Below are positions 1 through 64,000 of a stretch of DNA of 64,000 nucleotides, in pieces (within the stretch, counting starts at the first letter, position 1; every line of letters begins with the position of its first letter). Made by a program: the position numbers and the translations under genes. The stretch comes from Bdellovibrio bacteriovorus (GTDB lineage Bacteria > Bdellovibrionota > Bdellovibrionia > Bdellovibrionales > Bdellovibrionaceae): assembly GCF_001592755.1 (NCBI RefSeq), contig NZ_LUKF01000017.1, positions 251,646 through 315,645 of the forward strand, written 5' to 3'. The notes under the pieces are model-generated. The model had not been told where the DNA came from and did not search any database. It worked only from the letters and a program-made list of their open reading frames with translations.

Positions 1-269
1 AGCTCTTCCATAAAAAGTTGCACGGCGTTTCAGGGTGAAGGGGAATATAGGGCAGGGCTTTTGTGGCCGCGCCAGCGTTTAGGTGCCTGCTTCTTTTTTG
101 TACTGCTGTGTTTCATTTTTTTATTTTTTCCAAAAGGTGCCAGGGGACTTTTGGTTTTTTTGATTTGGAGAATTTGTTTTTTTAGATGGGATTCATTTTG
201 TTTTTTGGTCTAGGGGAATGTGAATGGCCGCTCTTTGTAGCGACTTTGGGTTGGGATTTTGAAAGGGTG

Positions 270-299
270 TTGAGAGTGGTTTATGGATCTTAGTTTTAT
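270..299 (+). promoter_or_regulatory. Candidate sigma-70-type promoter for the YceI gene
   Basis: TTGAGA at 270-275 and TTTTAT at 294-299 are separated by 18 bases, matching 5 of 6 and 4 of 6 consensus positions. Transcription would begin near 306 and leave a leader of about 80 bases. The region is T-rich, so a chance match is possible. Confidence 0.3.
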
Positions 300-349
300 T
301 CTTCTTGTCGAAGGTTGATCTCTTTTCTTAATTACGAAATAGTTTGTTT

Positions 350-366
350 GTTCAACAACATTGAAC
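350..366 (+). promoter_or_regulatory. Inverted repeat GTTCAA-N5-TTGAAC
   Basis: Perfect 6-base arms with a 5-base spacer lie 11 bases before the ribosome binding site of the YceI gene. It could be an operator or a small leader hairpin. No regulator is encoded next to it. Confidence 0.3.
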
Positions 367-388
367 GACATCTTTTAAGGAGAAAATG

Positions 389-973
389 ATGAAACTAGTT
401 TTGAGTGCATTGTTGGTTCTTTCGGCTGTTTCTGCTCAGGCGGCTGATGTTTATAAAATTGATACGAAGGCTTCGACTGTTGCTTGGAAGGGCACTAAGA
501 AAGTTGGAAGTGCTCATGATGGCGCTATCGCGGTTAAAGAAGGTGATGTGACTGTTGATAAAGGACAGTTGAAATCAGCTAATATCGTTATTGATATGGC
601 TACTATCACAAACAACGATGTGAAGGATGCTGAATACAATAAGAAACTTGTGGGTCACCTTTCTAACGATGACTTCTTTAACGTTCCAAAATTCCCGACT
701 TCTACTTTCAAACTTACTAAAGTGACTCCAAAATCTAAAGAGGAAGTCACTGTCAAAGGTGAGTTGACGATCAAAGGTGTGACTCAACCTATCGAGTTCC
801 CAGCGAAAGTTGTTGTGGGTAAAGATACTGTCACTGGCACTGCGGTTGTTAAAGTAGACCGTACTAAATGGGGTATCAAATACGGTTCAGGCAACTTCTT
901 TAAAGAACTTGCTGGCGATAAAATCATCAGCGATGAGTTCGAATTGAACTTGAACCTGGTTGCTAAGAAGTAA
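389..973 (+). CDS. YceI-family periplasmic lipid-binding-type protein
   Basis: YceI proteins are small lipocalin-like beta barrels that bind isoprenoid or other amphiphilic molecules, usually in the periplasm. Residues 1-19 form a clear signal peptide ending in AQA before ADVYKIDTKAS. The mature part shows the family pattern: an early ...STVAWKGTK strand, a central ...NNDVKDAEYNKKLVGHLSNDDFF segment and a late VKVDRTKWGIKYGSG motif. Length (194 residues) is usual. Two adjacent ATG codons exist (386, 389); 389 is chosen because AAGGAG at 377-382 then sits 6 bases away. The gene stands alone with its own terminator. The ligand cannot be told from sequence. Confidence 0.92.
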   Translation: MKLVLSALLVLSAVSAQAADVYKIDTKASTVAWKGTKKVGSAHDGAIAVKEGDVTVDKGQLKSANIVIDMATITNNDVKDAEYNKKLVGHLSNDDFFNVPKFPTSTFKLTKVTPKSKEEVTVKGELTIKGVTQPIEFPAKVVVGKDTVTGTAVVKVDRTKWGIKYGSGNFFKELAGDKIISDEFELNLNLVAKK

Positions 974-999
974 TTCAGAAAATTGAATTCTAAAAAAAA

Positions 1000-1028
1000 G
1001 CCTCGCTAAATATGCGGGGCTTTTTTTT
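1000..1028 (+). terminator. Intrinsic terminator after the YceI gene
   Basis: Arms GCCTCGC (1000-1006) and GCGGGGC (1014-1020), with one G-U pair, are followed by eight T. An A run precedes the hairpin, so it could also end the convergent MFS transcript. Confidence 0.85.
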
Positions 1029-1084
1029 ATTCAACGAACGATACTCGTTGTTAATTTTTTAACGATGAATCTAAAAGAGAAACA

Positions 1085-2305
1085 TTAAGTCGCCTGAAGT
1101 TTTTCAAGATCCAGTTTCCGCAAAGAAGGTGATAGATAGCCGATCAATCCGACCGTCAGAATGCACATGATCCCACCAAAATAAACAGCGGGCACAGTTC
1201 CTAAAAGCTTTGCGGCTATCCCAGATTCAAGTTCGCCAATTTCGTTTGATGAGCCGATAAAGATTGAATTCACGGCCGAGATCTTTCCACGCATATGATC
1301 CGGGGAAGACAGCTGGACGGCGGCAGAGCGAATCACCATGCTGATGCTGTCGAAGCTTCCACTGAGCGCTAGAGCAGCTACAGATAAATAAAAATTCGTA
1401 CTTAAGCCAAACACCAAGATGCAAAAACCAAAACCGGTAACTGCACTTAAAAGCCATCGTCCGGTGCGCATTCCATTTGTTCTAGATAAGTAAAGACTCA
1501 TCATGGTTGCACCGATAGCTGGTGCCGCTCTTAATATGCCTAGTCCTTTGGGTCCTACAAAAAGAATTTCATTCGCGAAGATGGGAAGAAGGGCGGTCAC
1601 GCCTCCAAAAAGAACCGAGATCATATCCAAAGACAAGGCCGGCAGAAGAATCGGGTGTTTGAAAACGAATTTTCCGCCAGAAAGAAGTTCATCTTTGATT
1701 GAAGCATGCTGCACGGTTTGTTCCGGTGCTGGTAAGTCCTTACGAATTAACATCAGAGAAACTGAAGCTATCACCAACAAGATGCAAACAATACTTGAAG
1801 AGGCGACAGGTCCCCAGAAGCCAAAGATCAATCCACCAACCGCAGGCCCACCGATGCGGGCTACTTGCATCACCGAGCTTGAAACAGCACTGGCGCGCAT
1901 AAGAAGACCGCGCTCCACCAGTCTTGGCACAATCGCAAAGATCGCCGGTTGAGAAAACGCACGGGCAAGACCCGTTAAGAAAGCGGCGAAGTATAGAAGC
2001 CCCACTTGAGTAGACACATTCATGTCGTGTGCGAAAAGATGCTCCGCTAGTACCACGAGACCTGAAAGCAAGCTCACGAAAATGACTCGACGATAAACCA
2101 TCAAGGGGCGTAAACGATCCACCAGGTATCCCGCATACAGAGCAAAGCCAATCGCCGGAATCGCCTCCGTTAAGCCGATAAATCCTAAATACAACGGATC
2201 TTTCAAGAGATCATAAATACGCCACCCAAGAATGACGGCTTGCATTTGCACGGCGAAAGTAAAGAAGAAGCGGGCACTGACGAGTTTCTTAAAATCCAAA
2301 GGCAT
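1085..2305 (-). CDS. MFS transporter
   Basis: This is a major facilitator superfamily transporter of 406 residues with about 12 hydrophobic segments, in the inner membrane. The N-terminal part (F-F-F-T-F-A-V-Q-M-Q-A, then LGFIGLTEAIPAIGFALYAG followed by YLVDRLRP) carries the MFS loop 2-3 pattern G-x-x-x-D-R and resembles the MFS_3/EntS-like exporters that extrude siderophores or drugs. A second half-repeat begins near residue 215. The gene is convergent with the YceI gene and has no operon partner, so the substrate is unknown; efflux is the likelier direction from the subfamily resemblance. Confidence 0.85.
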   Translation of the reverse strand: MPLDFKKLVSARFFFTFAVQMQAVILGWRIYDLLKDPLYLGFIGLTEAIPAIGFALYAGYLVDRLRPLMVYRRVIFVSLLSGLVVLAEHLFAHDMNVSTQVGLLYFAAFLTGLARAFSQPAIFAIVPRLVERGLLMRASAVSSSVMQVARIGGPAVGGLIFGFWGPVASSSIVCILLVIASVSLMLIRKDLPAPEQTVQHASIKDELLSGGKFVFKHPILLPALSLDMISVLFGGVTALLPIFANEILFVGPKGLGILRAAPAIGATMMSLYLSRTNGMRTGRWLLSAVTGFGFCILVFGLSTNFYLSVAALALSGSFDSISMVIRSAAVQLSSPDHMRGKISAVNSIFIGSSNEIGELESGIAAKLLGTVPAVYFGGIMCILTVGLIGYLSPSLRKLDLEKLQAT

Positions 2306-2423
2306 GCTCTTTATCTGCGCCTGGATTTCTTCTTTGGCAAGTTCTCATTTTGTGACGTCTGATTTCCTATCAATAGCAGTCCTAAATTGTCGCTATCTCA
2401 GACCGAGACATGCCAGCTCACTT

Positions 2424-2439
2424 ATAGGGGAGCCCCTAT
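2424..2439 (+). promoter_or_regulatory. Inverted repeat abutting the -24 element
   Basis: ATAGGGG (2424-2430) and CCCCTAT (2433-2439) are perfect 7-base arms with a 2-base spacer. The last base is also the T of the sigma-54 -24 element TGGCAC. Its position suggests a site for a protein that touches or blocks the polymerase, but no binding partner is evident. Confidence 0.4.
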
Positions 2440-2454
2440 GGCACCCTCCTTGCC
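2439..2454 (+). promoter_or_regulatory. Sigma-54 (RpoN) -24/-12 promoter
   Basis: TGGCAC (2439-2444), five bases, TTGCC (2450-2454): the invariant GG and GC are 12 bases apart as the family requires. The predicted start is near 2465, about 30 bases before the ATG of the 1330-residue gene. Such promoters need an AAA+ activator bound upstream; none is encoded in this window. Confidence 0.75.
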
Positions 2455-2495
2455 TTTATTCATGTTGAGACGAATTTTTTGTTCAGGAGGGTTCT

Positions 2496-5400
2496 ATGAA
2501 GATCCGTACCTTTAAAGCTTTAACAATGGCGATGGCGAGCACTTTTATCGTAGGCATGGCGGCACCGGTTTCTCAGGCTCACGCTTTCACGATGCCTTGG
2601 AAAAAGGCCGAAGCGGCTCCGCAAAAGGTACAAACAATTGTGATCGGCGTAGACGGACTTAGTTATTACGCTTTCAAAGCCGCACAACGCGAAGGTCTCT
2701 TTAAGGAGTTCTCACAATCAGGTGCGCACGTAGCTCCATTTCCTTCTATGACAGATCTTTCCTGGGCCTCCGTGACTCACACGGCAGACATCTTCGGTAA
2801 TGCCGGTCGTATCAAATCTGTGGAAGCGACTTATTTCGATGATGCCACTCAATCCGTGCAAGGTGATCCTCGCGATTACTATCGTCGCCTTTCTTTTCCG
2901 AAGTACTACATGGGCGCTTTTGAGTTTTTCTTTAATCCGTATGTTGAAGCCTTGATGTATTTCCCAACAGAAGAAGTTCCAAAACTAGAAATCAAAACAG
3001 TTGTCGATGACCTTATTGCTGCTAAACCAAAGCAGTTCCTAACTGGCTATATCGGTGCGATTGATTCTACAGCGCACACTCAAAAGGACCGCTTATTCCC
3101 AGTCATGCGCATTCTTGATGCTGAATTAAAGCGTCTTTTAAAATCTTATAAAGACAAAGGCCAAGATGTTGAAGTGGTTCTAGTTTCGGACCACGGTAAT
3201 ATCGGACGATTCCAAGAAGGTAAGCCTGAAGAAGAATTAATAGGCGTTAACATTGGAGACGTAATTCAAAGAGCGGGTCTTAATAATGTTCAACAACTGA
3301 AAGATTCAAAAGATGTGGCTGTCCCTCTTATGGCATTGGGAACCTGGGCCCCCGTTTATCTAAAAGACCGCAAAAACATGCAAAACTTGATCGGAGAGTT
3401 CCGTAAGGAAAACTGGTTCGATCTTGCAGTGACTATCAATCGTAATAACGAAAGTGAAACTTTGATGGCCGTGACTTCTCAACAAGGAAGCGCCGTCATT
3501 CAGTACGATAAAAAGAACAAACTTTATTACTACTATGCCGAGACTGGAAATGCTCTTCGCATCGACAAAGAGTATATTTCTACGAAAGCGGCTCCCAAAG
3601 CCATCCAGCCTAAAGATCTAGTTAAAGCTTCTGAAAACTCATTATACCCAGACGCGATCTATCGTTTGGTCGAATCAGCTTCCGAAAGAAACTTCGACTT
3701 CCCAGATTTCATCCTGACTTTAAAAGATGGTTACTATATCAACTCTTCATTGGGCGCATTTACAAAAATGTACCGCACACACGGTTCATTGACGGCTTCA
3801 TCTTCTTACGGATTGATGGCTTCAAATAAAAGAGCGATCCCTGGTCAAATCCGTTCTAAAGACATTCTTCCTTACCTTGGTATTGAACCTAAATCCCTTT
3901 TCGGAGAAACATCTCGCCGTTCTGATTTTTCAGCTCAGCAAGCGCTTGAAGACGTTGTGAAAAATGCCACTCGCGGTGTAGAGACGGAAGCAAAAAATCT
4001 TTCGCAAAAACGCATCTTCCAACATATTTCAAGATTCGTTTCTGACACGCGTCCGTATTTCCTAGTTTCAGAAATGAAAAGTTTCATGGATGCTTTCAAA
4101 TTCGATCCATTCCAGAAATCGCCATCTCAAGCTCTGACTCCAATGAGCTTTGATATCAGTAAGTTCGACGTGACAACAATGATCAGCCCTGAAGATATCG
4201 GTGCGGTCACGGATGCAGTTCTAACTTCAGGTTCAGTTGATAACTTGATGAATGACCCGCGCGTGCAAAAAGTAAAAGAAAAAGTAGGTCTATTGCAAGA
4301 CTCTAAAGGTGCGGGTATTGAGTGGAAGCAAGAAGAAGGGGCGACAGGCCTAGATTCTACTTTGAATAAATTTAAACAATACATCCTTCCGGCAAAACGT
4401 GCCGTGATGAAGATGTACCAAATGCCATATCTTTTAGAAAAATCCATCGTGGTTCAGGAAAAGCCTTACATCCCTGAAACTCGCGATCTGCAATTTGCTC
4501 GCACGTGGACTTCTAATAAATCTGACTTGGTTAAGAGTTATAAAGCTCTAAATTCTCCAAGCAATAAGCAAGTAGCCCAAGTTCAATCTCTGTTAAAAGA
4601 AGCTATCAAAGAAGCAGAGTTGGAAGAACGCGTTTACCCAACGGCTCTTTCTAAAGTCTATAATGAAAAACTTGATGACGTGACTCTAGTTTATGTTCCC
4701 GGCATCTATAACAGCATCTTTGACAGAGAAATCTTCAGTCTAGGCCTCAACGCTGTCAGCGATGAAATGGGTGTACGTGTCATCACGCCACCAGTAGAAG
4801 CAACATGCTCTAGTGATTACAATGCAGAGATCATTCTAAAATACCTTCGTGAAGATTTTAAGGCCCGTCAAGCGCGCGGTCATAAAGCTCCTCGCTACTT
4901 GATCGTGGGTTACTCTAAAGGTGCTGTTGATACACTTCATGCCTTTACAAAAGCAGGTTCTTTTGTGTCGACATACGTAAAAGGTTTCGTGGCAGTCGCG
5001 GCTCCTTTGCATGGCTCTAGCATCCTAAATACAACAGACGTTCCTTTCGCGTTGGTTTCAGCTCTTTCTGAAAATGAAGGTCCTGAAGTTTGTAAAACAG
5101 AAAAGACAGCTTCTAAGTCTATCACGCCAACAGCGATGGAAGCTTTCTGGAGAAAAAATGAGACATCCCTCATTGGTCTGACTCGTTACTTCTCTGTGAC
5201 TTTCGAAAGTGATCCTGAAGATTCACACATCTTCATGAAAGCGACGAAAATCATCGGTCAGTTTGATGAAAGCAATGACGGTGTTGTGACGGTGTCTTCT
5301 TCGAAGTTCCCGAAAAAGCTGATGGCCTTGGATATGGGAACTATCAAAGCCGATCACTTGGCAGGTATCTTGTCTTCTCGCTTTAACCAAAAAGCCTTTA

Positions 5401-6488
5401 TGAAAGGTTTGGTTCAATCGATGGCAGAATTGAATGTGACCGATGACAAAGAAAATCTTCGCTGGAACACGCAAGTGATCTTAGCTGAAGCGAATCGTCA
5501 TCCCTTCAAAACTCAAAGCTACGCTCGTCTTGGAAAAGACGGTCTAGCGAAAGTGTACTCGTTAAAGGCTGAGCACTTGGTAGATTTCCTTCCGTACGGA
5601 AACTCTCACGAGTTGAACCGTCAATTAATCCCGGCGGTGAATGACCCGGCATCAAGCTATGAAGTGAAAACAAAACTTCCAAGCTCTCAGTTAAGCTATG
5701 ATCCGTATGCGGTGTTGGATGTACAAAAACTTCCAGACATTATGGCGGTGAAAAAAGTCAGCCCAGCAACTCGCGCGAACATGCCAAACGGCATTAACAT
5801 TGAGTACAATCACAAGAACATGGTGCACTTCCGTATGGATCACCAGTTCAATTACGAGTCGCGCTCTCCGGGTGGTTTGGATGACAACAAAGACTTTGGT
5901 TATATTACGGCGGAATACAATGGCGAGCCATGGGCTTTGATGAAGAGTGTTAATAACTCTATGCGCATGACTACTTTGGCCTACAGATTTTCACCGGTCG
6001 AGTTTTCAAAAATGAACTTAAAGCTGGCTGTAACCAAGGGTGTTAAAGGCGCGGACCCTGTAAAAGGCAAAACGGGCATTGATGACTCTGCTTTCCAGGT
6101 GTGGTTCACAGTTCGTATTGGTAAAGCGAACGGCGATCGTACTTTAGTAGATCCAAAGAATGACAAGGTTGTTCTTTTCGGTTACTACTGGGGTGATGAA
6201 GTTTCTGGTGAAAAAAGACAAGCCGGACAGATTTTTGAAAACTGGTACTCTAACAAAAATATTGTCGTAGCGACTTTGCCAGAGGCAAAACAACTTTTGC
6301 TAAACAATCAAGACATGCTGGGTAAAGCACAAAACTACCAGCGCAACTTGGCTGAAGACTTGGCAAAAGCTTTCCCGGGCGTTTCAGTTGATGATATGGA
6401 GATCGCAGCGATCACTATCCAGCATGACTCTAACGACGCGAAAGATTCTTCGGAAGCTTATTTCAAAGGATTGAGCTTCCAACCATAA
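2496..6488 (+). CDS. Exported three-domain hydrolase: AlkP/phosphodiesterase + alpha/beta hydrolase + DUF3047-like
   Basis: A 1330-residue protein with a signal peptide (about residues 1-30, cleavage near SQAHA). Residues about 45-470 look like the alkaline phosphatase/type I phosphodiesterase fold: D53 in IGVDGL, a S/T-rich nucleophile region near residue 85 (PSMTDLSWAS), D190-x3-H194, D232-H233 in VSDHG and H429 in RTHGS, which together match the two-metal site. Residues about 690-960 form an alpha/beta hydrolase with VPGIYNS and nucleophile S807 in GYSKG. The last about 230 residues resemble DUF3047 (FGYYWGD, the W in ENWYSN, and IAAITIQHDSND). The ribosome site AGGAGGG lies 7 bases before the ATG. 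A sigma-54 promoter precedes it and a second alpha/beta hydrolase follows after 10 bases. A phospholipid-type substrate is inference. Confidence 0.75.
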   Translation: MKIRTFKALTMAMASTFIVGMAAPVSQAHAFTMPWKKAEAAPQKVQTIVIGVDGLSYYAFKAAQREGLFKEFSQSGAHVAPFPSMTDLSWASVTHTADIFGNAGRIKSVEATYFDDATQSVQGDPRDYYRRLSFPKYYMGAFEFFFNPYVEALMYFPTEEVPKLEIKTVVDDLIAAKPKQFLTGYIGAIDSTAHTQKDRLFPVMRILDAELKRLLKSYKDKGQDVEVVLVSDHGNIGRFQEGKPEEELIGVNIGDVIQRAGLNNVQQLKDSKDVAVPLMALGTWAPVYLKDRKNMQNLIGEFRKENWFDLAVTINRNNESETLMAVTSQQGSAVIQYDKKNKLYYYYAETGNALRIDKEYISTKAAPKAIQPKDLVKASENSLYPDAIYRLVESASERNFDFPDFILTLKDGYYINSSLGAFTKMYRTHGSLTASSSYGLMASNKRAIPGQIRSKDILPYLGIEPKSLFGETSRRSDFSAQQALEDVVKNATRGVETEAKNLSQKRIFQHISRFVSDTRPYFLVSEMKSFMDAFKFDPFQKSPSQALTPMSFDISKFDVTTMISPEDIGAVTDAVLTSGSVDNLMNDPRVQKVKEKVGLLQDSKGAGIEWKQEEGATGLDSTLNKFKQYILPAKRAVMKMYQMPYLLEKSIVVQEKPYIPETRDLQFARTWTSNKSDLVKSYKALNSPSNKQVAQVQSLLKEAIKEAELEERVYPTALSKVYNEKLDDVTLVYVPGIYNSIFDREIFSLGLNAVSDEMGVRVITPPVEATCSSDYNAEIILKYLREDFKARQARGHKAPRYLIVGYSKGAVDTLHAFTKAGSFVSTYVKGFVAVAAPLHGSSILNTTDVPFALVSALSENEGPEVCKTEKTASKSITPTAMEAFWRKNETSLIGLTRYFSVTFESDPEDSHIFMKATKIIGQFDESNDGVVTVSSSKFPKKLMALDMGTIKADHLAGILSSRFNQKAFMKGLVQSMAELNVTDDKENLRWNTQVILAEANRHPFKTQSYARLGKDGLAKVYSLKAEHLVDFLPYGNSHELNRQLIPAVNDPASSYEVKTKLPSSQLSYDPYAVLDVQKLPDIMAVKKVSPATRANMPNGINIEYNHKNMVHFRMDHQFNYESRSPGGLDDNKDFGYITAEYNGEPWALMKSVNNSMRMTTLAYRFSPVEFSKMNLKLAVTKGVKGADPVKGKTGIDDSAFQVWFTVRIGKANGDRTLVDPKNDKVVLFGYYWGDEVSGEKRQAGQIFENWYSNKNIVVATLPEAKQLLLNNQDMLGKAQNYQRNLAEDLAKAFPGVSVDDMEIAAITIQHDSNDAKDSSEAYFKGLSFQP

Positions 6489-6498
6489 AAGGAAGTTC

Positions 6499-7251
6499 AT
6501 GTCGGGTTCTAGAGAGTGGGTCTTAATTCGTGGCATCGTCAGTGAAGAATTTCACTGGTGGGATTTTCTGCCCGAAATGAAGACCCGCTTCCCGCAAGAT
6601 CTTCTGCATACTCCGGACATCATCGGTAATGGAAAGTTTTTTGAAAAGACCACTCCTTGGAGAGTGAAACCCAATATCGAAGGTCTTCGTTCCCAAGTTC
6701 CGACAAATAATAAAAAAATTCTTTTTGGGTTTTCTTTAGGCGGAATGCTTTCGCTTGAATGGGCGCATACCTACCCGGAAGAGGTGAGGGCGGTCGTTCT
6801 TGTAAACTCCAGTCTTAACAATTCTCCTTTTTATCGCCGAATGACTCCAGGAGCATTTCTGAATATTGCAAAGCTCGCGGCTGTGAAAGATCACGTCGTA
6901 AAAGAAGAACGCGTCTTAAAGATGACAAGCTTCCTTCCTGAAGAGCGAATTAAAAGCATGGCTCCTGTCTGGGGCGAACGAAGTCAGAAGTATCCACTGC
7001 GTCCTACCAACTTCTTGTGGCAATTGGCGCTAGCTTCGCAGATTCCGCAAAGGGAAAAACCCCAGATTCCGGTCTTAGTTTTATCGTCGGGTAAAGATAA
7101 GGTCGTGCATCCATCTTGCTCAGAGCGAATTGCAAAGAAATGGAATCTTCCTTTGATCACGCACCCCGAAGCAGGGCATGATCTTTTCTTGGACGACCCA
7201 CACTGGATCCTGAATCAGCTGCAAAACTGGTTAGAAAAAGAAAAGATTTAA
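6499..7251 (+). CDS. Alpha/beta hydrolase (BioH/esterase-like)
   Basis: A 250-residue cytoplasmic alpha/beta hydrolase without signal peptide. The nucleophile elbow is GFSLGG near residue 77, and the acid and histidine are suggested by LSSGKDKVVHP and EAGHDLFLDDP near the C-terminus. The pattern, including the W-rich N-terminus and short lid, is close to BioH-type carboxylesterases, but biotin genes are not nearby and the assignment stops at hydrolase. It starts 10 bases after the large exported hydrolase and is probably co-transcribed with it, so the two may act on the same class of ester on either side of the membrane. It ends overlapping the convergent PAP2 gene by 4 bases. Confidence 0.82.
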   Translation: MSGSREWVLIRGIVSEEFHWWDFLPEMKTRFPQDLLHTPDIIGNGKFFEKTTPWRVKPNIEGLRSQVPTNNKKILFGFSLGGMLSLEWAHTYPEEVRAVVLVNSSLNNSPFYRRMTPGAFLNIAKLAAVKDHVVKEERVLKMTSFLPEERIKSMAPVWGERSQKYPLRPTNFLWQLALASQIPQREKPQIPVLVLSSGKDKVVHPSCSERIAKKWNLPLITHPEAGHDLFLDDPHWILNQLQNWLEKEKI

Positions 7252-7883
7252 AACTGTGTGAGCCACTGATCAATGGCTGGAGAAAACTTCTCTGCCACCG
7301 TGAACATCCACAGGGCTGTGACTGCACCCGCAAAAACGTCCATCGTCCAATGAGCTCTTAATAAAAGAACAGTGATTACTTCGTAAATCACAATGAAAAT
7401 AGCTAGCGCGGTAAATAAGGGCCCGCCTAAAGAAGCCACTTCTAAAGCACCAAAGACTGCTAAGGCCGTGTGACCAGAGAAAAACAAATCGTTCGAAACA
7501 CCGTAAGTCACAAATAAGGAAGGAAAGCCCGGGTCTTTCCAAATCATACCTTCCGGCGTAGGCAATACGGTGATGACTTGATTGATCTGACGAAGCGCGA
7601 ACAGAAAGAACAATCCAAAAAGAGGTCGGATGGACGGGCCCAATAAAGCCGATGCAATCAGAAAGATCCCCAAAGCATCCACAATCAAAGAGCTTGAGAT
7701 TAAAAGCGCGCGTGATCCCCAAGGGTGATGTTGTAAAGTGGCGTTGATCTTGTCGGTGAACTTATGAACAGAATCATGAATAGCACCCGCATGCTTCTGA
7801 TTTCTTTTTCCCAAAAGTTTTTGCGAGAATAACCAAATGGCGACAGCTCCTGCCGCGATCAAGCTTTTAATAACCAAACTCAT
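7248..7883 (-). CDS. PAP2-like membrane phosphatase
   Basis: An integral membrane protein with about 5-6 helices. It has the phosphatidic-acid-phosphatase type 2 motifs SGHTA (about residue 132) and RAHWTMDVFAG (about residue 180), typical of PAP2 and the related sphingomyelin-synthase-like branch; the histidines are the catalytic ones of the family. The usual first motif (K-x6-R-P) is not obvious. The start at 7883 is chosen because AGGTG lies 7 bases upstream; the frame stays open to a TTG at 7970. It probably dephosphorylates a lipid phosphate at the inner membrane. The stop shares bases with the stop of the opposite-strand hydrolase. Confidence 0.78.
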   Translation of the reverse strand: MSLVIKSLIAAGAVAIWLFSQKLLGKRNQKHAGAIHDSVHKFTDKINATLQHHPWGSRALLISSSLIVDALGIFLIASALLGPSIRPLFGLFFLFALRQINQVITVLPTPEGMIWKDPGFPSLFVTYGVSNDLFFSGHTALAVFGALEVASLGGPLFTALAIFIVIYEVITVLLLRAHWTMDVFAGAVTALWMFTVAEKFSPAIDQWLTQF

Positions 7884-8102
7884 AGCCCACACCTGCTTTG
7901 AGGTCACCATAGCCCATTGCTGCTTTTCAGAAAAGAAGAACTTGTAGATCCCTTGGGCGGCCCTCGACAAAATCTGTCTTCAGGCGCTTCAAGGCGTTCT
8001 GAGGTCTTCGTCTTATAATGAGAATCGTTAGAAATATCAGGAGATTAGAAGAACTCCCCAATGGCTTTTTCTTTGCACCGTAAAGAAGAGATCGAGGTGT
8101 AT

Positions 8103-8714
8103 ATGAAAGACGCTAAATTTTTAATCATCACTCTTCTTGCAGTAGCGGCAATGTCCCTCAGTGCGTGCGCGAAAAAGGATTCCGAATTTGCAGCTCGTTA
8201 TCAAAGAAATAAAATGGGCGCAAAAGTGGTTGATGGCCCAAAAACCCAAGCCGCTGGCGAACAAGCTGCCGCGCAAGGTTTAGAAGCGGATGTTGTCAAC
8301 GTCACTCGTCATTGGACTCCCGAAGGTCAGCCAGGCCCTCGCGTGGTCGTTTCAACAATCCTTGTGAATAACCAAGAAGTCCCTGTGACGACGGCTCATA
8401 CAGGAACGGAACAAGTTAACGGCCGAGTCGATATTGCGGGTTATGTTGTAGCCTTCCATGCCATGTGTGGAAACGCGACTTGCAATCCCTACTATGCAAC
8501 GATGGAAGTCTATCAAAACAATCGTATGCTTATTCAAGAGGGCGTGCGAGTTTTCTTCGACAAGCAAACTCCTGCTGATGAAGATCGCTATCAATGGTTT
8601 AAGCCTGAAGAGTCTTTGCCTTTAGTGGGCGCAGGCGGGGTGAGTGATCCATCAGGAATGGTGGGTTACTTCAACACGACCCAAGCCGTGATCGGTTCAG
8701 GTCGTATCAAATAG
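8103..8714 (+). CDS. Lipoprotein of unknown function
   Basis: A 203-residue lipoprotein: K at position 5, a hydrophobic stretch and lipobox LSAC place the lipidated cysteine near residue 21. The mature part holds one C-GNATC pair that could form a disulfide, then a beta-rich stretch (TMEVYQNNRMLIQEGVRVFF). No family is recognised. The ATG at 8103 is preferred over the ATG at 8061 because it places the signal sequence at the very N-terminus. The gene stands alone, divergent from the PAP2 gene. Confidence 0.75.
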   Translation: MKDAKFLIITLLAVAAMSLSACAKKDSEFAARYQRNKMGAKVVDGPKTQAAGEQAAAQGLEADVVNVTRHWTPEGQPGPRVVVSTILVNNQEVPVTTAHTGTEQVNGRVDIAGYVVAFHAMCGNATCNPYYATMEVYQNNRMLIQEGVRVFFDKQTPADEDRYQWFKPEESLPLVGAGGVSDPSGMVGYFNTTQAVIGSGRIK

Positions 8715-8728
8715 TCTGTCTTCTAATA

Positions 8729-9028
8729 TTAAGTCAGTTGTGACGGAGAGTTCTTGCGCAGTCTCTCCGTTTTTCCTTTTTCGATCTCTTCATTTAGAAT
8801 TTCTGAAAGATGTGTGTTTCGAGTTTTCACTAAAGAATCTATCTTAAGAAGATAATCGGCCAGATGATGAAACAGTCTTTCAATCTCTGAGTCCGTTTCT
8901 AAGCGCCCTTCCTCTTCTTTAATCTCCTCGGTCAGGCGATCCACAATAAAAAGGGCCGCGTTTAAGGAAATACCAATCTGATGAAGATAATCACGCTCGA
9001 GATAGAGTTGGCGTTGCGACTCGTCCAT
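8729..9028 (-). CDS. Small helical protein of unknown function
   Basis: A 99-residue soluble protein without signal peptide. It is highly charged and probably entirely helical, with a heptad-like pattern (LTEEIKEEEGRLETDSEIER, then LADYLLKIDSLVKTRN), so a small coiled coil or helix bundle is expected. The start at 9028 is set by AGGAGG 4 bases upstream; an in-frame ATG at 9055 lacks such a site. The gene is convergent with the upstream lipoprotein gene. No family is recognised. Confidence 0.6.
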   Translation of the reverse strand: MDESQRQLYLERDYLHQIGISLNAALFIVDRLTEEIKEEEGRLETDSEIERLFHHLADYLLKIDSLVKTRNTHLSEILNEEIEKGKTERLRKNSPSQLT

Positions 9029-9055
9029 GAGGCCTCCTGTTCTTCTCAGTATCAA

Positions 9056-9443
9056 AAGCTCTTACGCGCTGGGCAACTTGTAGCTTTGCAAGTGAATTGG
9101 AAGGGTGATGAAAGCTGAATATTTTTCAGTGGAGTTTGTGAATTACTCATTCTTAAGCATTGGCCATCTGTGTCTAAAGTCACTTTGAACCCAGCAAATT
9201 CCGTCAGATCAAATTTAAGAGGTTTTTATTTTAGGTTTTAGTTAAGAAATGGTGTTGAAACGGGACTGAAGTCGTGGCACCTTACTTGCTCATTAGGGTT
9301 CGGTGGCTCCAATTTGGGACCAGTTTGACTCCTTTTTTCAGCCCCATTTGGTTTGGGTGCCGAAAGAACGTGAATTTGATTTTTGATTTAAAGTTTTTGG
9401 GAAGTTTAACAAGAACAAAAAACCATTAAGGAAAGGGAAACCA
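9056..9443 (+). other. Long upstream region of the outer-membrane barrel gene
   Basis: No gene is seen. The stretch holds a sigma-54-type promoter at 9275-9290 and, after the predicted start near 9301, a leader of about 140 bases that is T-rich and contains no obvious known riboswitch. The 200 bases before the promoter would be the place for an activator binding site, but no clear repeat stands out. Confidence 0.5.
9275..9290 (+). promoter_or_regulatory. Sigma-54 (RpoN) -24/-12 promoter
   Basis: TGGCAC (9275-9280), N5, TTGCT (9286-9290) fits the consensus exactly. Together with flanking bases it is nearly identical to the promoter at 22585-22600 (both read CGTGGCACC..ACTTGCT). It would drive the outer-membrane barrel gene at 9444. 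Confidence 0.8.
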
Positions 9444-10421
9444 GTGAAAAAACAAATTTTGATGTCACTGATTTTGGGAACTATGGTTACTGTAGCTGCT
9501 CATGCAGAAGAGCAAGCACAAAACCAAACAGCGAACACAAGCACTGTAAAAGTGACTGACGTTCAAAACAAAGAAGAACAAAAGAAAGATATCGACGAAG
9601 AGATCACGAATGCTCGTATGCGTTCTGAACTTGGTTCGAAATCTCAATGGTCTTTCAAATCTAGCCTTGGCTACAACGGTGGATCTCTTCAAAGACCATT
9701 CGATGCTATCCGTCCTAACTACCGCGCGTCTGCTTCAATCGAGTCCTTGACTCAATTGTCTGGTAACGTAGGTGTTAACTACCGTGTTTCTAAAGGTGGT
9801 AACCTTTCTTTCGGTACTGGTATCGTTGTAATGGATCCTCTTCACGGTGACATCACGAAGGATTTCCAAGATCCTCGTAACTCAAACCGTAAAGTACGCC
9901 GTTCTCAAGTTTCTACTCCGTACCTTGATTACAGCCACGGTTACCGCGCTTTCGACATGCAAATGATCTCTAGCGTGACTTACTCTCACTACACTGAAGA
10001 AGATTCTACTGATTACTACAACCTTTTGGGTAACGTATCTGTAAGCCAAACTGTGCTTGCTGATTTCGGTTCTTCTAAATGGTCTGGTGGTGCTTCTATC
10101 TCTATCGATAAAGACATCGCTAAAGGCGCAATGGACCAAGTTGATGCTCGTTATGACTACGGTGTAGGTTTGTTCCCATTCGCGGAATACACTTTCAACG
10201 ATACATTCTCTTTCAGAACAGTTTTCGGTTACTTCCAATTTGCTAGATACGAAGACTACACTGAAGAAGGTCTTTACCAACTTGAGCCATACCAATCAGT
10301 TGGTATCGGTATCTCTGTTACTCGTGATATCTACGTTTATCCAAACGTACAATTCACTCCTAAAGATATCCGCGACGACCGTACAAACGTTGCAGTATCT
10401 GCTAACTTGAACTTGTTCTAA
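9444..10421 (+). CDS. Outer-membrane beta-barrel protein
   Basis: A 325-residue exported protein. The start is GTG at 9444 with AAGGAAAGGG upstream. The signal peptide is about residues 1-21 (ending AHA). A charged, probably helical linker (VQNKEEQKKDIDEEITNARM) precedes alternating strands such as FKSSLGYNGGSLQ, GNLSFGTGIVVM and KWSGGASISID, each with aromatic residues at strand ends, and the chain ends in LNLF, a typical C-terminal barrel signal for BAM recognition. About 10-12 strands can be counted. No enzyme motif is seen; a porin-like or structural role is likely. Transcription is probably sigma-54 dependent and ends at a strong hairpin. Confidence 0.8.
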   Translation: MKKQILMSLILGTMVTVAAHAEEQAQNQTANTSTVKVTDVQNKEEQKKDIDEEITNARMRSELGSKSQWSFKSSLGYNGGSLQRPFDAIRPNYRASASIESLTQLSGNVGVNYRVSKGGNLSFGTGIVVMDPLHGDITKDFQDPRNSNRKVRRSQVSTPYLDYSHGYRAFDMQMISSVTYSHYTEEDSTDYYNLLGNVSVSQTVLADFGSSKWSGGASISIDKDIAKGAMDQVDARYDYGVGLFPFAEYTFNDTFSFRTVFGYFQFARYEDYTEEGLYQLEPYQSVGIGISVTRDIYVYPNVQFTPKDIRDDRTNVAVSANLNLF

Positions 10422-10452
10422 TTTGAACTCGCTCATTTGAGTGAAATAGAAA

Positions 10453-10482
10453 CCCACGGCCACAAGCTGTGGGTTTTTTTTT
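10453..10482 (+). terminator. Intrinsic terminator after the barrel gene
   Basis: Arms CCCACGGC (10453-10460) and GCTGTGGG (10466-10473), with one G-U pair, are followed by nine T. Confidence 0.88.
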
Positions 10483-10517
10483 ATGTCTATTCCTCTTCTG
10501 TTTTCTCAGGATTGTTT

Positions 10518-10598
10518 TCAACTGGAGGCGTCTGCAATCGCCGCCCCGGTGAATAAAGAGATACCTACAAGGCAAGCTACCAGATACTTCGACGTCAT
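10518..10598 (-). CDS. Possible 26-residue exported peptide
   Basis: A short frame starting ATG at 10598, with AAGGAGAG 4 bases upstream, reads MTSKYLVACLVGISLFTGAA then IADASS and stop. It has the layout of a signal peptide (K, hydrophobic core, small residues before the end) with almost no mature part, so it may be a membrane peptide or a leader peptide. It is too short for statistics. The strong ribosome binding site is the main support. The barrel-gene terminator lies downstream and could end its transcript. Confidence 0.4.
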   Translation of the reverse strand: MTSKYLVACLVGISLFTGAAIADASS

Positions 10599-10737
10599 AA
10601 TCTCTCCTTTGTTTCAAACTGTACGGACAGTATTCAAAACAAAGCGTCCTTATTGGATCTTAAATAGGGGATTCTGTCTTTATACAGAAATTAGCGCTGC
10701 GGGCACGGGGCACGAGAAGCTCGTCTTCTTAGAAAGA

Positions 10738-10763
10738 AAAAACCCACTTTGCAGTGGGTTTTT
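10738..10763 (-). terminator. Intrinsic terminator after the M23 lipoprotein gene
   Basis: Perfect 11-base arms AAAAACCCACT and AGTGGGTTTTT with a 4-base loop. The T run on the minus strand ends transcription from the fatty-acid/glyA side; the structure is symmetrical and may work both ways. Confidence 0.85.
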
Positions 10764-10773
10764 GAAGTTTGAT

Positions 10774-11340
10774 TTAAAGTTTTGCTGTCGCTGACATCGG
10801 CAACAGAGGAAGAGGATCAATCGGACCGCGATCTTTGCGGATCTCGAAGTGCAAATGAACGCCTGTAGCGCGTCCTGTACGGCCCATGGCGCCGATAACT
10901 TCGCCTTGGTGAACTCTTTGGCCTTCCGACACCAAGATCTTGTCAAAGTGAGCGTAAAGCGTTGCCCAGCCATCGCCAGACTCGATCAAAACCATTTTTC
11001 CATAACCACGGAACTCACGACCCGCATAGATCACAGTTCCTGATTGAGAAGCCAAAATCGGCGTTCCTTTAGGAGCGGCCAAATCAATACCCAAATGAGG
11101 GCGTTTTTTCTTAGGTAAAAAACCACGTGTCATACGAGCGCGATCCACGGGCCAATCAAACGTCAACTGTTGTTGTATCGAAGGGCTGTGGTCAGAAGCC
11201 GTGCTGCGAGCGTCAGACGCGCCGCCCGGCTTGAAATACTCGCGTGAAAGGGGAGTGTGAAAAGTGGTGCAGGAGCCCAACGCTCCTACAAAGAAAATGC
11301 ATCCTGCAAATTTAACTAGCTGATTCCATCCTGGTGTCAT
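10774..11340 (-). CDS. M23-family (LytM-like) peptidase lipoprotein
   Basis: A 188-residue lipoprotein with lipobox LGSC at about residues 20-23, placing it on the periplasmic face of a membrane. The LytM domain is complete: H-x3-D in HLGIDLAAPKG (about residue 81) and HLHFEI (about residue 160), the four usual zinc/catalytic positions, plus GYGKMVLI-x-SG. Members cut peptide cross-links of peptidoglycan or, when degenerate, activate amidases; the intact ligands suggest an active enzyme. The ATG at 11340 is chosen because it gives a proper signal sequence. A TATACT box 6 bases upstream hints at a promoter giving little or no leader. It lies 91 bases after glyA. Confidence 0.87.
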   Translation of the reverse strand: MTPGWNQLVKFAGCIFFVGALGSCTTFHTPLSREYFKPGGASDARSTASDHSPSIQQQLTFDWPVDRARMTRGFLPKKKRPHLGIDLAAPKGTPILASQSGTVIYAGREFRGYGKMVLIESGDGWATLYAHFDKILVSEGQRVHQGEVIGAMGRTGRATGVHLHFEIRKDRGPIDPLPLLPMSATAKL

Positions 11341-11430
11341 GCTTTGAGTATACTTAATAACCCCGCGGATCCAAAGCATTATTTTGGAATTACCGGATGA
11401 TAATTCCAAAACGACACAGGTCTTTTAATA

Positions 11431-12678
11431 CTAATAAATGGGGAACTGTTTGCAGAGTTGCTTCACATCTTCATGAATTTTGGACTTCATTGCGACATCT
11501 TCTGGATTATTCAGAACTTGCGCAATCCATTTAGCAATCTGCTTCATCTCGGAAGTGCCCATACCTCTTGTTGTTAAAGCAGGTGTTCCAATACGAACAC
11601 CACTTGTGACAAACGGCGAGCGCTTTTCATTTGGCACAGTGTTTTTATTTACAGTGATGCCGGCCTCATCCAAAGAATGTTCCGCCACTTTGCCTGTGAT
11701 TTCACGATCGCTCAAATCCACAAGAATCAAGTGATTGTCTGTGCCGCCAGTCACAAGTTTGAAGCCCAAAGAAAGCATTTCATCGGCCAAAGCTTTCGCG
11801 TTTTGAATCACTTTTTCGCTGTATTGCTTAAACTCGGGCTTTAAAGCTTCGCCGAAAGCCACGGCTTTTCCGGCGATAATATGTTCAAGCGGTCCACCTT
11901 GGATGCCCGGGAAGATGCGTGAATTCATGGTCTTCGCTTTTTCTTCTGAGTTCGTCAGAATCATACCGCCACGAGGACCGCGCAAAGTTTTGTGCGTAGT
12001 AGTCGTGATATAGTCTGCATACGGAACGGGAGAAGGATGATGTCCTGTCGCCACAAGACCTGCAAAGTGAGCCATGTCGACAAGCAACTGTGCGCCGACT
12101 TCATCTGCGATCTCTTTGAATTTTGCGAAGTCCAAAAGGCGAGGGTAGGCGCTGTAACCAGCGATAATTAACTTCGGTTGTGTTTCTTTCGCTGTGGCGC
12201 GGATTGTATCATAATTGATGCGACCCGTTTCAGCATCTAACTTGTAAGAAGCCGCTTTAAATAAAAGTCCGCTGAAGTTCACCGGAGAACCGTGAGTTAA
12301 ATGTCCACCGTGGGAAAGATCCATTCCAAGAATAGTGTCACCCGCTTTACAAGCCGCCAAGTAAACAGCCATATTTGCTTGAGAGCCTGAGTGAGGTTGT
12401 ACGTTCGCAAAACCCACACCAAAAAGTTTTTTGGCTCTTTCGATTGCAAGACTTTCTACAGTGTCGACGTTGACGCAACCACCGTAATAGCGTTTTCCCG
12501 GGTAACCTTCCGCATACTTATTTGTCAAAATGGAGCCTTGAGCCTCCATCACCGCACGCGAAGTGTAGTTTTCAGAAGCAATCATCTCTAATCCGAATTG
12601 CTGACGATCTGATTCTTTGTTAATCGCCGCTAAAATTTCAGGATCAACTTGCGCTAAAGATTGAGACGTAGAATGCAT
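11431..12678 (-). CDS. glyA: Serine hydroxymethyltransferase
   Basis: A PLP enzyme that converts serine and tetrahydrofolate to glycine and methylene-tetrahydrofolate, the main source of one-carbon units. The 415-residue length is usual. Visible signatures are ASENYTS near residue 36, [15 protein letters not shown], and the PLP-lysine motif [14 protein letters not shown] around residue 230. AAGGAG lies 6 bases before the ATG. It follows rpiB after 169 bases in the common fabF-rpiB-glyA order. That gap holds no recognisable glycine riboswitch. Confidence 0.97.
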
Positions 12679-12847
12679 AAAAGCTCCTTCATGGCTTCTG
12701 ATTAGAAGGATTATTGCGTGAATGGGACTTAATGAAAAGCCTCAACAACCAGTGTCGCTGTTAGGATCTTTTGAAGCTTCTGATGCAAAAAATGGAATCA
12801 ACATCGGCATTATCATCGCCAATGATCAGTTTCAGGAGGAATTATTT

Positions 12848-13318
12848 CTAGCAGGGAAGTTCGAGCTTATTGACTCGATTTCGATGTCGGCCGCCAGCAA
12901 ACTTCGTTTCTAAAAAAGCTTTGATCATTTTCACGGCCAAATTAGGCGCAATGAAACGAGCCCCCATGCAAAGAATGTTTGCATTATTATGTTCCCTTGA
13001 AAGACGAGCGACATCTTCGTCCCAACAAAGAGCGGCGCGCACTTGCGGGTAACGATTTGCACGGATCGCCATACCTTGGCCTGATCCACAGATCAAAATA
13101 CCCAAAGCAGGACCTTCAAGTGAATCTTGAACTCCGTTTTTCTTGTTTTGAAGTTCTACTTCAACAATGTTTTTGCAAACTTTGTCGGCGTAATCGGGAT
13201 AATCGATAGAATCGGGTGTGTGTGTCCCTAAATCCTTCCATTGAAGGTCGGGGAAGGCTGCCATCACTTTCAGTTTTAAATCCAACCCTGCGTGATCACA
13301 ACCTATGTACACAACCAT
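12848..13318 (-). CDS. rpiB: Ribose-5-phosphate isomerase B
   Basis: Interconverts ribose-5-phosphate and ribulose-5-phosphate in the pentose phosphate pathway. The 156-residue chain shows the RpiB hallmarks: an N-terminal GCDHAGLDLK, LICGSGQGMAIRAN (the phosphate and anomeric-ring-opening loop) and NNANILCMGARFI. It starts 8 bases after fabF and is surely co-transcribed with it. The rpiB-glyA pairing behind fabF recurs in many bacteria. Confidence 0.95.
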   Translation of the reverse strand: MVVYIGCDHAGLDLKLKVMAAFPDLQWKDLGTHTPDSIDYPDYADKVCKNIVEVELQNKKNGVQDSLEGPALGILICGSGQGMAIRANRYPQVRAALCWDEDVARLSREHNNANILCMGARFIAPNLAVKMIKAFLETKFAGGRHRNRVNKLELPC

Positions 13319-13326
13319 GTTTCACC

Positions 13327-14595
13327 CTATTTTAATTTTGAGAATATAATCGACGCGTTTGTTCCGCCGAAACCGAAGCTGTTGTTGATAACATTATCAA
13401 TCTTACCTTCACGAGCTTTGTTAGGAACATAGTCCAAATCACAGTCTTCGCTTGGGTTTTCTAGATTGATTGTCGGTGGAGCTACTTGATCGCGAATCGC
13501 CATCACACAGAAAGCAGACTCAATCGCACCTGCAGCTCCCAACGCGTGACCTGTCATAGATTTCGTAGAAGAAACCCAGACCTTCTTCGCGTGATCGCCC
13601 AAAAGACGTTTGATAGCTGCGGACTCAAGACCATCACCCATCGGTGTGCTTGTGCCGTGTGCGTTTACATACTGAATGTCAGAAGCTTTCAGACCTGAAT
13701 CTTCCAAAGCCATTTTCATCGCACGGAAGCCACCTTCTCCTTCTGGAGCTGGGGACGTCATGTGATAAGCGTCGGAAGAAACGCCGTAGCCCGTGATCTC
13801 GCAAAGAATTTTAGCGCCACGTTTTTCAGCGTGCTCTAAAGACTCAAGGCAAAGAACTGCGGCCCCCTCTGCTAGCACAAAACCATCACGGTCTTTGTCC
13901 CAAGGACGGCTGGCTTTTTCCGGGGCATCATTGCGAGTGGAAAGAGCTCTCATAGAAGCAAAACCACCGACGGCAAGTCCGCAGATAGTGCTTTCTGCTC
14001 CGCCCGCAAGCATCACTTCCGTATTTCCATCACGAATGTAGCGAACAGCATCACCAATAGAGTGAACGCCAGACGCACAGGCTGAAGTGATAGAATAGTT
14101 AGGACCTTTCAGTCCTAAAGCGATAGAAACTTGTCCAGCTGCCAAGTTGGTGATGACAGCAGGGATGAAGAAAGGACTGATGCGGCCTGGTCCTTTTTCC
14201 TTCAATTTTATCGATGTTTCCTCGATGGTATGAAGACCACCGATACCCACACCGATAATGACTCCCGTTTGATCTTTCACATCTTGAGTCAGCTCCAATT
14301 TGGCCATTTCAAGAGCCATCTTGGAAGCTGCGATCGAATAGTGAATGAACTCGTCCATTTTCTTCTGTTCTTTTTTCTCGACGTAAAGATCAGCATTAAA
14401 GCCTTTCACTTCGCCGGCAAAAGTAACATCGAAACCCGTTGTATCGAATTTAGTGATCTTAGCAATACCAGATTGCCCACGTTTTGCGGCAGACCAGCTA
14501 TCCTCAATGGTATTACCAAGGGGAGTGACTGCGCCCACGCCAGTGACGACGACTCTTCTTTGCGGTTTTGATGGACGTTCAAATCGGGAGTTCAT
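13327..14595 (-). CDS. fabF: 3-oxoacyl-ACP synthase II
   Basis: Condensing enzyme that elongates acyl-ACP with malonyl-ACP. The 422 residues include the Cys-His-His triad: C in [10 protein letters not shown] (about residue 173), H in [11 protein letters not shown] (about 311) and H in [12 protein letters not shown] (about 350). The N-terminus [14 protein letters not shown] is typical; about 13 extra residues precede it. The gene lies 6 bases after acpP in the fatty-acid operon. Confidence 0.97.
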
Positions 14596-14601
14596 AAAAA
14601 A

Positions 14602-14838
14602 TTAAGCTTTTCCTTTTTTCTCAAGGTAAGAAGCTACGTCTTGAACAGTTTTCAACTTCTCAGCGTCTTCGTCTGGAATTTCAAGATCGAATTCTTCTTC
14701 CATAGCCATCACAAGTTCAACGATATCAAGGCTGTCTGCACCTAGGTCGTCGATGAAAGAAGCTTCAGGCTTCACTTTATCTGGATCTACGCCTAATTGC
14801 TCAACGATGATGTCTTTTACTTTTGGATGAATTGCCAT
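14602..14838 (-). CDS. acpP: Acyl carrier protein
   Basis: A 78-residue acidic carrier of growing acyl chains. The phosphopantetheine attachment site is S36 in [15 protein letters not shown]. Length and helix pattern are standard, and AGGAGG lies just upstream of the ATG. It sits between fabG and fabF, with 127 bases separating it from fabG, so an extra promoter before this highly expressed gene is possible. Confidence 0.97.
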
Positions 14839-14965
14839 TTGTCCTCCTAATATGCGTTCATCTAATTTAATTCACAAGTCTAGTCGTCATCTGCCTTTTA
14901 ATTGCAGCTGACTTTTTATTTTTGCGAATAGGCTCTGAAAACAGAGTTCTATTCAGCAAAAAAAT

Positions 14966-15715
14966 TTAATTCATATGCATGCCGCCGTTTACATCCAGAG
15001 TATGCCCTGTGATGTATTTCGATTCGTCACTGAGAAGGAATCGAACGGCTTGCGCAACGTCTGTTCCTTCGCCGATTTTAGCCAAAGGGATTTTCTCCAT
15101 CATCTTGGCTTTAACGTCTTCAGAAAGAACTTCTGTCATTTCAGTTCCAATAAATCCAGGCGCTACGTTGTTCACGCGGATATTGCGTGAGGCAAGTTCT
15201 TGAGCCACGGATTTCGCAAAAGCGATAGTTCCAGCTTTAGAAGCCGCGTAGTTCGCCTGTCCGGCATTTCCAATTTCACCAATGATCGAAGTGATATTCA
15301 CGATGGAACCTTTGCGAGATTTCATCATCGGTTTAGTGAAAGCTTTCGTGACTAGGAAAGTGCCACGAAGATTTGTATTGATAACAGAGTCAAAGTCTTC
15401 GGCTTTCATGCGCAGAAGAAGTTGGTCTTTAGTGATACCCGCGTTATTTACCACGCCATCCACTTCAGGCCATTTTTCCAAAATGTGTTCGACAGCTTCG
15501 TTTACGGAAGCTTCGTTAGCGATGTCCATTTTGATGTAGAAGTGACCTTCACCCGGAAGAGTGTGAGCAACTTGTTGAGCGGCTTCTTCGCGTGAAGAGT
15601 AAGTGAACGCTACCTGAGCGCCTTCTTCCGCAAGAAGTTTTACGATAGCAGCTCCAATGCCGCGGCTACCGCCAGTTACAACGATTTTCTTTCCTTGAAG
15701 AGATTTTCCACTCAT
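14966..15715 (-). CDS. fabG: 3-oxoacyl-ACP reductase
   Basis: NADPH-dependent short-chain dehydrogenase that reduces 3-oxoacyl-ACP. The 249 residues show the Rossmann motif TGGSRGIGAA near the N-terminus, the NNAG motif, catalytic S in NITSIIGEIGN and Y-x3-K in NYAASKAG (about residue 157), ending in TLDVNGGMHMN. The start at 15715 is set by AAGGA 7 bases upstream; a TTG two codons earlier is less likely. Confidence 0.96.
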   Translation of the reverse strand: MSGKSLQGKKIVVTGGSRGIGAAIVKLLAEEGAQVAFTYSSREEAAQQVAHTLPGEGHFYIKMDIANEASVNEAVEHILEKWPEVDGVVNNAGITKDQLLLRMKAEDFDSVINTNLRGTFLVTKAFTKPMMKSRKGSIVNITSIIGEIGNAGQANYAASKAGTIAFAKSVAQELASRNIRVNNVAPGFIGTEMTEVLSEDVKAKMMEKIPLAKIGEGTDVAQAVRFLLSDESKYITGHTLDVNGGMHMN

Positions 15716-15770
15716 GTGCAAGTCCTTTTCAGCACACTTTGGCCGAACTCAGAGTAAAGCTCAAGAAATT

Positions 15771-16745
15771 TCAATGACTCGAAGCTTTCAAAAAATCCTC
15801 AATATTTTTAATATCTTCCATGCTTGTTGTGGTCATCACTTTGAAGTAATCACCATCAATCTTTTTTAGAAGACCTTGAAGGACTTTACCTGCGCCACAT
15901 TCGATGATTTGAGAGTGACCCAGGGATTTTAAAGTCTCCATGCTTTGAGTCCAACGAACAGGTGCAGAAACTTGGCGAATCAAATTTTCGCGAAGAACAG
16001 AACCTTCTGTTTCAGATTTAGCATGGAAGTTTTGAATAACAGGGAATGCGGCCTTGTTGAATTCCATCGCAGTCAGCACTTCGCGCATTTTATCTTCGGC
16101 AGGCTTCATCATTTCGCAATGAAATGGTGCTGACACCGTCAATGGAATAAGTTTGGCTCTTTTTGGAGCATCGGCAAAGATAACTTCTGGTTTGAAGTTG
16201 TCTTTCAACCAATTGATAGCGGCCTGTGATCCTGAAATCACGATCTGTCCCGGAGAGTTGAAATTCGCTGGAGAAAGTGGCCCCACTCCGGAATTTTTCA
16301 CGACGTAATTGCAAAGGGTTTCAACTTGATCGGGCTCTAAGCCAAGAACGGCAACCATGCCACCTTTACCAACAGGAACAGCCGATTGCATAGCTTGTCC
16401 ACGAGTGCGAACCGCGCGCATGCCTTGATCAAAACGAATCACATCAGCTGCAACTAAAGCCGCGTACTCGCCGATAGAGTGTCCAGCCGCTGCAGAAACT
16501 TTCAAATTAAATTCATTGCGCAAAACTCTTTGCGTGGCTGTTGATACCAAAAGCAATGCGGGTTGAGTGTTTTCCGTCAAAGCAAGATCTGATTCACTGC
16601 CTTCAAAGCACAGTTTTTTCATGTCTTGCTTCAGAGCTTCAGAGCCTTCTTCGAAAGTCTCTTGAGCGATTTTGAAGTTATCAAACAAAAAACGGCCCAT
16701 GCCAGGTTGTTGGCTGCCTTGTCCAGGAAATGCTAATGTAAACAT
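15771..16745 (-). CDS. fabD: Malonyl-CoA:ACP transacylase
   Basis: Moves malonyl from CoA to ACP. The 324-residue chain has FPGQGSQQPGMG at the N-terminus, nucleophile S in AAGHSIGEYAAL (about residue 90) and the catalytic H in VSAPFHCEMM (about residue 206). It begins 2 bases after fabH, showing close co-transcription, and is followed by fabG after 55 bases. Confidence 0.96.
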   Translation of the reverse strand: MFTLAFPGQGSQQPGMGRFLFDNFKIAQETFEEGSEALKQDMKKLCFEGSESDLALTENTQPALLLVSTATQRVLRNEFNLKVSAAAGHSIGEYAALVAADVIRFDQGMRAVRTRGQAMQSAVPVGKGGMVAVLGLEPDQVETLCNYVVKNSGVGPLSPANFNSPGQIVISGSQAAINWLKDNFKPEVIFADAPKRAKLIPLTVSAPFHCEMMKPAEDKMREVLTAMEFNKAAFPVIQNFHAKSETEGSVLRENLIRQVSAPVRWTQSMETLKSLGHSQIIECGAGKVLQGLLKKIDGDYFKVMTTTSMEDIKNIEDFLKASSH

Positions 16746-16747
16746 TT

Positions 16748-17743
16748 TTAGTACCTCAATAGAATACTGCCGGAAGTAAGACCTGCACCGAAAGCGGTAA
16801 GCAGAATCGTCTGACCCCGTTTGATTTTTCCATTTTTAACTGCCCAATCAAAGGCAAGAGGGATGGAGGCTGCAGAAGTGTTACCTGTTTCTTGAAGGTA
16901 AACAATCACGCGCTCCATAGGGAACTTGAACTGATCTGCAACAGCTTCGATGATGCGCTTATTGGCCTGGTGAGGCACGATCCAGTCAACTTGTTCAGGA
17001 GAAACTTTATTGTGCTCAAGAGCTTCTTGGCAGCACAACGCCATTGTACGAACGGCATTTTTGAAGATTTCACGGCCCTTCATTGTCATGAAGTTTAAGC
17101 CTTTATCAATCGCCTCATGAGATTGAGGGATGCGACTTCCGCCCGCAGGTAAAATCAAAAGCTCAGCTAAAGTTCCATCCGCATGCAGATGTGAACTTTC
17201 GATGACGTTTTTATCGCCTTCAGCCGCACGAGAAAGAACCCACGCACCCGCACCATCTCCGAAAAGAATGCAAGTTTCGCGGTCTTTGTAATTCATGTAG
17301 CGAGAAAGAACTTCGGCACCAATCACCAGAACGTTTTTGTACATTCCTGTACGGATGAATTGGTCCGCGATGGAGATACCATAAAGAAAGCCGGAACAAG
17401 CGGCATTCAAATCCACCGCCATGATGTTTTTAGCCCCCAACTTGGCTTGCACGAATGCAGCCGTGGATGGCATCTGGTGGTCACCAGTCACGGTGCCCAC
17501 AAGAATCATGTCGATGTCTTCGATTTTTAAATTGGCGTCTTCAAGAGCTCTTTTGGCGGCGATCACGCAAAGATCAGATGTAGCCTGATCTTCGGATGCG
17601 ATATGGCGGCGTTCGATCCCTGTTCTTTCAACGATCCATTGGTCGTTTGTCTCCACCATTTTTTCAAGATCCTTATTTGAAAGAATCTTTTCTGGTAGAT
17701 ACGAGCCTATCCCTGAAACTCGAGATCGATACATTCCTGCCAT
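16748..17743 (-). CDS. fabH: 3-oxoacyl-ACP synthase III
   Basis: Starts fatty-acid synthesis by condensing acetyl-CoA (or a branched primer) with malonyl-ACP. The 331 residues contain the triad C in NAACSGFLYG (about residue 116), H in VPHQANKRI (about 254) and N in GNTSAASIP (about 286). AAGG stands 8 bases before the chosen ATG. The gene follows rpmF by 23 bases; plsX, commonly found between rpmF and fabH, is absent here. Confidence 0.96.
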   Translation of the reverse strand: MAGMYRSRVSGIGSYLPEKILSNKDLEKMVETNDQWIVERTGIERRHIASEDQATSDLCVIAAKRALEDANLKIEDIDMILVGTVTGDHQMPSTAAFVQAKLGAKNIMAVDLNAACSGFLYGISIADQFIRTGMYKNVLVIGAEVLSRYMNYKDRETCILFGDGAGAWVLSRAAEGDKNVIESSHLHADGTLAELLILPAGGSRIPQSHEAIDKGLNFMTMKGREIFKNAVRTMALCCQEALEHNKVSPEQVDWIVPHQANKRIIEAVADQFKFPMERVIVYLQETGNTSAASIPLAFDWAVKNGKIKRGQTILLTAFGAGLTSGSILLRY

Positions 17744-17766
17744 GGAGTCAACCTTGCTGTAAGTGA

Positions 17767-17952
17767 TTACTTAGCTGCGCTGATTTGTTTGCCTTTGTAG
17801 TACAATGCACCGTCAGCACCTTTAGATGCACGGTGAGGGCGTACTAGCTCGCCAGTTTTCTTTTCAACAGCTACTGCTGGAGCAGATAGACCGTCATGAG
17901 AGCGGCGCATGTCACGGCGAGAGCGAGACGTTTTCTTCTTAGGAGTTGGCAT
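17767..17952 (-). CDS. rpmF: Ribosomal protein L32
   Basis: A 61-residue basic ribosomal protein with the typical start [20 protein letters not shown]. The zinc-binding cysteines found in some L32 forms are absent, so this is the zinc-free type. It lies between the YceD-like gene (72 bases upstream) and fabH, the usual neighbourhood linking ribosome and lipid synthesis. Confidence 0.95.
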
Positions 17953-18024
17953 TTCAAACCTCTTTTTGAGTCATTTATAATTGAAGCACGTTAATTTAAC
18001 CAAAGAACAATAAAAATCAACACT

Positions 18025-18579
18025 TTAATTGAGTTTGATATTCTTTAGAACCGCAAATGGGTTCTGGGGCTTTTCTGAGGGCATCTCTTCATTGTAGCTA
18101 AAGGGCTGTCCTTCCTCGGGAATTCTGCAATCCGAAGGCTTTCCGTCGACAGTTTCCGGGCATGCTGGATTAAAAGGCGCAGCAAGAGCCACGATCTCAT
18201 GAAGGAATTCCCCCATATCAAACACCATATTTTCGTATTCAGAGAATTCAGGGCCTTCCGTTGGAAGATCACTGACGTGGTTCACCTTTGAATACTTGCT
18301 ATTGCGAGGCTGATCTTGTTTAGGGATCAGGATCTCGTGAAACTTCTCATTCACTGGATAATCAATGTCGATACCGCAGCGAGAGCACACTTCCGGAGAC
18401 TTCGTCACGATACGGCCCGTAAGTTCGAAATCGCGAGAATTTAAGGGTTTAATGAAAAACTCAGTCTGATAATGATTCTTACCGACGATATCCTTCAGAA
18501 CGGCATTGGCCTCGCCCGTTTCTGTGGACCAGGAATAAGAGCGTCCTTCTTCAGGAACTTCGGTCAGTTTAATTTTCAT
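18025..18579 (-). CDS. YceD/DUF177 family protein
   Basis: Members of DUF177 are found before rpmF in most bacteria and have been linked to 23S rRNA metabolism in some. The 184-residue chain has the family's C-R-C-G-like segment (SPEVCSRCGIDIDYPV, about residue 55), an acidic middle and a second Cys pair (NPACPETVDGKPSDC) near the C-terminus, as in the metal-binding-type members. It opens the yceD-rpmF-fab operon on the minus strand. AGGAG precedes the ATG. Confidence 0.87.
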   Translation of the reverse strand: MKIKLTEVPEEGRSYSWSTETGEANAVLKDIVGKNHYQTEFFIKPLNSRDFELTGRIVTKSPEVCSRCGIDIDYPVNEKFHEILIPKQDQPRNSKYSKVNHVSDLPTEGPEFSEYENMVFDMGEFLHEIVALAAPFNPACPETVDGKPSDCRIPEEGQPFSYNEEMPSEKPQNPFAVLKNIKLN

Positions 18580-18831
18580 AAGAACTCCTCAAGTGCGGCC
18601 AAAATCAAGACTTTAACTAGTGGCAAGCAGGATGTTTTAAGGCATTTGGAAGCGCTAGGTCAAGCCCTGTTTTGCCCCCTTTTTCCTAATTGGAAATAAC
18701 GGGGATTAGACGGGAAAGATTCTAGGCGGCCTCAAAATAGGCGGTTTTAAGATTGTTAACATAAAGGCCCCGAGGCTTTTGGAATCCCACGGCAACTTGT
18801 TTATTTTTATATAAATCACAAGGAGAGACTC

Positions 18832-19377
18832 ATGAAGCGTTTGGTTTTAGCTTTAGCAGCGGTATCTATGTTTCATTCATTCCCGGCATATGCCGCTATC
18901 AACACGGCGAACATTATTCAGGTTCAGGCGACCGTGGTTTCGGTAGATCAGAAAAGTCGCAAGATTGTTTTAAAAACAGATTCTGGTGAAGAGGTCGCAG
19001 TGGTCGCTGGAGACGAAGTTAGAAACTTCGCCCAAATTAAAAAAGGCGATGTTCTGAAAGTCGACTATCAAGAGTCCCTAGCTTGGGATATTAAAAAAGG
19101 GGGCGGGGCTCCGGTGGCGATGAGTGAGTCGACTGAAATGGATGAGGCGCAACCCGGACAAAAACCTGCCGCGCGCATGGTGAATCAAGTGACGGCGACA
19201 GGCACTGTGATCAAAGTGAATTCAAAAGCTCAGGCTATTACGGTGAAAGGTCCGGAAAGAACTATTGTTCTTCAGGTGCCTAAACCAGATGTCTTAAAAA
19301 GTATAAAAGTGGGAGATCAGATCCAGGCCTCTTATACAGAAGCCATGGCTGTCTCTGTTGAATCCGTGAAAAAATAA
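18832..19377 (+). CDS. Exported protein with two similar beta-rich repeats
   Basis: A 181-residue protein with signal peptide 1-21 (ending AYA). Two related segments follow, about residues 31-80 (QVQATVVSVDQKSRKIVLKT) and 118-170 (QVTATGTVIKVNSKAQAITV), each ending in a ...GD-x-[IL]-x-[AV]-x-Y-x-E/S pattern (KKGDVLKVDYQES, KVGDQIQASYTEA). This looks like a duplicated small barrel of the kind seen in DUF5666 or OB-like domains; the family name is a guess. AAGGAGAG precedes the ATG. It stands alone and its stop abuts the stop of the convergent substrate-binding gene. Confidence 0.72.
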   Translation: MKRLVLALAAVSMFHSFPAYAAINTANIIQVQATVVSVDQKSRKIVLKTDSGEEVAVVAGDEVRNFAQIKKGDVLKVDYQESLAWDIKKGGGAPVAMSESTEMDEAQPGQKPAARMVNQVTATGTVIKVNSKAQAITVKGPERTIVLQVPKPDVLKSIKVGDQIQASYTEAMAVSVESVKK

Positions 19378-20310
19378 TTAGTAGTTCGTATAGAGGTCTT
19401 CAGCTTTGGGTGAAGACTTAATCAGCTTTAGATCCTTTAACTGTTGAACCAAGGTGCTCCAGCGGGTGGAACTCATGGAGCCCAAGGTTTCTTTTGTTTC
19501 AATCAAAGGCTTTTGAACTTCTGCCGCCTTATTGAAAGTTTGCAAATCAAAGGCTTTGTTCAGTGTAGCCATGTGTTTATTCGTCTCTTTAGGATCTTTC
19601 AGATAGGCGATCCAACCTTCACGCGAAGCTGCGACAAACTTTTTAACTAGTTCTGGCTTTTTAGAAAGCGTTTCTTCTGTGGCGCCAATCACCACCAGAT
19701 AGGGGTTAAAACCCTCTTCGGCAATTAAGAATGTCTTTACTTTAGCTCCGGCTTTTTCTGCGCTTAAAGGCTCTGTTGTGATGAAGCCCTGCTGAGAGAA
19801 ATTCTTGTCGTTCAAAAAGTTACTCACTCCGCCAGCGTAAGGCACTACTTTCACTTTGGGTTTGCCGAATTTTTTTACGAGGTACTGATAGTAAGGCAGA
19901 CCCGACTGCATCGAAAGAATGCCTTCACTCATAAAAACATCTTTCAGGTTTTTATAATTTTTTTCCGCGTGGCTCATCACGATGTAAGGTGATGTTTGAT
20001 AGACAGCAAACAGACCTTTGACTTTGTTTTTCGAATTGCGATCTTGAGAAAGAATCACTTCATCAGCACTGACAATAGCGAATTCCACTTTGCCGTTTGC
20101 AAGCATTTGTACTGTGGGCGTGCCAGATCCACCTTCTAAGATTTTCACATCTAAACCATGCTTTTTGTAAATCCCTTGAAGGGCGGCCGCATAAAATCCA
20201 CCGAATTCTGGTTCTGCTTTCCAATTCAACGCCAGTGTGACTGACGTCGGTGTTTGAGCAAAAGCCGGGGAGACTAAAAGAAAAGCGAAACTTAAAAGCC
20301 AAGATTTCAT
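19378..20310 (-). CDS. ABC transporter substrate-binding protein, NMT1/THI5/SsuA type
   Basis: Periplasmic binding protein of 310 residues with signal peptide (about 1-18, ending AFA). The mature start VTLALNWKAEPEFGGFYAA followed by QGIYKKHGLDVKILEGGSG is typical of the NMT1/THI5-like fold, which captures pyrimidine precursors of thiamine, taurine, sulfonates or nitriles; ligand choice cannot be read safely. The start at 20310 is set by AAGGA 7 bases upstream. Last gene of an operon with permease, ATPase and an oxygenase-like gene. Confidence 0.88.
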   Translation of the reverse strand: MKSWLLSFAFLLVSPAFAQTPTSVTLALNWKAEPEFGGFYAAALQGIYKKHGLDVKILEGGSGTPTVQMLANGKVEFAIVSADEVILSQDRNSKNKVKGLFAVYQTSPYIVMSHAEKNYKNLKDVFMSEGILSMQSGLPYYQYLVKKFGKPKVKVVPYAGGVSNFLNDKNFSQQGFITTEPLSAEKAGAKVKTFLIAEEGFNPYLVVIGATEETLSKKPELVKKFVAASREGWIAYLKDPKETNKHMATLNKAFDLQTFNKAAEVQKPLIETKETLGSMSSTRWSTLVQQLKDLKLIKSSPKAEDLYTNY

Positions 20311-20320
20311 TTCAAAGTCC

Positions 20321-21076
20321 TTATTCTTGTGATGAAGAGGCAAAAGGTCGTCGCAACACGATGAGTTTGTGTACGGCTGTTAGTGTGCCCATAAATAATA
20401 GTCCCATGAGTGATAACAATAATAATGCCGCAAAGACGATGTCTACTCTTTGCTGTGTGCGTGCTGAATCAATCAAAGCACCTAAGCCGCCACCGCCGAC
20501 GAACTCCCCCGCGATGGCTCCGATAATGGAAAGACCGGCTGAGATCTTTAGTCCAGAATAGATATAAGAGTAGGCCGAAGGGATGCGAAGTTTTAAAAGC
20601 ATTTGCAAACGAGACGCATGATAAATCCGAAAGAGATCTTTTTGAGATTCACTGGCACTTTCTAGGCCCATCAGTGTATTTGCGATAATCGGAAACAACG
20701 AGACGATAAAGCTAGACGCGATTACTGTGGGCGCTCCAAAGCCGAAATAGATCACCAATAACGGAGCAATGGCGATAATCGGGACAGTTTGAAAAAACAC
20801 GGCAAACGGCAAAATGGCGCGTTTTAAGAGATCTGACAGTGAGAATACAAACGCGATCAAGTTGCCGATGAGGATACTCAAGGCGAGTCCAGCAAGAACA
20901 TTGAAAAGAGTTTCTTTAAATGCCGTCGCAAGGTCCTCATGTATTTCTTGAAGTGTTTTTAAGACGGATGTTGGTGCAGGAATTAAAGTATCACTTATAA
21001 GACCTATTTGAACGGCTAGTTCTAAAAGCAAAGTAAGAACAATGAAGCTTATCACTGCAGGAAGAAAGCGTTTCAT
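20321..21076 (-). CDS. ABC transporter permease, SsuC/TauC/ThiX type
   Basis: Inner-membrane permease of 251 residues with about 6 helices. The cytoplasmic coupling loop E-A-A-like motif appears as FRIYHASRLQMLLKLRIPSA, followed by YIYSGLKISAGLSIIGAIAGEF, which is characteristic of the sulfonate/nitrate/taurine permease family. Its start overlaps the ATPase gene by 4 bases, so translation is coupled. It ends 11 bases before the binding-protein gene. Confidence 0.9.
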   Translation of the reverse strand: MKRFLPAVISFIVLTLLLELAVQIGLISDTLIPAPTSVLKTLQEIHEDLATAFKETLFNVLAGLALSILIGNLIAFVFSLSDLLKRAILPFAVFFQTVPIIAIAPLLVIYFGFGAPTVIASSFIVSLFPIIANTLMGLESASESQKDLFRIYHASRLQMLLKLRIPSAYSYIYSGLKISAGLSIIGAIAGEFVGGGGLGALIDSARTQQRVDIVFAALLLLSLMGLLFMGTLTAVHKLIVLRRPFASSSQE

Positions 21077-21822
21077 TCTTTAAACCTCGCCGAGATACTT
21101 CTAACAATATGGTTTAAGTCTTCAGATGTGCGAAGCTCTTCCGTGCGATGGGCGGGAAGTTCCACTTTTTGATCAACGACTTTTTTTGCACCAGGTCCTT
21201 TTAACATAATAATTCGCTCAGAAAGATAAGTGGATTCAAACAAAGAATGAGTCACAAACACGATCGTCATTTTTTCTTTCTTCCACAATTCTAGAAGCTG
21301 ATTTTGCATTTCAAAGCGCGTGTTTTCATCCAGGGCGGCGAAAGGTTCGTCCATTAACAAAAGTCGAGGTTGGTTGACTAAAGCCCGCGCTAACGAAACA
21401 CGCATTTTCATTCCGCCAGACAGTTCATGGGGAAAAAGATTTTCGCTGTCTTCCAGGTGAACTTTTTTAAGTGCCGCACGGACGCGATTTGATTTTTCGT
21501 CGGCAGAAACTTTTTTTAAATCATCACTGAGCTCAAAAGGCAGAGCGACATTTTCAAAGACATTGCGCCAGGGGAGTAGGTTGGCTTCTTGAAAAACGAA
21601 ACTAAAAATATTTCTGCCAGACGGGGAGAGGCTCACCTCCCCTTTTGTGGGTTTTTCTAGACCTGCGATCAATCTCAAAAGAGTGGACTTGCCGCAACCT
21701 GACGGACCGACGAGTGAAACAAACGAGCCGGGTTCAATCTTTAGATTCAGATCCTGAATGACTTCACGCTTTTGAAAGCTTTTATGAAGATCTTTGATTT
21801 CAATGCCCAAGCCCTCGCTCAT
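21073..21822 (-). CDS. ABC transporter ATPase, SsuB/TauB type
   Basis: A 249-residue ATP-binding subunit. Walker A GPSGCGKST (about residue 40), Q-loop FVFQEANLLPWRNV, signature LSGGMKMRVSLARAL, Walker B LLLMDEPFAALD and the switch H in FVTHSLFES are all intact. The family imports sulfonates, taurine, nitrate or pyrimidines. It begins 2 bases after the oxygenase-like gene and overlaps the permease gene by 4 bases. Confidence 0.93.
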   Translation of the reverse strand: MSEGLGIEIKDLHKSFQKREVIQDLNLKIEPGSFVSLVGPSGCGKSTLLRLIAGLEKPTKGEVSLSPSGRNIFSFVFQEANLLPWRNVFENVALPFELSDDLKKVSADEKSNRVRAALKKVHLEDSENLFPHELSGGMKMRVSLARALVNQPRLLLMDEPFAALDENTRFEMQNQLLELWKKEKMTIVFVTHSLFESTYLSERIIMLKGPGAKKVVDQKVELPAHRTEELRTSEDLNHIVRSISARFKE

Positions 21823-21824
21823 CC

Positions 21825-22439
21825 CTACACCCAGTCGTAATTAAAGCTGATGCTAATGCGTTCTTTGTGGGCATCGTTCTTAGGCACTTCATGACGAAGC
21901 CAGCTTTCAAACAACACCACGTGACCTTCTTGAGGTGCTAAAGAGTAATGACGTTGGTTATGGTCTTTCGCATTGTGTTTGCGCGGGGGCGACGCCATAA
22001 AAGAATCAAGGCGTGGGTCTTCAAACTTGATGGAAGAACAGTTTTTCGGTGTTTGAACATAATAAGTTCCGCTGATCACCGAAAGCGGATGAATGTGCAT
22101 GGTGTGAATCACATCCGTCGGCATGATATTCACCCAGCAGGAAGTCATTCTCAGCTCTTTGGGGTCGATATCCATCTCTAGATGCTTTACGAATTTACGA
22201 ACATGTTTGTTGATTTCTTTTTCTAGCGTTTCAAATGTCGAAGAGTAGCGATGCAGTTGCGATAAAGAACCATAAGAAGTGTAGCCTCCTTTATAATTCT
22301 TTTTTGACCATGCCTGTCCTTCTTCATCGATCTGGGCAAACTTGTACGCTTCATCTTTAAGTTCTTTAAGAAGTTTTGGCTGCCCCTTCACTGCCAAAGG
22401 GGAGTAATAAACGAATGTCGGGAACAGGGTTTTGATCAT
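21825..22439 (-). CDS. Putative 2OG-Fe(II) oxygenase (TIGR02466-like)
   Basis: A 204-residue cytoplasmic protein whose pattern resembles the TIGR02466 group of putative 2-oxoglutarate/Fe(II) oxygenases: N-terminal FPTFVYY, a WVNIMPTDVIHTMHIHPLS block with two histidines, GTYYVQTPKN, and a C-terminal LFESWLRHEVPKN followed by RISISFNYDWV. The first H block, the H of LRH and the last R could supply iron and cosubstrate ligands. It is the first gene of an operon with an NMT1/SsuA-type importer, an arrangement that recalls tauABCD, where the oxygenase frees sulfite from taurine. That parallel is inference. Confidence 0.75.
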   Translation of the reverse strand: MIKTLFPTFVYYSPLAVKGQPKLLKELKDEAYKFAQIDEEGQAWSKKNYKGGYTSYGSLSQLHRYSSTFETLEKEINKHVRKFVKHLEMDIDPKELRMTSCWVNIMPTDVIHTMHIHPLSVISGTYYVQTPKNCSSIKFEDPRLDSFMASPPRKHNAKDHNQRHYSLAPQEGHVVLFESWLRHEVPKNDAHKERISISFNYDWV

Positions 22440-22584
22440 TTTGAGACGCCTTTTAAAGTCGCTTTATTAGCTTTCAAGATAGGGCGAATCCCGTCTCATT
22501 TCAAGAAGTTCACTACTAGTTAGACATGTGTTAGGCGCTTTTTCGGCGTCACCTCTGTCAGCGCAAAAATAACGGGGTTCCGCG

Positions 22585-22600
22585 TGGCACCGCACTTGCT
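22585..22600 (+). promoter_or_regulatory. Sigma-54 (RpoN) -24/-12 promoter
   Basis: TGGCAC (22585-22590), N5, TTGCT (22596-22600) is an exact consensus match. The predicted start near 22611 gives a 20-base leader holding the AAGGAG ribosome site of the gene at 22632. Confidence 0.85.
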
Positions 22601-22631
22601 TTAGTAATCAGTATCCACAAGGAGTGAAACT

Positions 22632-22961
22632 ATGAAAAAGCAAGTTCTTGTAACAATCATCGCTATGATTCCTGCTGTGAGCTTCGCTAAGATCTCGGAC
22701 TTTAACGCTCTTATTTCTGAGAACGTAAAAGCTCAAGGCGAGTTGCACTCTACAGTGAAGGGCAATATTGATGAAGCCCGCGATCAAGCCGCTGCAGCTC
22801 AAGTTCGTGAGCGTATCGTTGTTGTTGAAAATTCAGGCGTGTCTTATAATTCTCCGACTAAAAAAGATCTTTTGGCTTTTAAAAAGGAAAAGAGATCTCA
22901 CCGCGCTTCTGAATCAAAACAATTCGAGCGTTTGGCTTCTGAAATCAGCTCTGCAGAGTAA
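22632..22961 (+). CDS. Small exported protein under sigma-54 control
   Basis: A 109-residue protein with signal peptide about 1-18 (ending SFA). The mature chain is hydrophilic and largely helical (LISENVKAQGELHSTVKGNI, then DEARDQAAAAQVRERIVVVE) with no cysteine and no known motif. AAGGAG precedes the ATG. It has its own sigma-54-type promoter and its own terminator, so it is a single-gene unit and could be made in large amounts under particular conditions. Family not recognised. Confidence 0.72.
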   Translation: MKKQVLVTIIAMIPAVSFAKISDFNALISENVKAQGELHSTVKGNIDEARDQAAAAQVRERIVVVENSGVSYNSPTKKDLLAFKKEKRSHRASESKQFERLASEISSAE

Positions 22962-22991
22962 TTTTCTAAGTTAATTTAAATATGAACCACC

Positions 22992-23021
22992 AACGCCTTC
23001 CTAAAAAGAAGGCGTTTTTTT
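22992..23021 (+). terminator. Intrinsic terminator after the small exported protein gene
   Basis: Perfect arms AACGCCTTC (22992-23000) and GAAGGCGTT (23008-23016) with a 7-base loop, then a T run. Confidence 0.9.
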
Positions 23022-23086
23022 ATTGAGCAAAAGGCCGGGTTAAGTGCCGATCAGGCGGTTAGTTTAAAACCGCGACATATCTGGAG

Positions 23087-23623
23087 TTAAAGGATGAGCT
23101 TGCGAAGCTCTTGTTGTGAGTAAACGTAGTCTGCGTAAACCATCGTGTTCGTGATGTTTCTATGGCCTAAAGCTACCTGAACTAGGCGCAAATCCTTTGT
23201 CTTCTGATAGAGTTCGATCGCAAAAGTATGCCTTAACGCATGGAACTTCTTTGGAACGGGGCGATATAGCTGCCAGACCTGATAGAGACGATCATAGGTG
23301 ATAGGAAAAACCTTCGTTCCACCTTGGTTTTCGGCGAAGCGATGAAGTCTTGCAAAAAGCTGGGAATGAAGCGGGATTTCACGGTCATTCGAGCTCTTTA
23401 AACCCCGGATAAAAACCGTTTCATCATAAGGGTTCAAATCGCTGCGTTGAATGTTCAAAATTTCCTGAGCCCGGGCGCCAGTTCTTAATCCCACCCAAAT
23501 CATCAAGCAGTTGCGGGGATCGCGATCTTCAAAATCTGTGAGAATTTTTCGCAAACGTTCTGATTCGGGCGCGAGAAGATATTTGTTTTTATTGAGCTGA
23601 TACCGAGGTGCTGCCGATGCCAT
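23087..23623 (-). CDS. Short tyrosine recombinase, catalytic domain only
   Basis: A 178-residue protein that corresponds only to the catalytic domain of phage-integrase/Xer recombinases. All active-site positions are present: R51 in GLRTGARAQEI, K76, H128 and R131 in HALRH, H154 in LGHRN and Y163 in TMVYADY. The usual SAM-like core-binding domain of about 100 residues is missing, and a stop codon lies two codons before the ATG, so it is not simply an annotation cut. It may be a remnant or a stand-alone catalytic form. No att-like repeat or cargo is visible nearby. There is no clear ribosome binding site. Confidence 0.8.
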   Translation of the reverse strand: MASAAPRYQLNKNKYLLAPESERLRKILTDFEDRDPRNCLMIWVGLRTGARAQEILNIQRSDLNPYDETVFIRGLKSSNDREIPLHSQLFARLHRFAENQGGTKVFPITYDRLYQVWQLYRPVPKKFHALRHTFAIELYQKTKDLRLVQVALGHRNITNTMVYADYVYSQQELRKLIL

Positions 23624-24004
23624 AACTCATCATCAAGAGTCCAGGTGGCTTTGACAACCGATATTCGTGACGCTTCGCATCCAAAGTGGTGATATATAGA
23701 AAATCTTTGTTTAGACGCAATGCGTGATAAATAGATGCACCGCAATAGCCGGGGATCCCTCAAAAACCATCAATAAAATATCTAATAATATCAATAACTT
23801 AATACTAAAGAATATAACTATAAGCTTTAGGCGAATTTGAAAAAAGGCATGCTGGGGTACCACTGGATGGATTCTTTTGTGGTTTCAATGACTTAGCTTG
23901 ACTCCTCAAAGACCCTCAAACAATCATATATGTATTATACAACGTTATTTATTGTGAGTAACAATATAAATATTGTGAAATGCAATAGTCCTGAAGGGGT
24001 TTAA
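23624..24004 (+). other. AT-rich region between recombinase and HTH gene
   Basis: No gene is supported. The left 140 bases are of ordinary composition; from about 23760 the sequence is much richer in A and T than its surroundings. It ends with paired ATTGTGA repeats before the HTH gene. It may hold divergent promoters, but no clear -35/-10 pair with normal spacing was found. Confidence 0.5.
23951..23986 (+). promoter_or_regulatory. Paired ATTGTGA-N-AAT operator-like repeats
   Basis: ATTGTGAGTAACAAT (23951-23965) and ATTGTGAAATGCAAT (23972-23986) are direct repeats exactly 21 bases apart, two helix turns. The first is itself a palindrome (ATTGT/ACAAT), and ACAATAT-AA-ATATTGT bridges the two. 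They end 18 bases before the ATG of the HTH gene, a position suited to autoregulation. Confidence 0.5.
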
Positions 24005-24595
24005 ATGGAAATGGACGTTCTGGGTCTAGGTCAGGAGATGGATGAAAAGACCACTTTAAACGAGGGCTTTTTGGAGGGGGATGCAGGCCCCCGTTCAAAG
24101 ACATCGCTTCGAATCCATTACGAGGCTCAAGTCTCAGTCATTCAAAAACAGATCGGGAGCTTGGAAGAAATTCGCGGGATTTTAGGGCTTTCTCAACGCA
24201 AAATGGCCCAACTTCTTTTGGTCGATCCTTCCAGTTGGACGCGTTGGACGAAACAGAGTGATGAAGCACCCCCACATATTTGGCGGGCGTTGCAATGGTA
24301 TATGGCTCTTCGCGAAAAGATTCCGGGTTTAACTCCTCAGTATTTTATCAGTACAAATCCCCAGGTTTTGCATCAAAAGGCTTTAAAAGAAGTCGATTTG
24401 GAACGTCAGCAGCGCATGGAAGACATGGCGCAATTGTCGGTAAAATTAGAGGGAATCGCTCATGAACGCGATACTCTTCGCGGGGAGATTTCTTCGCTGA
24501 AAAAAGACCTGAATTTTCATAAGAAGATGAGTATAGTCATCCTTTTAATTAGTTTATCCTGGTTCGCCGTTTTGTGGTTTTGGAAAGGCCTATGA
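24005..24595 (+). CDS. HTH protein with coiled coil and C-terminal membrane anchor
   Basis: A 196-residue protein. Residues about 54-85 resemble an XRE-type helix-turn-helix (LEEIRGILGLSQRKMAQLLL followed by VDPSSWTRW). Residues about 125-172 are charged and heptad-like, suggesting a coiled coil. Residues about 174-192 form one strongly hydrophobic segment ending LWFWKGL, so the protein would be anchored with its DNA-binding part in the cytoplasm; this is opposite in order to RodZ. GAAGGGG precedes the ATG by 5 bases. The stop overlaps the argS start as ATGA, so translation is coupled. Paired repeats lie just upstream. Family not recognised. Confidence 0.7.
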   Translation: MEMDVLGLGQEMDEKTTLNEGFLEGDAGPRSKTSLRIHYEAQVSVIQKQIGSLEEIRGILGLSQRKMAQLLLVDPSSWTRWTKQSDEAPPHIWRALQWYMALREKIPGLTPQYFISTNPQVLHQKALKEVDLERQQRMEDMAQLSVKLEGIAHERDTLRGEISSLKKDLNFHKKMSIVILLISLSWFAVLWFWKGL

Positions 24596-26337
24596 TTAAG
24601 CACGACTCAATTCGACTTTTAGCTACGAAAAAAATCTCTGAAGCCATTCAAAAGATGGGTCAAAGCCTTTCGGAAGAAGAAATCTATAAAGCTCTTGTTG
24701 AACCTCCTCAATCAGATATGGGTGATCTGGCTTTTGGTTGTTTTACGTTGGCAAAAGCTTTAAAAAAAGGTCCTCCACAAATTGCCGGAGAAATCGCGCA
24801 GAATTTTTTAGCGGATCCATTAATTGAAAAAGTTCAGGCGGCAGGTCCTTATTTAAATATCACTTTTTCTCCTGTTTGCCATGGAACTCAAGTTTTAGAG
24901 ACTATTTTAGATGGCAGTTTCTTTAAGAAGCCTTTGGTCGAAAAATCTCCAAAAACAATGATCGAATATTCTCAGCCGAACACTCACAAAGAACTTCATG
25001 TGGGTCATATGAGAAATCTGTGTCTTGGTGATGCAATTGTTCGCATGCTTCGCTATGCGGGTCGCGATATTGTCGCTTCCACTTTCCCGGGCGATATGGG
25101 AACACACGTGGCGAAATGCCTTTGGTATATGAAAAAGCACAACCAAGAGCCTGTCCCTGAAACTGGCAAGGGCGAGTGGTTGGGCCGCATGTATTCCAAA
25201 GCCAATCTTCTTTTAGAAGATCAAAACGGAACTCCGCAAGAAGCTATTAATAGACAAGAATTGACAGACATTCTTCATCAGTTGGAATCTAAATCCGGTC
25301 CTTACTTTGATCTATGGAAAGAGACCCGCGAATGGTCGATTGCCTTGATGAAAAAGGTCTATGACTGGGCCGGTGTTCACTTCGACGAATGGTATTTTGA
25401 ATCTGAAATGGATTCTCCATCTGTGGCTTGGGTGAAGGATCTTTATGCGCAAGGAAAGCTTGAAAAGTCAGAAGGCGCGATCGGTAAGAATTTGGAAGCT
25501 GAAAACTTAGGTTTTTGCATGCTTTTAAAATCCGATGGCACAGGTCTTTACGCGACGAAAGATTTGCTACTTGCAAAGCATAAGTTTGAAGATGTGCACA
25601 TTGAAAAAAGCGTTTACGTCGTGGATATGCGCCAGGCTTTGCATTTTAAACAAGTTTTCCGCGTTCTTGAGATGTTGGGTTTTGAGCAAGCTAAAAACTG
25701 CTTCCATCTTCAATATAATTATGTGGAACTTCCTGATGGCGCCATGAGTTCTCGTAAAGGAAATATTGTTCCCTTAACTGAGCTTGTCCATCGCATGGAA
25801 GAACACGTTAAGACGACGTACTTACACCGTTATGAAAACGAGTGGAGCAAAGAAGATATTGTGCGCACGGCTGAACAGGTGGCTAAAGGCGCGATCTTCT
25901 ATGGAATGCTTCGTATGGATACAAATAAGAAGATCGTGTTCGACATGAACGAGTGGCTGAAGCTAGATGGGGAGTCTGGACCTTTTGTTCAGTACTCTTA
26001 TGCGCGTATTGCAAGTCTGGGACGGAAGTTCCCGCGCACGCAAAAGAATGTGGATTGGTCTAAACTGACTCACTCTTCAGAGCGTCAGTTGATGCAGGCC
26101 CTGTTCGGGTTCAATACCGCGGTTGCGCAAGCGGCAGAAAACTTTAAGCCGGCGGCGATCTGTACTTATTTGTATGAGTTGGCGAAAAAGTTTAACGTCT
26201 TTTATCATGAGTGTCCGATTGGCACCGAGAAGGATGAAACAACTCGTGAAGCACGTCTTGCTTTGGCGTCCGCAGTGGGTGTCACTCTTAAAAACGGCCT
26301 TTCTGTTCTAGGAATGCCGGCACCAGAGAAAATGTAA
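24592..26337 (+). CDS. argS: Arginyl-tRNA synthetase
   Basis: Charges tRNA-Arg. A class I enzyme of 581 residues: N-terminal Add-1-like domain, the HIGH-type motif ELHVGHMRN (about residue 136), the KMSKS-type motif as MSSRKGN (about residue 384) and the all-helical DALR anticodon-binding domain ending LSVLGMPAPEKM. The start at 24592 gives an ATGA overlap with the preceding HTH gene; GGAAAGG lies 3 bases upstream. A hairpin follows the stop. Confidence 0.96.
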   Translation: MIKHDSIRLLATKKISEAIQKMGQSLSEEEIYKALVEPPQSDMGDLAFGCFTLAKALKKGPPQIAGEIAQNFLADPLIEKVQAAGPYLNITFSPVCHGTQVLETILDGSFFKKPLVEKSPKTMIEYSQPNTHKELHVGHMRNLCLGDAIVRMLRYAGRDIVASTFPGDMGTHVAKCLWYMKKHNQEPVPETGKGEWLGRMYSKANLLLEDQNGTPQEAINRQELTDILHQLESKSGPYFDLWKETREWSIALMKKVYDWAGVHFDEWYFESEMDSPSVAWVKDLYAQGKLEKSEGAIGKNLEAENLGFCMLLKSDGTGLYATKDLLLAKHKFEDVHIEKSVYVVDMRQALHFKQVFRVLEMLGFEQAKNCFHLQYNYVELPDGAMSSRKGNIVPLTELVHRMEEHVKTTYLHRYENEWSKEDIVRTAEQVAKGAIFYGMLRMDTNKKIVFDMNEWLKLDGESGPFVQYSYARIASLGRKFPRTQKNVDWSKLTHSSERQLMQALFGFNTAVAQAAENFKPAAICTYLYELAKKFNVFYHECPIGTEKDETTREARLALASAVGVTLKNGLSVLGMPAPEKM

Positions 26338-26345
26338 TGGGAATG

Positions 26346-26367
26346 TCCCTCTTTCCAGAGGGATTTT
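26346..26367 (+). terminator. Intrinsic terminator after argS
   Basis: Arms TCCCTC (26346-26351) and GAGGGA (26358-26363) with a 6-base loop, followed by TTTT. A modest hairpin, but placed 8 bases after the stop. Confidence 0.65.
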
Positions 26368-26385
26368 CGCTCTCTTTTTATGCAA

Positions 26386-26415
26386 TTAATGCGGTGAACA
26401 TATTCGCCGCATTAA
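26386..26415 (+). promoter_or_regulatory. 30-base near-perfect palindrome before the dehydrogenase gene
   Basis: TTAATGCGGTGAA (26386-26398) pairs with TTCGCCGCATTAA (26403-26415) with one G-U and a 4-base loop. TTTTT follows about 9 bases later. As RNA it could be a second terminator; as DNA it could be an operator for the gene that starts 65 bases downstream. Which is right cannot be told from sequence. Confidence 0.5.
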
Positions 26416-26480
26416 CGCTAGTCTTTTTACTCAAATGGACACATGATCTCCTCGCACTTAAATAAATGAAGGAGCCTACT

Positions 26481-27596
26481 TTGGGAACTTTTGAGCTTAT
26501 TTCTAAGCATGGAGACCATGAGCAAGTTGTTTTCTGTAACGACCCTCACGTTGGTCTTAAAGCCATCATCGCAATTCACAACACTTCTTTAGGGCCTGCT
26601 CTTGGTGGTACACGTATGTGGAACTACAAGAATGAAGATGAGGCTTTGGTAGACGTTCTTCGTTTGTCTAAAGGTATGACTTACAAAGCAGCTGCTTCAG
26701 GTTTGAACTTGGGTGGCGGTAAAGCGGTCATCATCGGCGATCCAAAAACTCAAAAATCAGAAGGCCTTTTCAGAGCTTTTGGTCAGTTCGTAAACTCTTT
26801 AAATGGTAAATACATCACGGCTGAAGACGTAGGTACTTCAGTTCAAGATATGGAACACATCTACATGGAAACTCCTTGGGTGACAGGTATCCCTAAGGAT
26901 TTCGGTGGTTCTGGTGACCCGTCTCCTTACACAGCACACGGTGTTTTGATGGGGATCAAAGCTTCTGCGAAAGAAAAATTCGGTACAGATTCTTTGAAAG
27001 GTTTGAGAGTGGCGGTTCAAGGTCTTGGTAACGTGGGTTCCAACCTTGTGAAGTACTTGAAAGAAGAAGGCGCGGAAATCACGGTTGCGGATATCGATAT
27101 GGGCCGCACTAAAAAAGTCGCTGAAGCTTCGGGTTCTAAGGCCGTTTCTCCAGACGAAATTCTTTCTGTAGAGTGTGATATCTTGGCGCCATGTGCGTTG
27201 GGTGCGATCGTCAATGATCAAACTATCACGAAGTTCAAAACTAAAGTGATCGCTGGTGGAGCAAACAACATCCTTGCTGAAGCACGCCACGGTGATCAAT
27301 TGAAAGAATTGGGCATCCTTTACGCTCCAGACTACGTGATCAATGCCGGCGGCTTGATGAACGTCTTCGTAGAGCTAGAGGGTTACTCTCAAGAACGTGC
27401 GTTCGAAAAAACGAAACGCGTTTACGACAACATCCTTAAAGTTTACGAAATCGCAAAACGTGACAATATCGGAACTCACACTGCGGCAGACCGTTTGGCT
27501 GAAGAGCGTATCAACACGATTGGTCGCTTGAAACAACGTCACCCAGGTAAGTCTTCTCGTTCATTCACTACGCTTAAAGAAGTTTATAACCGCTAG
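26481..27596 (+). CDS. Leucine dehydrogenase-like amino acid dehydrogenase
   Basis: NAD-dependent oxidative deamination of branched-chain amino acids, linking amino acid use to 2-oxoacids. The chain shows [37 protein letters not shown]-type lysine in [19 protein letters not shown] with the second catalytic lysine near residue 80, and the Rossmann motif [12 protein letters not shown] near 175. The start is taken as TTG at 26481, because AAGGAG lies 6 bases before it and the family begins about there; the in-frame ATG at 26466 has no ribosome site. The protein is then 371 residues. Phenylalanine or valine specificity is not excluded. Confidence 0.88.
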
Positions 27597-27616
27597 TCCG
27601 CGGCAGCGGGCAGAGC

Positions 27617-27676
27617 ACCGACGGATGTCGGTAGAGCCGAAGCGCCTTCGGGCGCGCAGGCTGAAGCAGCATCTGC
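27617..27676 (+). repeat. Three adjacent GC-rich hairpins after the dehydrogenase gene
   Basis: ACCGAC-GGAT-GTCGGT (27617-27632), GCGCC-TTCG-GGCGC (27642-27655, a UUCG tetraloop) and GCAG-GCTG-AAG-CAGC-AT-CTGC (27656-27676) follow one another. They are much richer in G+C than the neighbourhood. They may be an mRNA 3'-end protecting structure, a REP-like element or a small RNA. Confidence 0.5.
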
Positions 27677-27701
27677 GCTTTACAAACTTCCTAGCAAAAT
27701 C

Positions 27702-27725
27702 AGGGGCCCCAAAGCCCCTTTTTTT
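27702..27725 (+). terminator. Intrinsic terminator of the dehydrogenase unit
   Basis: AGGGGC (27702-27707) and GCCCCT (27714-27719) with a 6-base loop, then six T. Confidence 0.88.
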
Positions 27726-27832
27726 ATGCGCCGAGTGATACGAAATCTCTCTCTGGCCCCATTTCTTGACAAGCCACCTCGACCAAAGAACAATCTTTCC
27801 TCGTAAGTATTTATTAACAGCGAGGAATTATC

Positions 27833-28639
27833 TTGAGCACAAAGATTTCTAAAGAAGATTTGAAGTCCCCAGATCAGGTTACACAAACTTTGAGAAAGGG
27901 TTTTATTTGGACAACAACTCACTCCAAAATGGTGATTATCGCCGTGATTGCTTTTGTGGTTGTTGGTCTTGGTGCTTCTATTGCGGGTTATTTGTCGCAA
28001 AAGAAAGAAGTGTCTCAACAGGAAAAGTATTTCCTTCTGGAAAAGGCTTATAACGAAAAGAAGGCTGGCTTTGAAGAAGCGGCTCGCGCAGAAATCATGG
28101 CTGCTCAAACAAAAGATAAAAAGAACGTTCCTGCGTTTGATCCAGCTAAAAAAGCGTCTGGTGATTTGCAAAAAGATTACGGCACTGTGATCACTGGCTT
28201 TGAGTCATTTATTTCTGAGGCGCCAAAAACAAAAGCGGCGCAAATGGCGGCTTTGAACGTTAGCGAAATCTATGCAAACTACGGTAAGCAAGATGAAGCT
28301 TTGTCGACACTACAAAAAGTAGAAGCAGGTCTGGATAAAGACGATATGCTAACGGCTTTGGTGTGGATGCAAATGGGCAACATCCTTGCTGCGAAAAATG
28401 ACTGCAAAGGTGCGATTGAAAAATGGCAAGCTTTGTCTGGTCAGAAGTCTTTGGCGTTTGCGCATGACGAAGCTAAACTTCGTATGGGCCTTTGCTTTGA
28501 ATCTATGAATGACCTGACTAAGGCTGAAGAGATTTACACTGAGATCGCGAAAAAAGAAGATCAAAATACGACAGACTTTGCAGCCGCACGTGAAGCTCAA
28601 AAATATCTTCGTCTTTTGAAAGCTAAGAAGAACCTTTAA
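27833..28639 (+). CDS. YfgM-like membrane-anchored TPR protein
   Basis: A 268-residue protein with one transmembrane segment (about 33-54, MVIIAVIAFVVVGLGASIAG) and a long periplasmic helical part with TPR-like repeats (about 125-260), as in YfgM, an ancillary subunit near SecYEG that hands proteins to periplasmic chaperones. A second small cytoplasmic stretch precedes the helix. The start is TTG at 27833 with GAGGA 6 bases upstream. The next gene is BamB-like, repeating the yfgM-bamB order of Escherichia coli and supporting the call. Confidence 0.8.
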   Translation: MSTKISKEDLKSPDQVTQTLRKGFIWTTTHSKMVIIAVIAFVVVGLGASIAGYLSQKKEVSQQEKYFLLEKAYNEKKAGFEEAARAEIMAAQTKDKKNVPAFDPAKKASGDLQKDYGTVITGFESFISEAPKTKAAQMAALNVSEIYANYGKQDEALSTLQKVEAGLDKDDMLTALVWMQMGNILAAKNDCKGAIEKWQALSGQKSLAFAHDEAKLRMGLCFESMNDLTKAEEIYTEIAKKEDQNTTDFAAAREAQKYLRLLKAKKNL

Positions 28640-28651
28640 TCTGGGGCTTTA

Positions 28652-29806
28652 ATGAAGAATTTGCTTCTAGGATCTCTTTTATTATGTCTTGCGGGGTGTA
28701 CGACCATGGATCGCACCCTTGAGCAATGGAGTTCTAAAAATAACAATAAAAGAGAATACGAAGTTAAAACAGCTTGGGTTCGTCAGACGACCGAAAAAGA
28801 CAACCTAGGCTTTCGTAAAATCAATCGCATGACTCCAGTTCTTGCGGGGGATTTAGTGATTCAAGGAAATGGTCTTGATGGCTTGGTTGCTTATGAAAAA
28901 GAAAGCGGCCAGTTGAAATGGCGTCTTCCGATCCAGAACGGGATTGAGCCTAGCGCTACGATCATTCGCGATCGCCTTTTCGTCGGCGCGAGTGACGGGA
29001 ATTTCTATTCTATTTCTGCCAGTACTGGCGAAATTCAGTGGTCTTTTGCAACGAAGGCCGAAAATCTTTCAGCACCTTTGCTTGAAGAAGGGGTTGTTTA
29101 CTTCTTAGCTGGAAATAACGTTTTTTACGCGTTAGATGCCGCTACCGGAAGACAGATCTGGCTTTACTCTCGCCAGGATACGTCTCAGTTTTCTATCCGT
29201 GGTGGCAGTCAGGCCGCATTTAAGAACGGAACCTTGTATGTCGGATTCTCGGATGGTTCTTTAGTCGCGTTGAACGCGCAAACGGGTGCGGTCGTTTGGG
29301 AGCTTCAATTAAATCGTAACAAACGTTTCCGTGATATCGATGCCACTCCGGTGATTGATGGCAATCAGCTTTATATCGCAGGCTATGATGACAAGCTTTA
29401 CTGTGTGTCCGTTGATAAAGGTGAAGTCTTGTGGCGTATTGATGGCGGTGGTTACAGTGCTGTGACTATGGCCGGAGATAAAATCTTTTACCCTACGACG
29501 AACGGCGAAGTCTGGGCTTTAAAAAAGTCCAACGGCGACAAAGTGTGGACTTATAAATTAAAAGACGGCATCGCTTCTCAGGTAAAGACATATAAAGGAA
29601 CATTGGTGTTTGGAGAATCTCAAGGAAGCCTTCGTTTCTTAGATCCAAATACAGGTTCTGCTTTGGGAAGTATCGAGCCAGGACGTGGTATTCTTTCATC
29701 TCCCCAGGTAGATGAAAAAGCCGGCCGTGTGTATTTCATTTCAGGCGAAGCCAATCTTTTTGCGATTCAAGCAGGTTGGATTAAAACACCTTATTTTAAG
29801 GAGTAA
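28652..29806 (+). CDS. bamB: BamB-like outer-membrane assembly lipoprotein
   Basis: A 384-residue lipoprotein with lipobox LAGC (residues about 13-16). The rest consists of PQQ-type beta-propeller repeats with the A-x-[DN]-x-x-T/S-G-x-x-x-W signature, for instance YEKESGQLKWRLPI, ISASTGEIQWSF, LDAATGRQIWLY and LNAQTGAVVWEL. This matches BamB, the propeller subunit of the BAM complex that inserts outer-membrane barrels. It follows the YfgM-like gene by 12 bases. A dehydrogenase is unlikely because the chain is short and lipidated. Confidence 0.83.
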   Translation: MKNLLLGSLLLCLAGCTTMDRTLEQWSSKNNNKREYEVKTAWVRQTTEKDNLGFRKINRMTPVLAGDLVIQGNGLDGLVAYEKESGQLKWRLPIQNGIEPSATIIRDRLFVGASDGNFYSISASTGEIQWSFATKAENLSAPLLEEGVVYFLAGNNVFYALDAATGRQIWLYSRQDTSQFSIRGGSQAAFKNGTLYVGFSDGSLVALNAQTGAVVWELQLNRNKRFRDIDATPVIDGNQLYIAGYDDKLYCVSVDKGEVLWRIDGGGYSAVTMAGDKIFYPTTNGEVWALKKSNGDKVWTYKLKDGIASQVKTYKGTLVFGESQGSLRFLDPNTGSALGSIEPGRGILSSPQVDEKAGRVYFISGEANLFAIQAGWIKTPYFKE

Positions 29807-29809
29807 GAG

Positions 29810-30205
29810 ATGAAACAGCTTTTGGCAGTTCTTCCGTTCGTTTTGGTTTTAGGTGCATGCACACATGGAAATTGTCGCACACAGAAGCAGCCCGATAAGG
29901 CGGCCGCCACTGCGACTGGCGCAACAAGCGAGGCTCCCGTGACAAAGTCAGCAGCTACAGATCGTGTGAAAGTTCATAAACCTGATGGTTCTTTGCAATG
30001 CGGTCAGGGAAAAGCCATTCCTGTCGCGGAAATGCAAAAGCAGCTTAAAGGGATTAAAGTCTATTCTTCTTCGAATCAGAATGACGGCATGATGCGCATT
30101 CAAGTGTGTGGAAGCCCGACGGGTATGTCGAATGTTTATGAAATCGATCGCAAAGATCTTGAAGCCGCTTTAAAGCTCGGCTTTAAGGAATGGACTTTAG
30201 AATAA
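29810..30205 (+). CDS. Small lipoprotein
   Basis: A 131-residue lipoprotein with lipobox LGAC (about residue 16-19). After an Ala/Thr-rich linker (AATATGATSEAPVTKSAATD) comes a compact domain from about residue 60: CGQGKAIPVAEMQKQLKGIK followed by VYSSSNQNDGMMRIQVCGSP, which has two cysteines likely to pair. It starts 3 bases after the BamB-like gene, so it belongs to that operon and may act in envelope assembly. Family not recognised. Confidence 0.72.
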   Translation: MKQLLAVLPFVLVLGACTHGNCRTQKQPDKAAATATGATSEAPVTKSAATDRVKVHKPDGSLQCGQGKAIPVAEMQKQLKGIKVYSSSNQNDGMMRIQVCGSPTGMSNVYEIDRKDLEAALKLGFKEWTLE

Positions 30206-30228
30206 GTCCGAAAGAGCAGGGGAGATGA

Positions 30229-30310
30229 TCTCATTCTGAGACGTCTTCCCGATTGACAGGGGAGTGACAAAGCTTGAAAAGCCTCCCCGTCTCATCTTGA
30301 GAATCTCAAG
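30229..30310 (+). promoter_or_regulatory. Repeat-rich control region with twin 13-base palindromes
   Basis: TCTCATTCTGAGA (30229-30241) and TCTCATCTTGAGA (30290-30302) are near-identical inverted repeats 61 bases apart; the second extends into CTTGAGAATCTCAAG (30296-30310). Between them GGGGAG (30259-30264) and CTCCCC (30283-30288) enclose GCTT-GAA-AAGC. Five copies of TGAGA/TCTCA lie in about 80 bases. The region precedes the phosphorylase-like/ART-like gene pair and could be a double operator or a folded leader. Confidence 0.55.
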
Positions 30311-30330
30311 TATTATCGCCACTTAAGTAA

Positions 30331-30346
30331 TGCCACAGAGCTTGCA
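30331..30346 (+). promoter_or_regulatory. Weak sigma-54-like element
   Basis: TGCCAC (30331-30336), N5, TTGCA (30342-30346) has the right spacing and one mismatch to TGGCAC-N5-TTGCA, but that mismatch is in the normally invariant GG. The start would be near 30357, just before the GAGGTG ribosome site. Kept only as a weak candidate. Confidence 0.22.
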
Positions 30347-30370
30347 TAGATACCCTGTGAGGTGTTTTCT

Positions 30371-32710
30371 ATGCGTAAGATCTATACTCTGCTTTTAGCG
30401 TTCCTGATGTTCCAAGGCAGCCTTCATGCGCGCGCGGAATTAACAGCAGAACACAAAGTTCAACTTTCACAGCTGGAATATCTTTTAGCTGTAGATCGTT
30501 TGGATTTCTATTCTGATGGTCTGGCAGACTATTTGATGGACCATGAACAAAAGCTCGCAGCAGAAGCCATTCGTCGCATCGAACCCGAAGATCTTGCAAA
30601 AGAACAATTCAACTCTCGCGATTTAAATAATCCTGATAAATGGAATGAACTTATTCTTTCCGTGTTACATAAAAAATTCCCAGAATTTAAGCACCTCACT
30701 TTGAAAGATATCGAGTGGAATTATAACTTCTTCCGTAAAAAGTTGATGGAAGGCTTTAAGGCAGATCCGATTGCTTTAAAACGTGAAGCTTCAGTTTCAG
30801 ACTTAAACAAAGGTCCTGTTGCTTACAATAAAAGATCCATTCCTAAATTGGATGGCAAAAGCATTTTGTTAGATGCGGAAAGATATATCTCTGAAAAAAC
30901 AACGCGCGCCCTTTTCTGGGATGCGGCTTTAACGGATAAATCTGTTGAATTTCACTTAGGAACTGAGCGTGATTTCCGCCAAAGAATCTCTCAAGAAGAG
31001 CGTGAAGTCGTTGCGGAAGTAAAAACGCGCGCGGCGAATTACAACAAAATCTATCTGGTATTTGATCCACGTTCGAAAGAATATTCTTACGCCTTTACGC
31101 GTATTTCGGGCGATGACCGTGTGAAACACTTGATCGCTCAATTGCGCATCCTGAAATACGATAACAAAGTCGCTTTGAAAGACGATTTTGTGCGCGTGTA
31201 CGGAAATGCCAATGAAGTGCACCGCGATCAAGAAAAACGTTTGTTGGATATGTTTAAAACTCTTCCTAAAGCCGACATGGTTGTAATCGGTCAAAAGTCA
31301 GCCATTGCAAATGTTATTACAATGGCTGGCATGATGTCTCAAGTTCAGCCGAACCCTCAGGAGTCAGTAGGTCCTGCGAAATCACAAATTCAAAAGCTTT
31401 CAGAAAGAGTTAAAGAAACAGGTTCTTACTTTTCTGTGACGACAAAAGCCTCTGTTGTAAAAACGGAGTTTGAGAAAATGACGAATCCAATGGCTTCGAG
31501 TTTTGAAATCTTCAATTCAGAACAACCTAGCCATGATGTTTCAGATGTTCTTTTAGAAACTAAAGACGGTCGTATTGTGCGCTGGAGATTTATCTCTAAC
31601 ATGTGGGGAGATGAAGTAGTTCCCGTAGCTCGCGCGCTTAAAAACTCGGGCCACGACAAAGTCGTTTATATCGGCACAGCCGGTGGAATCATTGGTAAAG
31701 GTCTTAAAGTCGGGGATGTTGTGGCTCCTGCTTACACATACACTCAAGACGGTAAACTCTTGCCTTTAGAAAAGCCGACATATGGAACTGACTTCGTAAA
31801 GATGGGTCAGACTTTAGGTCAAGTGACGTCTCCGTTTGATGAAACTAAGAAATGGTTCGCGAAATGGGAAACTAAAATTGACGTTGTTGAATTAGAGACA
31901 GGTTATTTGAAAGAAAATCTAGGTCCCAAAGTCAGCTTCCAGCCATATCTTCTTATTTCTGACGTGGTTGGTTCTGAACACGAAAGCTTGGCCGTGGCTG
32001 CAGCGGACTCTGGAAAGCGTAAGAACGGTCAATTAAAGCTTTTAGAAAGTTTATTTATCAACAATGGTATCAGATCTCCGATTTCAAACTTTCAAATGAT
32101 CTCGGCAGAATCAGCTGTACAAAGAATGTATCATAAAATTGATACTCTAAGACCGTCTCGCGATGTGACTTCTAAATTGCAACTAACTCAATTGGCTCTT
32201 CGTCAAGGTCTTACGACCGATGCTGAGTTGGAAGCATTAATTAAAAAAGAAGCTTCATTTGATCGTCAGATCCTAATGGATAAGCTAGAAAAATTCAGCG
32301 GCGGCCTAGAGCTTCTTTCTAAAAAGTTCTCTGGAGTTTCTTTCGCGATCGTTGGTGGCGAAGAACTTTTAAATGGAACCTGGAACCCTAAGAAAGCATT
32401 AAAGCTTCAAGTAATGGTTGGCAATACGACGGCAGAAAAAGCCAAGTCTGTATATCAAACAGAGCTTGCGAAGATTCAGTCCGCAATGGGAGCTGAACTG
32501 CAATTGGAACTTGTGAATTATGATGCAGAAAAAACGCGCAATGCGATTTTCTTTAATTCAAATTCACGCAAAGTTCTAGTTCAGCACTACGAAGGCACGA
32601 TTTTAAAGAAATTAGGTTTAACAAAAGAAATCGATAAAAACGGCGGTGTCCGTTTCCGCGAGATCATCGAAACTTCTGGAGGTATGAGATGCGAAGCCAT
32701 CCTTTTGTAA
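30371..32710 (+). CDS. Exported protein with nucleoside-phosphorylase-like domain
   Basis: A 779-residue protein; start ATG at 30371 with GAGGTG 7 bases upstream. The signal peptide ends near ARA. The first about 380 residues are helical and charged with no known match. From about residue 395 to 560 the pattern recalls the PNP/UDP phosphorylase and MTA/SAH nucleosidase superfamily: G435-T-A-G-G439 in VVYIGTAGGI, then KVGDVVAPAYTYTQDG, and E509 in VVELETGY, similar to the family's M-E-x-[AE] base-binding glutamate. The about 200 C-terminal residues are again unknown. The 3' end overlaps the ART-like gene by 22 bases. If active it would cleave or bind a nucleoside outside the cytoplasm; this is inference. 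Confidence 0.65.
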   Translation: MRKIYTLLLAFLMFQGSLHARAELTAEHKVQLSQLEYLLAVDRLDFYSDGLADYLMDHEQKLAAEAIRRIEPEDLAKEQFNSRDLNNPDKWNELILSVLHKKFPEFKHLTLKDIEWNYNFFRKKLMEGFKADPIALKREASVSDLNKGPVAYNKRSIPKLDGKSILLDAERYISEKTTRALFWDAALTDKSVEFHLGTERDFRQRISQEEREVVAEVKTRAANYNKIYLVFDPRSKEYSYAFTRISGDDRVKHLIAQLRILKYDNKVALKDDFVRVYGNANEVHRDQEKRLLDMFKTLPKADMVVIGQKSAIANVITMAGMMSQVQPNPQESVGPAKSQIQKLSERVKETGSYFSVTTKASVVKTEFEKMTNPMASSFEIFNSEQPSHDVSDVLLETKDGRIVRWRFISNMWGDEVVPVARALKNSGHDKVVYIGTAGGIIGKGLKVGDVVAPAYTYTQDGKLLPLEKPTYGTDFVKMGQTLGQVTSPFDETKKWFAKWETKIDVVELETGYLKENLGPKVSFQPYLLISDVVGSEHESLAVAAADSGKRKNGQLKLLESLFINNGIRSPISNFQMISAESAVQRMYHKIDTLRPSRDVTSKLQLTQLALRQGLTTDAELEALIKKEASFDRQILMDKLEKFSGGLELLSKKFSGVSFAIVGGEELLNGTWNPKKALKLQVMVGNTTAEKAKSVYQTELAKIQSAMGAELQLELVNYDAEKTRNAIFFNSNSRKVLVQHYEGTILKKLGLTKEIDKNGGVRFREIIETSGGMRCEAILL

Positions 32711-34416
32711 AAAGAACTCTTCCTTGTTTGGCAGTGATTGTTGCCTTGAGTTCGACGTCTCCGGCTTATGCGGCGAACGACGGTTTCTTTGGGAAACTTA
32801 AGAGTGCGGCGACTCACTTTATCAACGCGGCAACAAAACCAGGTGGTCCGACTAAAGTCGTTCAGCCAGAAAATAAGCAAGACGGAACGGCGGCACAGAA
32901 AAATGCCTTTATGTCGATGGATGCTTCTTTAGATTCTGTTGCAGAAGGAAAGCAGCCGTTTTCTTTTGAAAAAGACTTTGTTGAAAAAGCAATTGGTGCT
33001 ACGAACCAGAAAGCCTGGAACTCTTCAGATCTTCGTCGCAGTGCCACGGGTCTTTTAGAAAAAGTAGAATCTGTCTCTACAGCGACACATACTGAAATCG
33101 TTCCTGAATATACTAAAGACGGTCTGGTCTTCCGTTTGCGCTATGACGAAACAGCTTTGCAAAACAAAGAGACTTTGATTCGCGATGTCGCTTTGATCAC
33201 GGCCTTAACTAAAAATGGTGGCTACGGAATCTTTGAACATGTTTCTTTGGGCGTGTCTGTTTCAGCAGAAATTGAATCACCGCACTCTATTGCTGAGCTT
33301 CTGACAAACGCGCGCGAAGGAAGTCCGACGGCGCAAGCTCGTCTGAATCTTCTATTCTCTAAAATATTAGGACAAATGCGTGTATCACAAACGATGTTAG
33401 CGCAAATGGGTCTTACTCAGGATGGTCTGTTAAATCAAGCCAATGAATTGAAAGACCGCCAAGCCGCTCTAGATGAGCTGGCCGCTAAACATCAAAGAAA
33501 ACAACAAAAGGCTTTGGATGCTTGGAAGTCCGATACAGGTGCCTTAGATAAGCTTGAGGCGATGAACGAGAAACTGGATGATTTGATTTTAAAGAACGAT
33601 CGTAAAGGCGTTCGTAAGATGCTGGAAGCCTATCTTCCATGGGCTGTTATGGAGCCGGTAGAAGCGAATACTTGGAAAATCTGGCTTGAAGCAATTGAAA
33701 ACCCGAATCACGAAAAGTCTGTTATCGCGTTCCGCGGTTTAAAATACGATACGGATAAAATCCAACGCAAACAAACAGCTCAAGGTGAAGTGTTTGGATT
33801 TATGTCGACTGTTTTAACTAAAAACCAGGGAAGCTACACGCGCCGCTTGCGTTCGCTATCAACGAATCGCGAGAAAAACGGTGATGTTTCTTTCGTTAGA
33901 TTGGCTCAAGAAAAGTCAACGGACATTCAATCGATCCGTATTACTGATCAAATGACTGCACATGCAAGAGATCCAAAGGCATCTAGCTTTATCTCTTTCA
34001 CATATGATCCCAACGTTGCTTATCGTTTCATGGGGAACGACGTAACAAAGCAAATAAAAGGGGAGAGTGTAACAGTTCCTTACGGTGGAATCTTGGTGGT
34101 GAAAATGGATGCTCGCCGTATGATTCCGAATGTTCCTTCCATGTACGGTAACGAGATCGAACTTTTAGCTCCACTTATCGTTTTCCCGGATGAGGTTGTA
34201 AAATACAAGGAAGGTTCATTCAAATCGGGCGAATACGCTACGTTTGTTAAAGAAATCTCTGAAAAAACCGGCGTGAATTTTGCTCAATGGAATACGGCAA
34301 AAGATGGTAACGATGAAAGTCTTAAACAACGTTACAACCGTGATGGTCATGAGTTCTTAAAACAAATGATCGATACGAAGTACTTAAAAGCCATGTCTTG
34401 TTCGAAAGTCTTTTAA
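32689..34416 (+). CDS. Exported protein with ADP-ribosyltransferase-like C-terminal domain
   Basis: A 575-residue protein with signal peptide 1-28 (ending AYA). The middle (about 210-300) is helical and coiled-coil-like (LNQANELKDRQAALDELAAK). The C-terminal part fits the R-S-E plan of arginine/asparagine-type ADP-ribosyltransferases: R349 in VIAFRGLKY, S436 within SSFISFTYDPNVAYRF, and E489-x-E491 in YGNEIELLAPLIVF. Such enzymes transfer ADP-ribose from NAD to a target. Spacing and the hydrophobic strand after E-x-E agree, but the STS core is degenerate. GGAGG precedes the ATG, and the gene overlaps the phosphorylase-like gene by 22 bases, so the two are made together. Confidence 0.6.
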   Translation: MRSHPFVKRTLPCLAVIVALSSTSPAYAANDGFFGKLKSAATHFINAATKPGGPTKVVQPENKQDGTAAQKNAFMSMDASLDSVAEGKQPFSFEKDFVEKAIGATNQKAWNSSDLRRSATGLLEKVESVSTATHTEIVPEYTKDGLVFRLRYDETALQNKETLIRDVALITALTKNGGYGIFEHVSLGVSVSAEIESPHSIAELLTNAREGSPTAQARLNLLFSKILGQMRVSQTMLAQMGLTQDGLLNQANELKDRQAALDELAAKHQRKQQKALDAWKSDTGALDKLEAMNEKLDDLILKNDRKGVRKMLEAYLPWAVMEPVEANTWKIWLEAIENPNHEKSVIAFRGLKYDTDKIQRKQTAQGEVFGFMSTVLTKNQGSYTRRLRSLSTNREKNGDVSFVRLAQEKSTDIQSIRITDQMTAHARDPKASSFISFTYDPNVAYRFMGNDVTKQIKGESVTVPYGGILVVKMDARRMIPNVPSMYGNEIELLAPLIVFPDEVVKYKEGSFKSGEYATFVKEISEKTGVNFAQWNTAKDGNDESLKQRYNRDGHEFLKQMIDTKYLKAMSCSKVF

Positions 34417-34443
34417 TAATCTAGCCAAAGTCCCGGCCGATCT

Positions 34444-34478
34444 ATAGAGTGATTCTTATTAACGAAGGATCACTCTAT
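34444..34478 (+). promoter_or_regulatory. Hairpin covering the start codon of the beta-CASP gene
   Basis: ATAGAGTGAT (34444-34453) and ATCACTCTAT (34469-34478) are perfect 10-base arms with a 15-base loop. The 3' arm contains the A and T of the ATG at 34477, and the ribosome site GAAGGA (34464-34469) lies in the loop. In RNA this would restrict initiation; in DNA it could be an operator. Confidence 0.55.
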
Positions 34479-35832
34479 GGAAATCGGATTTCTTGGTGGT
34501 GCGAGCACCGTTACAGGCTCTAAGTTTTTAGTTCACAATGAGGGAACCCGTATTCTTGTTGATTGCGGCATGTTTCAAGGTCTTAAAGAGCTTCGTGAAT
34601 TAAACTGGTCTGACTTTCCAATTGATCCAAAACATATCGACGCCGTTGTTTTAACTCATGCCCATTTAGATCATTGCGGCGCTTTACCTTTGTTAGTACG
34701 TAAGGGATTTAAAGGGGAGATTCACTGTACAGAAGCGACTTTAGAATTAACCAAGATCATCTTGCTCGACTCTGCAAAAATCCAGGAAGAAGACGCTGAA
34801 TACGCGAATAAAAAACGCTTCTCAAAACATCATCCGGCGCTGGCTTTATATACGGTTGATGATGTCGCTAAAACTTTGCCGTTATTTAGAACCCATAAAG
34901 TCCATGAAGAATTTCAAATTGGTTCTTTATCTATTGAGTTGTTTAATTCAGGACACATCCTGGGTGCGTCTTCGGTGTTAGTTTCTAATGGAGAAAAGAA
35001 GGTTTATTTTTCGGGAGATCTAGGTCGTAATAATGATCCTTTAATGTGGCCACCAGAACCTCCGCAAGAGGCCGATTATATCGTGATGGAATCCACCTAT
35101 GGAAATCGTGATCATTCGGAAATTCCCTCTAAAGAAGTCTTAAAACAATGCATTCTAGAGATAGCGAAATCAAAAGGGGTTCTTCTTATTCCGAGCTTTG
35201 CCGTGGGCCGTGCGCAAAACTTGATGTATGAAATTGTCGAATTAAAAAGGGCAGGGGAAGTCCCCTCGCAAATCCCCGTTTATTTAAATACCCCGATGGG
35301 ACAAGAGATTTCCAATTTCTATGAGCTCTACCCGTTTTTTCACCGTCTAGGTCCAGGTCAATTCGCGGAAATTATGTCTGAAATTCACACCGTTAAAACC
35401 GCCGAAGATTCGAAGGTTTTAAATGAGCGCTCCGGACCCATGATTATTATCGCTGCCAGCGGAATGCTAACTGGCGGCCGAGTTTTACATCATTTAAAAG
35501 CTTTCGCCCCAAACCCACGAAATATCCTGTTATTAGCAGGCTTTCAAAGCGCTGGGACTCGTGGGCGAAAGATCTTGGATGGAGAAAAAGAAATCAAATT
35601 GCACGGAATGTATGTAGATATCGCATGCAAAGTGGTTCCTTCGGATTCATTTTCAGCCCATGCAGATCGCAGTGATCTAATGAACTGGTTAAAACAAGCT
35701 CCTAAAACCCCGCAGAAAGTGTTTTTAGTGCATGGGGAAAGGTCAGCGTCGGAAGAGTTCGAAAAACGCATTAAAACGTCTTTAAACTGGAATGTCGAAA
35801 TTCCAGAAATGAACCAAATAATCAGGCTTTAA
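34477..35832 (+). CDS. Metallo-beta-lactamase-fold beta-CASP ribonuclease
   Basis: A 451-residue cytoplasmic protein of the bacterial YSH1/CPSF73-like family that cuts or trims RNA. The zinc motif HAHLDHCG lies near residue 61, with further ligands in NSGHILGAS (about 157) and YFSGDLGR (about 178). The beta-CASP domain has PSFAVGRAQNLMYE, ASGMLTGGRVLHHL and the final FSAHADRSDLMNWL plus VHGE motifs. The KH domain found in archaeal forms is absent. The gene stands alone after the ART-like gene, and its start codon lies in a perfect inverted repeat. Confidence 0.92.
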   Translation: MEIGFLGGASTVTGSKFLVHNEGTRILVDCGMFQGLKELRELNWSDFPIDPKHIDAVVLTHAHLDHCGALPLLVRKGFKGEIHCTEATLELTKIILLDSAKIQEEDAEYANKKRFSKHHPALALYTVDDVAKTLPLFRTHKVHEEFQIGSLSIELFNSGHILGASSVLVSNGEKKVYFSGDLGRNNDPLMWPPEPPQEADYIVMESTYGNRDHSEIPSKEVLKQCILEIAKSKGVLLIPSFAVGRAQNLMYEIVELKRAGEVPSQIPVYLNTPMGQEISNFYELYPFFHRLGPGQFAEIMSEIHTVKTAEDSKVLNERSGPMIIIAASGMLTGGRVLHHLKAFAPNPRNILLLAGFQSAGTRGRKILDGEKEIKLHGMYVDIACKVVPSDSFSAHADRSDLMNWLKQAPKTPQKVFLVHGERSASEEFEKRIKTSLNWNVEIPEMNQIIRL

Positions 35833-35929
35833 AGCGTTTAAATCAAAGCTGACATATAGGTATCGTTACATAATATAACTTATCAGAAGAATATATCTAG
35901 ACCTTCCCGAGCTTCCAGATTCGTGGAAA

Positions 35930-36223
35930 TCAACGCGCTTTTCGCCAAAGTATGTTGTTTCCAAGCTTAAACGATTCCATGACTCCATGGTCTTTCAAAC
36001 AATTTAGCGAAGCTTGAGTGATCACAATACTTTCTGGTAAGCCACCCCAATCAATCCAATAATAATGAATTCCTTCAACCGTATCTGCGGCATTAGGTTC
36101 TTTCGTAATATGGATGATGATCTGGTCTTTGGCGAAATCAACGAATCGATCGCCGCAACTGAATGCTTGAGTTGTTGATGAAACGAATATTACTAACGCG
36201 ATAATAGAAAAAATATTTCTCAT
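35930..36223 (-). CDS. Small exported protein of unknown function
   Basis: A 97-residue protein with signal peptide about 1-20 (ending TQA). The mature 77 residues hold two cysteines (FSCGDRF and LNCLKDHG) likely to form a disulfide, and a patterned segment VEGIHYYWIDWGG. GGGGA precedes the ATG by 5 bases. It is convergent with the beta-CASP gene and opens a stretch of small exported proteins. Family not recognised. Confidence 0.6.
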   Translation of the reverse strand: MRNIFSIIALVIFVSSTTQAFSCGDRFVDFAKDQIIIHITKEPNAADTVEGIHYYWIDWGGLPESIVITQASLNCLKDHGVMESFKLGNNILWRKAR

Positions 36224-36308
36224 TCAATCCCCGTCAATTCTCAAATTGATTTATTTCTGAACGACGAAGTTGTCACGATAATTTCATTTACTGAAGAATT
36301 TCTTCCTA

Positions 36309-36659
36309 TTACAGATGCTCTAAAATATTCACCGTTCGTCCAAAAGGATCTAGGACAAAGAACCGACGTACATTCCAAGGCTCTTCCGTTAAAGGATAGA
36401 CGATTTTAAAACGGGCTTTTTTCATGCGGCGGTAAGCTTCATCGACATCATCAACCTCAATCGACATGTCCGGCACCTTGGTATTTGAACCGCCTTGTGA
36501 AGCGAAGTTCACTTGAACTGTCATTTTAGAATTAGAACCGTATGTTTTAAGCCAGCCATGATCCATAAGGACCTCTAAGCCCAAAACCTTTTCGTAAAAC
36601 CGACGAGCGGCGGAAATCTTCTTTGTTTCAAAATTAGCGACGATACGTTTGACTTTCAT
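36309..36659 (-). CDS. VOC/glyoxalase-like protein
   Basis: A 116-residue protein of the vicinal oxygen chelate fold, which includes glyoxalases, dioxygenases and antibiotic-binding proteins. Visible are the first strand plus ARRFYEKVLGLEVLMDHGW, a middle VPDMSIEVDDVDEAYRRMKK and the closing VRRFFVLDPFGRTVNILEHL. A metal-binding E is plausible at the C-terminus (NILEH), while the N-terminal H of glyoxalase I is not obvious. The start at 36659 is preferred over a TTG two codons earlier. Substrate unknown. Confidence 0.82.
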   Translation of the reverse strand: MKVKRIVANFETKKISAARRFYEKVLGLEVLMDHGWLKTYGSNSKMTVQVNFASQGGSNTKVPDMSIEVDDVDEAYRRMKKARFKIVYPLTEEPWNVRRFFVLDPFGRTVNILEHL

Positions 36660-36865
36660 ATCCAAATCTCACCACATCAACCCTGGCCTGTCATCTATTC
36701 CAAAGGACAGAAACCTTCCAATAAGTTCTGGTAAATCGACAAAAAACCGTGGAAAACCTATGACGAATTTTGCTGGAAAGAGAAATTTTTGTAAGGCAAA
36801 TATTATTTCGCCCAAGATCGAAGCACCTTATGGAATGATACGTTCATTTAATTAAGGAGTTCTGT

Positions 36866-37318
36866 ATGAAAACCCTCAAAAATGCGTCTTTTCTAAGTGC
36901 ACTCATCATCGGCTTTTCTTCGCTTTCCCAGGCCGCCCATATTGAATGTTCTGGCAAGGATGGAAGTGGTCGCCAAGTCCTTATTCGGTTGGTCAATATC
37001 GCAAAAGATGTTGAGGGATACGGCGTCGGCACTTTGCAAGCCGTGACTATTGATGGATTAGGTCTGATTTCATCAGATGCTTATGCCGTCGGTCGCCGTG
37101 GAAAAGTCGAAGATCCTGCCTATGGTCTTAATAAAGACCTCTACATTGAAGGTGGCGAGGCTTTTATGAACCTTAAAAAGATCGGCTCTCAGAAGTATAC
37201 TGGTGAGTTCTGCGGCCCACAGAAGAACTCTAACGTTGGCGGCGTTCGTCTTACCGACAATGACTGTATTTCTGTTTCATGTATATCTAAAGGCTTAAGC
37301 ACCCTTCGCGATCTTTAA
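36866..37318 (+). CDS. Exported protein of unknown function
   Basis: A 150-residue protein with signal peptide about 1-23 (ending SQA). The mature start AHIECSGKDGSGRQVLIRLV resembles small beta-sandwich proteins; four cysteines (IECSG, EFCGP, NDCIS, VSCIS) could form two disulfides. AAGGAG lies 7 bases before the ATG. No family is recognised, and no operon partner is evident. Confidence 0.62.
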   Translation: MKTLKNASFLSALIIGFSSLSQAAHIECSGKDGSGRQVLIRLVNIAKDVEGYGVGTLQAVTIDGLGLISSDAYAVGRRGKVEDPAYGLNKDLYIEGGEAFMNLKKIGSQKYTGEFCGPQKNSNVGGVRLTDNDCISVSCISKGLSTLRDL

Positions 37319-37469
37319 TAGAAACAAACCTTCGCAAAAATTTTTGGGCCTGTCTAATTTCTGAACGATCCTAAAAATGCTTCACGAGTTGCAAAACCCC
37401 AGGGCTGTGAAATTTGACGAAGGTCTTTTCCCACAGTAAAAGTGCGAAATCACCCCTAGGAAGACACTT

Positions 37470-37931
37470 ATGAAACACGTGGCTCTTACCATACTGACTC
37501 TTTTAATCACATCCACAGCTGGCGCTGTCACGGCGGAAGAATTTGTCCGTGATTTCACCATACAGACTGAAAGAAGCTTAAAGTACATCAACGAAGAAAG
37601 AGCCCTTGAAGGAAAGCGTCTTTACTGCGAAAAACTGAGCGATGAACAAGTCGCCGTTATCGCGGAAGCTGTTGAAAATCCTGAAACAACAGTCGCTGAA
37701 TTTGTTGAATATGTCGGAAATAATATGAAATGTTACCCAGAGTTTTTCGAACCCCTAGGTCGCGAAAATTTAGGTGGATTTCTTTTAAATACCAAAGCTT
37801 ATGTCATGGACGTTCTTATGATACATGAGGTGTTGGAATCACTGAATGAAGGTCGAAGCCCTCATGATTCAGAATTGATTCTAGAAAGCTACGATCCGGA
37901 CTATCTAGAAAGACTTCTTAACTCTCAATAA
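37470..37931 (+). CDS. Exported protein of unknown function
   Basis: A 153-residue protein with signal peptide about 1-19 (TAGA before VTAEEFVRDF). The mature chain is mainly helical and acidic (EQVAVIAEAVENPETTVAEF), with cysteines at LYCEKL and MKCYPE that may pair. The layout resembles small periplasmic helical proteins of unknown role. Own ribosome site (AGGAAG) and own terminator. Confidence 0.62.
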   Translation: MKHVALTILTLLITSTAGAVTAEEFVRDFTIQTERSLKYINEERALEGKRLYCEKLSDEQVAVIAEAVENPETTVAEFVEYVGNNMKCYPEFFEPLGRENLGGFLLNTKAYVMDVLMIHEVLESLNEGRSPHDSELILESYDPDYLERLLNSQ

Positions 37932-37935
37932 AGAA

Positions 37936-37966
37936 AAGGCGCAGAAAAAAACTGCGCCTTCTTTGT
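37936..37966 (+). terminator. Intrinsic terminator, possibly bidirectional
   Basis: Perfect 9-base arms AAGGCGCAG (37936-37944) and CTGCGCCTT (37952-37960) with an A7 loop, then a T-rich tract. It lies between two convergent genes. Confidence 0.85.
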
Positions 37967-37970
37967 TTTA

Positions 37971-38228
37971 TTATTCAGGATCCGGTGTGCCGCCTGTTGG
38001 TGGTGGCGTTGGAACTTTTTGGCAAAGAACTCCGCACTTCACAAAGCAACCACGATATTCATTCCAGCAGTACTTCGCAACCGGACGAGTGCCTGATGGG
38101 CAACCTCGTAGCATCGGTTCAATCACCGCATCCGCCGGCATTTCGGCTTCAGTTCGAAATTCTTCAGCATGAGCATTAATACTAGCCAAACATACACTCG
38201 CAAACAAAACTGCAATCCATTTCTTCAT
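37971..38228 (-). CDS. Small Cys-rich exported protein
   Basis: An 85-residue protein with signal peptide about 1-21 (ending AHA). The mature part has five cysteines in a short span (RGCPSG, KYCWNE, GCFVKCGVLCQK) and a Pro/Thr/Gly tail (VPTPPPTGGTPDPE). This looks like a disulfide-stabilised mini-protein. AGGACC lies a few bases before the ATG. Family not recognised. Confidence 0.6.
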   Translation of the reverse strand: MKKWIAVLFASVCLASINAHAEEFRTEAEMPADAVIEPMLRGCPSGTRPVAKYCWNEYRGCFVKCGVLCQKVPTPPPTGGTPDPE

Positions 38229-38437
38229 AGGTCCTCCGTTGTTGAGAACGCAAGCATAGAAGCCTGTATTTTATTTTGACTATGACAAAGAAGAATCACT
38301 GCTATATTTCATAATTCTCGCGTCCGACTAAGTACGAAGACAAAGACTGAGGTCCTTATCCAAGTTTATTTTGCCACCAGTCCTCGCCGATTCTTTACTT
38401 CGCCCCGTCCCCTTTTAGAATCAGGCCAGGAGGATTT

Positions 38438-38791
38438 ATGAAATCACTGCTTTCACTCATCGCCTTTTTATCTTTGAGTATGTTTACTGAAGCAGCCATC
38501 GCTTCACCGGGAAACACCGGAGGACAAGGAGCGCTGGAAAACGTATTTCCACTCTCAGAAGAAGCCATGAGCTTACCTGACTTCGCAGAACGTCTTCAGA
38601 CGCCCCAAGGAGACGTGGAAAATAAGACCTACACTTGCAGGGCCTGGACGACATGCCCAAATGGTGGAAGGATTTCTTGTTGGTCTCAAGGGTATCGCTG
38701 TTACTCTTCGGTGACTCCGGGCCACCGAGTTTACTGTAGTGCTACATCTCGAAGCGGTTACACACGCTACTGGGTTTACTATTGTTACTGA
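38438..38791 (+). CDS. Cys-rich exported protein
   Basis: A 117-residue protein with signal peptide about 1-22. After a linker, the C-terminal 50 residues hold six cysteines with aromatic residues (YTCRAWTTCPNGGRISCWSQ, YRCYSS, VYCSAT, YYCY), most likely a small disulfide-bonded binding domain. GGAGGA precedes the ATG. It resembles the neighbouring Cys-rich protein only in style, not in sequence. Confidence 0.62.
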   Translation: MKSLLSLIAFLSLSMFTEAAIASPGNTGGQGALENVFPLSEEAMSLPDFAERLQTPQGDVENKTYTCRAWTTCPNGGRISCWSQGYRCYSSVTPGHRVYCSATSRSGYTRYWVYYCY

Positions 38792-38966
38792 TTTGCAAAA
38801 AAATTTCTGTAAGAGGAGTTCAGAAACTCCTCTTATTCTTGTCAAAACTACGCAAATACCTTCGTACAATCGACAACTCACAAAGAAGAAGTGCGGCATT
38901 TTGATTGTTACCAAACGGACCATTTAAGAATTCCATTCCCCTACCAAAGCATGGCTTACTTAGCTC

Positions 38967-39635
38967 ATGAAAAAACTCATACTACTACCCCTAACATTAT
39001 TGGCGTTCATCGGTTGTGCTAACTCTTCAGACGATTCTCCAGGTGGAGAAGTTCTTCAAGGAACAGAGTCTGTGGTTGATGAAGCTTCCGCTGAAGAAAG
39101 AAACATTGTCGACGAAAACATGGCGCTAATCCGCGATTATGCCGCTCAGTTTTCTATCAACGTGGATTGGAACAAAATCCCTGTTGTCGTATCGAAGACT
39201 CACTTGCAACGTGAATCTTCCTCTTGCGTCAGAGATGCAAACGGTGTTGGAACGAAAATCGTTCTGAACAAAAAGTTCTTCTCTGCACGTGTGTTTGATA
39301 AAGAGACAGGGTATGCATCCCCACTTTACAACTTGTTGATTCATGAAATCGGTCATTGCTACATGAACCGCAATCATGAAGAAGCCTTGTTGAAAAAAGC
39401 GGGCTATCGCGCCCAATTCGTGATCGATGGTAAAAACGGCCGTCAGGTGGTTTCTTACCCATCTATCCAAGTGTCTATGATGCAAAACGCTTTCTTCCAA
39501 ATGCCTAAAGTCTTGATGCCATACTATGTAGGTGAAATCTTCGGTGCTTACCGCGCGAAGAGCTTGGAAGATTTGCAACAACGCTACGAATTTGACATCG
39601 TACGTGCGTCTAACTTCGTAGAAGAAGCGCAATAG
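38967..39635 (+). CDS. Lipoprotein with HEIGH zincin-type motif
   Basis: A 222-residue lipoprotein with lipobox FIGC (about residue 14-17). An acidic linker leads to a domain with LLIHEIGHCYMNRNHEE around residue 126: HExxH plus a further H seven residues on, the signature of zinc metallopeptidases, though the third ligand spacing fits no named family with certainty. The C-terminus VGEIFGAYRAKSLEDLQQRY is helical. It would act on the periplasmic or outer face. No ribosome site is obvious. Confidence 0.72.
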   Translation: MKKLILLPLTLLAFIGCANSSDDSPGGEVLQGTESVVDEASAEERNIVDENMALIRDYAAQFSINVDWNKIPVVVSKTHLQRESSSCVRDANGVGTKIVLNKKFFSARVFDKETGYASPLYNLLIHEIGHCYMNRNHEEALLKKAGYRAQFVIDGKNGRQVVSYPSIQVSMMQNAFFQMPKVLMPYYVGEIFGAYRAKSLEDLQQRYEFDIVRASNFVEEAQ

Positions 39636-39662
39636 TTCGAACTTAAAATTTTAACTTTAGCG

Positions 39663-39686
39663 GCGCGAAGGAAACTTCGCGCTTTT
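39663..39686 (+). terminator. Intrinsic terminator after the HEIGH lipoprotein gene
   Basis: Perfect arms GCGCGAAG (39663-39670) and CTTCGCGC (39675-39682) with a GAAA loop, then TTTT. Confidence 0.85.
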
Positions 39687-39690
39687 CTTT

Positions 39691-40320
39691 TTAAAGAGAC
39701 ATCTGAACAGACGATTCCTGCGTGAGTGACGAAGCACGATAAAGCTGGCGCGGATCACGAGAGTATTTGCTAAAGAATCTTTCTCGCTCACAAACCATAA
39801 TGGCTGAAGTTCGTTCGGGGAGCTGAATGATTTCTCTTTGCACAAAACAAGTCGCTTCGGCATAAGTCAGTACGGCCTTATTACGAATGTCTGGCTCGCC
39901 AATAATATTTTGTGTTCGCGAATCACTAAAGATGAGCTTCATAAAGGCGGCTGTGGCCGACGAAGTATGACTTCTCCCCAAAAACTCAGGCTCACCGATC
40001 AGAAAATGCAGGCCCTGATCAAAACTTTCATGCTGAATATGATTTCCCAGGACGTCTTCTGAAATCCAATATCGCTCCCAATAACTAACAGGAACCCCAT
40101 CAATAAGGCCGATATAAAGAAGTTGGTGACTGTCTTCAAGTTCAGAAATCAGTTTTCGCGTCAGATCTTCACGGGTCTGCCCACGTCCCCACCATTGAGC
40201 AACATAAGGTTGTTGCATCCACTTGCAATAGAGATCGATATCTTTATCAAAAGAGAGAGGACGAAAAGCGTAGTAGCTGTTATTTCGATGATTATAGACT
40301 TCGAACTCAGAACCCAACAT
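39691..40320 (-). CDS. GNAT acetyltransferase, IucB/AlcB-like
   Basis: A 210-residue acetyltransferase resembling the siderophore-biosynthesis branch (Acetyltransf_8: IucB, AlcB, MbtK). Signature segments are FRPLSFDKDIDLYCKWMQQP followed by YVAQWW, an aromatic YWERYW strand, GLHFLIGEPEFLG and IIGEPDIRNKAVLTYAEATC, the last being the acetyl-CoA-binding end. Members acylate hydroxylamine groups of hydroxamate siderophores or mycobactin. No other siderophore gene is nearby, so the substrate is open. The ATG at 40320 is chosen; the frame is open to a TTG at 40359, but no good ribosome site is seen for either. Confidence 0.78.
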   Translation of the reverse strand: MLGSEFEVYNHRNNSYYAFRPLSFDKDIDLYCKWMQQPYVAQWWGRGQTREDLTRKLISELEDSHQLLYIGLIDGVPVSYWERYWISEDVLGNHIQHESFDQGLHFLIGEPEFLGRSHTSSATAAFMKLIFSDSRTQNIIGEPDIRNKAVLTYAEATCFVQREIIQLPERTSAIMVCERERFFSKYSRDPRQLYRASSLTQESSVQMSL

Positions 40321-40336
40321 AGGATCTAAAGTTTTA

Positions 40337-40381
40337 AAAGGCCTTCCCGACAGGGGCAACCCCCGGTCTGAAATGGCCTTT
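40337..40381 (-). repeat. Imperfect hairpin before the acetyltransferase gene
   Basis: AAAGGCC (40337-40343) and GGCCTTT (40375-40381) enclose GGGG-CAA-CCCC (40353-40363). On the minus strand the structure lies just before the acetyltransferase start and is followed by TTTT, so it could be an attenuator. Confidence 0.4.
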
Positions 40382-40462
40382 AACTGAAAAGGAACTGAGT
40401 TTCAAATGAAAGCTTATTGCAAATGGAATCCGCAGGAACACCAGAACTAGAACGTTTCCATC

Positions 40463-40780
40463 TTATACGGGTATTTCTACAATAGAACGGATCCCCGTTC
40501 GTGCCGTCATTGCATGCACAACTGCACGAAGACCCATGATTGTTTTACCCTGACTTCCGATCACCTGACCGAGGTTTTCTTTTGCACAGTTCACACGATA
40601 CACCGTCGTCTTCGGCCCCACATAAGTCGTCACTGTCACGGTCTCGGGCTGATCTACTAATAAGCGAGTGATGTGCTCTACCAAAGAGCGAATCTCTTCA
40701 CGGTAAGCCTCCTGTGCTTCCAAAGTCAGACCTTTAGGATTATTGGTTTCATCAAATTTATAGGATTCCATCTCAGTCAT
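40463..40780 (-). CDS. KH-domain RNA-binding protein (KhpA-like)
   Basis: A 105-residue protein with a single KH domain in its C-terminal 75 residues: the GxxG loop is G-S-Q-G in LGQVIGSQGKTIMGLRAVVH, which contacts single-stranded RNA. The N-terminal 20 residues are extra. KhpA proteins bind many RNAs and act with KhpB in cell-envelope control in Gram-positives. In other bacteria this gene often lies beside rpsP; here it follows an esterase gene after 5 bases. Confidence 0.85.
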   Translation of the reverse strand: MTEMESYKFDETNNPKGLTLEAQEAYREEIRSLVEHITRLLVDQPETVTVTTYVGPKTTVYRVNCAKENLGQVIGSQGKTIMGLRAVVHAMTARTGIRSIVEIPV

Positions 40781-40785
40781 AAAAG

Positions 40786-41667
40786 TTAATCTCCCATGAT
40801 GAAGTAAGCCGTGTTTTTTCTATTAAAATTGCAGTGACCACCCGGAACCGGGACCCATCTGGATAAGAAGGACTTCCCGTGAGCCATATCATAAAAATCT
40901 TTCGATCCTTCTTGGAAGCCATATCCATCGATCATGCCGGTAGACAGATAGAATTTTGCCCGTTTAGAAGAGTTGTATTTTTTTAACAAATTAAAGGGAT
41001 TGTGAAGATCCCAGTCCTGTTTGTTAAGAAAAATAGACCGCGAAATATTCAACATTTTTTTAACAAGTCGCAGCTTCGCTCCCGTACGGGCGACATATTT
41101 GTGGATGTCTTTTTCTGAATCATAAGGCCCGATGTGAGTGATCGCAGGACATAACAAAGCCACCCGCGAAAACATCCCGGGATTACGTAACGCTATTTGG
41201 GTCGCATTAAAACCGCCCATCGACTGACCGATCACGTGACGTTTCCCGCGTCTTAATCCTCCCATGCGCTTTTCCATCATCGGCATGATTTCTTGCGTGA
41301 AGAGTGGAAGCAGCGGATATTTTTTATTATTTACTAAAAGCCACTTCGGGCCAAAAGAGATCGACACAACTCGCGGTTGATATCCCCGGAAGTACCACCA
41401 TTTTTGGATAAACCAAGTTCCCCAAAATTGACGATGCCAACTTTTTTCAGATCCATAAAGACCGTGAAAGAAATAGACAATGTCGTCGTTGTTCGTGGCC
41501 GAGGACTTCCGGTAACAGTATTTGAATTCAATACCGCGCGCAGAATCAGTTCCACACTGATAGTTGAAACTTTCGATTTCTATTTCGTTTTGGATTTCTT
41601 CTTCAGATTGTGCCCACGAATTTACTGAAACGTACAGAAGGAGCAAGAATACGGATACGCTTTTCAT
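40786..41667 (-). CDS. Exported esterase, alpha/beta hydrolase (esterase D-like)
   Basis: A 293-residue protein with signal peptide about 1-19 (NSWA before QSEEE). The hydrolase pattern includes VYFFHGLYGSEKSWHRQFWG, the nucleophile elbow GQSMGGFNAT and a final H in PGGHCNF. This is the layout of the putative-esterase family (esterase D, antigen-85-like). The product would act in the periplasm or outside the cell. It starts the unit with the KH gene, although the two functions are unrelated. Confidence 0.8.
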   Translation of the reverse strand: MKSVSVFLLLLYVSVNSWAQSEEEIQNEIEIESFNYQCGTDSARGIEFKYCYRKSSATNNDDIVYFFHGLYGSEKSWHRQFWGTWFIQKWWYFRGYQPRVVSISFGPKWLLVNNKKYPLLPLFTQEIMPMMEKRMGGLRRGKRHVIGQSMGGFNATQIALRNPGMFSRVALLCPAITHIGPYDSEKDIHKYVARTGAKLRLVKKMLNISRSIFLNKQDWDLHNPFNLLKKYNSSKRAKFYLSTGMIDGYGFQEGSKDFYDMAHGKSFLSRWVPVPGGHCNFNRKNTAYFIMGD

Positions 41668-41711
41668 AGCCTCCCCCTTGAGAACTCATTCTGGTGGAGG
41701 CTATGAGAAAA

Positions 41712-42110
41712 TCAATTTGCAATGTCGAAATCTTCGCGGATTCTGTCCTTAGACACCTGCACAGTTTCACCTGTGTACATGCACTTCAAAAACAAATGAT
41801 TGTAAGCTCTGTTAGTCACCACGAAGCGACCCGGATTTGTCGGTGTGACTTTACGGCAAAGCACATCGCCCACTTCAAGCTTTTCATACTTTCTAACAAG
41901 CTTTTCGCTGATGTTGCTGCGAAGGGCGTGCAGCCACAAAGCAACCACACCCAATACAAAACCAACAGCGCTACACAAAGGCCACTGGATTTTTTGATTC
42001 AACATCAGCGTGAAAGAAATCGGCGCTAGCACCGACACCAAAACCAAGGCTCCTGTTAGAAGTCTTTCTTGTTTTTGATATTTCTTAAATTCTTTCACGA
42101 AAGATGACAT
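41712..42110 (-). CDS. Small membrane protein with two helices
   Basis: A 132-residue protein with two transmembrane segments (about 20-36 and 45-62), a charged N-terminus (KEFKKYQKQERLL), and a cytoplasmic C-terminal half with a beta-rich pattern (KYEKLEVGDVLCRKVTPTNP, then GRFVVTNRAYNHLFLKCMYT). The C-terminal domain resembles small sensor or ligand-binding barrels but no family is recognised. Single-gene unit by position. Confidence 0.65.
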   Translation of the reverse strand: MSSFVKEFKKYQKQERLLTGALVLVSVLAPISFTLMLNQKIQWPLCSAVGFVLGVVALWLHALRSNISEKLVRKYEKLEVGDVLCRKVTPTNPGRFVVTNRAYNHLFLKCMYTGETVQVSKDRIREDFDIAN

Positions 42111-42281
42111 AAATCCTCACGCCTCAATGGGGCTTTGCAATTTAGATTGTAGGGGGATGTCCCTATAGAACCACGAAGCTCGCGGACCTTCGAGTCCAGA
42201 TTTTGTCATTTTTTTAATGTCGCCACGCTTTACTTACTGACAGCGGATTTCCGTTAGGTTCTGCTTAATAAAGAGGTGTTT

Positions 42282-42977
42282 ATGAAACCACATTGTTTGT
42301 TTTTCTTAACATATTTTTTGATCTCGTCAGCATTTGCTAGTGATCCCGTTTGTAAGAACGTTGTAGAACGCGGTGGCAGCATTCAGATTCAAATGAATAC
42401 GTTCTCAAGCGGAGAATGCTTCTTGTCCGTGCGCAACTATAAAGCTCAGAACCTGATTTACAGAGACTATATGTTCACTAAAGGTGGTGACTTTATGGTC
42501 TTTAATTCTTTCGGCCAGGGCTCAAATTCTGAAGACACAGGCGCCAGAGAATTCTATTTGTTCCCACGTAAAACTGTCATTCCACAGTATAAGTGGAACG
42601 TGGAAACCCGCCAACTTGAGGTGACCTCAGTTGCTGGCAATGTCTTTTATTTTGATTATGAAACCGCCGACGTCGTGACGATTTCTAATGCCTCCGTGAA
42701 AGTGGCTTCTGAAATCTCTAGAAACAACCGTGGCGGGGTTGAAATCACAAACTACAAAGGTCTATTGCTGGACGCTGGATTCACTAAAGGAAGAGCTCCT
42801 ACAGAGGTTCTGTCTGCTTCCTCCGTACTGACAGATGAAAAAGGCAAAACTTGTAAGATTAAAAACAGCGAAGTCTTTGCCAAAACTTCAGATGGCGACG
42901 TTTACTTTAAACATTCCGATAAGGCCTTCGCAAGTTTGCTAAAAACCCGCTGCCCTCAATTGACATTCACTCCGTAA
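42282..42977 (+). CDS. Exported protein of unknown function
   Basis: A 231-residue protein with signal peptide about 1-18 (ending AFA). The mature chain is beta-rich (GGSIQIQMNTFSSGECFLSV, YKWNVETRQLEVTSV, GNVFYFDYETADVVTI) with four cysteines, consistent with a soluble periplasmic sandwich. GAGGTG precedes the ATG at 42282; a GTG two codons earlier is less likely. A strong terminator follows. Family not recognised. Confidence 0.68.
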   Translation: MKPHCLFFLTYFLISSAFASDPVCKNVVERGGSIQIQMNTFSSGECFLSVRNYKAQNLIYRDYMFTKGGDFMVFNSFGQGSNSEDTGAREFYLFPRKTVIPQYKWNVETRQLEVTSVAGNVFYFDYETADVVTISNASVKVASEISRNNRGGVEITNYKGLLLDAGFTKGRAPTEVLSASSVLTDEKGKTCKIKNSEVFAKTSDGDVYFKHSDKAFASLLKTRCPQLTFTP

Positions 42978-42982
42978 AAATT

Positions 42983-43012
42983 AAAAAGCCCTCGCGAAGA
43001 GGGCTTTTTTTT
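42983..43012 (+). terminator. Intrinsic terminator, probably bidirectional
   Basis: GCCCTC (42988-42993) and GAGGGC (42999-43004) with flanking A5 and T8. It lies between the exported-protein gene and the convergent M28 peptidase gene, whose last codons it touches. Confidence 0.88.
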
Positions 43013-45929
43013 ATTCTTTTAATCTTGGTGTGATCTTCAGATCGATCACTTTTCCATCACGCAGAACTTTCATGATGGTTTCTTTATTCGGCTTCACAGC
43101 CTGTAAAGTATAAACATAATCATAAAGATTTTCGATCTTGGTATTATCAAACTCAACGATGATGTCTTTTTCCTTCACTCCCGCGGCTTCTGCAGGACTG
43201 TCTTTAGAAGCGCCCGTGATACGTACACCTTTTACGCCTTCTTGGGAGTAATCAGGAATTGTTCCCAGATAAACGCGGAAGCTGCGACCTTCTAGTTTAT
43301 TTTGAGAACCCGCGACTTTGACGTATTTCACCATTGGCAAGGAAGAGTCCGCCAAGACATCACTAAAGCCTTGAACGACTTTCAGAACCTTAACGACGCC
43401 TTCGTAATTCACCAGGTCGGCCGTGTCGCGAGGAGTGTGGTATTCACTGTGTGAACCTGTGAAGAAGTTAGCCGTGGGTACTCCAGCCATATAAAATGCC
43501 AAAGAATCCGTTGGAAGGTAGGGATCTTCTTGCACCACCATCGGAACTGCAGAGCGAATTCCCACTTCTTCGGCTAACGGAACCCAGTGATCTCCAGAAC
43601 CCAAACCTTGTACAAACAAACGGTCTTTCAAGCGACCGACCATATCCATGTTCAGATAAGCGGCGATGTTATGTTTCGCAATATTCTTAGTGAAGTGAGA
43701 AGAACCAAGATTTCCCAATTCCTCCCCGGACCACACGCCGAAGTAAAGATTCTTCTTAATCTTATTGGGAGAAACCTTCGCTAGATTTGCGTAATAATGT
43801 GCGAGTTCCATCACGCCAGAAACGCCCGAAGCATTGTCGTCAGCGCCGTAGTGTGATTTACCGATTTCATCACCACGAGCGAGTGTGCTACCGAATTGCC
43901 CGTTCCCAAGGTGATCACCGTGAGCTCCAATCATCACGGAACTCTTCGCTCCCGCAACTGGAAGTTTCGCGACCACATTAACGCCCGTTGATTTTTGGAA
44001 TTGTAAATCGACTTTGGCTTTGATGTAAGCCGATGGAATAACAACAGCCTCGACAACCTCTCCCTTATCTAAGCGTTTTTGCAAAGCACCCAGGTCTTGA
44101 CCTGCATACTTCAACAGATCTGTCGCTGCAGCCTCAGACATTCTTAAGACCGCAAGTGTGCCCTCTGACAAAGAGCCTTCAAATTTGATCTTGCCAAACT
44201 TTTCAGGCAAGCCACTAGCTGGACCATTCGCAATGATGATACCTAATGCTCCCTCGTTCTTTGCTACCGTCACCTTATGTTGCAGACGAGAATACAGATT
44301 CAGATAGTGACGTCTTTGGGATGTGATATCCCCCGGCAGATCCGTCAATGCCAAGACCCATTTACCTTTAACATCCAGTCCTTTATAGGAATTGTATTCA
44401 GGCTCTTTATCACTGGCTGGAGCTTTAATTCCGTACCCGACAAAAACGATCGGTGCTTCGCGGAAGTCACCAATTTTAGAGAACGAAATCGGCTCGAAGT
44501 CTTTAGAAACTTCGTATTTCTTTTTATAAGAACCCACAACTTCAAGTAAATTCTGAGGTCCCAATTGAACACCTGAAGTGAATTCGAAAGTATCAAAGTA
44601 AGAACCCTTAGGTCCGGCACCTTGCAAACCCCAAGACTTAAAGAGTTGCGCTAACTTTTCTGTATAAACCTTTTCTTGAACAGACCCTGTTCCACGCCCT
44701 TGAAACTCAGGTGATGCCAAATAGTAAACCCACTTCTTGATGTCCTCGACCTTCACTTCAGGAGAAAGAGAACCCGCCGCCGGATCTTGCGCAGGAAGCC
44801 CTAGAAGTTTTCTTGCTAAGACATCGTTCCACTTGGCAATCAGGATTTGCGACTCCCCTTTTTCGTTTCTATGAGTCCAGGAAAGGCTGTTGCCATCGGG
44901 AGTGAAAACAGGAAGACCATCAAAACCATCATCAAAAGTGACGCGGACTGGAGCCTGCTTACCGTCAGCATCTACGATGAAAAGTTCAAAGTTAGAGTAA
45001 CCTAGAACGCTTGAACCAAATATTATGTAATCTCCGGAAGGATGAAAGAACGGCGCCCACGACATGGACTTTAAACGCGTGATTTGTTTTTGGTCAGAAC
45101 CATCTACATTCATCGTATAGATTTCAGCCGTTGATCCATTCGGGGCAAAACGGCGCCACGTGATCTTTTTACCATCAGCGCTAAAGAAAGGACCGCCGTC
45201 ATAACCTTTTGAATCCGTCAGACGCTTTACCTGAGAGCCGTCGGATTTCATGATGTAGATGTCCATCATATAAGAAGGGTCTTGCTCAAAAAGCTTTTTG
45301 TCTTCGCCTTCTAATTTTTCAGTGTATCCAGCGCGATTTGAAGCAAACGCAATCCACTGACCATCTGGAGAGTAAGAGGCTTCTGCATCATAGCCTTTTT
45401 CTTTCGTCAGACGATGAATGCTACCTCCTTGAAGATTTGAATCAAAGATGTCGTAGCTATCATCAAAGCTCCATGAATAACGGGCTTTGACAGCTTTTTT
45501 TCGATTGTCGATTTCCTCTTGGGTCTTCTTTTTTGTTGCGGGATCTAAATGCGTAGAAGAGTAAAGCACCTTCTTCATCGAAGGATGAATCCATCCGCAT
45601 GTCGTTTTCCCTTGCCCCGGCGAAACTCGCACAGTGTCACCACTGACTAAATCCATCACGTACATTTGATAGAAGGGATTTCCCGGCTCTCTTTCACTTT
45701 GAAAGATCATCTTCTTTCCATCTGGACTGAAATAGCCTTCTCCTGACTTAGGTCCAACAAAAGTCATCTGGCGAGATTCAGTCATCAGCTGATGGGGCTC
45801 ATTCACGAAAGAGCCGCTGGAGGCAGCCACAGTCTCAGACTTGGACTGGGTGGGTTTTGCCTCCTTGTACTGGCAGGAAATAGCAGAGAAAATGCAGGCA
45901 CTTGTAAGAAGAACTTTCACTTTTTTCAT
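43011..45929 (-). CDS. Exported M28 peptidase with TolB-type propeller, PA and PDZ domains
   Basis: A 972-residue lipoprotein-type protein (signal ends SAISC). Residues about 55-370 are a WD40/PD40-like propeller (repeats such as YFSPDGKKMIFQSE, ASYSPDGQWIAFASN, FFSADGKKITW). Residues about 470-620 resemble a protease-associated domain. The M28 zinc-peptidase core follows: H in IGAHGDHLG (about 670), D in GADDNASG (about 692), E-E in SGEELGNLG (about 733), D in LNMDMVGR (about 758) and H in YHTPRDTAD (about 830), the full two-zinc set. A PDZ domain ends the chain (about 880-970). It would degrade peptides in the periplasm or outside. The four-domain order is unusually long for M28. Confidence 0.9.
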   Translation of the reverse strand: MKKVKVLLTSACIFSAISCQYKEAKPTQSKSETVAASSGSFVNEPHQLMTESRQMTFVGPKSGEGYFSPDGKKMIFQSEREPGNPFYQMYVMDLVSGDTVRVSPGQGKTTCGWIHPSMKKVLYSSTHLDPATKKKTQEEIDNRKKAVKARYSWSFDDSYDIFDSNLQGGSIHRLTKEKGYDAEASYSPDGQWIAFASNRAGYTEKLEGEDKKLFEQDPSYMMDIYIMKSDGSQVKRLTDSKGYDGGPFFSADGKKITWRRFAPNGSTAEIYTMNVDGSDQKQITRLKSMSWAPFFHPSGDYIIFGSSVLGYSNFELFIVDADGKQAPVRVTFDDGFDGLPVFTPDGNSLSWTHRNEKGESQILIAKWNDVLARKLLGLPAQDPAAGSLSPEVKVEDIKKWVYYLASPEFQGRGTGSVQEKVYTEKLAQLFKSWGLQGAGPKGSYFDTFEFTSGVQLGPQNLLEVVGSYKKKYEVSKDFEPISFSKIGDFREAPIVFVGYGIKAPASDKEPEYNSYKGLDVKGKWVLALTDLPGDITSQRRHYLNLYSRLQHKVTVAKNEGALGIIIANGPASGLPEKFGKIKFEGSLSEGTLAVLRMSEAAATDLLKYAGQDLGALQKRLDKGEVVEAVVIPSAYIKAKVDLQFQKSTGVNVVAKLPVAGAKSSVMIGAHGDHLGNGQFGSTLARGDEIGKSHYGADDNASGVSGVMELAHYYANLAKVSPNKIKKNLYFGVWSGEELGNLGSSHFTKNIAKHNIAAYLNMDMVGRLKDRLFVQGLGSGDHWVPLAEEVGIRSAVPMVVQEDPYLPTDSLAFYMAGVPTANFFTGSHSEYHTPRDTADLVNYEGVVKVLKVVQGFSDVLADSSLPMVKYVKVAGSQNKLEGRSFRVYLGTIPDYSQEGVKGVRITGASKDSPAEAAGVKEKDIIVEFDNTKIENLYDYVYTLQAVKPNKETIMKVLRDGKVIDLKITPRLKE

Positions 45930-45984
45930 AGTGCGTGTAGCCTAAAAGTACGACAGTTTTATGTCAACCGCCGGAAGGAAAAGA

Positions 45985-46632
45985 ATGAATATGATGCGCA
46001 CGTTTCACGGATTTATCATTTCACTTTCACTGACTGCCTGTGCAAGCTCATCTCCTTACAAGCTCTCATCGCTGCACTATAACGAGTCAGACCTTAAAGT
46101 TTCCAGCCGCTCCATCGCGTCGGTCGATCACAAAAGCCCTTCGAACTATCTTTCATTGGATCTTCCCTACACGGCCTTTGAAAAACTGCGTGTGGATTTA
46201 GAGAAATCTCAACACGTTTCCTTACAACACCGGGGAGAGGCTCATATCACCGTGATCACTCCGCCGGAGTATAAGAAAATTCAGAAGAAAGTTTCGATGA
46301 AAGAGATTCAAGCCTTGGCTGATAAGATGGATCTTAAGAAAGCACCTTACAAACTTTTGTGTGTAGGCCAAGGATCACTGGAAGATCGCGGGCATAAAGA
46401 ATCTACCTACTACGTGGTCGTAGAATCCGATCGTCTTTTCCAAATTAGAAAAGCCGTGCAAATGCTCTATACATCAAAAGGCGGAAAAGCTCAGGATTTC
46501 AATCCCGAAGCTTTCCATCCGCATGTCACACTGGGTTTTACAAAAAGAGATCTTCACTTAGAAGATGGAATCACGAAGGACGCAAGCTCATGTATCTACT
46601 CACTGCGCCCTGAAGAAACAGCCAAGAACTAG
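45985..46632 (+). CDS. 2H phosphoesterase-like lipoprotein
   Basis: A 215-residue lipoprotein: lipobox LTAC (about residues 15-18). Two H-x-T/V-x motifs define the 2H fold: HITVITP near residue 86 and HPHVTLGFT near residue 180, each with the family's H-x-[ST]. Cytoplasmic members act on RNA 2'-5' ends or cyclic phosphates (ThpR); a lipid-anchored, exported form is unusual. The start at 45985 is chosen because AAGGAAAAG precedes it and it puts the signal sequence at the N-terminus. Divergent from the M28 gene. Confidence 0.75.
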   Translation: MNMMRTFHGFIISLSLTACASSSPYKLSSLHYNESDLKVSSRSIASVDHKSPSNYLSLDLPYTAFEKLRVDLEKSQHVSLQHRGEAHITVITPPEYKKIQKKVSMKEIQALADKMDLKKAPYKLLCVGQGSLEDRGHKESTYYVVVESDRLFQIRKAVQMLYTSKGGKAQDFNPEAFHPHVTLGFTKRDLHLEDGITKDASSCIYSLRPEETAKN

Positions 46633-47060
46633 TAAGTTTTTGAAAGGGCGCGATCCAAGGCTTCGTTCGAACCGGAGCCTGCGCCTAACCACAAAGTGGT
46701 CTCTTCAATCAAAGAACCATCATCAAAACGGCAGATATTAAACGTACGACCCGAAGTGTCTTTTCCTTCGATAAGTTCCGCATCAAAGGCGCCACAGACA
46801 CCACCGCGAGGTGATGAGGATTTGCGGTGCTTGTAAGCGTCGATAGCGTCACCCACACCGGCATTGGTTTTAAAAAGAAAGAAAGTCTCAGCTCCGATAG
46901 AGGCATCACCAAACAAACACAGAGCCTGTTCGTCACTGCCTACCTTAATTGTCCAGAATTGGCCTTGATCGATACGGCATGTGCGCATCCAAGGATTATT
47001 AGCAGCCTGTGCTGTTAGTCCCGCGAAAATCATTGTGATGGAAAGCAAGAAAACCTTCAT
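46629..47060 (-). CDS. DUF333-like exported protein
   Basis: A 143-residue protein with signal peptide about 1-19 (ending AQA). The mature part has two related Cys segments: NPWMRTCRIDQGQFW..ALCLFGDASIGAETFF and GVCGAFDAEL..FNICRFDDGSLIEETTLWLG. The second in particular matches the DUF333 pattern (C-x-F-x-DG-S-x-x-E-x-W) seen in small periplasmic/hemolysin-named proteins of unknown role. GGAGGGG precedes two ATG codons; the second (47060) has the better spacing. Its stop shares the CTAG with the opposite-strand gene. Confidence 0.7.
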   Translation of the reverse strand: MKVFLLSITMIFAGLTAQAANNPWMRTCRIDQGQFWTIKVGSDEQALCLFGDASIGAETFFLFKTNAGVGDAIDAYKHRKSSSPRGGVCGAFDAELIEGKDTSGRTFNICRFDDGSLIEETTLWLGAGSGSNEALDRALSKTY

Positions 47061-47130
47061 CATCCCCTCCAATACCTGCTAAAATAGGTGTTCAGAAATA
47101 TATCACCGAAAAGGTCGGGGCAAGCATTCA

Positions 47131-48297
47131 ATGGCAAACCTGTTAGAAAAAGAAAACTTTGACCACCAAGCTGTGGTACCTTGCCCGTATCAAGCTGATT
47201 GCTCGGGATGTCAATCCCTGGGAGTGCCTTATGGGGCCCAAATAGAGCTTAAAAAAGAGCAACTAAAGCAATTATTTAGAGCCTCAAACCTTCTTTCATC
47301 CTCACCAATTCAAGCTCTGTCCGCCGGGCCGGGGTTCTTACGTGACCGCCTTGATTTCAGCCTCGAAGACGGTCGTTTAGGGCTTTATCATAAAGGCAAA
47401 CGAGAGATCGTCGACCTCGCCATGTGCTCCCAGCTTTCGCCGGAGCTTTCTGCTTGGCTGACTGAGTTTCGCGAGTTTCAATGGCCCTTTAAAAAAGGCT
47501 CCATCCGCCTGCGTGTAGGACCGCAAGGTCAAAAGGGGGTGTGGCTTGATTTTGCCAATGTCGATATCAAAGCTTTGTTAGATGAAAAAAACCTTTTACG
47601 TCGCCTCCAAGAAAAAGCCTTCGTCGAAATCGGCCAGCGACGCAAAGTTCCTTTTTGGAATGGACAAGAATACAAACTGCGAGATCCTGAACTTCATGTT
47701 TGGTTTCAAACGTGGATGGGACATCGCCCGGTGGATTTGTATTGCCAAGTGGCGAGCTTCACTCAACCCAGTCTTCGCGCCAATAAAGTTATCTGTGACG
47801 TGATCAATGCCTGGATCGCTTCGTTTCCCCGCAGTCGCATTATCGAGTTTGGCTCGGGGATCGGCAATTTAACTTTGCCTACCCTTGCGGCGGCAGAAAG
47901 TGTTTTAGCCTGTGAAATTGACGAGCTTTCCTTAGATGGTTTGCGAATGACTCTAGATCATTTGCCTTCGGATCTTCAGCATCTTAAATCGAAGATTGAA
48001 ATCCACCGGGGAGATTTTCAGAAAAAACTCACCGAAGATTTTTCTCAGTTCGATGGCGTTTTAGCAAACCCACCGCGATCGGGATTGATGAATTTCTTAA
48101 ATCCCCTAGGCGAACTTTCTTTAGAAAAGCGTCCGCCGTTTTTTATTTACATGTCTTGTTTTCCAGAATCCATGGTGAAGGATTTAGAACGTCTTCAGGA
48201 GTATGGTTATGAGTTGCGGGAAACTTTCATCGTCGATCAGTTCCCGCAGACAAATCACTATGAGGTTTTAGGATTACTTCAAAGAAAACAGTCTTAA
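47131..48297 (+). CDS. RNA m5U methyltransferase, RlmD/TrmA family
   Basis: An SAM-dependent enzyme that methylates C5 of uridine in rRNA or tRNA. The 388 residues start with the [4Fe-4S] cysteines C18, C24 and C27 (CPYQADCSGC), continue with a central insert, and have the SAM loop EFGSGIGNLTLP (about 243), NPPRSG (about 312) and catalytic C in YMSCFPESMVKDL (about 341). It is shorter than RlmD because the TRAM domain is missing. Which base is modified cannot be told. It starts with a weak ribosome site and ends overlapping an RDD gene on the other strand by 24 bases. Confidence 0.9.
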   Translation: MANLLEKENFDHQAVVPCPYQADCSGCQSLGVPYGAQIELKKEQLKQLFRASNLLSSSPIQALSAGPGFLRDRLDFSLEDGRLGLYHKGKREIVDLAMCSQLSPELSAWLTEFREFQWPFKKGSIRLRVGPQGQKGVWLDFANVDIKALLDEKNLLRRLQEKAFVEIGQRRKVPFWNGQEYKLRDPELHVWFQTWMGHRPVDLYCQVASFTQPSLRANKVICDVINAWIASFPRSRIIEFGSGIGNLTLPTLAAAESVLACEIDELSLDGLRMTLDHLPSDLQHLKSKIEIHRGDFQKKLTEDFSQFDGVLANPPRSGLMNFLNPLGELSLEKRPPFFIYMSCFPESMVKDLERLQEYGYELRETFIVDQFPQTNHYEVLGLLQRKQS

Positions 48298-48909
48298 GCC
48301 AGAAAGCACTCCGGCAAGATCTTCTCCTGAAAGCAAAGAAAGCACCGGCAAAGTCACAACACCTGTGAGTAAAATCAAAGTGCTACGCAAAGCGACTCGG
48401 AAAATATAACCCGACTGCATGCGCTCGTGGGGCTGACCTAATCTTAAATCACATGCCCATTCGCCTATTGTGGATCCCATCAGCGTGCGGATGGAAATCA
48501 TATAAATCCAACCGAAAACAAAAAACACTTCAGCAAAGAACAACAGCTGATGCTGACTGTGAGTGAGCGTGCCTAAAAGAGACCCCACCGAAGTGCGCAT
48601 AATAAGTGAGAACGACGCAATAAAAGCACAGCTTGCTGAAATTAAAATCAAGGCATCAATGAAAGAAGCTAGCCACGACCAGAGCGCCAAACGATAGCCT
48701 TTACGGCGCGAAGCTCCTCCATGAAATCCTGTATTTTGATCAAAATTAAGAGCCTTGCGATCTTTAAAGATCTCATTCACTTTCGAAGTGGGAGGCGTCC
48801 CGGGAGCGCGCCTGCGGCGAATTCCAGGCCCTATTAACGGAACAGGGGCTTCTCTTTTCAGAGGAGCCCGCTGTGGATTTGTCTTATCGTGATTTTTATC
48901 AATAAACAT
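48274..48909 (-). CDS. RDD family membrane protein
   Basis: A 211-residue protein. A charged, Pro/Arg-rich cytoplasmic N-terminus (about 1-75) precedes an RDD domain: YRLALWSWLASFIDALILI with the aspartate in the first helix, a second helix pair and GSTIGEWACDLRL before the last helices. RDD proteins are poorly understood; some act as sodium/proton antiporters. The domain's first R/D pair is present. The gene starts 24 bases after the large exported gene next to it, so the two form an operon. Confidence 0.8.
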   Translation of the reverse strand: MFIDKNHDKTNPQRAPLKREAPVPLIGPGIRRRRAPGTPPTSKVNEIFKDRKALNFDQNTGFHGGASRRKGYRLALWSWLASFIDALILISASCAFIASFSLIMRTSVGSLLGTLTHSQHQLLFFAEVFFVFGWIYMISIRTLMGSTIGEWACDLRLGQPHERMQSGYIFRVALRSTLILLTGVVTLPVLSLLSGEDLAGVLSGLRLFSLK

Positions 48910-48933
48910 TTGCTTCCTTGCAAGGGGCCAGGG

Positions 48934-50739
48934 TTATCGAACCCCGCCCGCTTTGATTCCATCATCCGTCTTCGTTCCACCTTCTGTGGTGGTGGTCGGA
49001 GGAGGCACAACGACCGGTGGCACACACACTCCATTCACCAATGTATTTGGTGCTGGACATGGCGCTGGAGGAGGAGGCTCAACAACTGGTGGAGTCGCCG
49101 TAGCCGTTGCCGTCGGTTCTGGCACTGGAGCTGGTGGTACATACACAGGATCTGTGCTCTTCGCTTTGCTGTCTTTTTTGAACAACCACCAGAAAGCACC
49201 TAGAGCTAACAAACCAACACCCACTGGAATGATCCAGTTTTTATTACGGCACCAGAAACCACAGCTGTCTTCTTTCGGTGCTACTTCTTTACCGCCTGGA
49301 AGATCGCCGCCACCGCCGGTTTCAACGATCATACAGATGCCGCCTTCCCCCTCTTTTTGACCCTCTGGACATTTACATTGTCCATTAGGACCTGCTTGGC
49401 CACGGCCTTGATCCGTACAGTTATTGACACCTGGATCTGGATTCGGAAGTGGCGTTGGAGGCGTTGGGTTCACAGCGAAAGCTTGCAACTCAAACGCGCG
49501 GTCTTTGATCTCTTGGCAGGCGTTGACTTGGTCTTCACGCTGCTTTTGGATATCTTTCAAAGGCGCTGTATCACAAGCACCGATGGCTGACGAGATATAA
49601 GCTTTTAAATCTGTCAGATATGTAGAGATCTGTTTGTATTGCTCTTCAGGAATCTTGTTTTCATCGTTCAACTGAAGATCAATGTTTTGACCTTTGCTTT
49701 TCAGATAAGACTCGATAATACGTTTCTTATTCAAAGCCGTTGATTTTTCATCACCACCATTCAGTGGAGACATTGAGTTACAAGTACGAGTTGCATACTT
49801 CACGTCAGCGCGGCTTACACAGAACGCTTGACCTGAAGAATTGAAACCATAAACCATTGGATTACAAGCAACACCATTGCTAGCACAAGAAGCGCCACTT
49901 GCTGCCATCTTACGTTTTAGATCATCAGCACCTTGCTTGTTACCACCGCAAGATCCGTTTTCACCGTAGACAGATAAGTAACCCGCCACGATACAGTTTT
50001 TACCCGTAAGACCTGCGGCCTGAGCTTCCTCACCGAATAGGAAATTTAAAACGAACTCATACTTATTACTGCTATTGAACTCGTTCATCGCTTGGGCGCC
50101 GTAGATCGCGGTGTACACACGTTGAGCCGCTTCCATCGCACGACGCATACGAATCATGTATTCCGCTTTTTGACGTGCAGAAAGTTTTACGTATTCTTTG
50201 TAAGAAAGAACGAAGTCTTTTCCTAACGGCTTTTGTTTGCCGGTTTTTAGGGATTTGTTGATCATGGGATCTTGTTTTGCCAACTTACCAGCCAAAGCAT
50301 TAAAGCTGTTATAGTTGAGAAGTTCTTTTTTCTGAACAGGAACGCCATTGACCTTCAACGGATTTTCTTCATCACCCGTGAAATTCAAATTCATTGTTTG
50401 ACCATCTTTTGTCAGCGTCAAACGAACTTGTTCATTGCCATTAGCATCTTTGAAAGTGCTGGCTTCAATCGAAGGCATCATCTGGTTGCGGTTTAATGCC
50501 ACCCATTGATCCATTTGTGATTGAAGATGATCTGGGTAAACGTGACGAACCATGCGCCAGTATTCACCGACAGTCATTTTCTTTGTCGTTAAACCCGTTT
50601 CTTTCAGGTATTGATTGATCAACTTCTTTTGGTTCGATGCTGCTGCACCTTCAGCTACCGGCGCAATACACATAGTCACAACAGAAATTCCTGCTGCGAG
50701 ATTTTTTAGCAACGAACTTGGCTTAAACTTCCCAATCAT
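48934..50739 (-). CDS. Large exported protein with one late transmembrane helix and a Pro-rich tail
   Basis: A 601-residue protein with signal peptide about 1-32 (VAEGAAA region). A helical exported body (about 35-240) leads to a Cys-containing part (LTGKNCIVAGYLSVYGENGS, NGVACNPM, AFCVSRADV, ACDTAP, VNACQEIKD), a Gly/Cys stretch like an EGF-type turn (GQCKCPEGQKEGEGGICMIV) and a transmembrane segment near 498 (NWIIPVGVGLLALGAFWWLF). The last about 85 residues are Pro/Thr-rich (VPPAPVPEPTATATATPPVV) and would end in the cytoplasm. No family is recognised. First gene of an operon with the RDD protein; a two-protein membrane complex is possible. Confidence 0.72.
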   Translation of the reverse strand: MIGKFKPSSLLKNLAAGISVVTMCIAPVAEGAAASNQKKLINQYLKETGLTTKKMTVGEYWRMVRHVYPDHLQSQMDQWVALNRNQMMPSIEASTFKDANGNEQVRLTLTKDGQTMNLNFTGDEENPLKVNGVPVQKKELLNYNSFNALAGKLAKQDPMINKSLKTGKQKPLGKDFVLSYKEYVKLSARQKAEYMIRMRRAMEAAQRVYTAIYGAQAMNEFNSSNKYEFVLNFLFGEEAQAAGLTGKNCIVAGYLSVYGENGSCGGNKQGADDLKRKMAASGASCASNGVACNPMVYGFNSSGQAFCVSRADVKYATRTCNSMSPLNGGDEKSTALNKKRIIESYLKSKGQNIDLQLNDENKIPEEQYKQISTYLTDLKAYISSAIGACDTAPLKDIQKQREDQVNACQEIKDRAFELQAFAVNPTPPTPLPNPDPGVNNCTDQGRGQAGPNGQCKCPEGQKEGEGGICMIVETGGGGDLPGGKEVAPKEDSCGFWCRNKNWIIPVGVGLLALGAFWWLFKKDSKAKSTDPVYVPPAPVPEPTATATATPPVVEPPPPAPCPAPNTLVNGVCVPPVVVPPPTTTTEGGTKTDDGIKAGGVR

Positions 50740-50802
50740 ATCGACCTCATGCTTTTGAGTCTTTTCGGTACACTTTTTAAAATACTTAACGAGAACCTAG
50801 AC

Positions 50803-51546
50803 TTAACCTTCGGATTTCTGATTCGTCTCAATCTGAGACCGAAACCAGTCGTGCAGATACCCTCGATCCCTACGACTTAAGTCTTTAAATTTCAAGCGAA
50901 GCACGTTTTCGTGATATTCCACGACTTTAGACTTCACCTTCACATTACGAATGGCAGGAAAAATCACGTCCACAAAGCGCAAATCCCGCGAACCTCCCTC
51001 AAGATCTCTTTTGAGGCGAATGCGCGCGCCCGACACCGAAATGGATTCGGTGACACCCTCAAAGATATCTTGAGCAACCACGTCCACCGGAGTGACGAAA
51101 TCATAGCGATGCGCCGTTGGGAAAAGCCATTGCGCGCGACGATCTAGATAAGGAAAGCGGAAATAAAAGGCTAAAAGAAGAACTCCGACTGTGACAAAGC
51201 TTGAAAGAACCAGTTGGGTTTGCACGAACAGGCCATCACCCTCTAGGGCATGAGTGCTAAAGCGATAGATGTTCAGTCCTAAGACGAACACCAATGAAAG
51301 AATAGCCACGGTCCAAGAGGTTTTATGGGCTTTAAAAAGAAGAACTCCAGAAAGGAAAAGAAATCCCAACCAAGACCAATCAAGAATGGAGACCGCTTTT
51401 AGAAATTCAATCAATGTGGAAGGTAAATACCAATGAGGAACGCCACTGCCTGCAAAGCTGATCGCTAGATTCCCCAAAGGAGCGAGCATAAAAAGAACCG
51501 CCAGCAAATAAATCCCGGTTGGCCTTTTAAGTTCCGCTTCTGTCAT
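50803..51546 (-). CDS. Membrane protein with C-terminal PilZ-like domain
   Basis: A 247-residue protein with four predicted transmembrane helices in the first 130 residues and a cytoplasmic PilZ-like domain from about 140: YDFVTPVDVVAQDI..VTESISVSGARI (the D/N-x-S-x-x-G position reads S-x-S-x-x-G) and a final RLKFKDLSRRDRGYLHDWFR. PilZ domains bind cyclic di-GMP; the usual first R-x3-R motif is weak (HRYDF), so binding may be lost. Such proteins commonly link c-di-GMP to motility or envelope change, which are central to predator cell cycles. The gene lies 63 bases before the large exported gene. Confidence 0.8.
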   Translation of the reverse strand: MTEAELKRPTGIYLLAVLFMLAPLGNLAISFAGSGVPHWYLPSTLIEFLKAVSILDWSWLGFLFLSGVLLFKAHKTSWTVAILSLVFVLGLNIYRFSTHALEGDGLFVQTQLVLSSFVTVGVLLLAFYFRFPYLDRRAQWLFPTAHRYDFVTPVDVVAQDIFEGVTESISVSGARIRLKRDLEGGSRDLRFVDVIFPAIRNVKVKSKVVEYHENVLRLKFKDLSRRDRGYLHDWFRSQIETNQKSEG

Positions 51547-51635
51547 GAAAATCCCCCAGAAATATGCTAAACGAAACGCACTTCAGGGGGCACGAATTCT
51601 TTGGATTCAACTGGACTTTGGTGGGTGAAAAAGAA

Positions 51636-51660
51636 AACCCCAAAGGGTCACTTTGGGGTT
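51636..51660 (-). terminator. Intrinsic terminator after the L,D-transpeptidase gene
   Basis: Perfect 10-base arms AACCCCAAAG (51636-51645) and CTTTGGGGTT (51651-51660), followed on the minus strand by a T-rich tract. Confidence 0.85.
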
Positions 51661-51688
51661 TCGGTGGTTCTTTATTTTAGGAACGTTG

Positions 51689-52300
51689 TTATTTGCTCAT
51701 CGCGCAAATTTCAACCAGGGTGTTTTCTTTTACTAGAGAGTAAATTTCTTCAATTTCCTCATTCTTCACAGCCACACAACCTTGGGTCCAGTTACGTGGA
51801 TGCCATAAGCTCATGGCATCTTGTTTTCGCTGTTGAGTGGGAAGACCATGAATCATGATATCTCCGCCCGGAGACTTCCCTTGAGATTTTGCATATTCGA
51901 CATCCTGCTTGTTGGGATAAGATATGTGCAAACTCTTAGTATATTCGCTCTTGGGATTTTTATAGTCTATATGATAGATACCTTCAGGAGTTTTTCTATC
52001 ACCTTCGAATTGTTTATGGCCTTCAGGATTTAACCCGAAAGCAACGGTATAAGCTTTAACCAAAACATCACCTGAAATTAAATAAAGTTCCTTGCGGTCT
52101 TTTGAAACCACGATGCGCTCGATCTTAACGCCTTCATCTTTAAATCTAGCAACATCTTGGGTTGTGCGATCTAAGAGTTTATCGACCTGAGTGATATCAT
52201 CACAATACTTAAACTTCTTATCCAACGCTTTGGAAGAAGCTGCGAAAGACTGTGCAGAGATCAAACTTAAAGCTATCAGAGGTAAAATGATGTTTTTCAT
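51689..52300 (-). CDS. L,D-transpeptidase (YkuD family)
   Basis: A 203-residue exported enzyme, signal peptide about 1-20 (ending SFA). The YkuD signature is complete: MIHGLPTQ followed by HPRNWTQGCVAVKN with the catalytic C near residue 175. These enzymes form 3-3 peptide cross-links in peptidoglycan or attach outer-membrane lipoproteins; in Bdellovibrio-type predators L,D-transpeptidases also alter the prey wall, which is background knowledge. It stands alone with its own terminator. Confidence 0.92.
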   Translation of the reverse strand: MKNIILPLIALSLISAQSFAASSKALDKKFKYCDDITQVDKLLDRTTQDVARFKDEGVKIERIVVSKDRKELYLISGDVLVKAYTVAFGLNPEGHKQFEGDRKTPEGIYHIDYKNPKSEYTKSLHISYPNKQDVEYAKSQGKSPGGDIMIHGLPTQQRKQDAMSLWHPRNWTQGCVAVKNEEIEEIYSLVKENTLVEICAMSK

Positions 52301-52389
52301 GACTTGAAGTTATACCACAAGGCGAAGACATTTTCTTATGTTCGTGCATTTATTTTTTTGTCATAAGTTTACCGACGCCAGATAGAAAT

Positions 52390-52419
52390 AAAAAGAGCTC
52401 GGTGTTTCCACAGAGCCCT
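52390..52419 (-). terminator. Likely terminator after the NlpC/P60-like lipoprotein gene
   Basis: AGAGCTC (52394-52400) and GAGCCCT (52413-52419), with one mismatch, enclose GTG-TTTC-CAC. On the minus strand it is followed by TTTTT. It lies 41 bases after the stop. Confidence 0.68.
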
Positions 52420-52459
52420 TTGTCGTCACTTCTGACTGAAAGTTCGTCAGCGAATTTTC

Positions 52460-54022
52460 TTACCGCTGCAACGAAGAACAAGACTGGATACAGCTTTCGC
52501 GGGCCATTTTTACCCTTGGGGCCATGCAATCCGCGGTGCCTTTGTGGCGAACCACTGACAGAGTGCCTACGTTCGGAGTGTAAGTCTTGCCGTTGAATTT
52601 AGAGAGGCACGTGTAATAGGCGTACTTCTCTAAGCCTGTTTTCATCTTGCTGCTAGTTGGAAGATAGTCGCGCGCCTGATAGTAGTTAATTCCAATGCCT
52701 TCTTTATTCGGGGAGCTTTGCGCCACCACGAAATCAAAGCGGTCGGAAGTTAATTTTGAACATTCGCTTTCCGATTTCACACTATTGATACCGAATGGAT
52801 CTGCACCGACTTTATCAATCAAGAGAACGTGACCATAAACCGCGACGATATCGCCGGCCTTCATGGTTGTTGTTGGTGAAACAGAGATCTTATTTAAGCA
52901 CGTCAAACCATTGTTTTGAGGTTCTACATATGAAGAAGATCCCCACGCCCAAGCATCAGAAGCCTTCAACGCGCGACCGGATTTCAGACGAAGTCCTGCC
53001 GTAGCCATTGATGTAAAGACATATCCTGAGCAGTCGATACCAAGAACACTGGTGCCATCGCCGTTGTTTTTAAACATGTCGATTTCAGCATTTGTCGCCG
53101 TCGTCGCATAGGGCTTTCCACCGTAGTCGTAGATCAAAGGATTTGAGCGCACATTGAAGCACCCTTGACCGTAAGAAGTCATATCCTTGATGTAATAGTG
53201 CGTGCTTTGAACTTTAGAAAGACTTGCGATCTGACGTTTGCTGCCCACTCCATCAGAATGCTTACCCACGATGCTGATCCCTTGAATATTCGGAACTTGA
53301 GCATTCAAAGAAGGAAGCTGCACGCTTTGACAGCTTTGATAAGTCGTTGCAAAAGCCCAACGACCACCAAACACCGACAATGGAGTGCCGGAATCTAAAG
53401 CTTGTTGTTTGTGCCATTCGTAGTCACGGTTGGGCTCTTCAACAACAGGAGCCGAAGGCTCTGTCGGAGTTGTCGGAGTTTCCGTTTCTTCTTCACCACC
53501 TGTAGATGGTGTTCCCGAAGATGCATTGTCATTAGAACAATTCACATCCAAAGCTTGAACTGTTTTTTGCAACTGAGTGAAGTTTCCACGAACCTTGTCT
53601 TGCATGTAAGAACGGAAGACGGTGGTGCGATCCCCGACATCGATAGCCGAAAGAAGCATCAAAAGTTGTTCTGGAGTCTCAACTCTTTCTCCTTCCGGGG
53701 CTTCACTTAGCAATGAATCCACCAAAGCATCCAGATCGGCGTTCAAACGCTTCACTTCAGCAGAAGTCAATTGAGGATTCTGTTCAGAAAGCTTTTCGAC
53801 TTGATCATGAAAGGCTTCTTTCATGACGTCGGCCGTCGGAATGGTCTTTTGTTCAATCAAATAAGTTTTGAGGCCATCCCAGAGTTTCGTTTCAAGTTGT
53901 TGATCTTTACAAGCGATGTCCTGCACAGTGTCCGACGCGATATTTTGAACCGCATCAAATCCTTGTGGTGCGCAGGCTGTCATCATCATCCCTAAGGCGA
54001 AGTATAAACTGTGTTTTCTCAT
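52460..54022 (-). CDS. Lipoprotein with NlpC/P60-like cysteine peptidase domain
   Basis: A 520-residue lipoprotein with lipobox MTAC (about 14-17). Residues about 40-190 are helical and acidic, ending in a Thr/Pro/Glu linker (GGEEETETPTTPTEPSAPVV). From about residue 300 the NlpC/P60 plan is visible: catalytic C in VLGIDCSGYVFTSMA (about 330), a MKAGDIVAVYGHVLLID block with H about 397, and an aromatic third region. Such domains cut cross-links of peptidoglycan stems. The N-terminal half is not recognised and may be a targeting or inhibitory part. Confidence 0.8.
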   Translation of the reverse strand: MRKHSLYFALGMMMTACAPQGFDAVQNIASDTVQDIACKDQQLETKLWDGLKTYLIEQKTIPTADVMKEAFHDQVEKLSEQNPQLTSAEVKRLNADLDALVDSLLSEAPEGERVETPEQLLMLLSAIDVGDRTTVFRSYMQDKVRGNFTQLQKTVQALDVNCSNDNASSGTPSTGGEEETETPTTPTEPSAPVVEEPNRDYEWHKQQALDSGTPLSVFGGRWAFATTYQSCQSVQLPSLNAQVPNIQGISIVGKHSDGVGSKRQIASLSKVQSTHYYIKDMTSYGQGCFNVRSNPLIYDYGGKPYATTATNAEIDMFKNNGDGTSVLGIDCSGYVFTSMATAGLRLKSGRALKASDAWAWGSSSYVEPQNNGLTCLNKISVSPTTTMKAGDIVAVYGHVLLIDKVGADPFGINSVKSESECSKLTSDRFDFVVAQSSPNKEGIGINYYQARDYLPTSSKMKTGLEKYAYYTCLSKFNGKTYTPNVGTLSVVRHKGTADCMAPRVKMARESCIQSCSSLQR

Positions 54023-54133
54023 GCCTTACTTATCGGCAGCGGTTACGACACAGATTACCTTCCTCACAAATTTTAGACTCGACTAGACTAAAAAATAGCC
54101 ACTATAATCAGACTTACGAGGAACACCGCAACT

Positions 54134-55192
54134 ATGGCAGAAAAGTTTATCAAAATTCAGGCACTTTACGGACTTCTTGAACTTGAGCCCTTCATTCTTT
54201 TGGGCTGCTTAATCGCCATCACCTGGGTGTTTTATAAGTTCTTTTTGAAAGAGGCTTCTGAAGAAAGACATCGCAGCATTCGCAATCACTTCAGAACTTT
54301 GGTCCGCCATTACATCGTACTTAGTTTTTTGTTTTTAGTTTTTATCTTTCTGCAAACTTCAGAACCGCAAATCGGGAATGTCGCTAAGGTCACGCCTTAC
54401 ATAGCCATCGTCACCTTTCTTTGGGGAAACGTTGTCTTTGTTAAGACCAGTCGACTGATCGTCCTGCAGTATCTTTTCTTAGGCTCAATGAAGCATGGCG
54501 TGCCTTTGCTTCTGGTGAATATTTTTTCTTTAATCCTTTCTATCGTGCTTTTATTCTGGGGCGTGACTCACGTCTTTGGTTTGCAAGTCGGTCCTTTGTT
54601 GGCCACTTCCGCCGCCGCATCCGTCATTCTGGGTCTGGCTTTGCAGGACACCCTGGGAAATCTTTTTGCCGGAATTTCTTTACAGCTTGATAGAAACTTT
54701 GAAATCGGTGACTGGCTTGAAATTGTCAGCGGTATCCAAAAGACGACAGGTCAGGTGCGAGAGATCACTTGGCGTTCCACAACACTTGTGGGTTTTTCAG
54801 ATGAGTTGATCACCCTCCCCAATCGGTTTATGGCGAATGCCACGATCTCGAATTTCTCTCCACCAGAAACACCCATTGTCCGCAGTCAGGTCTTCCGCTT
54901 GGCTTATGGAGAAAATGTCGAGCTGGCAAAACAGGTTCTGGAGCGCACTGTGGCCGGCATTGGTGAAATTCGCGGCATTCCAGCGCCTTGGGCGTATGTG
55001 AATGAATCTAACGAAAACTGGATTCAAATTAAAATTATCTACTTCCTGGATAATTACGGCTCGCAATTCAACGTGGGCGATAAGGTTCTTATCCGTGGCA
55101 TCGAAGCACTTAGAGCGGCGAACTTGAAATTAGCTCGACAAGTGATCGAGTTTTCAGATAGAACCCTGAACCATGAGCACGGTAAACTTTGA
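54134..55192 (+). CDS. MscS-family mechanosensitive channel
   Basis: A 352-residue inner-membrane protein with about five helices, the last being the pore helix GPLLATSAAASVILGLALQD then TLGNLFAGISLQLDRNFEIG, where the Gly/Ala packing of MscS is clear. The beta domain follows (VREITWRSTTLVGFSDELIT, then LPNRFMANATISNFS) and a C-terminal cage domain. Such channels open under hypo-osmotic stress; osmotic change is expected during prey entry and exit. It overlaps ttcA by 20 bases. The start is taken at 54134. Confidence 0.9.
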   Translation: MAEKFIKIQALYGLLELEPFILLGCLIAITWVFYKFFLKEASEERHRSIRNHFRTLVRHYIVLSFLFLVFIFLQTSEPQIGNVAKVTPYIAIVTFLWGNVVFVKTSRLIVLQYLFLGSMKHGVPLLLVNIFSLILSIVLLFWGVTHVFGLQVGPLLATSAAASVILGLALQDTLGNLFAGISLQLDRNFEIGDWLEIVSGIQKTTGQVREITWRSTTLVGFSDELITLPNRFMANATISNFSPPETPIVRSQVFRLAYGENVELAKQVLERTVAGIGEIRGIPAPWAYVNESNENWIQIKIIYFLDNYGSQFNVGDKVLIRGIEALRAANLKLARQVIEFSDRTLNHEHGKL

Positions 55193-56009
55193 GCATCCTT
55201 TAGCCATTAAAATTCGTAAACAGATCACTCAAGCCCTGAATGACTTCAATATGATTGAAGATGGCGACAAGGTGATGGTTTGCGTTTCTGGCGGCAAGGA
55301 CTCAAGCGTTCTTTTGGCCTTACTCACAGAGATCCAACGTCGTTCCGAAAGAAAGTTTCAAGTCGAAGCCGCGATCTTAGATCAAAAGCAACCGGGCTTT
55401 GATGCGACAGCCTTTAAAGCCTGGGTTGAAAGCATTGGCGTAAAACTTCATATCGTTGAAAAAGACACGTACTCAATTGTTAAAGAAAAGGTTCAAGGAG
55501 CTACGTACTGTTCTTTATGCTCACGTCTTCGTCGCGCCATTTTATATGATTATGCTCATGCGCAAGGTTTCACGAAACTCGCTTTAGGACATCATCGCGA
55601 TGACGTCGTTCATACCGCTTTATTGAACTTATTTTATGTCGGCACTATGGCGGCGATGCCTGCGAAATTAAAATCCGACGACGAAAGAAATATTTTAGTA
55701 CGTCCTCTGACTTATGTTTCAGAGCGTGACATTGAGGAGCTTGCCGCTGCTTGGAACTTCCCGATCATTCCTTGCAACCTTTGTGGTTCTCAAGATGGAT
55801 TAAAACGCCAGCGTATTAAAAAACTAGTGCGTGATCTGGAAAAAGAGATTCCCAATGTTTATGCCTCGATCCAAACAGCGCTTGGCAATATCAAACCAAG
55901 TCAGCTGATGGATCAAGAGCTTTGGGATTTCAAAAATCTTAAGGTATCACCTTCTTCACTGCAGGACGAGCGCCCACAGCCTGAGCCCAACGAAGAACTG
56001 AAGGTTTAG
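55173..56009 (+). CDS. ttcA: tRNA 2-thiocytidine biosynthesis protein TtcA
   Basis: Inserts sulfur at C32 of certain tRNAs using ATP and an iron-sulfur cluster. The 278-residue chain shows the PP-loop SGGKDSSVLL (about 40), the two C-x-x-C pairs ATYCSLCSRLRR (about 113) and PCNLCGSQDGLKR (about 203), and LGHHRDDVVHT. The start overlaps the MscS gene by 20 bases, and the 3' end overlaps the convergent GST gene by 71 bases. Confidence 0.94.
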   Translation: MSTVNFEHPLAIKIRKQITQALNDFNMIEDGDKVMVCVSGGKDSSVLLALLTEIQRRSERKFQVEAAILDQKQPGFDATAFKAWVESIGVKLHIVEKDTYSIVKEKVQGATYCSLCSRLRRAILYDYAHAQGFTKLALGHHRDDVVHTALLNLFYVGTMAAMPAKLKSDDERNILVRPLTYVSERDIEELAAAWNFPIIPCNLCGSQDGLKRQRIKKLVRDLEKEIPNVYASIQTALGNIKPSQLMDQELWDFKNLKVSPSSLQDERPQPEPNEELKV

Positions 56010-56553
56010 ACTCAAACCATTCCGGTTTCGACTTGATGAAGTTGATCAACCAGGGATAGGTCGCAATGTCGGCGATCGTATAAGTTTCGCCGGCAAGATA
56101 GTGATTTTTCTCAAGCTGAATTTCCATCACTCCTAAAAGACGTAACGCTTCTTTTTCAAAACGTTCAATAAATCCTGGATTTTCAGGCTTCAGAGTGTGC
56201 TTTCCATAGTGGTAATTTCCAAAAATAGGGCCGATCGCTGACATCTGAAACATCAACCACTGCATGACGTGAGCCTTTTCTTCAAGACTATGACCGAAGA
56301 AAGCTTGATGCTTTTCTGCGAGATAATAAAGAATGGCGCCACTTTCAAAAACCGTTGTCTTGTGTTCATAAGAGCCGTCCGTATCGACAATCACCGGGAT
56401 TTTTCCGTTGGGGTTTCTGGCAATAAAGTCGGCGGACTTTTGCTCTTGTTTTCCAAGATCGATATTGTGCTGGTTGTATGGAATTGCTAATTCCTCAAGC
56501 ATAAGGGCGACTTTGCGGCCATTGGGCGTTTGCGCCGTGTAGAATTCAATCAT
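55939..56553 (-). CDS. Glutathione S-transferase-like protein
   Basis: A 204-residue protein with the GST fold: thioredoxin-like N-terminus MIEFYTAQTPNGRKVALMLE, the cis-proline PNGKIPVIVD and the E-S pair in VFESGAILYYLAEK, then an all-helical C-terminal domain with IADIATYPWL. It resembles the YfcG/YghU-type bacterial GSTs that act on disulfides. Whether glutathione is used is not known. It overlaps the ttcA 3' end on the other strand. Confidence 0.9.
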   Translation of the reverse strand: MIEFYTAQTPNGRKVALMLEELAIPYNQHNIDLGKQEQKSADFIARNPNGKIPVIVDTDGSYEHKTTVFESGAILYYLAEKHQAFFGHSLEEKAHVMQWLMFQMSAIGPIFGNYHYGKHTLKPENPGFIERFEKEALRLLGVMEIQLEKNHYLAGETYTIADIATYPWLINFIKSKPEWFESKPSVLRWAQAVGARPAVKKVIP

Positions 56554-56664
56554 GATTCACCTCTAAACACTCAGCATACGCCTGTTGTGATAAAAGGTTA
56601 CCCCTGACCAGCTGCATCCATGATTGCCGCCAAAGGGTCCCGGTGTTAGCTTGAATACTCTTGT

Positions 56665-56740
56665 GCGGATATAGCGTAGTTGGTAGCGCGCTTCCTTGAC
56701 ATGGAAGAGGTCACTGGTTCAAGTCCAGTTATTCGCACCA
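56665..56740 (+). tRNA. tRNA-Val(GAC)
   Basis: A 76-base cloverleaf: acceptor GCGGATA pairs with TATTCGC (one G-U), D arm GCG..CGC, anticodon arm CTTCC/GGAAG with loop TTGACAT giving anticodon GAC, T arm ACTGG-TTCAAGT-CCAGT, discriminator A and an encoded CCA. The anticodon reads valine codon GUC (and GUU by wobble). Stand-alone gene. Confidence 0.96.
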
Positions 56741-56882
56741 TTTCCCTTCCCATATATTTTCCAAAAAAAACAAACTCTGTGTTAGCGCAAAGTGAACGAC
56801 ATCACTCAGGCCTAAATGGACTTTCATTTATCTCAATACCTTGCTTTGCATTAGGGCCCGTGACATTCTTAAAAGCCAAAGT

Positions 56883-57560
56883 ATGGCTAAGATTTTACTC
56901 ATTGAGGACAATTTAACCAATCAACTGATGGTGAAAGAAACTCTTTCAACACATGACGTGACATGCGCAAACACTTTGAAAGAAGCAACGGTGCATATCA
57001 CCTCCCCTTTTGATCTGGTGATCCTAGATGTTCAGTTGCCAGACGGAAGTGGTTTTGATTTTTACATGCATCACCACGTTCAGCTGCAAGACATTCCGGT
57101 TGTGATCTTAACTTCCCAAAGTGAAGTTACGGATAAGGTCGTAGGCTTTTCTTTAGGCGCTGAAGATTACGTGACGAAGCCCTTTGAACCTCTTGAACTG
57201 CGCGCCCGTATTGAAGCTAAGCTTCGCAAGAAAACGAAGCCTCATGACTCTGCCGTATTAAAAGTCGATAGTCTTTATTTCGACCTTACCATGCAAAGAC
57301 TTACTTGCGAGATCAAGGGCGAAAAGAAACCCATTGAGACAACGTCTATCGAATTCAAAATTCTTTTGTATCTCGCAAAACACAAAGATCAAGTGATCAC
57401 TCGCCAACAACTTTTAGACCAAGTCTGGGGCGGCAGTACCAGCGTCGTAGATCGCGCCATCGACACCCATATGTCGAAACTTCGCAAGAAACTGGAAGGC
57501 ACGCCTTGGGAAATTAAATCGGTCTATGGCTCCGGTTATCGCTTCGAAAAACACGGCTAG
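56883..57560 (+). CDS. OmpR/PhoB-family response regulator
   Basis: A 225-residue DNA-binding regulator. The receiver domain has E8-D9, the phosphorylation site D49 in LVILDVQLPDGSG and K near residue 99 in YVTKPFEP. A winged-helix output domain follows (TTSIEFKILLYLAKH, VWGGSTSVVDRAIDTHMSKL and GYRFEK at the end). No histidine kinase lies nearby, so this is an orphan regulator in this window. The ATG at 56883 gives the standard N-terminus; a longer frame starting at 56841 is not needed. Confidence 0.93.
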   Translation: MAKILLIEDNLTNQLMVKETLSTHDVTCANTLKEATVHITSPFDLVILDVQLPDGSGFDFYMHHHVQLQDIPVVILTSQSEVTDKVVGFSLGAEDYVTKPFEPLELRARIEAKLRKKTKPHDSAVLKVDSLYFDLTMQRLTCEIKGEKKPIETTSIEFKILLYLAKHKDQVITRQQLLDQVWGGSTSVVDRAIDTHMSKLRKKLEGTPWEIKSVYGSGYRFEKHG

Positions 57561-57723
57561 TCTTATCTATAAAACTCTCAGATTCTTACTGTTGCTGGAC
57601 AAGCTTTGGATTATTTTTGCGAAACTTTCGCTGCAAAACGTCCTTACGTTAAAGCACAGAAGCGCATTTACTCCTAATCACCTGTGTTAAAATAATTTTG
57701 AAAGCAGTCATACGGAGGTGGTT

Positions 57724-58080
57724 ATGAGACAAGCTATCATCGTGGCAGCTCTCCTTATCCTTCCACAATTCGTTCAAGGGGCTCCTGAAGATCCCACGGT
57801 TCCGCTTAATGGATCCGCGACAGATGCAATGAAAATTGAAACCCAACGAGACCTAGCCGATCGCGTGGATCGACAGCCGACCAACGCAGAACAAGATCCT
57901 TCTCTCGTACCCTGCCCCCAAGTCAGTTATGAAGGACAAAAAGATGAGTTAGCCCGTTTAGAAAATCACAGCACCAACTGCCAACCTGAAGAAGGAGCCA
58001 TTCAACAAAATCCTAATCCCGATCAGCAACTTCCCGACGCTGAACAAAACCAATCCGGCACTCCAATTCATCTTGAGTAG
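57724..58080 (+). CDS. Small exported Gln/Asn/Pro-rich protein
   Basis: A 118-residue protein with signal peptide about 1-18 (VQGAPED boundary). The mature part is hydrophilic and rich in Q, N, P, E and D (for example EEGAIQQNPNPDQQLPDAEQ), with two cysteines (LVPCPQV, TNCQPE) that may pair. It is probably unstructured. GGAGG lies 5 bases before the ATG at 57724. Not recognised. Confidence 0.62.
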   Translation: MRQAIIVAALLILPQFVQGAPEDPTVPLNGSATDAMKIETQRDLADRVDRQPTNAEQDPSLVPCPQVSYEGQKDELARLENHSTNCQPEEGAIQQNPNPDQQLPDAEQNQSGTPIHLE

Positions 58081-58090
58081 TTGAAAATAA

Positions 58091-58122
58091 AAAAGGGGAG
58101 CTTTAAGCAAGCTCCCCTTTTT
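58091..58122 (+). terminator. Intrinsic terminator, probably bidirectional
   Basis: Perfect 9-base arms GGGGAGCTT (58095-58103) and AAGCTCCCC (58109-58117) flanked by A and T runs. It serves the small exported gene and perhaps the convergent protease gene. Confidence 0.9.
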
Positions 58123-58143
58123 ATTTTGTTATTATCGTACTAA

Positions 58144-59013
58144 TTATTTTTTCAAAGCATTCACGATGTAAGAGATGTTCGTGACATCTTCACCGCGGCA
58201 ACCCGTTTCTGTACATCTATTTGAAACAGTACATTGTTTCGCTCTGTCATATGTGAAATCTTGCGCTCCACGCACCAGAATACCTACCACTTCATGAGTT
58301 CTTGCGTTGAAAACCGCAGAACCCGAATTTCCGCCGTAAGTGTCTAGGTTCGATGTAAAGTAAGTCCCTTGTTGAGCACGCACTTGCGCGCCATCAGCCA
58401 CTTTCGTCGGAAGACCTGAAGGATGACCTACAACGTAGATTGCATCACCTGGTTGCGCTGGTGATTGCGCCAAAGTCAAAACGCGGTGACCACGGACAGG
58501 GCGATCCAAACGCACTAGAGCGTAATCTTGAGCACTTGTGTATTCACGTGCCACGATTTCCTTACAACCGTAAACTTCACCTTCAGGCAAAGTCTCTGGT
58601 GCTGTTTTAGCGTCTGTCATTTTATAACCGAAGACGAAAGCGTAACGAGAGCAATCCGAAGAACTGATGCAGTGACCTGCTGTCGCAATCAAATCCTCAC
58701 CCACTAACGAACCAGAACAGTTCGCCGCTGAAGGCTGATCGAAGAAAGGCTCGTCCGAGCAAAGATTCATGCTCGAGCCATAACTTGAAGCCAGAATTTT
58801 TACCAAACCATTTCCTTGATTTTGAATATCGCGAGTTGGAATAAGAGCCACTGTAGAATCCGCGATTTCGCGAACGTCGGCTCTGGTTACTTGATAGACG
58901 TCGACACGATTGTCGTCGCCATAAATAACTCTGGGCGTGATGTTAACAAATCCAACTGAGAACGTTGCTGCAAGCGCGACAGTCATTGTCGCTACGAATG
59001 AATTCCTTTTCAC
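58144..59013 (-). CDS. Exported trypsin/V8-like serine protease
   Basis: A 289-residue exported protease, signal peptide about 1-25. The catalytic triad is visible: H in ATAGHCISSSDCS (about 113), D in QDYALVRLDRP (about 161) and S in YGGNSGSAVFN (about 226). Cysteine pairs around the H loop and near the C-terminus (KQCTVSNRCTETGCRG) suggest disulfides. It is expected to act in the periplasm or be released. Predators of this group encode many such proteases; that is general knowledge. A pro-segment is probably residues about 26-75. Confidence 0.9.
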   Translation of the reverse strand: MKRNSFVATMTVALAATFSVGFVNITPRVIYGDDNRVDVYQVTRADVREIADSTVALIPTRDIQNQGNGLVKILASSYGSSMNLCSDEPFFDQPSAANCSGSLVGEDLIATAGHCISSSDCSRYAFVFGYKMTDAKTAPETLPEGEVYGCKEIVAREYTSAQDYALVRLDRPVRGHRVLTLAQSPAQPGDAIYVVGHPSGLPTKVADGAQVRAQQGTYFTSNLDTYGGNSGSAVFNARTHEVVGILVRGAQDFTYDRAKQCTVSNRCTETGCRGEDVTNISYIVNALKK

Positions 59014-59087
59014 TTTTTCCCCTCTGAATGTTCTTCCTGAACATCCCTCTGATAAAGTCTGAGAAAAGTGAGAATGAAAGACAAACT

Positions 59088-59522
59088 TTATTTTTTGGTT
59101 TTCAGAAGATAATCAAATGCCGTTGCGTAAAGTTTGATTTGCTTAAGCATAGAATGCAGACCATTGGCGCGGCTAGGAGAAAGGTTTCCTTCGAAGCCCA
59201 AAGCTTTCAAAAACTCGGGAGGTGTCGATAAAATCTCACTGGGAGTTGCGCCGGAGTAAACATACAACAAAAGTCCAACCAAACCCTTCACAATCAAAGC
59301 ATCACTATCGCCTTGAAGTTGTATTTGGCCTTGATCATTTAAATTTGCAGAGAGCCAGACTTGCGACTGGCAGCCTTTCACAGCGTTTTGCTCTGTTTTC
59401 AAATTCTCTGGCATTTCAGGAAGCGCTTTTCCCATTTCGATGATTTTTTTATAGCGGTCTTCCCACTGATTCATCGCTGAAAAATCTTGGATTACTTTTT
59501 GTTGTCTTTCTTGGATGTTCAT
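59088..59522 (-). CDS. SufE-family sulfur acceptor
   Basis: A 144-residue protein that accepts sulfur from a cysteine desulfurase for iron-sulfur cluster assembly. The reactive C lies near residue 50 in VKGCQSQVWLSA, and the helix-rich ends (RQQKVIQDFSAMNQWEDRYK, EILSTPPEFLKALG) match SufE. No desulfurase gene lies beside it. It starts 2 bases after a cysteine-cluster protein gene, which suits a shared metal/sulfur theme. Confidence 0.92.
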   Translation of the reverse strand: MNIQERQQKVIQDFSAMNQWEDRYKKIIEMGKALPEMPENLKTEQNAVKGCQSQVWLSANLNDQGQIQLQGDSDALIVKGLVGLLLYVYSGATPSEILSTPPEFLKALGFEGNLSPSRANGLHSMLKQIKLYATAFDYLLKTKK

Positions 59523-59524
59523 AA

Positions 59525-60337
59525 CTAAACCACTTTCAATTTCGGCAAGAGAGTGAAAATATCTTCTTCCAGCATCTGTCCTTGCTCACCAATAAGTTCG
59601 TGAAAGGACTTCTTGTTCATATTCATCACGACATCGTGGCATTTCTTATAGAAACCTTCTTGATCATCGTAATACCCGTTCCACAGATCTTTGGCCTTGG
59701 CCTCTGGAAGCACCCAGGATTTTTTTTCAGCGGCCGTTCCATCGTAGCGATTGTGATAGTCTAAAAGATCCATGATTTGACGAGGCGAAAAATCTAACAT
59801 CACCAAAGCTTCTTCTAAAAGCGCGAGCTCCACATACCAAAGATAGTTGCTCATTTTTTCCCAGAACTTAATTCCAGGTTTTCCGTAAGAGCTTTTGCAG
59901 AAGAAGGTCGTACAAACAACACCGCGATTGCGCCACACATTGCAGTTTTGTTTTTCTTTGTTGTAGTAAGGGCAAAGCCAGTCTTCGCGCTGACCGAACT
60001 CCCCTTCCGTGCGGTTATTAAACTCAACCTGGTATTTTACAGGCGCTACCATCCCAATCGGCAGAGCGTATTCGCGACGAGCGATTTTATCTCGGAAAAT
60101 GCGATGAGCTTCTGTTGAAGACTCTTCTTTCAACAATGCTCCGATCATGAAATTTGCGAGGAACGGATGAAAGGTGCAGCACTTTAAATCCTCGCGATAA
60201 TGAACTTTGCCTTTATGGCGGGGACGAGACATCGCACACGAGTCGCAGGTCGCTTTATTTTCTTCGGGAGAAAACTCCAGAATCTCTCGGGGTAAGAGAC
60301 TTTCATAGACTCGTGGCAATTGGTACTTTAATAACAT
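59525..60337 (-). CDS. YkgJ-like cysteine-cluster protein
   Basis: A 270-residue soluble protein with two cysteine groups: CDSCAMS..LKCCTFHPFLANFM (about 34-60) and CPYYNKEKQNCNVWRNRGVV followed by CTTFFC (about 147-173). This resembles the YkgJ/Flagellin-lysine-N-methylase-like metal or Fe-S cluster family, whose function is mostly unknown. The C-terminal part is helical. It lies 3 bases after the App1-like gene and 2 bases before sufE. Confidence 0.8.
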   Translation of the reverse strand: MLLKYQLPRVYESLLPREILEFSPEENKATCDSCAMSRPRHKGKVHYREDLKCCTFHPFLANFMIGALLKEESSTEAHRIFRDKIARREYALPIGMVAPVKYQVEFNNRTEGEFGQREDWLCPYYNKEKQNCNVWRNRGVVCTTFFCKSSYGKPGIKFWEKMSNYLWYVELALLEEALVMLDFSPRQIMDLLDYHNRYDGTAAEKKSWVLPEAKAKDLWNGYYDDQEGFYKKCHDVVMNMNKKSFHELIGEQGQMLEEDIFTLLPKLKVV

Positions 60338-60340
60338 TCT

Positions 60341-61144
60341 TTACATTTTCAGGCGACAGCGGTCGGTCAATTTAAGCTTTAACTGCTTCATTGTATCAAA
60401 CCTTTGCAGACTGTCGTCCCACTTCCATACGAAGGTTTGGCAATTCACGAAATAAGGAAAAGCCACATCACCCTCTGCCGCATAGCTGCTTGCATAGACG
60501 AAATCAGGGACCAGGGTCTTAACCAAAGTTTCAACAGCGGAATAACTCAAGATTCTGGCTTTTTCCAGCTCAAAAGAAATCTCTAAAGGAGTTACAAAGC
60601 CTGTCTGGCCATTGTGCAGAGCTGCGCCCCACTCTACAAAGGAATTGCGGTTATAAACGATACGAATGAATTGGTGAAACTCAATGCCCTGATTTGCGTA
60701 CTCTTGAGCCAGTTGCGCATAAATATCAGCGTCTTGTTCGCCGTTATCGCCAATAAGAATCACTTTGCGAGGACGGTGTTCTTCCATGAGCTTGCGCAAG
60801 TTCGTGATTTTATGAACATCGCTATCATATTCGGTTTTTCCAATATAGGTTCCAGCCGGATAGTTCCCGTTTTTGAGGAAATTGCGGTGTGTGCGCCCCA
60901 TAAACCATTCCGGCGCTTTCGAAAGATAAACCACTTGAATGTCAGAGTTCTCTTTTACAATCTGGTGATAAAGAGCATTCATCCCTAAGAAACGGCTTTT
61001 ATCGTCAAAGGCATAGCGAGCGGCTTCACTGAGGTCCTTCACATTCGCTAACTTGATCGTGTCATCCACGTCGCTCACGAACAGGGTCTGAGCTTGAGAG
61101 GATAAAGAAACAATGAATATCAGAAATGCGATAAAGTTTTTCAT
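60341..61144 (-). CDS. Exported App1-like phosphatidate phosphatase
   Basis: A 267-residue protein with signal peptide about 1-18 (ending AQA). The App1 catalytic domain follows at once: FVSDVDDTIKLANV (D-x-D-D-T, the HAD-type nucleophile pair), VVYLSKAPEWF, and KVILIGDNGEQDADIY (the acidic motif near the end of the core). In yeast App1 dephosphorylates phosphatidic acid. The exported form would work on lipid phosphates in the periplasm, possibly prey-derived. It is part of a closely packed operon with the cysteine-cluster and SufE genes. Confidence 0.85.
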   Translation of the reverse strand: MKNFIAFLIFIVSLSSQAQTLFVSDVDDTIKLANVKDLSEAARYAFDDKSRFLGMNALYHQIVKENSDIQVVYLSKAPEWFMGRTHRNFLKNGNYPAGTYIGKTEYDSDVHKITNLRKLMEEHRPRKVILIGDNGEQDADIYAQLAQEYANQGIEFHQFIRIVYNRNSFVEWGAALHNGQTGFVTPLEISFELEKARILSYSAVETLVKTLVPDFVYASSYAAEGDVAFPYFVNCQTFVWKWDDSLQRFDTMKQLKLKLTDRCRLKM

Positions 61145-61155
61145 GCGTCTTCCTC

Positions 61156-61626
61156 TTAAATACCTTGCTCGTCAAACCACATCACGAAGCGCTCCGGTGT
61201 GGCATGAATCGCAAAAGTCTGAGCCTCATCTTTGAAAGCAAAAAGTCCATTTTCAGAGTGAAACTGTTCAAACAAGGCCTTGGCTTCAGCGCCGCGAACT
61301 TCAAAGCGAGCCTTCCCCGGACCAATACGCGCGACATTGGATTTATGAATGTAGATCGCACAGTGGTAATTGTTTTCCGCTTTTTTAGCACAAATGAAAT
61401 TCAGAACTTTTTTGGGAGCCTCTAGGGATTTTCCACGCCCCAACATAGAATCCTGTTCAGGACGATCCATCGCCAAGTAAAGCTCTTGAGGGGTGCCATC
61501 CACCGTTCCATCAACACTGTTTGACGCGATATTGATGATCATCTGCATGCCTAGATATCGACCGCTGGTCACGGCCCATGAACTAGAAACGCCAAAGCTC
61601 AAAATCAAAAATAGAAGAATTCTCAT
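61156..61626 (-). CDS. Exported protein of unknown function
   Basis: A 156-residue protein with signal peptide about 1-18 (ending SWA). The mature part has one possible disulfide (NFICAKKA, YHCAIYI) and a beta-rich pattern with YLAMDRPEQDSMLGRG. The ATG at 61626 is preferred over a GTG two codons earlier. It starts the operon with the App1-like gene (11 bases downstream). Family not recognised. Confidence 0.65.
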   Translation of the reverse strand: MRILLFLILSFGVSSSWAVTSGRYLGMQMIINIASNSVDGTVDGTPQELYLAMDRPEQDSMLGRGKSLEAPKKVLNFICAKKAENNYHCAIYIHKSNVARIGPGKARFEVRGAEAKALFEQFHSENGLFAFKDEAQTFAIHATPERFVMWFDEQGI

Positions 61627-61782
61627 CGACACATCCCTTGTCTAAAGTTTATTCATTCGCCTTCCTCAGACTGTCACTGTCAGGCCCAGAAGACGCCCTA
61701 TCTAGAACTCCCAAAATGAGACTATATTCCATTGTAATATTCAACACTTATACCGTCTCATCATGGGGCGCCATGCTATACC

Positions 61783-61798
61783 GTGGCCCATCGCTTGC
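61783..61798 (+). promoter_or_regulatory. Probable sigma-54 promoter (variant)
   Basis: TGGCCC (61783-61788), N5, TTGCT (61794-61798) keeps GG and GC at the required distance with one mismatch to TGGCAC. The start would be near 61810, 32 bases before the ATG at 61842. Confidence 0.6.
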
Positions 61799-61841
61799 TC
61801 TTCTACAAGGCAAGACGGAAATCCTTAAACAGGAGGGACTT

Positions 61842-62105
61842 ATGAAAACGCTTCTAACTATCGCAATCTTGGCTTTCTCTTGCACTTCGTTTGCTTGGAA
61901 AAGCTCTGAAGCTCCTTCAAAAGAATATGTCTTTAAGTACAAATTGGCGGGCCAGTCGCTCGAGATCAAACGCGCAGCTGCCAGCTATGAGGACGCTTAT
62001 GAACAAGCGGCTCAACAGTGCTTTAATTTCTATAGAGGTCGTGGCCCAGTCGCTGAAGAACGCGGACTAGATATCATCGACGTTTGCGCAAACCCACGCT
62101 CTTAA
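61842..62105 (+). CDS. Small exported protein under probable sigma-54 control
   Basis: An 87-residue protein with signal peptide about 1-18 (ending SFA). The mature 69 residues read as one compact domain (YVFKYKLAGQSLEIKRAAAS followed by YEDAYEQAAQQCFNFYRGRG) with two cysteines likely paired. AGGAGG precedes the ATG at 61842; the frame is open much further upstream, but that part covers the promoter. Not recognised. Confidence 0.7.
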   Translation: MKTLLTIAILAFSCTSFAWKSSEAPSKEYVFKYKLAGQSLEIKRAAASYEDAYEQAAQQCFNFYRGRGPVAEERGLDIIDVCANPRS

Positions 62106-62198
62106 GACTTTTGACAAGCAGCATAAGTTCTTCGATTCCGTCTTTCCCTTCTGGCCGCTCCTCGCTTATATTAGAGCCTTATCTAAGGAGCGGTTTTA

Positions 62199-62396
62199 AT
62201 GGGAGTTCTAAAAGCCATCGGCGATTTTTTATTTGGTAAAGATCCTGATATCTTCGACGAAAAAGGAAATGTTTCACACAAACTTCCTAAAAAGAAATGG
62301 GAAGCTTGGCACAATCGTACAAAGACAGATCCACAGTACAATTGGCGTAATCACACCGGCATCACCGGTGCGACTAAAAAGAAAAACAGCAACTAA
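62199..62396 (+). CDS. Small basic protein of unknown function
   Basis: A 65-residue cytoplasmic protein, very basic at its C-terminus (ATKKKNSN) and rich in aromatic residues in the middle (KKKWEAWHNRTKTDPQYNWR). No signal peptide. AAGGAG lies about 8 bases before the ATG. It may bind nucleic acid or be a small regulator, but this is a guess. Its stop overlaps that of the convergent glnD-like gene by a few bases. Confidence 0.6.
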   Translation: MGVLKAIGDFLFGKDPDIFDEKGNVSHKLPKKKWEAWHNRTKTDPQYNWRNHTGITGATKKKNSN

Positions 62397-64000
62397 AGCT
62401 GATACTTCTGCCTCAAGTTCGCGATCAGCTCTTGAGGCTCGCTTCCTAAAGACTTCACGGTAAAGATATCGTCGACCTGACGGCCCCAAGTATGAACACG
62501 GGCACTCTTAATACTGACACCCAATTCACTTAAAGACTTCGCCGCTGAGGCCAAGAGCCCTGACTGATCTGGTCCTTTAAAGCTGATCACCCATTCTTTT
62601 TCATCCGCACTAACAAGTTGAATCGACTCAAACTTCACGGCCGGAATATTCTTCGACTGCACTTGCGTGTTTTCTAAAATCTTTGTCAGCTGTTGAATGT
62701 TTCGAGTTGTCGATACTTGAAACCAGTCATACACGCCCACTTTAGAAAGCGTATGAATCGAGGCATGGCGAATGCCCAAGCCCAGGGAATACAATTGCCC
62801 CACATAATCACTTAAAAGCCCTTTACGGTCTTTTTTCTCGTGGAAGCGTATCCACACTTCCCCTTTGCGCGTTTTGTAAACCAAAGGCGCCAAAGAGCCT
62901 TCAGCGTGTTCTGCTTTTTTAAGATCGTTGACGAGGTCTTTAATAGCCAGACTGTCTAATAAAACAGGGCCCAATTCCTCGATCACTTCTGAAGATAGTT
63001 GCAACTTCTTACGCAAACGCAGAGTTTGAAAATCGAAGTAGTCTTGCGCTTTTTTAGATTCCAGGCTGACGACTAAATCGCGCAACAGTTTGGCCTTCCA
63101 TTCGTTCCAGGCCTCTGGGTTCGTTGCACGAATATCGATGGCGGTGAATAAAGCCAGACGATAAAGCCTTGCTCCCTCAACCCCCTTGTCCCGCAAATCC
63201 TGCCACACTTTGGGGTCTTTCGGATTTTTTCTAAAAGCAGCCTGAGAAATTTCCAGATGATTTTTCACCATCCACTTCACTTCATCCGTGAACAACTTTG
63301 AGAAACCATAAGACTTAAAATCTCGTTCAACGATGGTCACGCCAAGATCCGAATGGTGGTCTCCACTTTCAAGGCCTTTTGCTAAATCATGATACAGACA
63401 GCTCCAAGAAAGAATGCGCCAGTCCTCTTTCGTGAGTTTTTGGTGCAAAGACTTTAATGGTCCTAGCTGAGATGATTTTTTATAGATACGTTTTACTTCA
63501 CGGCACGCCTGCATGATATGAGAGTCGGCTGTAAAACGATGATACTGATCGTGCTGAACATAACCCACTAAGCGGCGGATTTCAGGCACGAGCTTATCAA
63601 TCAAACGCGAGCGAAAAATACTTACCAAAAACTCATCTGTCGCTTTAATATCAAGAATAGATTCTAGAACTTGCCCACGTCGTTTCGCCAAGGACTTCAC
63701 TTTGGCATCGGGTAAAAGACTGTCCAAGTTTTCACGCACTTTTTTCTGCACTAAAACGCTAGAGTTCTTATGTAACGCAAGCGAAAGATCCTCGAACTTT
63801 TTAAATTCGAATCGCTCTAGTTTTTTTAGTTCTTTCTCTGAAGACTCGGCAACTTCCACAATCCAGTCTGAATAAAAATGCACGCGCGATAGACCGCGCT
63901 GTAAATCACGCATAAAATCTTTATGCGTTTTAAATCCCATCCATTTCGCAAGATCAAACTGTACTGCATTGGAAAGAATATCGCCATGACCTTCCAGGTG
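62393..64000 (-). CDS. GlnD-like PII uridylyltransferase, 3' part (cut by window edge)
   Basis: The frame stays open from the last base of the window with no stop, so the ATG at 63940 is internal and the true start is beyond 64000. The visible about 535 residues carry an HD domain (SWSCLYHDLAKGLESGDHHS, then EVKWMVKNHLEIS) and two C-terminal ACT-like segments (about 390-450 and 440-515 from the ATG, the last starting VISFKGPDQSGLLASAAKSL). This order matches GlnD, which adds and removes uridylyl groups on PII proteins in nitrogen control. The N-terminal nucleotidyltransferase domain is not visible here. Confidence 0.82.
   Translation of the reverse strand, partial: HLEGHGDILSNAVQFDLAKWMGFKTHKDFMRDLQRGLSRVHFYSDWIVEVAESSEKELKKLERFEFKKFEDLSLALHKNSSVLVQKKVRENLDSLLPDAKVKSLAKRRGQVLESILDIKATDEFLVSIFRSRLIDKLVPEIRRLVGYVQHDQYHRFTADSHIMQACREVKRIYKKSSQLGPLKSLHQKLTKEDWRILSWSCLYHDLAKGLESGDHHSDLGVTIVERDFKSYGFSKLFTDEVKWMVKNHLEISQAAFRKNPKDPKVWQDLRDKGVEGARLYRLALFTAIDIRATNPEAWNEWKAKLLRDLVVSLESKKAQDYFDFQTLRLRKKLQLSSEVIEELGPVLLDSLAIKDLVNDLKKAEHAEGSLAPLVYKTRKGEVWIRFHEKKDRKGLLSDYVGQLYSLGLGIRHASIHTLSKVGVYDWFQVSTTRNIQQLTKILENTQVQSKNIPAVKFESIQLVSADEKEWVISFKGPDQSGLLASAAKSLSELGVSIKSARVHTWGRQVDDIFTVKSLGSEPQELIANLRQKYQL

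What the first reader, a model, noticed from the sequence alone, without database searches (positions are those of the whole stretch)
2496..6488. AlkP-type, alpha/beta-hydrolase and DUF3047-like domains fused in one exported protein
Metal-site residues of the alkaline phosphatase superfamily (D53, D190, H194, D232, H233, H429), a GYSKG nucleophile (S807) and a DUF3047-like end occur in a single 1330-residue chain. I am not aware of this combination. A second alpha/beta hydrolase follows and a PAP2 gene is convergent, so a phospholipid breakdown set is plausible.
Basis: partly seen in the sequence, partly recalled or inferred. Interest (0 to 1): 0.7.

Follow-up and report, generated by a model that had tools for sequence, protein, structure and literature searches.

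The report
Predator's three-part secreted lipid/phosphate hydrolase
A Bdellovibrio-type predatory bacterium carries one exported protein that joins a metal-dependent phosphate-cutting domain, a lipase-like domain and a poorly known beta-sandwich domain; it is conserved across predators, has its own switch-like promoter, and its probable counterpart in the model strain has been found inside killed prey.

Summary
ORF 2496-6488 (+) is an intact, strongly conserved 1330-aa exported protein of a Bdellovibrio genome. An NPP-type alkaline phosphatase-superfamily domain, a family-I-lipase-like alpha/beta hydrolase and a DUF3047 domain are each supported by HMM, profile or fold evidence. The active-site residues (D53, T/S86, D190, H194, D232, H233, H429; S807, D928, H954) are kept in all 24 orthologues examined. 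The fusion is one clade in two domain trees and spans three families of the phylum. (1) A sigma-54 promoter plus dyad lies upstream; the combined pattern occurs once per genome in 9 of 10 genomes, always at this gene. (2) In 12 genomes of three genera the gene sits beside the same second hydrolase and PAP2 gene (better called sphingomyelin-synthase/PDCT-like). In five others, including HD100, it sits inside the ppk-ppx-phoU-phoB-phoR cluster. (3) The HD100 orthologue is, by gene order, Bd1012, which Tyson et al. 2024 detected in killed prey and called only an 'AB-hydrolase'. Most likely it is a secreted enzyme with two active sites that breaks phosphate and acyl esters of prey envelope lipids. 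The substrate is inferred, not shown. New variant of a known kind; interest 0.55.

The parts
2389..2409 (+). Dyad-like upstream site (gtcgctaTCTCAgaccGAGAC), probable binding site of a sigma-54 enhancer-binding protein
   Evidence: GTCnC-N2-3-TCYC-N4-[TC]GARAC found upstream of 14 of 17 aligned orthologues; the pattern together with the sigma-54 element occurs once per genome in 9 of 10 genomes searched, always at this gene, controls 0. The window's own copy departs from the searched form (CGAGAC, shorter spacing)
2439..2454 (+). Sigma-54 (-24/-12) promoter TGGCACCCTCCTTGCC
   Evidence: TGGCAY-N5-TTGCC 48-59 nt before the ATG in 15 of 17 orthologues, 0 in 8500 dinucleotide shuffles; rpoN present in genomes
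2496..6488 (+). 1330-aa exported fusion protein AlkP - helical linker - lipase-like alpha/beta hydrolase - DUF3047
2496..2585 (+). Sec-type leader, about residues 1-30 (AHA before F31)
   Evidence: read from the sequence; similar leaders in orthologues
2625..3905 (+). AlkP-superfamily domain (about residues 44-470); metal ligands D53, D190, H194, D232, H233, H429; nucleophile position T/S86
   Evidence: Pfam PF01663 35 bits; all top-50 VIA rows AlkP superfamily, Z up to 10.2; residues invariant
3933..4565 (+). Conserved, mainly helical linker region (residues 480-690), no family
   Evidence: alignment A7; secondary structure of a low-confidence model
4593..5450 (+). Lipase-like alpha/beta hydrolase domain (about residues 700-985); S807 (GYSKG), D928 (NDGVV), H954 (DHLAG)
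5652..6485 (+). DUF3047 domain (about residues 1053-1330), probable beta-sandwich
   Evidence: GH12-type jelly-roll rows
6499..7251 (+). Second alpha/beta hydrolase (250 aa, no leader seen), 10 nt after the fusion's stop codon, probably cotranscribed here
   Evidence: Pfam Abhydrolase_1 58 bits; orthologues (at least 47% identity) in the same 12 genomes as the PAP2 gene plus fusion
7248..7970 (-). Membrane PAP2-superfamily protein resembling PC:DAG cholinephosphotransferase / sphingomyelin synthase (LRQINQVITVLPTP, SGHT, HWTMD motifs)
   Evidence: PF24788 46.4 bits, cut-off 27; adjacent to the fusion in 12 of 13 genomes that have it. The true start is probably nearer residue 25-30, where orthologues begin to align

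Best explanation
The gene encodes a secreted hydrolase with two active sites that is used during predation. It is transcribed from its own sigma-54 promoter, switched by an enhancer-binding protein that recognises the TGTCnC..TCTCA...TGAGACA site (promoter shown as a conserved pattern; regulator inferred). It is exported by a Sec leader and delivered into prey (inferred from the probable identity with Bd1012). In the prey envelope the AlkP domain, with two metals and T86 as nucleophile, splits phosphate esters, and the lipase domain (S807-D928-H954) splits acyl esters. The DUF3047 beta-domain holds the enzyme on its substrate. Together they would strip prey glycerophospholipids or similar lipids into headgroup, fatty acid and glycerol parts. 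A membrane headgroup-transferase-like protein and a cytoplasmic hydrolase, encoded beside it in part of the lineage, would handle the products. Domain folds and catalytic residues are supported by computation; substrate and order of steps are inferred.
For: All three domains identified. Both catalytic sets kept in 24 orthologues. Fused forms make one clade for both enzyme domains, 100/100 support, in three families. Top AlkP fold matches include the lipid or headgroup esterases ENPP6 and ENPP7 and the autotaxins, close in Z to phosphonoacetate hydrolase and SPAP. The lipase domain matches true lipases and also phospholipase PlaB. Conserved trio with a second hydrolase and a PDCT-like protein in 12 genomes of three genera. 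The HD100 orthologue is by gene order Bd1012: soxR is Bd1002 and phoB is Bd1017, and no other gene scanned between them gave an alpha/beta hydrolase match. Bd1012 was found by mass spectrometry in empty killed prey (PMC11003981). Private sigma-54 promoter.
Against: No substrate data. AlkP-superfamily enzymes are promiscuous, and the model of that half is poor (mean pLDDT 50). In five genomes the gene lies in the ppk-ppx-phoU-phoB-phoR cluster, which points to phosphate supply rather than lipid breakdown. Seven of 24 genus genomes lack the gene, so it is not essential for the lineage. The Bd1012 identity rests on counting locus tags, and the secretome may hold proteins from lysed predators, as its authors say of some peptides (PMC11003981).
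Confidence: 0.42

Rival explanations
1. Phosphate-scavenging exoenzyme: the AlkP domain releases phosphate or phosphonate from many organic compounds, and the lipase part only makes buried headgroups accessible. Its role is phosphorus nutrition rather than prey killing.
For: In five genus genomes, HD100 among them, the gene lies between sixA/ppk and ppx in a cluster with phoU, phoB and phoR. The best VIA row is phosphonoacetate hydrolase, Z 10.2, and SPAP phosphatase is among the rows.
Against: 12 genomes have it elsewhere, beside lipid genes. The two half-site Pho-box scan found nothing convincing upstream of the gene; the promoter is of the sigma-54 type instead.
Confidence: 0.25
2. The enzyme acts on a phosphorylated, acylated glycolipid of the prey outer membrane, such as lipid A or LPS, with DUF3047 as a carbohydrate-binding module.
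For: Lipid A carries both phosphate and acyl esters (established knowledge). The model of the DUF3047 half gives GH12-type jelly-roll matches, a fold common among sugar-binding domains.
Against: GH12 rows come from a model of moderate confidence and Foldseek does not print the aligned range; nothing ties DUF3047 to sugars.
Confidence: 0.15
3. The protein modifies the predator's own envelope lipids, for example recycling headgroups for a sphingolipid or phospholipid made by the neighbouring PDCT/sphingomyelin-synthase-like protein.
For: Strict linkage of the trio in 12 genomes; the PDCT-like neighbour is an integral membrane protein of the predator.
Against: Ten fusion-bearing family genomes have no such PAP2-type gene; the HD100 orthologue is probably found in prey remains.
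Confidence: 0.15

Closest known systems
Bd1012 of B. bacteriovorus HD100 (Tyson et al. 2024, PMC11003981, 'kiss of death' secretome)
   Same: Very probably the orthologue (about 74% identity, same three domains); reported there as a secreted candidate of the wider AB-hydrolase family
   Different: The AlkP and DUF3047 parts, the fusion's history, its promoter and its neighbours are not described in the passages read
NPP / type I phosphodiesterase branch of the alkaline phosphatase superfamily (Xac NPP, ENPP6, ENPP7, phosphonoacetate hydrolase)
   Same: Two-metal ligand set, T/S nucleophile position in FPS-x-T, Pfam PF01663, fold
   Different: About 10-15% identity to solved members; fused to a lipase; the Asn that NPP enzymes carry near the nucleophile could not be placed with confidence
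Bacterial true lipases (families I.2 and I.5) and carboxylesterase MGS0156
   Same: Fold (Z 16-20), catalytic Ser, NDGVV Asp and DH His
   Different: Below Pfam thresholds; GxSxG reads SYSKG in 9 of 24 orthologues; embedded in a larger protein
DUF3047 (PF11249)
   Same: Profile-profile match, DD-x-A and DS-N/D-D-T signatures
   Different: Most DUF3047 proteins found in this phylum are stand-alone, about 220-290 aa; here it closes a 1330-aa enzyme

Membership tests
AlkP superfamily, NPP-like (PF01663) | Score above the curated Pfam cut-off | tested here: met
   35 bits versus 23; 10 of 12 relatives match; the HD100 orthologue alone scores 19.3, below the cut-off
AlkP superfamily, NPP-like (PF01663) | Six metal ligands and a Ser/Thr nucleophile | tested here: met
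   D53, D190, H194, D232, H233, H429 invariant; T/S at 86 in all 24; ligand assignment by motif, not by a solved structure
AlkP superfamily, NPP-like (PF01663) | AlkP fold | tested here: inconclusive
   All top-50 VIA rows are AlkP superfamily, Z 7.6-10.2, but model pLDDT 50; Foldseek alone reaches only 1.0e-3 to a sulfatase
AlkP superfamily, NPP-like (PF01663) | Phosphoesterase activity | not testable with these tools
   needs assay
Family I lipase-like alpha/beta hydrolases | Alpha/beta hydrolase fold | tested here: met
   Foldseek 1.9e-9; VIA Z 20.3, rmsd 3.6, 245 aligned, to 5d8m
Family I lipase-like alpha/beta hydrolases | Ser-Asp-His triad | tested here: met
   S807, D928, H954 invariant in 24 fused and kept in two stand-alone relatives
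Family I lipase-like alpha/beta hydrolases | Match to a curated lipase Pfam family | tested here: not met
   Window member matches none; weak PGAP1 in 4 of 16 relatives. So it is called lipase-like, not filed under a lipase family
DUF3047 (PF11249) | Score above the curated cut-off | tested here: inconclusive
   Window member below (18.9-22.7 versus 27), several orthologues above
DUF3047 (PF11249) | Profile similarity to stand-alone members | tested here: met
   hhalign 98.1%, E 7.9e-14 over 154 columns
Sigma-54-dependent promoter | TGGCAY-N5-TTGC with GG/GC ten bases apart, near the gene | tested here: met
   15 of 17 orthologues, 0 of 8500 shuffles; rpoN present
Sigma-54-dependent promoter | Cognate enhancer-binding protein | not tested
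   no candidate identified
Sphingomyelin synthase / PDCT-like PAP2 (neighbour 7248-7970) | Score above the PF24788 cut-off | tested here: met
   46.4 bits versus 27; transferase activity not testable here

The most novel reading that the evidence does not exclude
A single secreted protein strips prey membrane lipids of both headgroup and acyl chains, and is switched by an enhancer-binding protein whose site-plus-promoter pattern occurs only at this gene in each genome: a dedicated predation effector with a private regulatory circuit.
Probability: 0.25. Interest if true: 0.72.

Novelty: new variant of a known kind. Interest (0 to 1): 0.55.

Why it matters
How Bdellovibrio takes apart prey membranes is, to my knowledge, poorly resolved at the enzyme level. 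A conserved protein carrying both a phosphoesterase and a lipase site, probably detected in prey remains, is a direct candidate for that step. The conserved sigma-54 site gives a handle on how a predation gene is timed. It also gives an architecture context for DUF3047, a domain of unknown function.

Tried and rejected
A Pho-box explanation for the gene's control was tried because of the Pho cluster in HD100: a two half-site scan of upstream regions gave best scores of only 8-11 of 14 at inconsistent places. A first pattern for the upstream site was too strict and matched nothing; the corrected one worked. A single-mismatch search for sigma-54-like sites in the window was no better than shuffles, so the claim rests on conservation, not on the window alone. 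Sequence searches against solved structures with the single protein found nothing and with the AlkP profile only weak ENPP hits, E 0.018 and worse; the DUF3047 profile found none. No NCBIfam family and no PADLOC defence family matches the fusion. A stretch in a more distant genome (L047, 7192-7712) holds only broken remnants of the first and last domains and was not counted as an orthologue. Papers: DUF3047 appears in one held paper, as unknown.
Full report
What was checked. The ORF at 2496-6488 (+) is a complete 1330-codon gene with an ATG start and AGGAGG shortly before it. So the organism is a Bdellovibrio.

Domains. Pfam finds a type I phosphodiesterase/NPP domain above cut-off and DUF3047 below cut-off, and nothing for the middle hydrolase. 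Two AlphaFold runs on halves, with only 7 and 8 aligned sequences, gave mean pLDDT 50 and 61. Even so, all top-50 VIA rows of the N-terminal half are AlkP-superfamily enzymes: phosphonoacetate hydrolase Z 10.2, ENPP6 9.3, SPAP 8.6, ENPP7 8.5, Xac NPP 8.5. Foldseek alone was weak for that half. The C-terminal half matches carboxylesterase MGS0156 (Foldseek 1.9e-9; VIA Z 20.3) and a long list of bacterial lipases. A profile of the hydrolase domain finds MGS0156 by sequence at 4.6e-11. The same Foldseek list contains GH12 jelly-roll proteins at about 1e-4, which most likely reflects the beta-rich C-terminal domain; that is inference, since Foldseek does not print ranges here. DUF3047 membership was settled through relatives: orthologues exceed the cut-off and hhalign against 14 stand-alone DUF3047 proteins gives 98.1% and E 7.9e-14.

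Active sites. In 24 full-length or nearly full-length orthologues, down to 33% identity, D53, D190, H194, D232, H233 and H429 are invariant, position 86 is always Thr or Ser, and S807, D928 and H954 are invariant. FPSMT at 82-86 lines up by eye with the FPxxT nucleophile motif of NPP enzymes (established knowledge). Position 805 is Gly or Ser, so the strict GxSxG is broken in 9 of 24. A rough NG86 comparison with a 94%-identical orthologue gives dN/dS near 0.02 for each domain, with dS saturated.

Distribution and history. The fusion is in 17 of 24 genus genomes (one of them only as a C-terminal fragment on a short contig, one split over two contigs), five other genera of the family, two genomes of family f12 and one of f26. 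Stand-alone AlkP relatives (about 440-610 aa) occur in other orders, and stand-alone hydrolase relatives (about 400 aa) are common in f12. In trees of both enzyme domains the fused forms make one clade with 100/100 support, so one fusion event is the simplest account; long branches separate fused from unfused, so the exact sister is not known.

Neighbourhood. The second hydrolase (6499-7251) starts 10 nt after the fusion's stop. Its orthologues (at least 47% identity) occur in 12 of 29 genomes tested. They are the same 12 genomes that have both the PAP2-type gene and the fusion among 66 family genomes, and in all 12 the three are adjacent, in varied order and orientation, in three genera. One further genome (G158) has the PAP2 gene without the fusion. 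The PAP2-type protein scores best with the plant PC:DAG cholinephosphotransferase family, and its LRQINQVITVLPTP, SGHT and HWTMD stretches resemble sphingomyelin synthase motifs (recalled, not tested). In five genomes without that pair (G001, G004, G006, G008, G021) the fusion lies between sixA/ppk and ppx, next to phoU, phoB and phoR (the phoU label is mine, from the sequence).

Promoter. Upstream of the gene, in both kinds of neighbourhood, an exact TGGCAY-N5-TTGCC element sits 48-59 nt before the ATG in 15 of 17 orthologues, never in 8500 shuffled upstreams. The genomes encode sigma-54. Further upstream lies GTCnC-N2-3-TCYC-N4-TGARAC. The two together occur exactly once in each of nine genomes, always at this gene, with no reversed-pattern control hits; the window's own genome is the tenth and misses the exact pattern because of a C for T and shorter spacing. 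The upstream site alone turns up at a few other places. In G012 one lies before another exported protein of unknown family with a near-sigma-54 element, so the regulator may have a few more targets.

Literature link. In HD100, soxR is Bd1002 and phoB is Bd1017 (PMC3818213). Counting back from phoB over phoU, an outer-membrane-type protein, ppx and a transposase gives Bd1012 for the fusion, and no other gene scanned between Bd1002 and Bd1017 gave an alpha/beta hydrolase match. Tyson et al. 2024 list Bd1012 among wider AB-hydrolase proteins found by mass spectrometry in empty, killed prey (PMC11003981). They note low peptide numbers and some contamination from burst predators. I could not check the locus tag against the annotated record, nor read the supplement.

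Reading. The protein works like a secreted phosphoesterase joined to a lipase, with a beta-domain that may hold it to its target. Breakdown of prey envelope lipids is the best single account, but the Pho-cluster location keeps phosphate scavenging open. The fold and catalytic-residue claims are computational; the substrate, delivery into prey and regulator are inferred.

Noticed in passing
window 7248-7970 (-): The PAP2-type membrane protein matches plant PC:DAG cholinephosphotransferase (PF24788) and sphingomyelin-synthase-like motifs better than classic PAP2; possible bacterial headgroup transferase.
   Followed up: partly
L117 (G012:C1 near 1508170), match at 1501-1521: The same upstream site with a near-sigma-54 element precedes an exported protein of about 440 aa with no Pfam family; a possible second target of the unknown regulator.
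   Followed up: partly
L047 7192-7712: Remnant of the fusion in a family f12 genome: pieces of the first and last domains only, in more than one frame, as after an internal deletion and decay.
   Followed up: partly
L041 6185-7372, L042 7389-8606: Stand-alone relatives of the lipase-like domain in family f12 sit in the same neighbourhood in both genomes (beside dnaX/recR-like genes), suggesting a separate conserved role.
   Followed up: no
L027 / L046 3215-7612: The f26 fusion has a longer frame (1519 aa open) and inserts in the linker region; that genome also has a separate stand-alone AlkP relative (L045) and two stand-alone DUF3047 matches.
   Followed up: no

Follow-up and report, generated by a model that had tools for sequence, protein, structure and literature searches.

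The window, a stretch of 64,000 nucleotides of Bdellovibrio bacteriovorus DNA, contains two overlapping genes whose products are both predicted to be exported, the first (ORF 1) encoding a PNP/MTAN-like protein and the second (ORF 2) an ADP-ribosyltransferase (ART)-like protein (Table 1). A GTG in frame with ORF 1 is present at 30362, 5' of the ATG. Clear Sec-type signal peptides were found at residues 1-22 of the PNP-like protein (MRKIYTLLLAFLMFQGSLHARA-E) and residues 1-28 of the ART-like protein (...LPCLAVIVALSSTSPAYA-A). An earlier note on this DNA had reported a 22-base overlap and signal peptides on both proteins, and both observations were borne out. All motifs cited there were likewise found, namely GTAGG (435-439), KVGDVVAP (446-453) and ELETGY (507-512) in the first protein and R349, S436 and E489-x-E491 in the second.

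Table 1. Features of the overlapping gene pair, in window coordinates.
Feature	Position	Strand	Remark
Exported PNP/MTAN-fold protein gene (ORF 1)	30371..32710	+	779 aa, ATG start
Exported ART-like protein gene (ORF 2)	32689..34416	+	575 aa
Overlap of ORF 1 and ORF 2	32689..32710	+	22 nt, exactly conserved in the genus
GGAGG, Shine-Dalgarno-like, inside the first gene	32678..32682	+	6 nt upstream of the ART start codon; read from the sequence
GTAGG codons (residues 435-439), PNP superfamily substrate-loop motif	31673..31687	+	
E507-L508-E509 codons, PNP superfamily E-x-E motif	31889..31897	+	
S530-D531 codons, PNP superfamily catalytic S-D motif	31958..31963	+	
R349 codon, ART arginine	33733..33735	+	on strand 344-352
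S436 codon, ART serine	33994..33996	+	on strand 434-438
E489-I490-E491 codons, ART E-x-E	34153..34161	+	just ahead of strand 492-495
C774 codon	32690..32692	+	the PNP-like protein's sole cysteine, 6th from its C-terminus
C571-S-K-V-F575 codons, candidate C-terminal tag	34399..34413	+	with the sole cysteine of the mature ART-like protein

Behind its signal peptide, the PNP-like protein consists of a helical N-terminal region (about 26-300), a nucleosidase core (about 300-570) with the motifs G-T-x-G (435-438), E507/E509 and S530-D531, a C-terminal helical region and a flexible tail bearing C774. Its structure model (pLDDT 85.6, pTM 0.85) gave 320 Foldseek matches with E ≤ 0.001 in the PDB, the best being Arabidopsis MTAN (2h8g; E 2.3e-6, probability 1.00). 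The residues G435/T436/G438, E507, E509, S530 and D531 were identical in 34/34 homologues, and the G-T/S-x-G, E-x-E and S-D motifs were also present in the same genome's own family members (L269-L271). A match to the Pfam model PNP_UDP_1, expected from the earlier reading, was obtained for 28 of the 34 homologues (best E 9.7e-9) but not for the window protein itself, which scored 18.6 bits against a cut-off of 25.1. Membership of the PNP/MTA-SAH nucleosidase superfamily, proposed before from the motifs, is thus upheld by sequence, model and fold match, while the term phosphorylase-like is probably too specific, since the closest fold matches are hydrolases, namely nucleosidases. As modelled, the protein has a PNP/MTAN fold, and a role as N-glycosidase is predicted. 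In all 34 homologues a tyrosine (Y433) occupies the position of the phosphate-binding arginine, three residues ahead of the G-S/T of the loop; we take this arginine to correspond to Arg87 of E. coli PNP.

With the MTA/SAH nucleosidase (Pfs/MtnN; PNP_UDP_1, PF01048) the protein shares the alpha/beta nucleosidase core, the G-T/S-x-G loop and the G-D-x-V, E-x-E and S-D motifs. However, it is 779 aa long compared with about 230 for the known enzyme and differs from PF01048 members in having an insertion near 320-390 and long helical regions on both sides of the core. It is also exported, has an ART as its linked or fused partner and scores below the Pfam cut-off. An exported/periplasmic MTA/SAH nucleosidase of Aeromonas (PDB 5b7q) likewise belongs to the PNP superfamily, but it is an ordinary MTAN of one domain, with neither an ART partner nor a tail.

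The ART-like protein comprises, after the signal peptide, an alpha/beta N-domain (about 115-230), long helices (244-337) and a putative ART domain (about 340-510) with R349, S432/S436, N481/S484 and E489-x-E491, followed by a flexible tail to C571-S-K-V-F575. In the model (pLDDT 81), DSSP places R349 and S436 on their strands, the latter followed by a helix (441-446), and the E-x-E ahead of its strand. Across the genus and family, R349, S436, E489 and E491 are the same residues in 22/22 sequences, and in a wider set they recur in 33-34 of 35, so that the expected conservation in relatives holds; one homologue (L186) has Q-x-E in place of E-x-E, a known variation within the ART superfamily. A strict R...S-x-[ST]...E-x-E pattern, which phage T4 ModA also matches, was found in 1/739 proteins sampled from this genome and in 0/20,000 shuffles of the ART-like protein. 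The cited motifs thus lie well beyond chance. Comparison by hhalign with PF01129 proteins (R-S-E-x-E mono-ADP-ribosyltransferases) of the same phylum gave a score of 35.5 (P 6.2e-5, probability 65%), compared with controls that reached no more than 17.6 (13 profiles of unrelated families) and 24.0 (250 single proteins). The order R, S-x-[ST], E-x-E is the same in both, and S436 aligns with the S-T-S motif and E489/E491 with the E-x-E, with N481/S484 spaced ahead of the E-x-E as in PF01129 proteins.

Other searches of this protein were less informative. Pfam and NCBIfam scans gave no ART match and PHROGs and PADLOC scans nothing useful, and the whole model had no Foldseek match at E ≤ 0.001 in PDB and BFVD (viral), where 2o0q (probability 0.20) and Arr 2hw2 (E 3.5) appeared as weak matches. 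The profile comparison with T4 ModA/ModB alone did not score above the controls, although the S motif was aligned correctly; the distance from R349 to S436 (87 residues) is longer than in ModA. Compared with PF01129, the protein lies below Pfam detection and has its own conserved Q-G-x-Y-T-R-R-L-R-S-L and H425 and an extra N-domain. Weak ELMO_ARM, IMD and coiled-coil matches fell on helical regions and were set aside. Scattered IrrE, SprT and M34-like matches in BFVD hint at a zincin-like N-domain.

The earlier assignment of the second protein to the R-S-E ARTs stands on its invariant triad, strand positions and PF01129 profile match, whereas whole-chain Foldseek and Pfam gave it no significant ART match. 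The outcomes that the note had named as refuting, models lacking ART or PNP folds or loss of the named residues, brought no refutation, and the whole-chain fold search brought no positive confirmation of the ART fold. These missing matches, together with a profile match that spans just 48 columns and leaves R349 outside, would fit a new fold in which R, S and E-x-E are kept for some other reason. Given that the triad is collinear, invariant and correctly placed on the strands, that the N481/S484 spacing is that of PF01129 proteins and that the profile match was calibrated, we regard a non-ART protein as quite improbable. From motif order and profile match we strongly infer that the second protein carries an R-S-E ART domain.

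Both genes were present in 13 genomes of the genus and were adjacent in 12 of these, with the 22-nt overlap identical in 12/12 contiguous pairs; in G003 both are kept but unlinked. The overlap also occurs in one further genus of the family if the ATG at L161:5007 is taken. G009 has ART paralogues only, and the ART genes have multiplied independently of PNP. The pair is missing from ten same-genus genomes and is hence dispensable for predation. In Bacteriovoracia and relatives, PNP and ART form a single ORF of ~1280 aa, at 17 loci in one reading and 19 in another. Export marks, either signal peptides or lipoboxes, were found throughout the loci, the Bacteriovoracia forms being lipoproteins. Descent of the pair within the phylum is vertical, and its genome position is conserved, among housekeeping genes and not in an island. 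A BamB-like envelope housekeeping gene lies nearby (28652-29806). Since the nucleosidase-like and ART-like proteins are fused in Bacteriovoracia and relatives, they very probably work together as one functional unit. The earlier proposal of a coupled, exported system, with the gene linkage that it led one to expect in related genomes, is hence supported by conserved linkage and overlap and by the sister class, where both parts are joined in one polypeptide.

At the C-terminus of both proteins lies a flexible tail whose conserved cysteine sits in a sequence resembling C-S-x-[VI]-F. Such a tail was also found on unrelated exported proteins and is absent from non-exported paralogues; judged by sequence, it is a candidate C-terminal tag. 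With the tag pattern, a search of the whole genome returned four ORFs of 110 aa or more. A general cysteine mark on all exported proteins was tested for and rejected, as only a few of those encoded in about 800 kb sampled bear the tag. The cysteine of the PNP-like protein might have been kept solely by the overlapping ATG, which forces a TGx codon. However, it is kept without the overlap in G003, L160 and most fused forms, so the coding constraint is not the whole reason.

On balance we favor the view that the locus encodes an exported two-enzyme system of predatory Bdellovibrionota that acts on prey nucleotides and NAD, the ART acting also on prey proteins. The first protein would be an N-glycosidase with a PNP/MTAN fold set among helical regions specific to the lineage. 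In the second, the alpha/beta N-domain and long helices would precede an R-S-E-type enzyme domain working as an ADP-ribosyltransferase or as an NAD glycohydrolase. Translational coupling would yield both in equal amounts. Both would cross the inner membrane via Sec, as lipoproteins in Bacteriovorax, and may act as one complex, as the same two modules form one polypeptide in Bacteriovoracia. The prey as target, delivery and toxicity, the substrates and the order of reactions are inferred only. Prey NAD and nucleotides are the likely substrates, both being cytosolic metabolites, and would be met in or through the bdelloplast. There the ART may modify prey proteins using prey NAD or simply destroy NAD, while the nucleosidase may strip bases off prey nucleotides or off products of the ART reaction. 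We know of no route by which these two proteins would pass from the predator periplasm to the prey cytoplasm. More tentatively, the pair may belong to a cohort that the C-S-x-[VI]-F tag, at or next to the end, marks for a post-Sec sorting or translocation machine, a combined NAD-dependent ART and nucleotide N-glycosidase then entering the prey and shutting down its metabolism.

The two enzymes could instead serve nutrition, the nucleosidase freeing bases from prey nucleosides and nucleotides in the bdelloplast for uptake and the ART feeding the same pathway as an NAD hydrolase. The closeness of the PNP-like fold to nucleosidases, including periplasmic Aeromonas 5b7q (Foldseek rank 40), is consistent with this, as are the upregulation of predator nucleases late in predation and the repression of purine synthesis while nucleotides are taken up from prey (PMC12546842). 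However, Bdellovibrio reportedly uses intact nucleoside monophosphates from its prey (Rittenberg and Langley, 1975, cited in PMC10482364), and on that report an exported nucleosidase would be wasteful. That the R-S-E E-x-E triad survives sequence divergence of >70% points to transfer onto a target more than to plain scavenging, and the independent multiplication of ART genes also speaks against salvage, which we consider unlikely.

We also doubt a self-directed role, in which the proteins remain in the predator's periplasm or on its outer membrane and there modify or control components of the predator's envelope, or small molecules. The lipoprotein forms in Bacteriovoracia, anchored to the predator, and the adjoining housekeeping envelope genes, such as the BamB-like one, would agree with it. 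However, NAD and nucleotides do not normally occur as metabolites in the periplasm, and both catalytic cores would thus be without substrates unless prey or lysed cells are present. PNP-superfamily and ART domains recur as effectors in bacterial conflict systems (PMC7159879), which could point to defence against phages or competition with rival predators. The domains of those systems are found in the cytosol, coupled with NTPases or receptors, whereas both proteins of the window are exported and no NTPase, receptor or immunity gene lies beside them. PADLOC models gave 0 matches at E ≤ 1, and with this and the conserved housekeeping neighborhood the defence-island reading was dropped; an effector of this kind is very unlikely.

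In the literature found, neither a PNP-ART fusion nor an exported PNP and ART pair is described, in agreement with the earlier note, which had known of no precedent for this layout. Wall enzymes and proteases largely account for the killing and taming of prey from the periplasm by Bdellovibrio-like predators, and cytosolic-type toxins using NAD or nucleotides are not described for such predators in the papers found. If the tag is real, the sorting of predator proteins beyond Sec would become directly testable. A concrete candidate for such a toxin would be provided by a nucleosidase-ART unit that is conserved and exported, split in one class of predators and fused in another.

The two ORFs are real, and their 22-nt overlap and signal peptides, of the Sec type, are just as an earlier note on this sequence had it. 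The upstream gene encodes an exported protein of the nucleoside phosphorylase / MTA-SAH nucleosidase (PNP/MTAN) superfamily (protein 1) and the downstream gene an exported protein resembling ADP-ribosyltransferases (ART; protein 2). Read from the sequence, GGAGG lies six bases 5' of the protein 2 start codon, within the protein 1 gene, the pattern expected if the two are translationally coupled.

Features of the pair and of related loci (window coordinates unless prefixed; C, contig of the same genome; L, locus collected from relatives or from the same genome)
Feature	Location	Length	Remark
Protein 1 ORF	30371-32710	779 aa	Sec signal peptide
Protein 2 ORF, ART-like	32689-34416	575 aa	Sec signal peptide; tail pattern
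Protein 1 tail codons	32690-32707		
Protein 2 tail codons	34399-34413		
C26 glutamine-hydrolase-like exported enzyme	C17:20071-21105 (L193:71-1105)		tail pattern
Two exported proteins of one family		357 and 396 aa	tail pattern
Loci of these two proteins, same genome	C1:127068-128141 (L130); C12 (L355:331-1521)		
Tail-motif loci, relatives	L043:10373-11698; L098:4090-5778		
Divergent exported ART paralogues	L040:4807-10097; L042:6742-10043; L043:8385-11698	630-684 aa	
ART paralogue, then M35-like protein	L044:5982-8251		
Five tandem ART-like lipoprotein genes (Bacteriovoracaceae)	L119:5246-13468		
IucA/IucC family lipoprotein	L098:4090-5778; equivalents in L102, L124		exported; adjoins PNP-like gene
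Exported PNP-superfamily proteins elsewhere in the phylum	L112:4493-5707; L115:5656-6963; L117:5201-6550	400-450 aa	no ART partner

Both genes occur in 13 of the 24 genomes of the genus, and 12 of these have them side by side, always overlapping by exactly 22 nt, even where protein 1 identity has fallen to 38%; the exception, G003, carries them on different contigs. One flank is conserved as well (a Glu/Leu dehydrogenase-like protein, a TPR protein, a BamB-like lipoprotein and a small lipoprotein). The window belongs to a genome of the Bdellovibrio group, and named relatives of the pair come from Bdellovibrio sp., Bdellovibrionaceae, Bacteriovorax and Halobacteriovorax. A single ORF of about 1280 aa carries the PNP module first and the ART module last in Bacteriovoracia and in further families of the phylum (17 loci in one set and 19 in the named collection, the sets overlapping), and some genomes have an additional ART gene besides the fused one. 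One genus of Bacteriovoracaceae encodes the two as distinct lipoproteins, and there one or two ART genes lie upstream. In a tree built on the ART part, one branch (99/96) sets the Bdellovibrionaceae pair apart from both Bacteriovoracia forms, fused and separate, each of which requires a single change. Fusion and conserved linkage are strong comparative evidence that the two proteins would act together, which bears out the coupling, proposed earlier, of an exported system. Ten genomes of the same genus lack the pair, which is therefore accessory rather than a core predation factor.

With 34 homologues as input, protein 1 gave a confident structure model (pLDDT 85.6, pTM 0.85), which matched 320 PDB chains in Foldseek at E <= 0.001. 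The top matches were 5'-methylthioadenosine nucleosidases (2h8g, E 2.3e-6, probability 1.00); AMP nucleosidases, PNPs and uridine phosphorylases were also among them. The Pfam family PNP_UDP_1 scored 18.6 bits on the window protein, just under the cut-off of 25.1, and was matched by 28 of the 34 homologues (best 9.7e-9). G435, T436, G438, E491, E507, E509, S530 and D531 are identical in 34/34. The superfamily assignment of the earlier note thus stands, while its label of phosphorylase is probably too narrow. Position 433, which we take to correspond to the phosphate-binding arginine of E. coli PNP, is tyrosine in all 34 homologues; because of this residue, and since the best fold matches are hydrolases, protein 1 is more likely a nucleosidase than a phosphorylase. 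The genome also encodes four ordinary PNP-family members with corresponding G-x-x-G, V-D-M-E and S/A/T-D motifs, and protein 1 is the sole gene of its type among the five.

None of the family libraries scanned recognised protein 2. None of R349, S432, S436, N481, S484, E489, E491 and C571 varies across 22 genus- and family-level homologues. Among 35 wider homologues, L187 has R349S, L186 has Q at E489 and the end of L185 is broken; these are the only exceptions. In the model (pLDDT 81.3, pTM 0.80) R349 is part of a strand, S436 belongs to another that precedes a helix, and E-x-E comes directly before a late strand, the same placing as in R-S-E ARTs. Since a Foldseek search with the whole chain gave nothing significant, an independent profile test was run, in which PF01129 ARTs from the same phylum were aligned with the ART-domain profile of protein 2 (residues 330-515). 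A local match was obtained (probability 65%, P 6.2e-5, score 35.5). It aligned S436 with the S-T-S motif and E489-x-E491 with E-x-E, and left R349 outside the aligned part; the highest control scores were 17.6 for 13 unrelated family profiles and 24.0 for 250 single proteins. A strict three-motif pattern matched protein 2 and T4 ModA, 0/738 of the other proteins sampled from the genome and 0/20,000 shuffles. Protein 2 is therefore very probably an ART, with R349, S436 and E489-x-E491 arranged as first read.

PF01129 ARTs above the Pfam cut-off occur in 29/291 genomes of the phylum and 0/14 control genomes (L243-L267). For the N-domain of protein 2 (residues about 115-230) the fold matches, to IrrE/SprT/M34-like zincins, were weak and scattered; Bacteriovoracia homologues carry E-E-x-x-H-L-x-Q-I in this region, which is perhaps a degenerate zincin domain. 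The divergent ART paralogues are coupled not to a PNP-like gene but to one for an exported protein (about 441-448 aa) that matches no Pfam family, flanked by ART on both sides in one genome. One other paralogue is followed by an exported protein weakly similar to M35 zinc endopeptidases; at L045 the neighbour has an HEYGH motif. The five tandem lipoproteins all end C-x-D-[IL]-[IL]-x-L-F. IucA/IucC (siderophore synthetase) family members are usually cytosolic.

C774 and C571 are the sole cysteines of the two mature proteins, six residues from the end of protein 1 and five from that of protein 2 respectively; both models give the tails that hold them a pLDDT under 50. Protein 2 ends C-S-K-V-F and protein 1 C-E-A-I-L-L, or C-S-S-V-F-M or C-E-A-L-F-L in other homologues. 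Part of the conservation in protein 1 is forced, because the overlapping ATG makes the codon TGx; the cysteine is retained without gene overlap in G003 and L160. Among ORFs of at least 110 aa in the genome, only four, all exported, end C-[S etc.]-x-[VIM]-F, one or two further residues being allowed. That statistic is small, and stronger sequence evidence for a putative tag comes from the exported C26 orthologues, which end R/S-C-[SAG]-[KRQ]-[IVL]-[FL] in nearly all genomes of the genus, whereas C26-related sequences without a signal peptide lack this ending. Single-cysteine C-terminal motifs resembling C-S-x-[VI]-F are shared by unrelated exported proteins: the 441-aa ART-paralogue partner in G011, G021 and G022 ends A-C-S-K-V-F-Q, and the IucA/IucC-like lipoprotein next to a Bacteriovoracaceae PNP gene C-L-G-F-I-K-A-F-F-R. 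The candidate tag might serve in sorting, in anchoring or in a disulfide between the subunits. In most fused forms the PNP module closes with an internal K-x-C/F-C-S-L-A-Y-F, which speaks against a constant need for a free carboxyl end.

A search of open-licence papers found no description of the pair or of the cysteine tag in Bdellovibrio, and surveys of conflict systems list PNP and ART domains separately (including PMC7159879). Both enzyme superfamilies are familiar ones; what appears to be new is the combination of PNP and ART, exported, coupled and fused, with a cysteine tail.

Bdellovibrio secretes many degradative enzymes via Sec towards prey contents (PMC2797640). Simple salvage of prey nucleotides would be one role for the pair, but prey nucleoside monophosphates are used intact, according to work cited in PMC10482364, which counts against it. 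Both predicted catalytic cores would use cytosolic metabolites and both proteins would leave the predator cytoplasm, so the simplest reading is that the pair acts on prey: protein 2 would ADP-ribosylate prey proteins or destroy prey NAD, and protein 1 would remove bases from nucleotides of the prey, from products derived from NAD or from free nucleosides.
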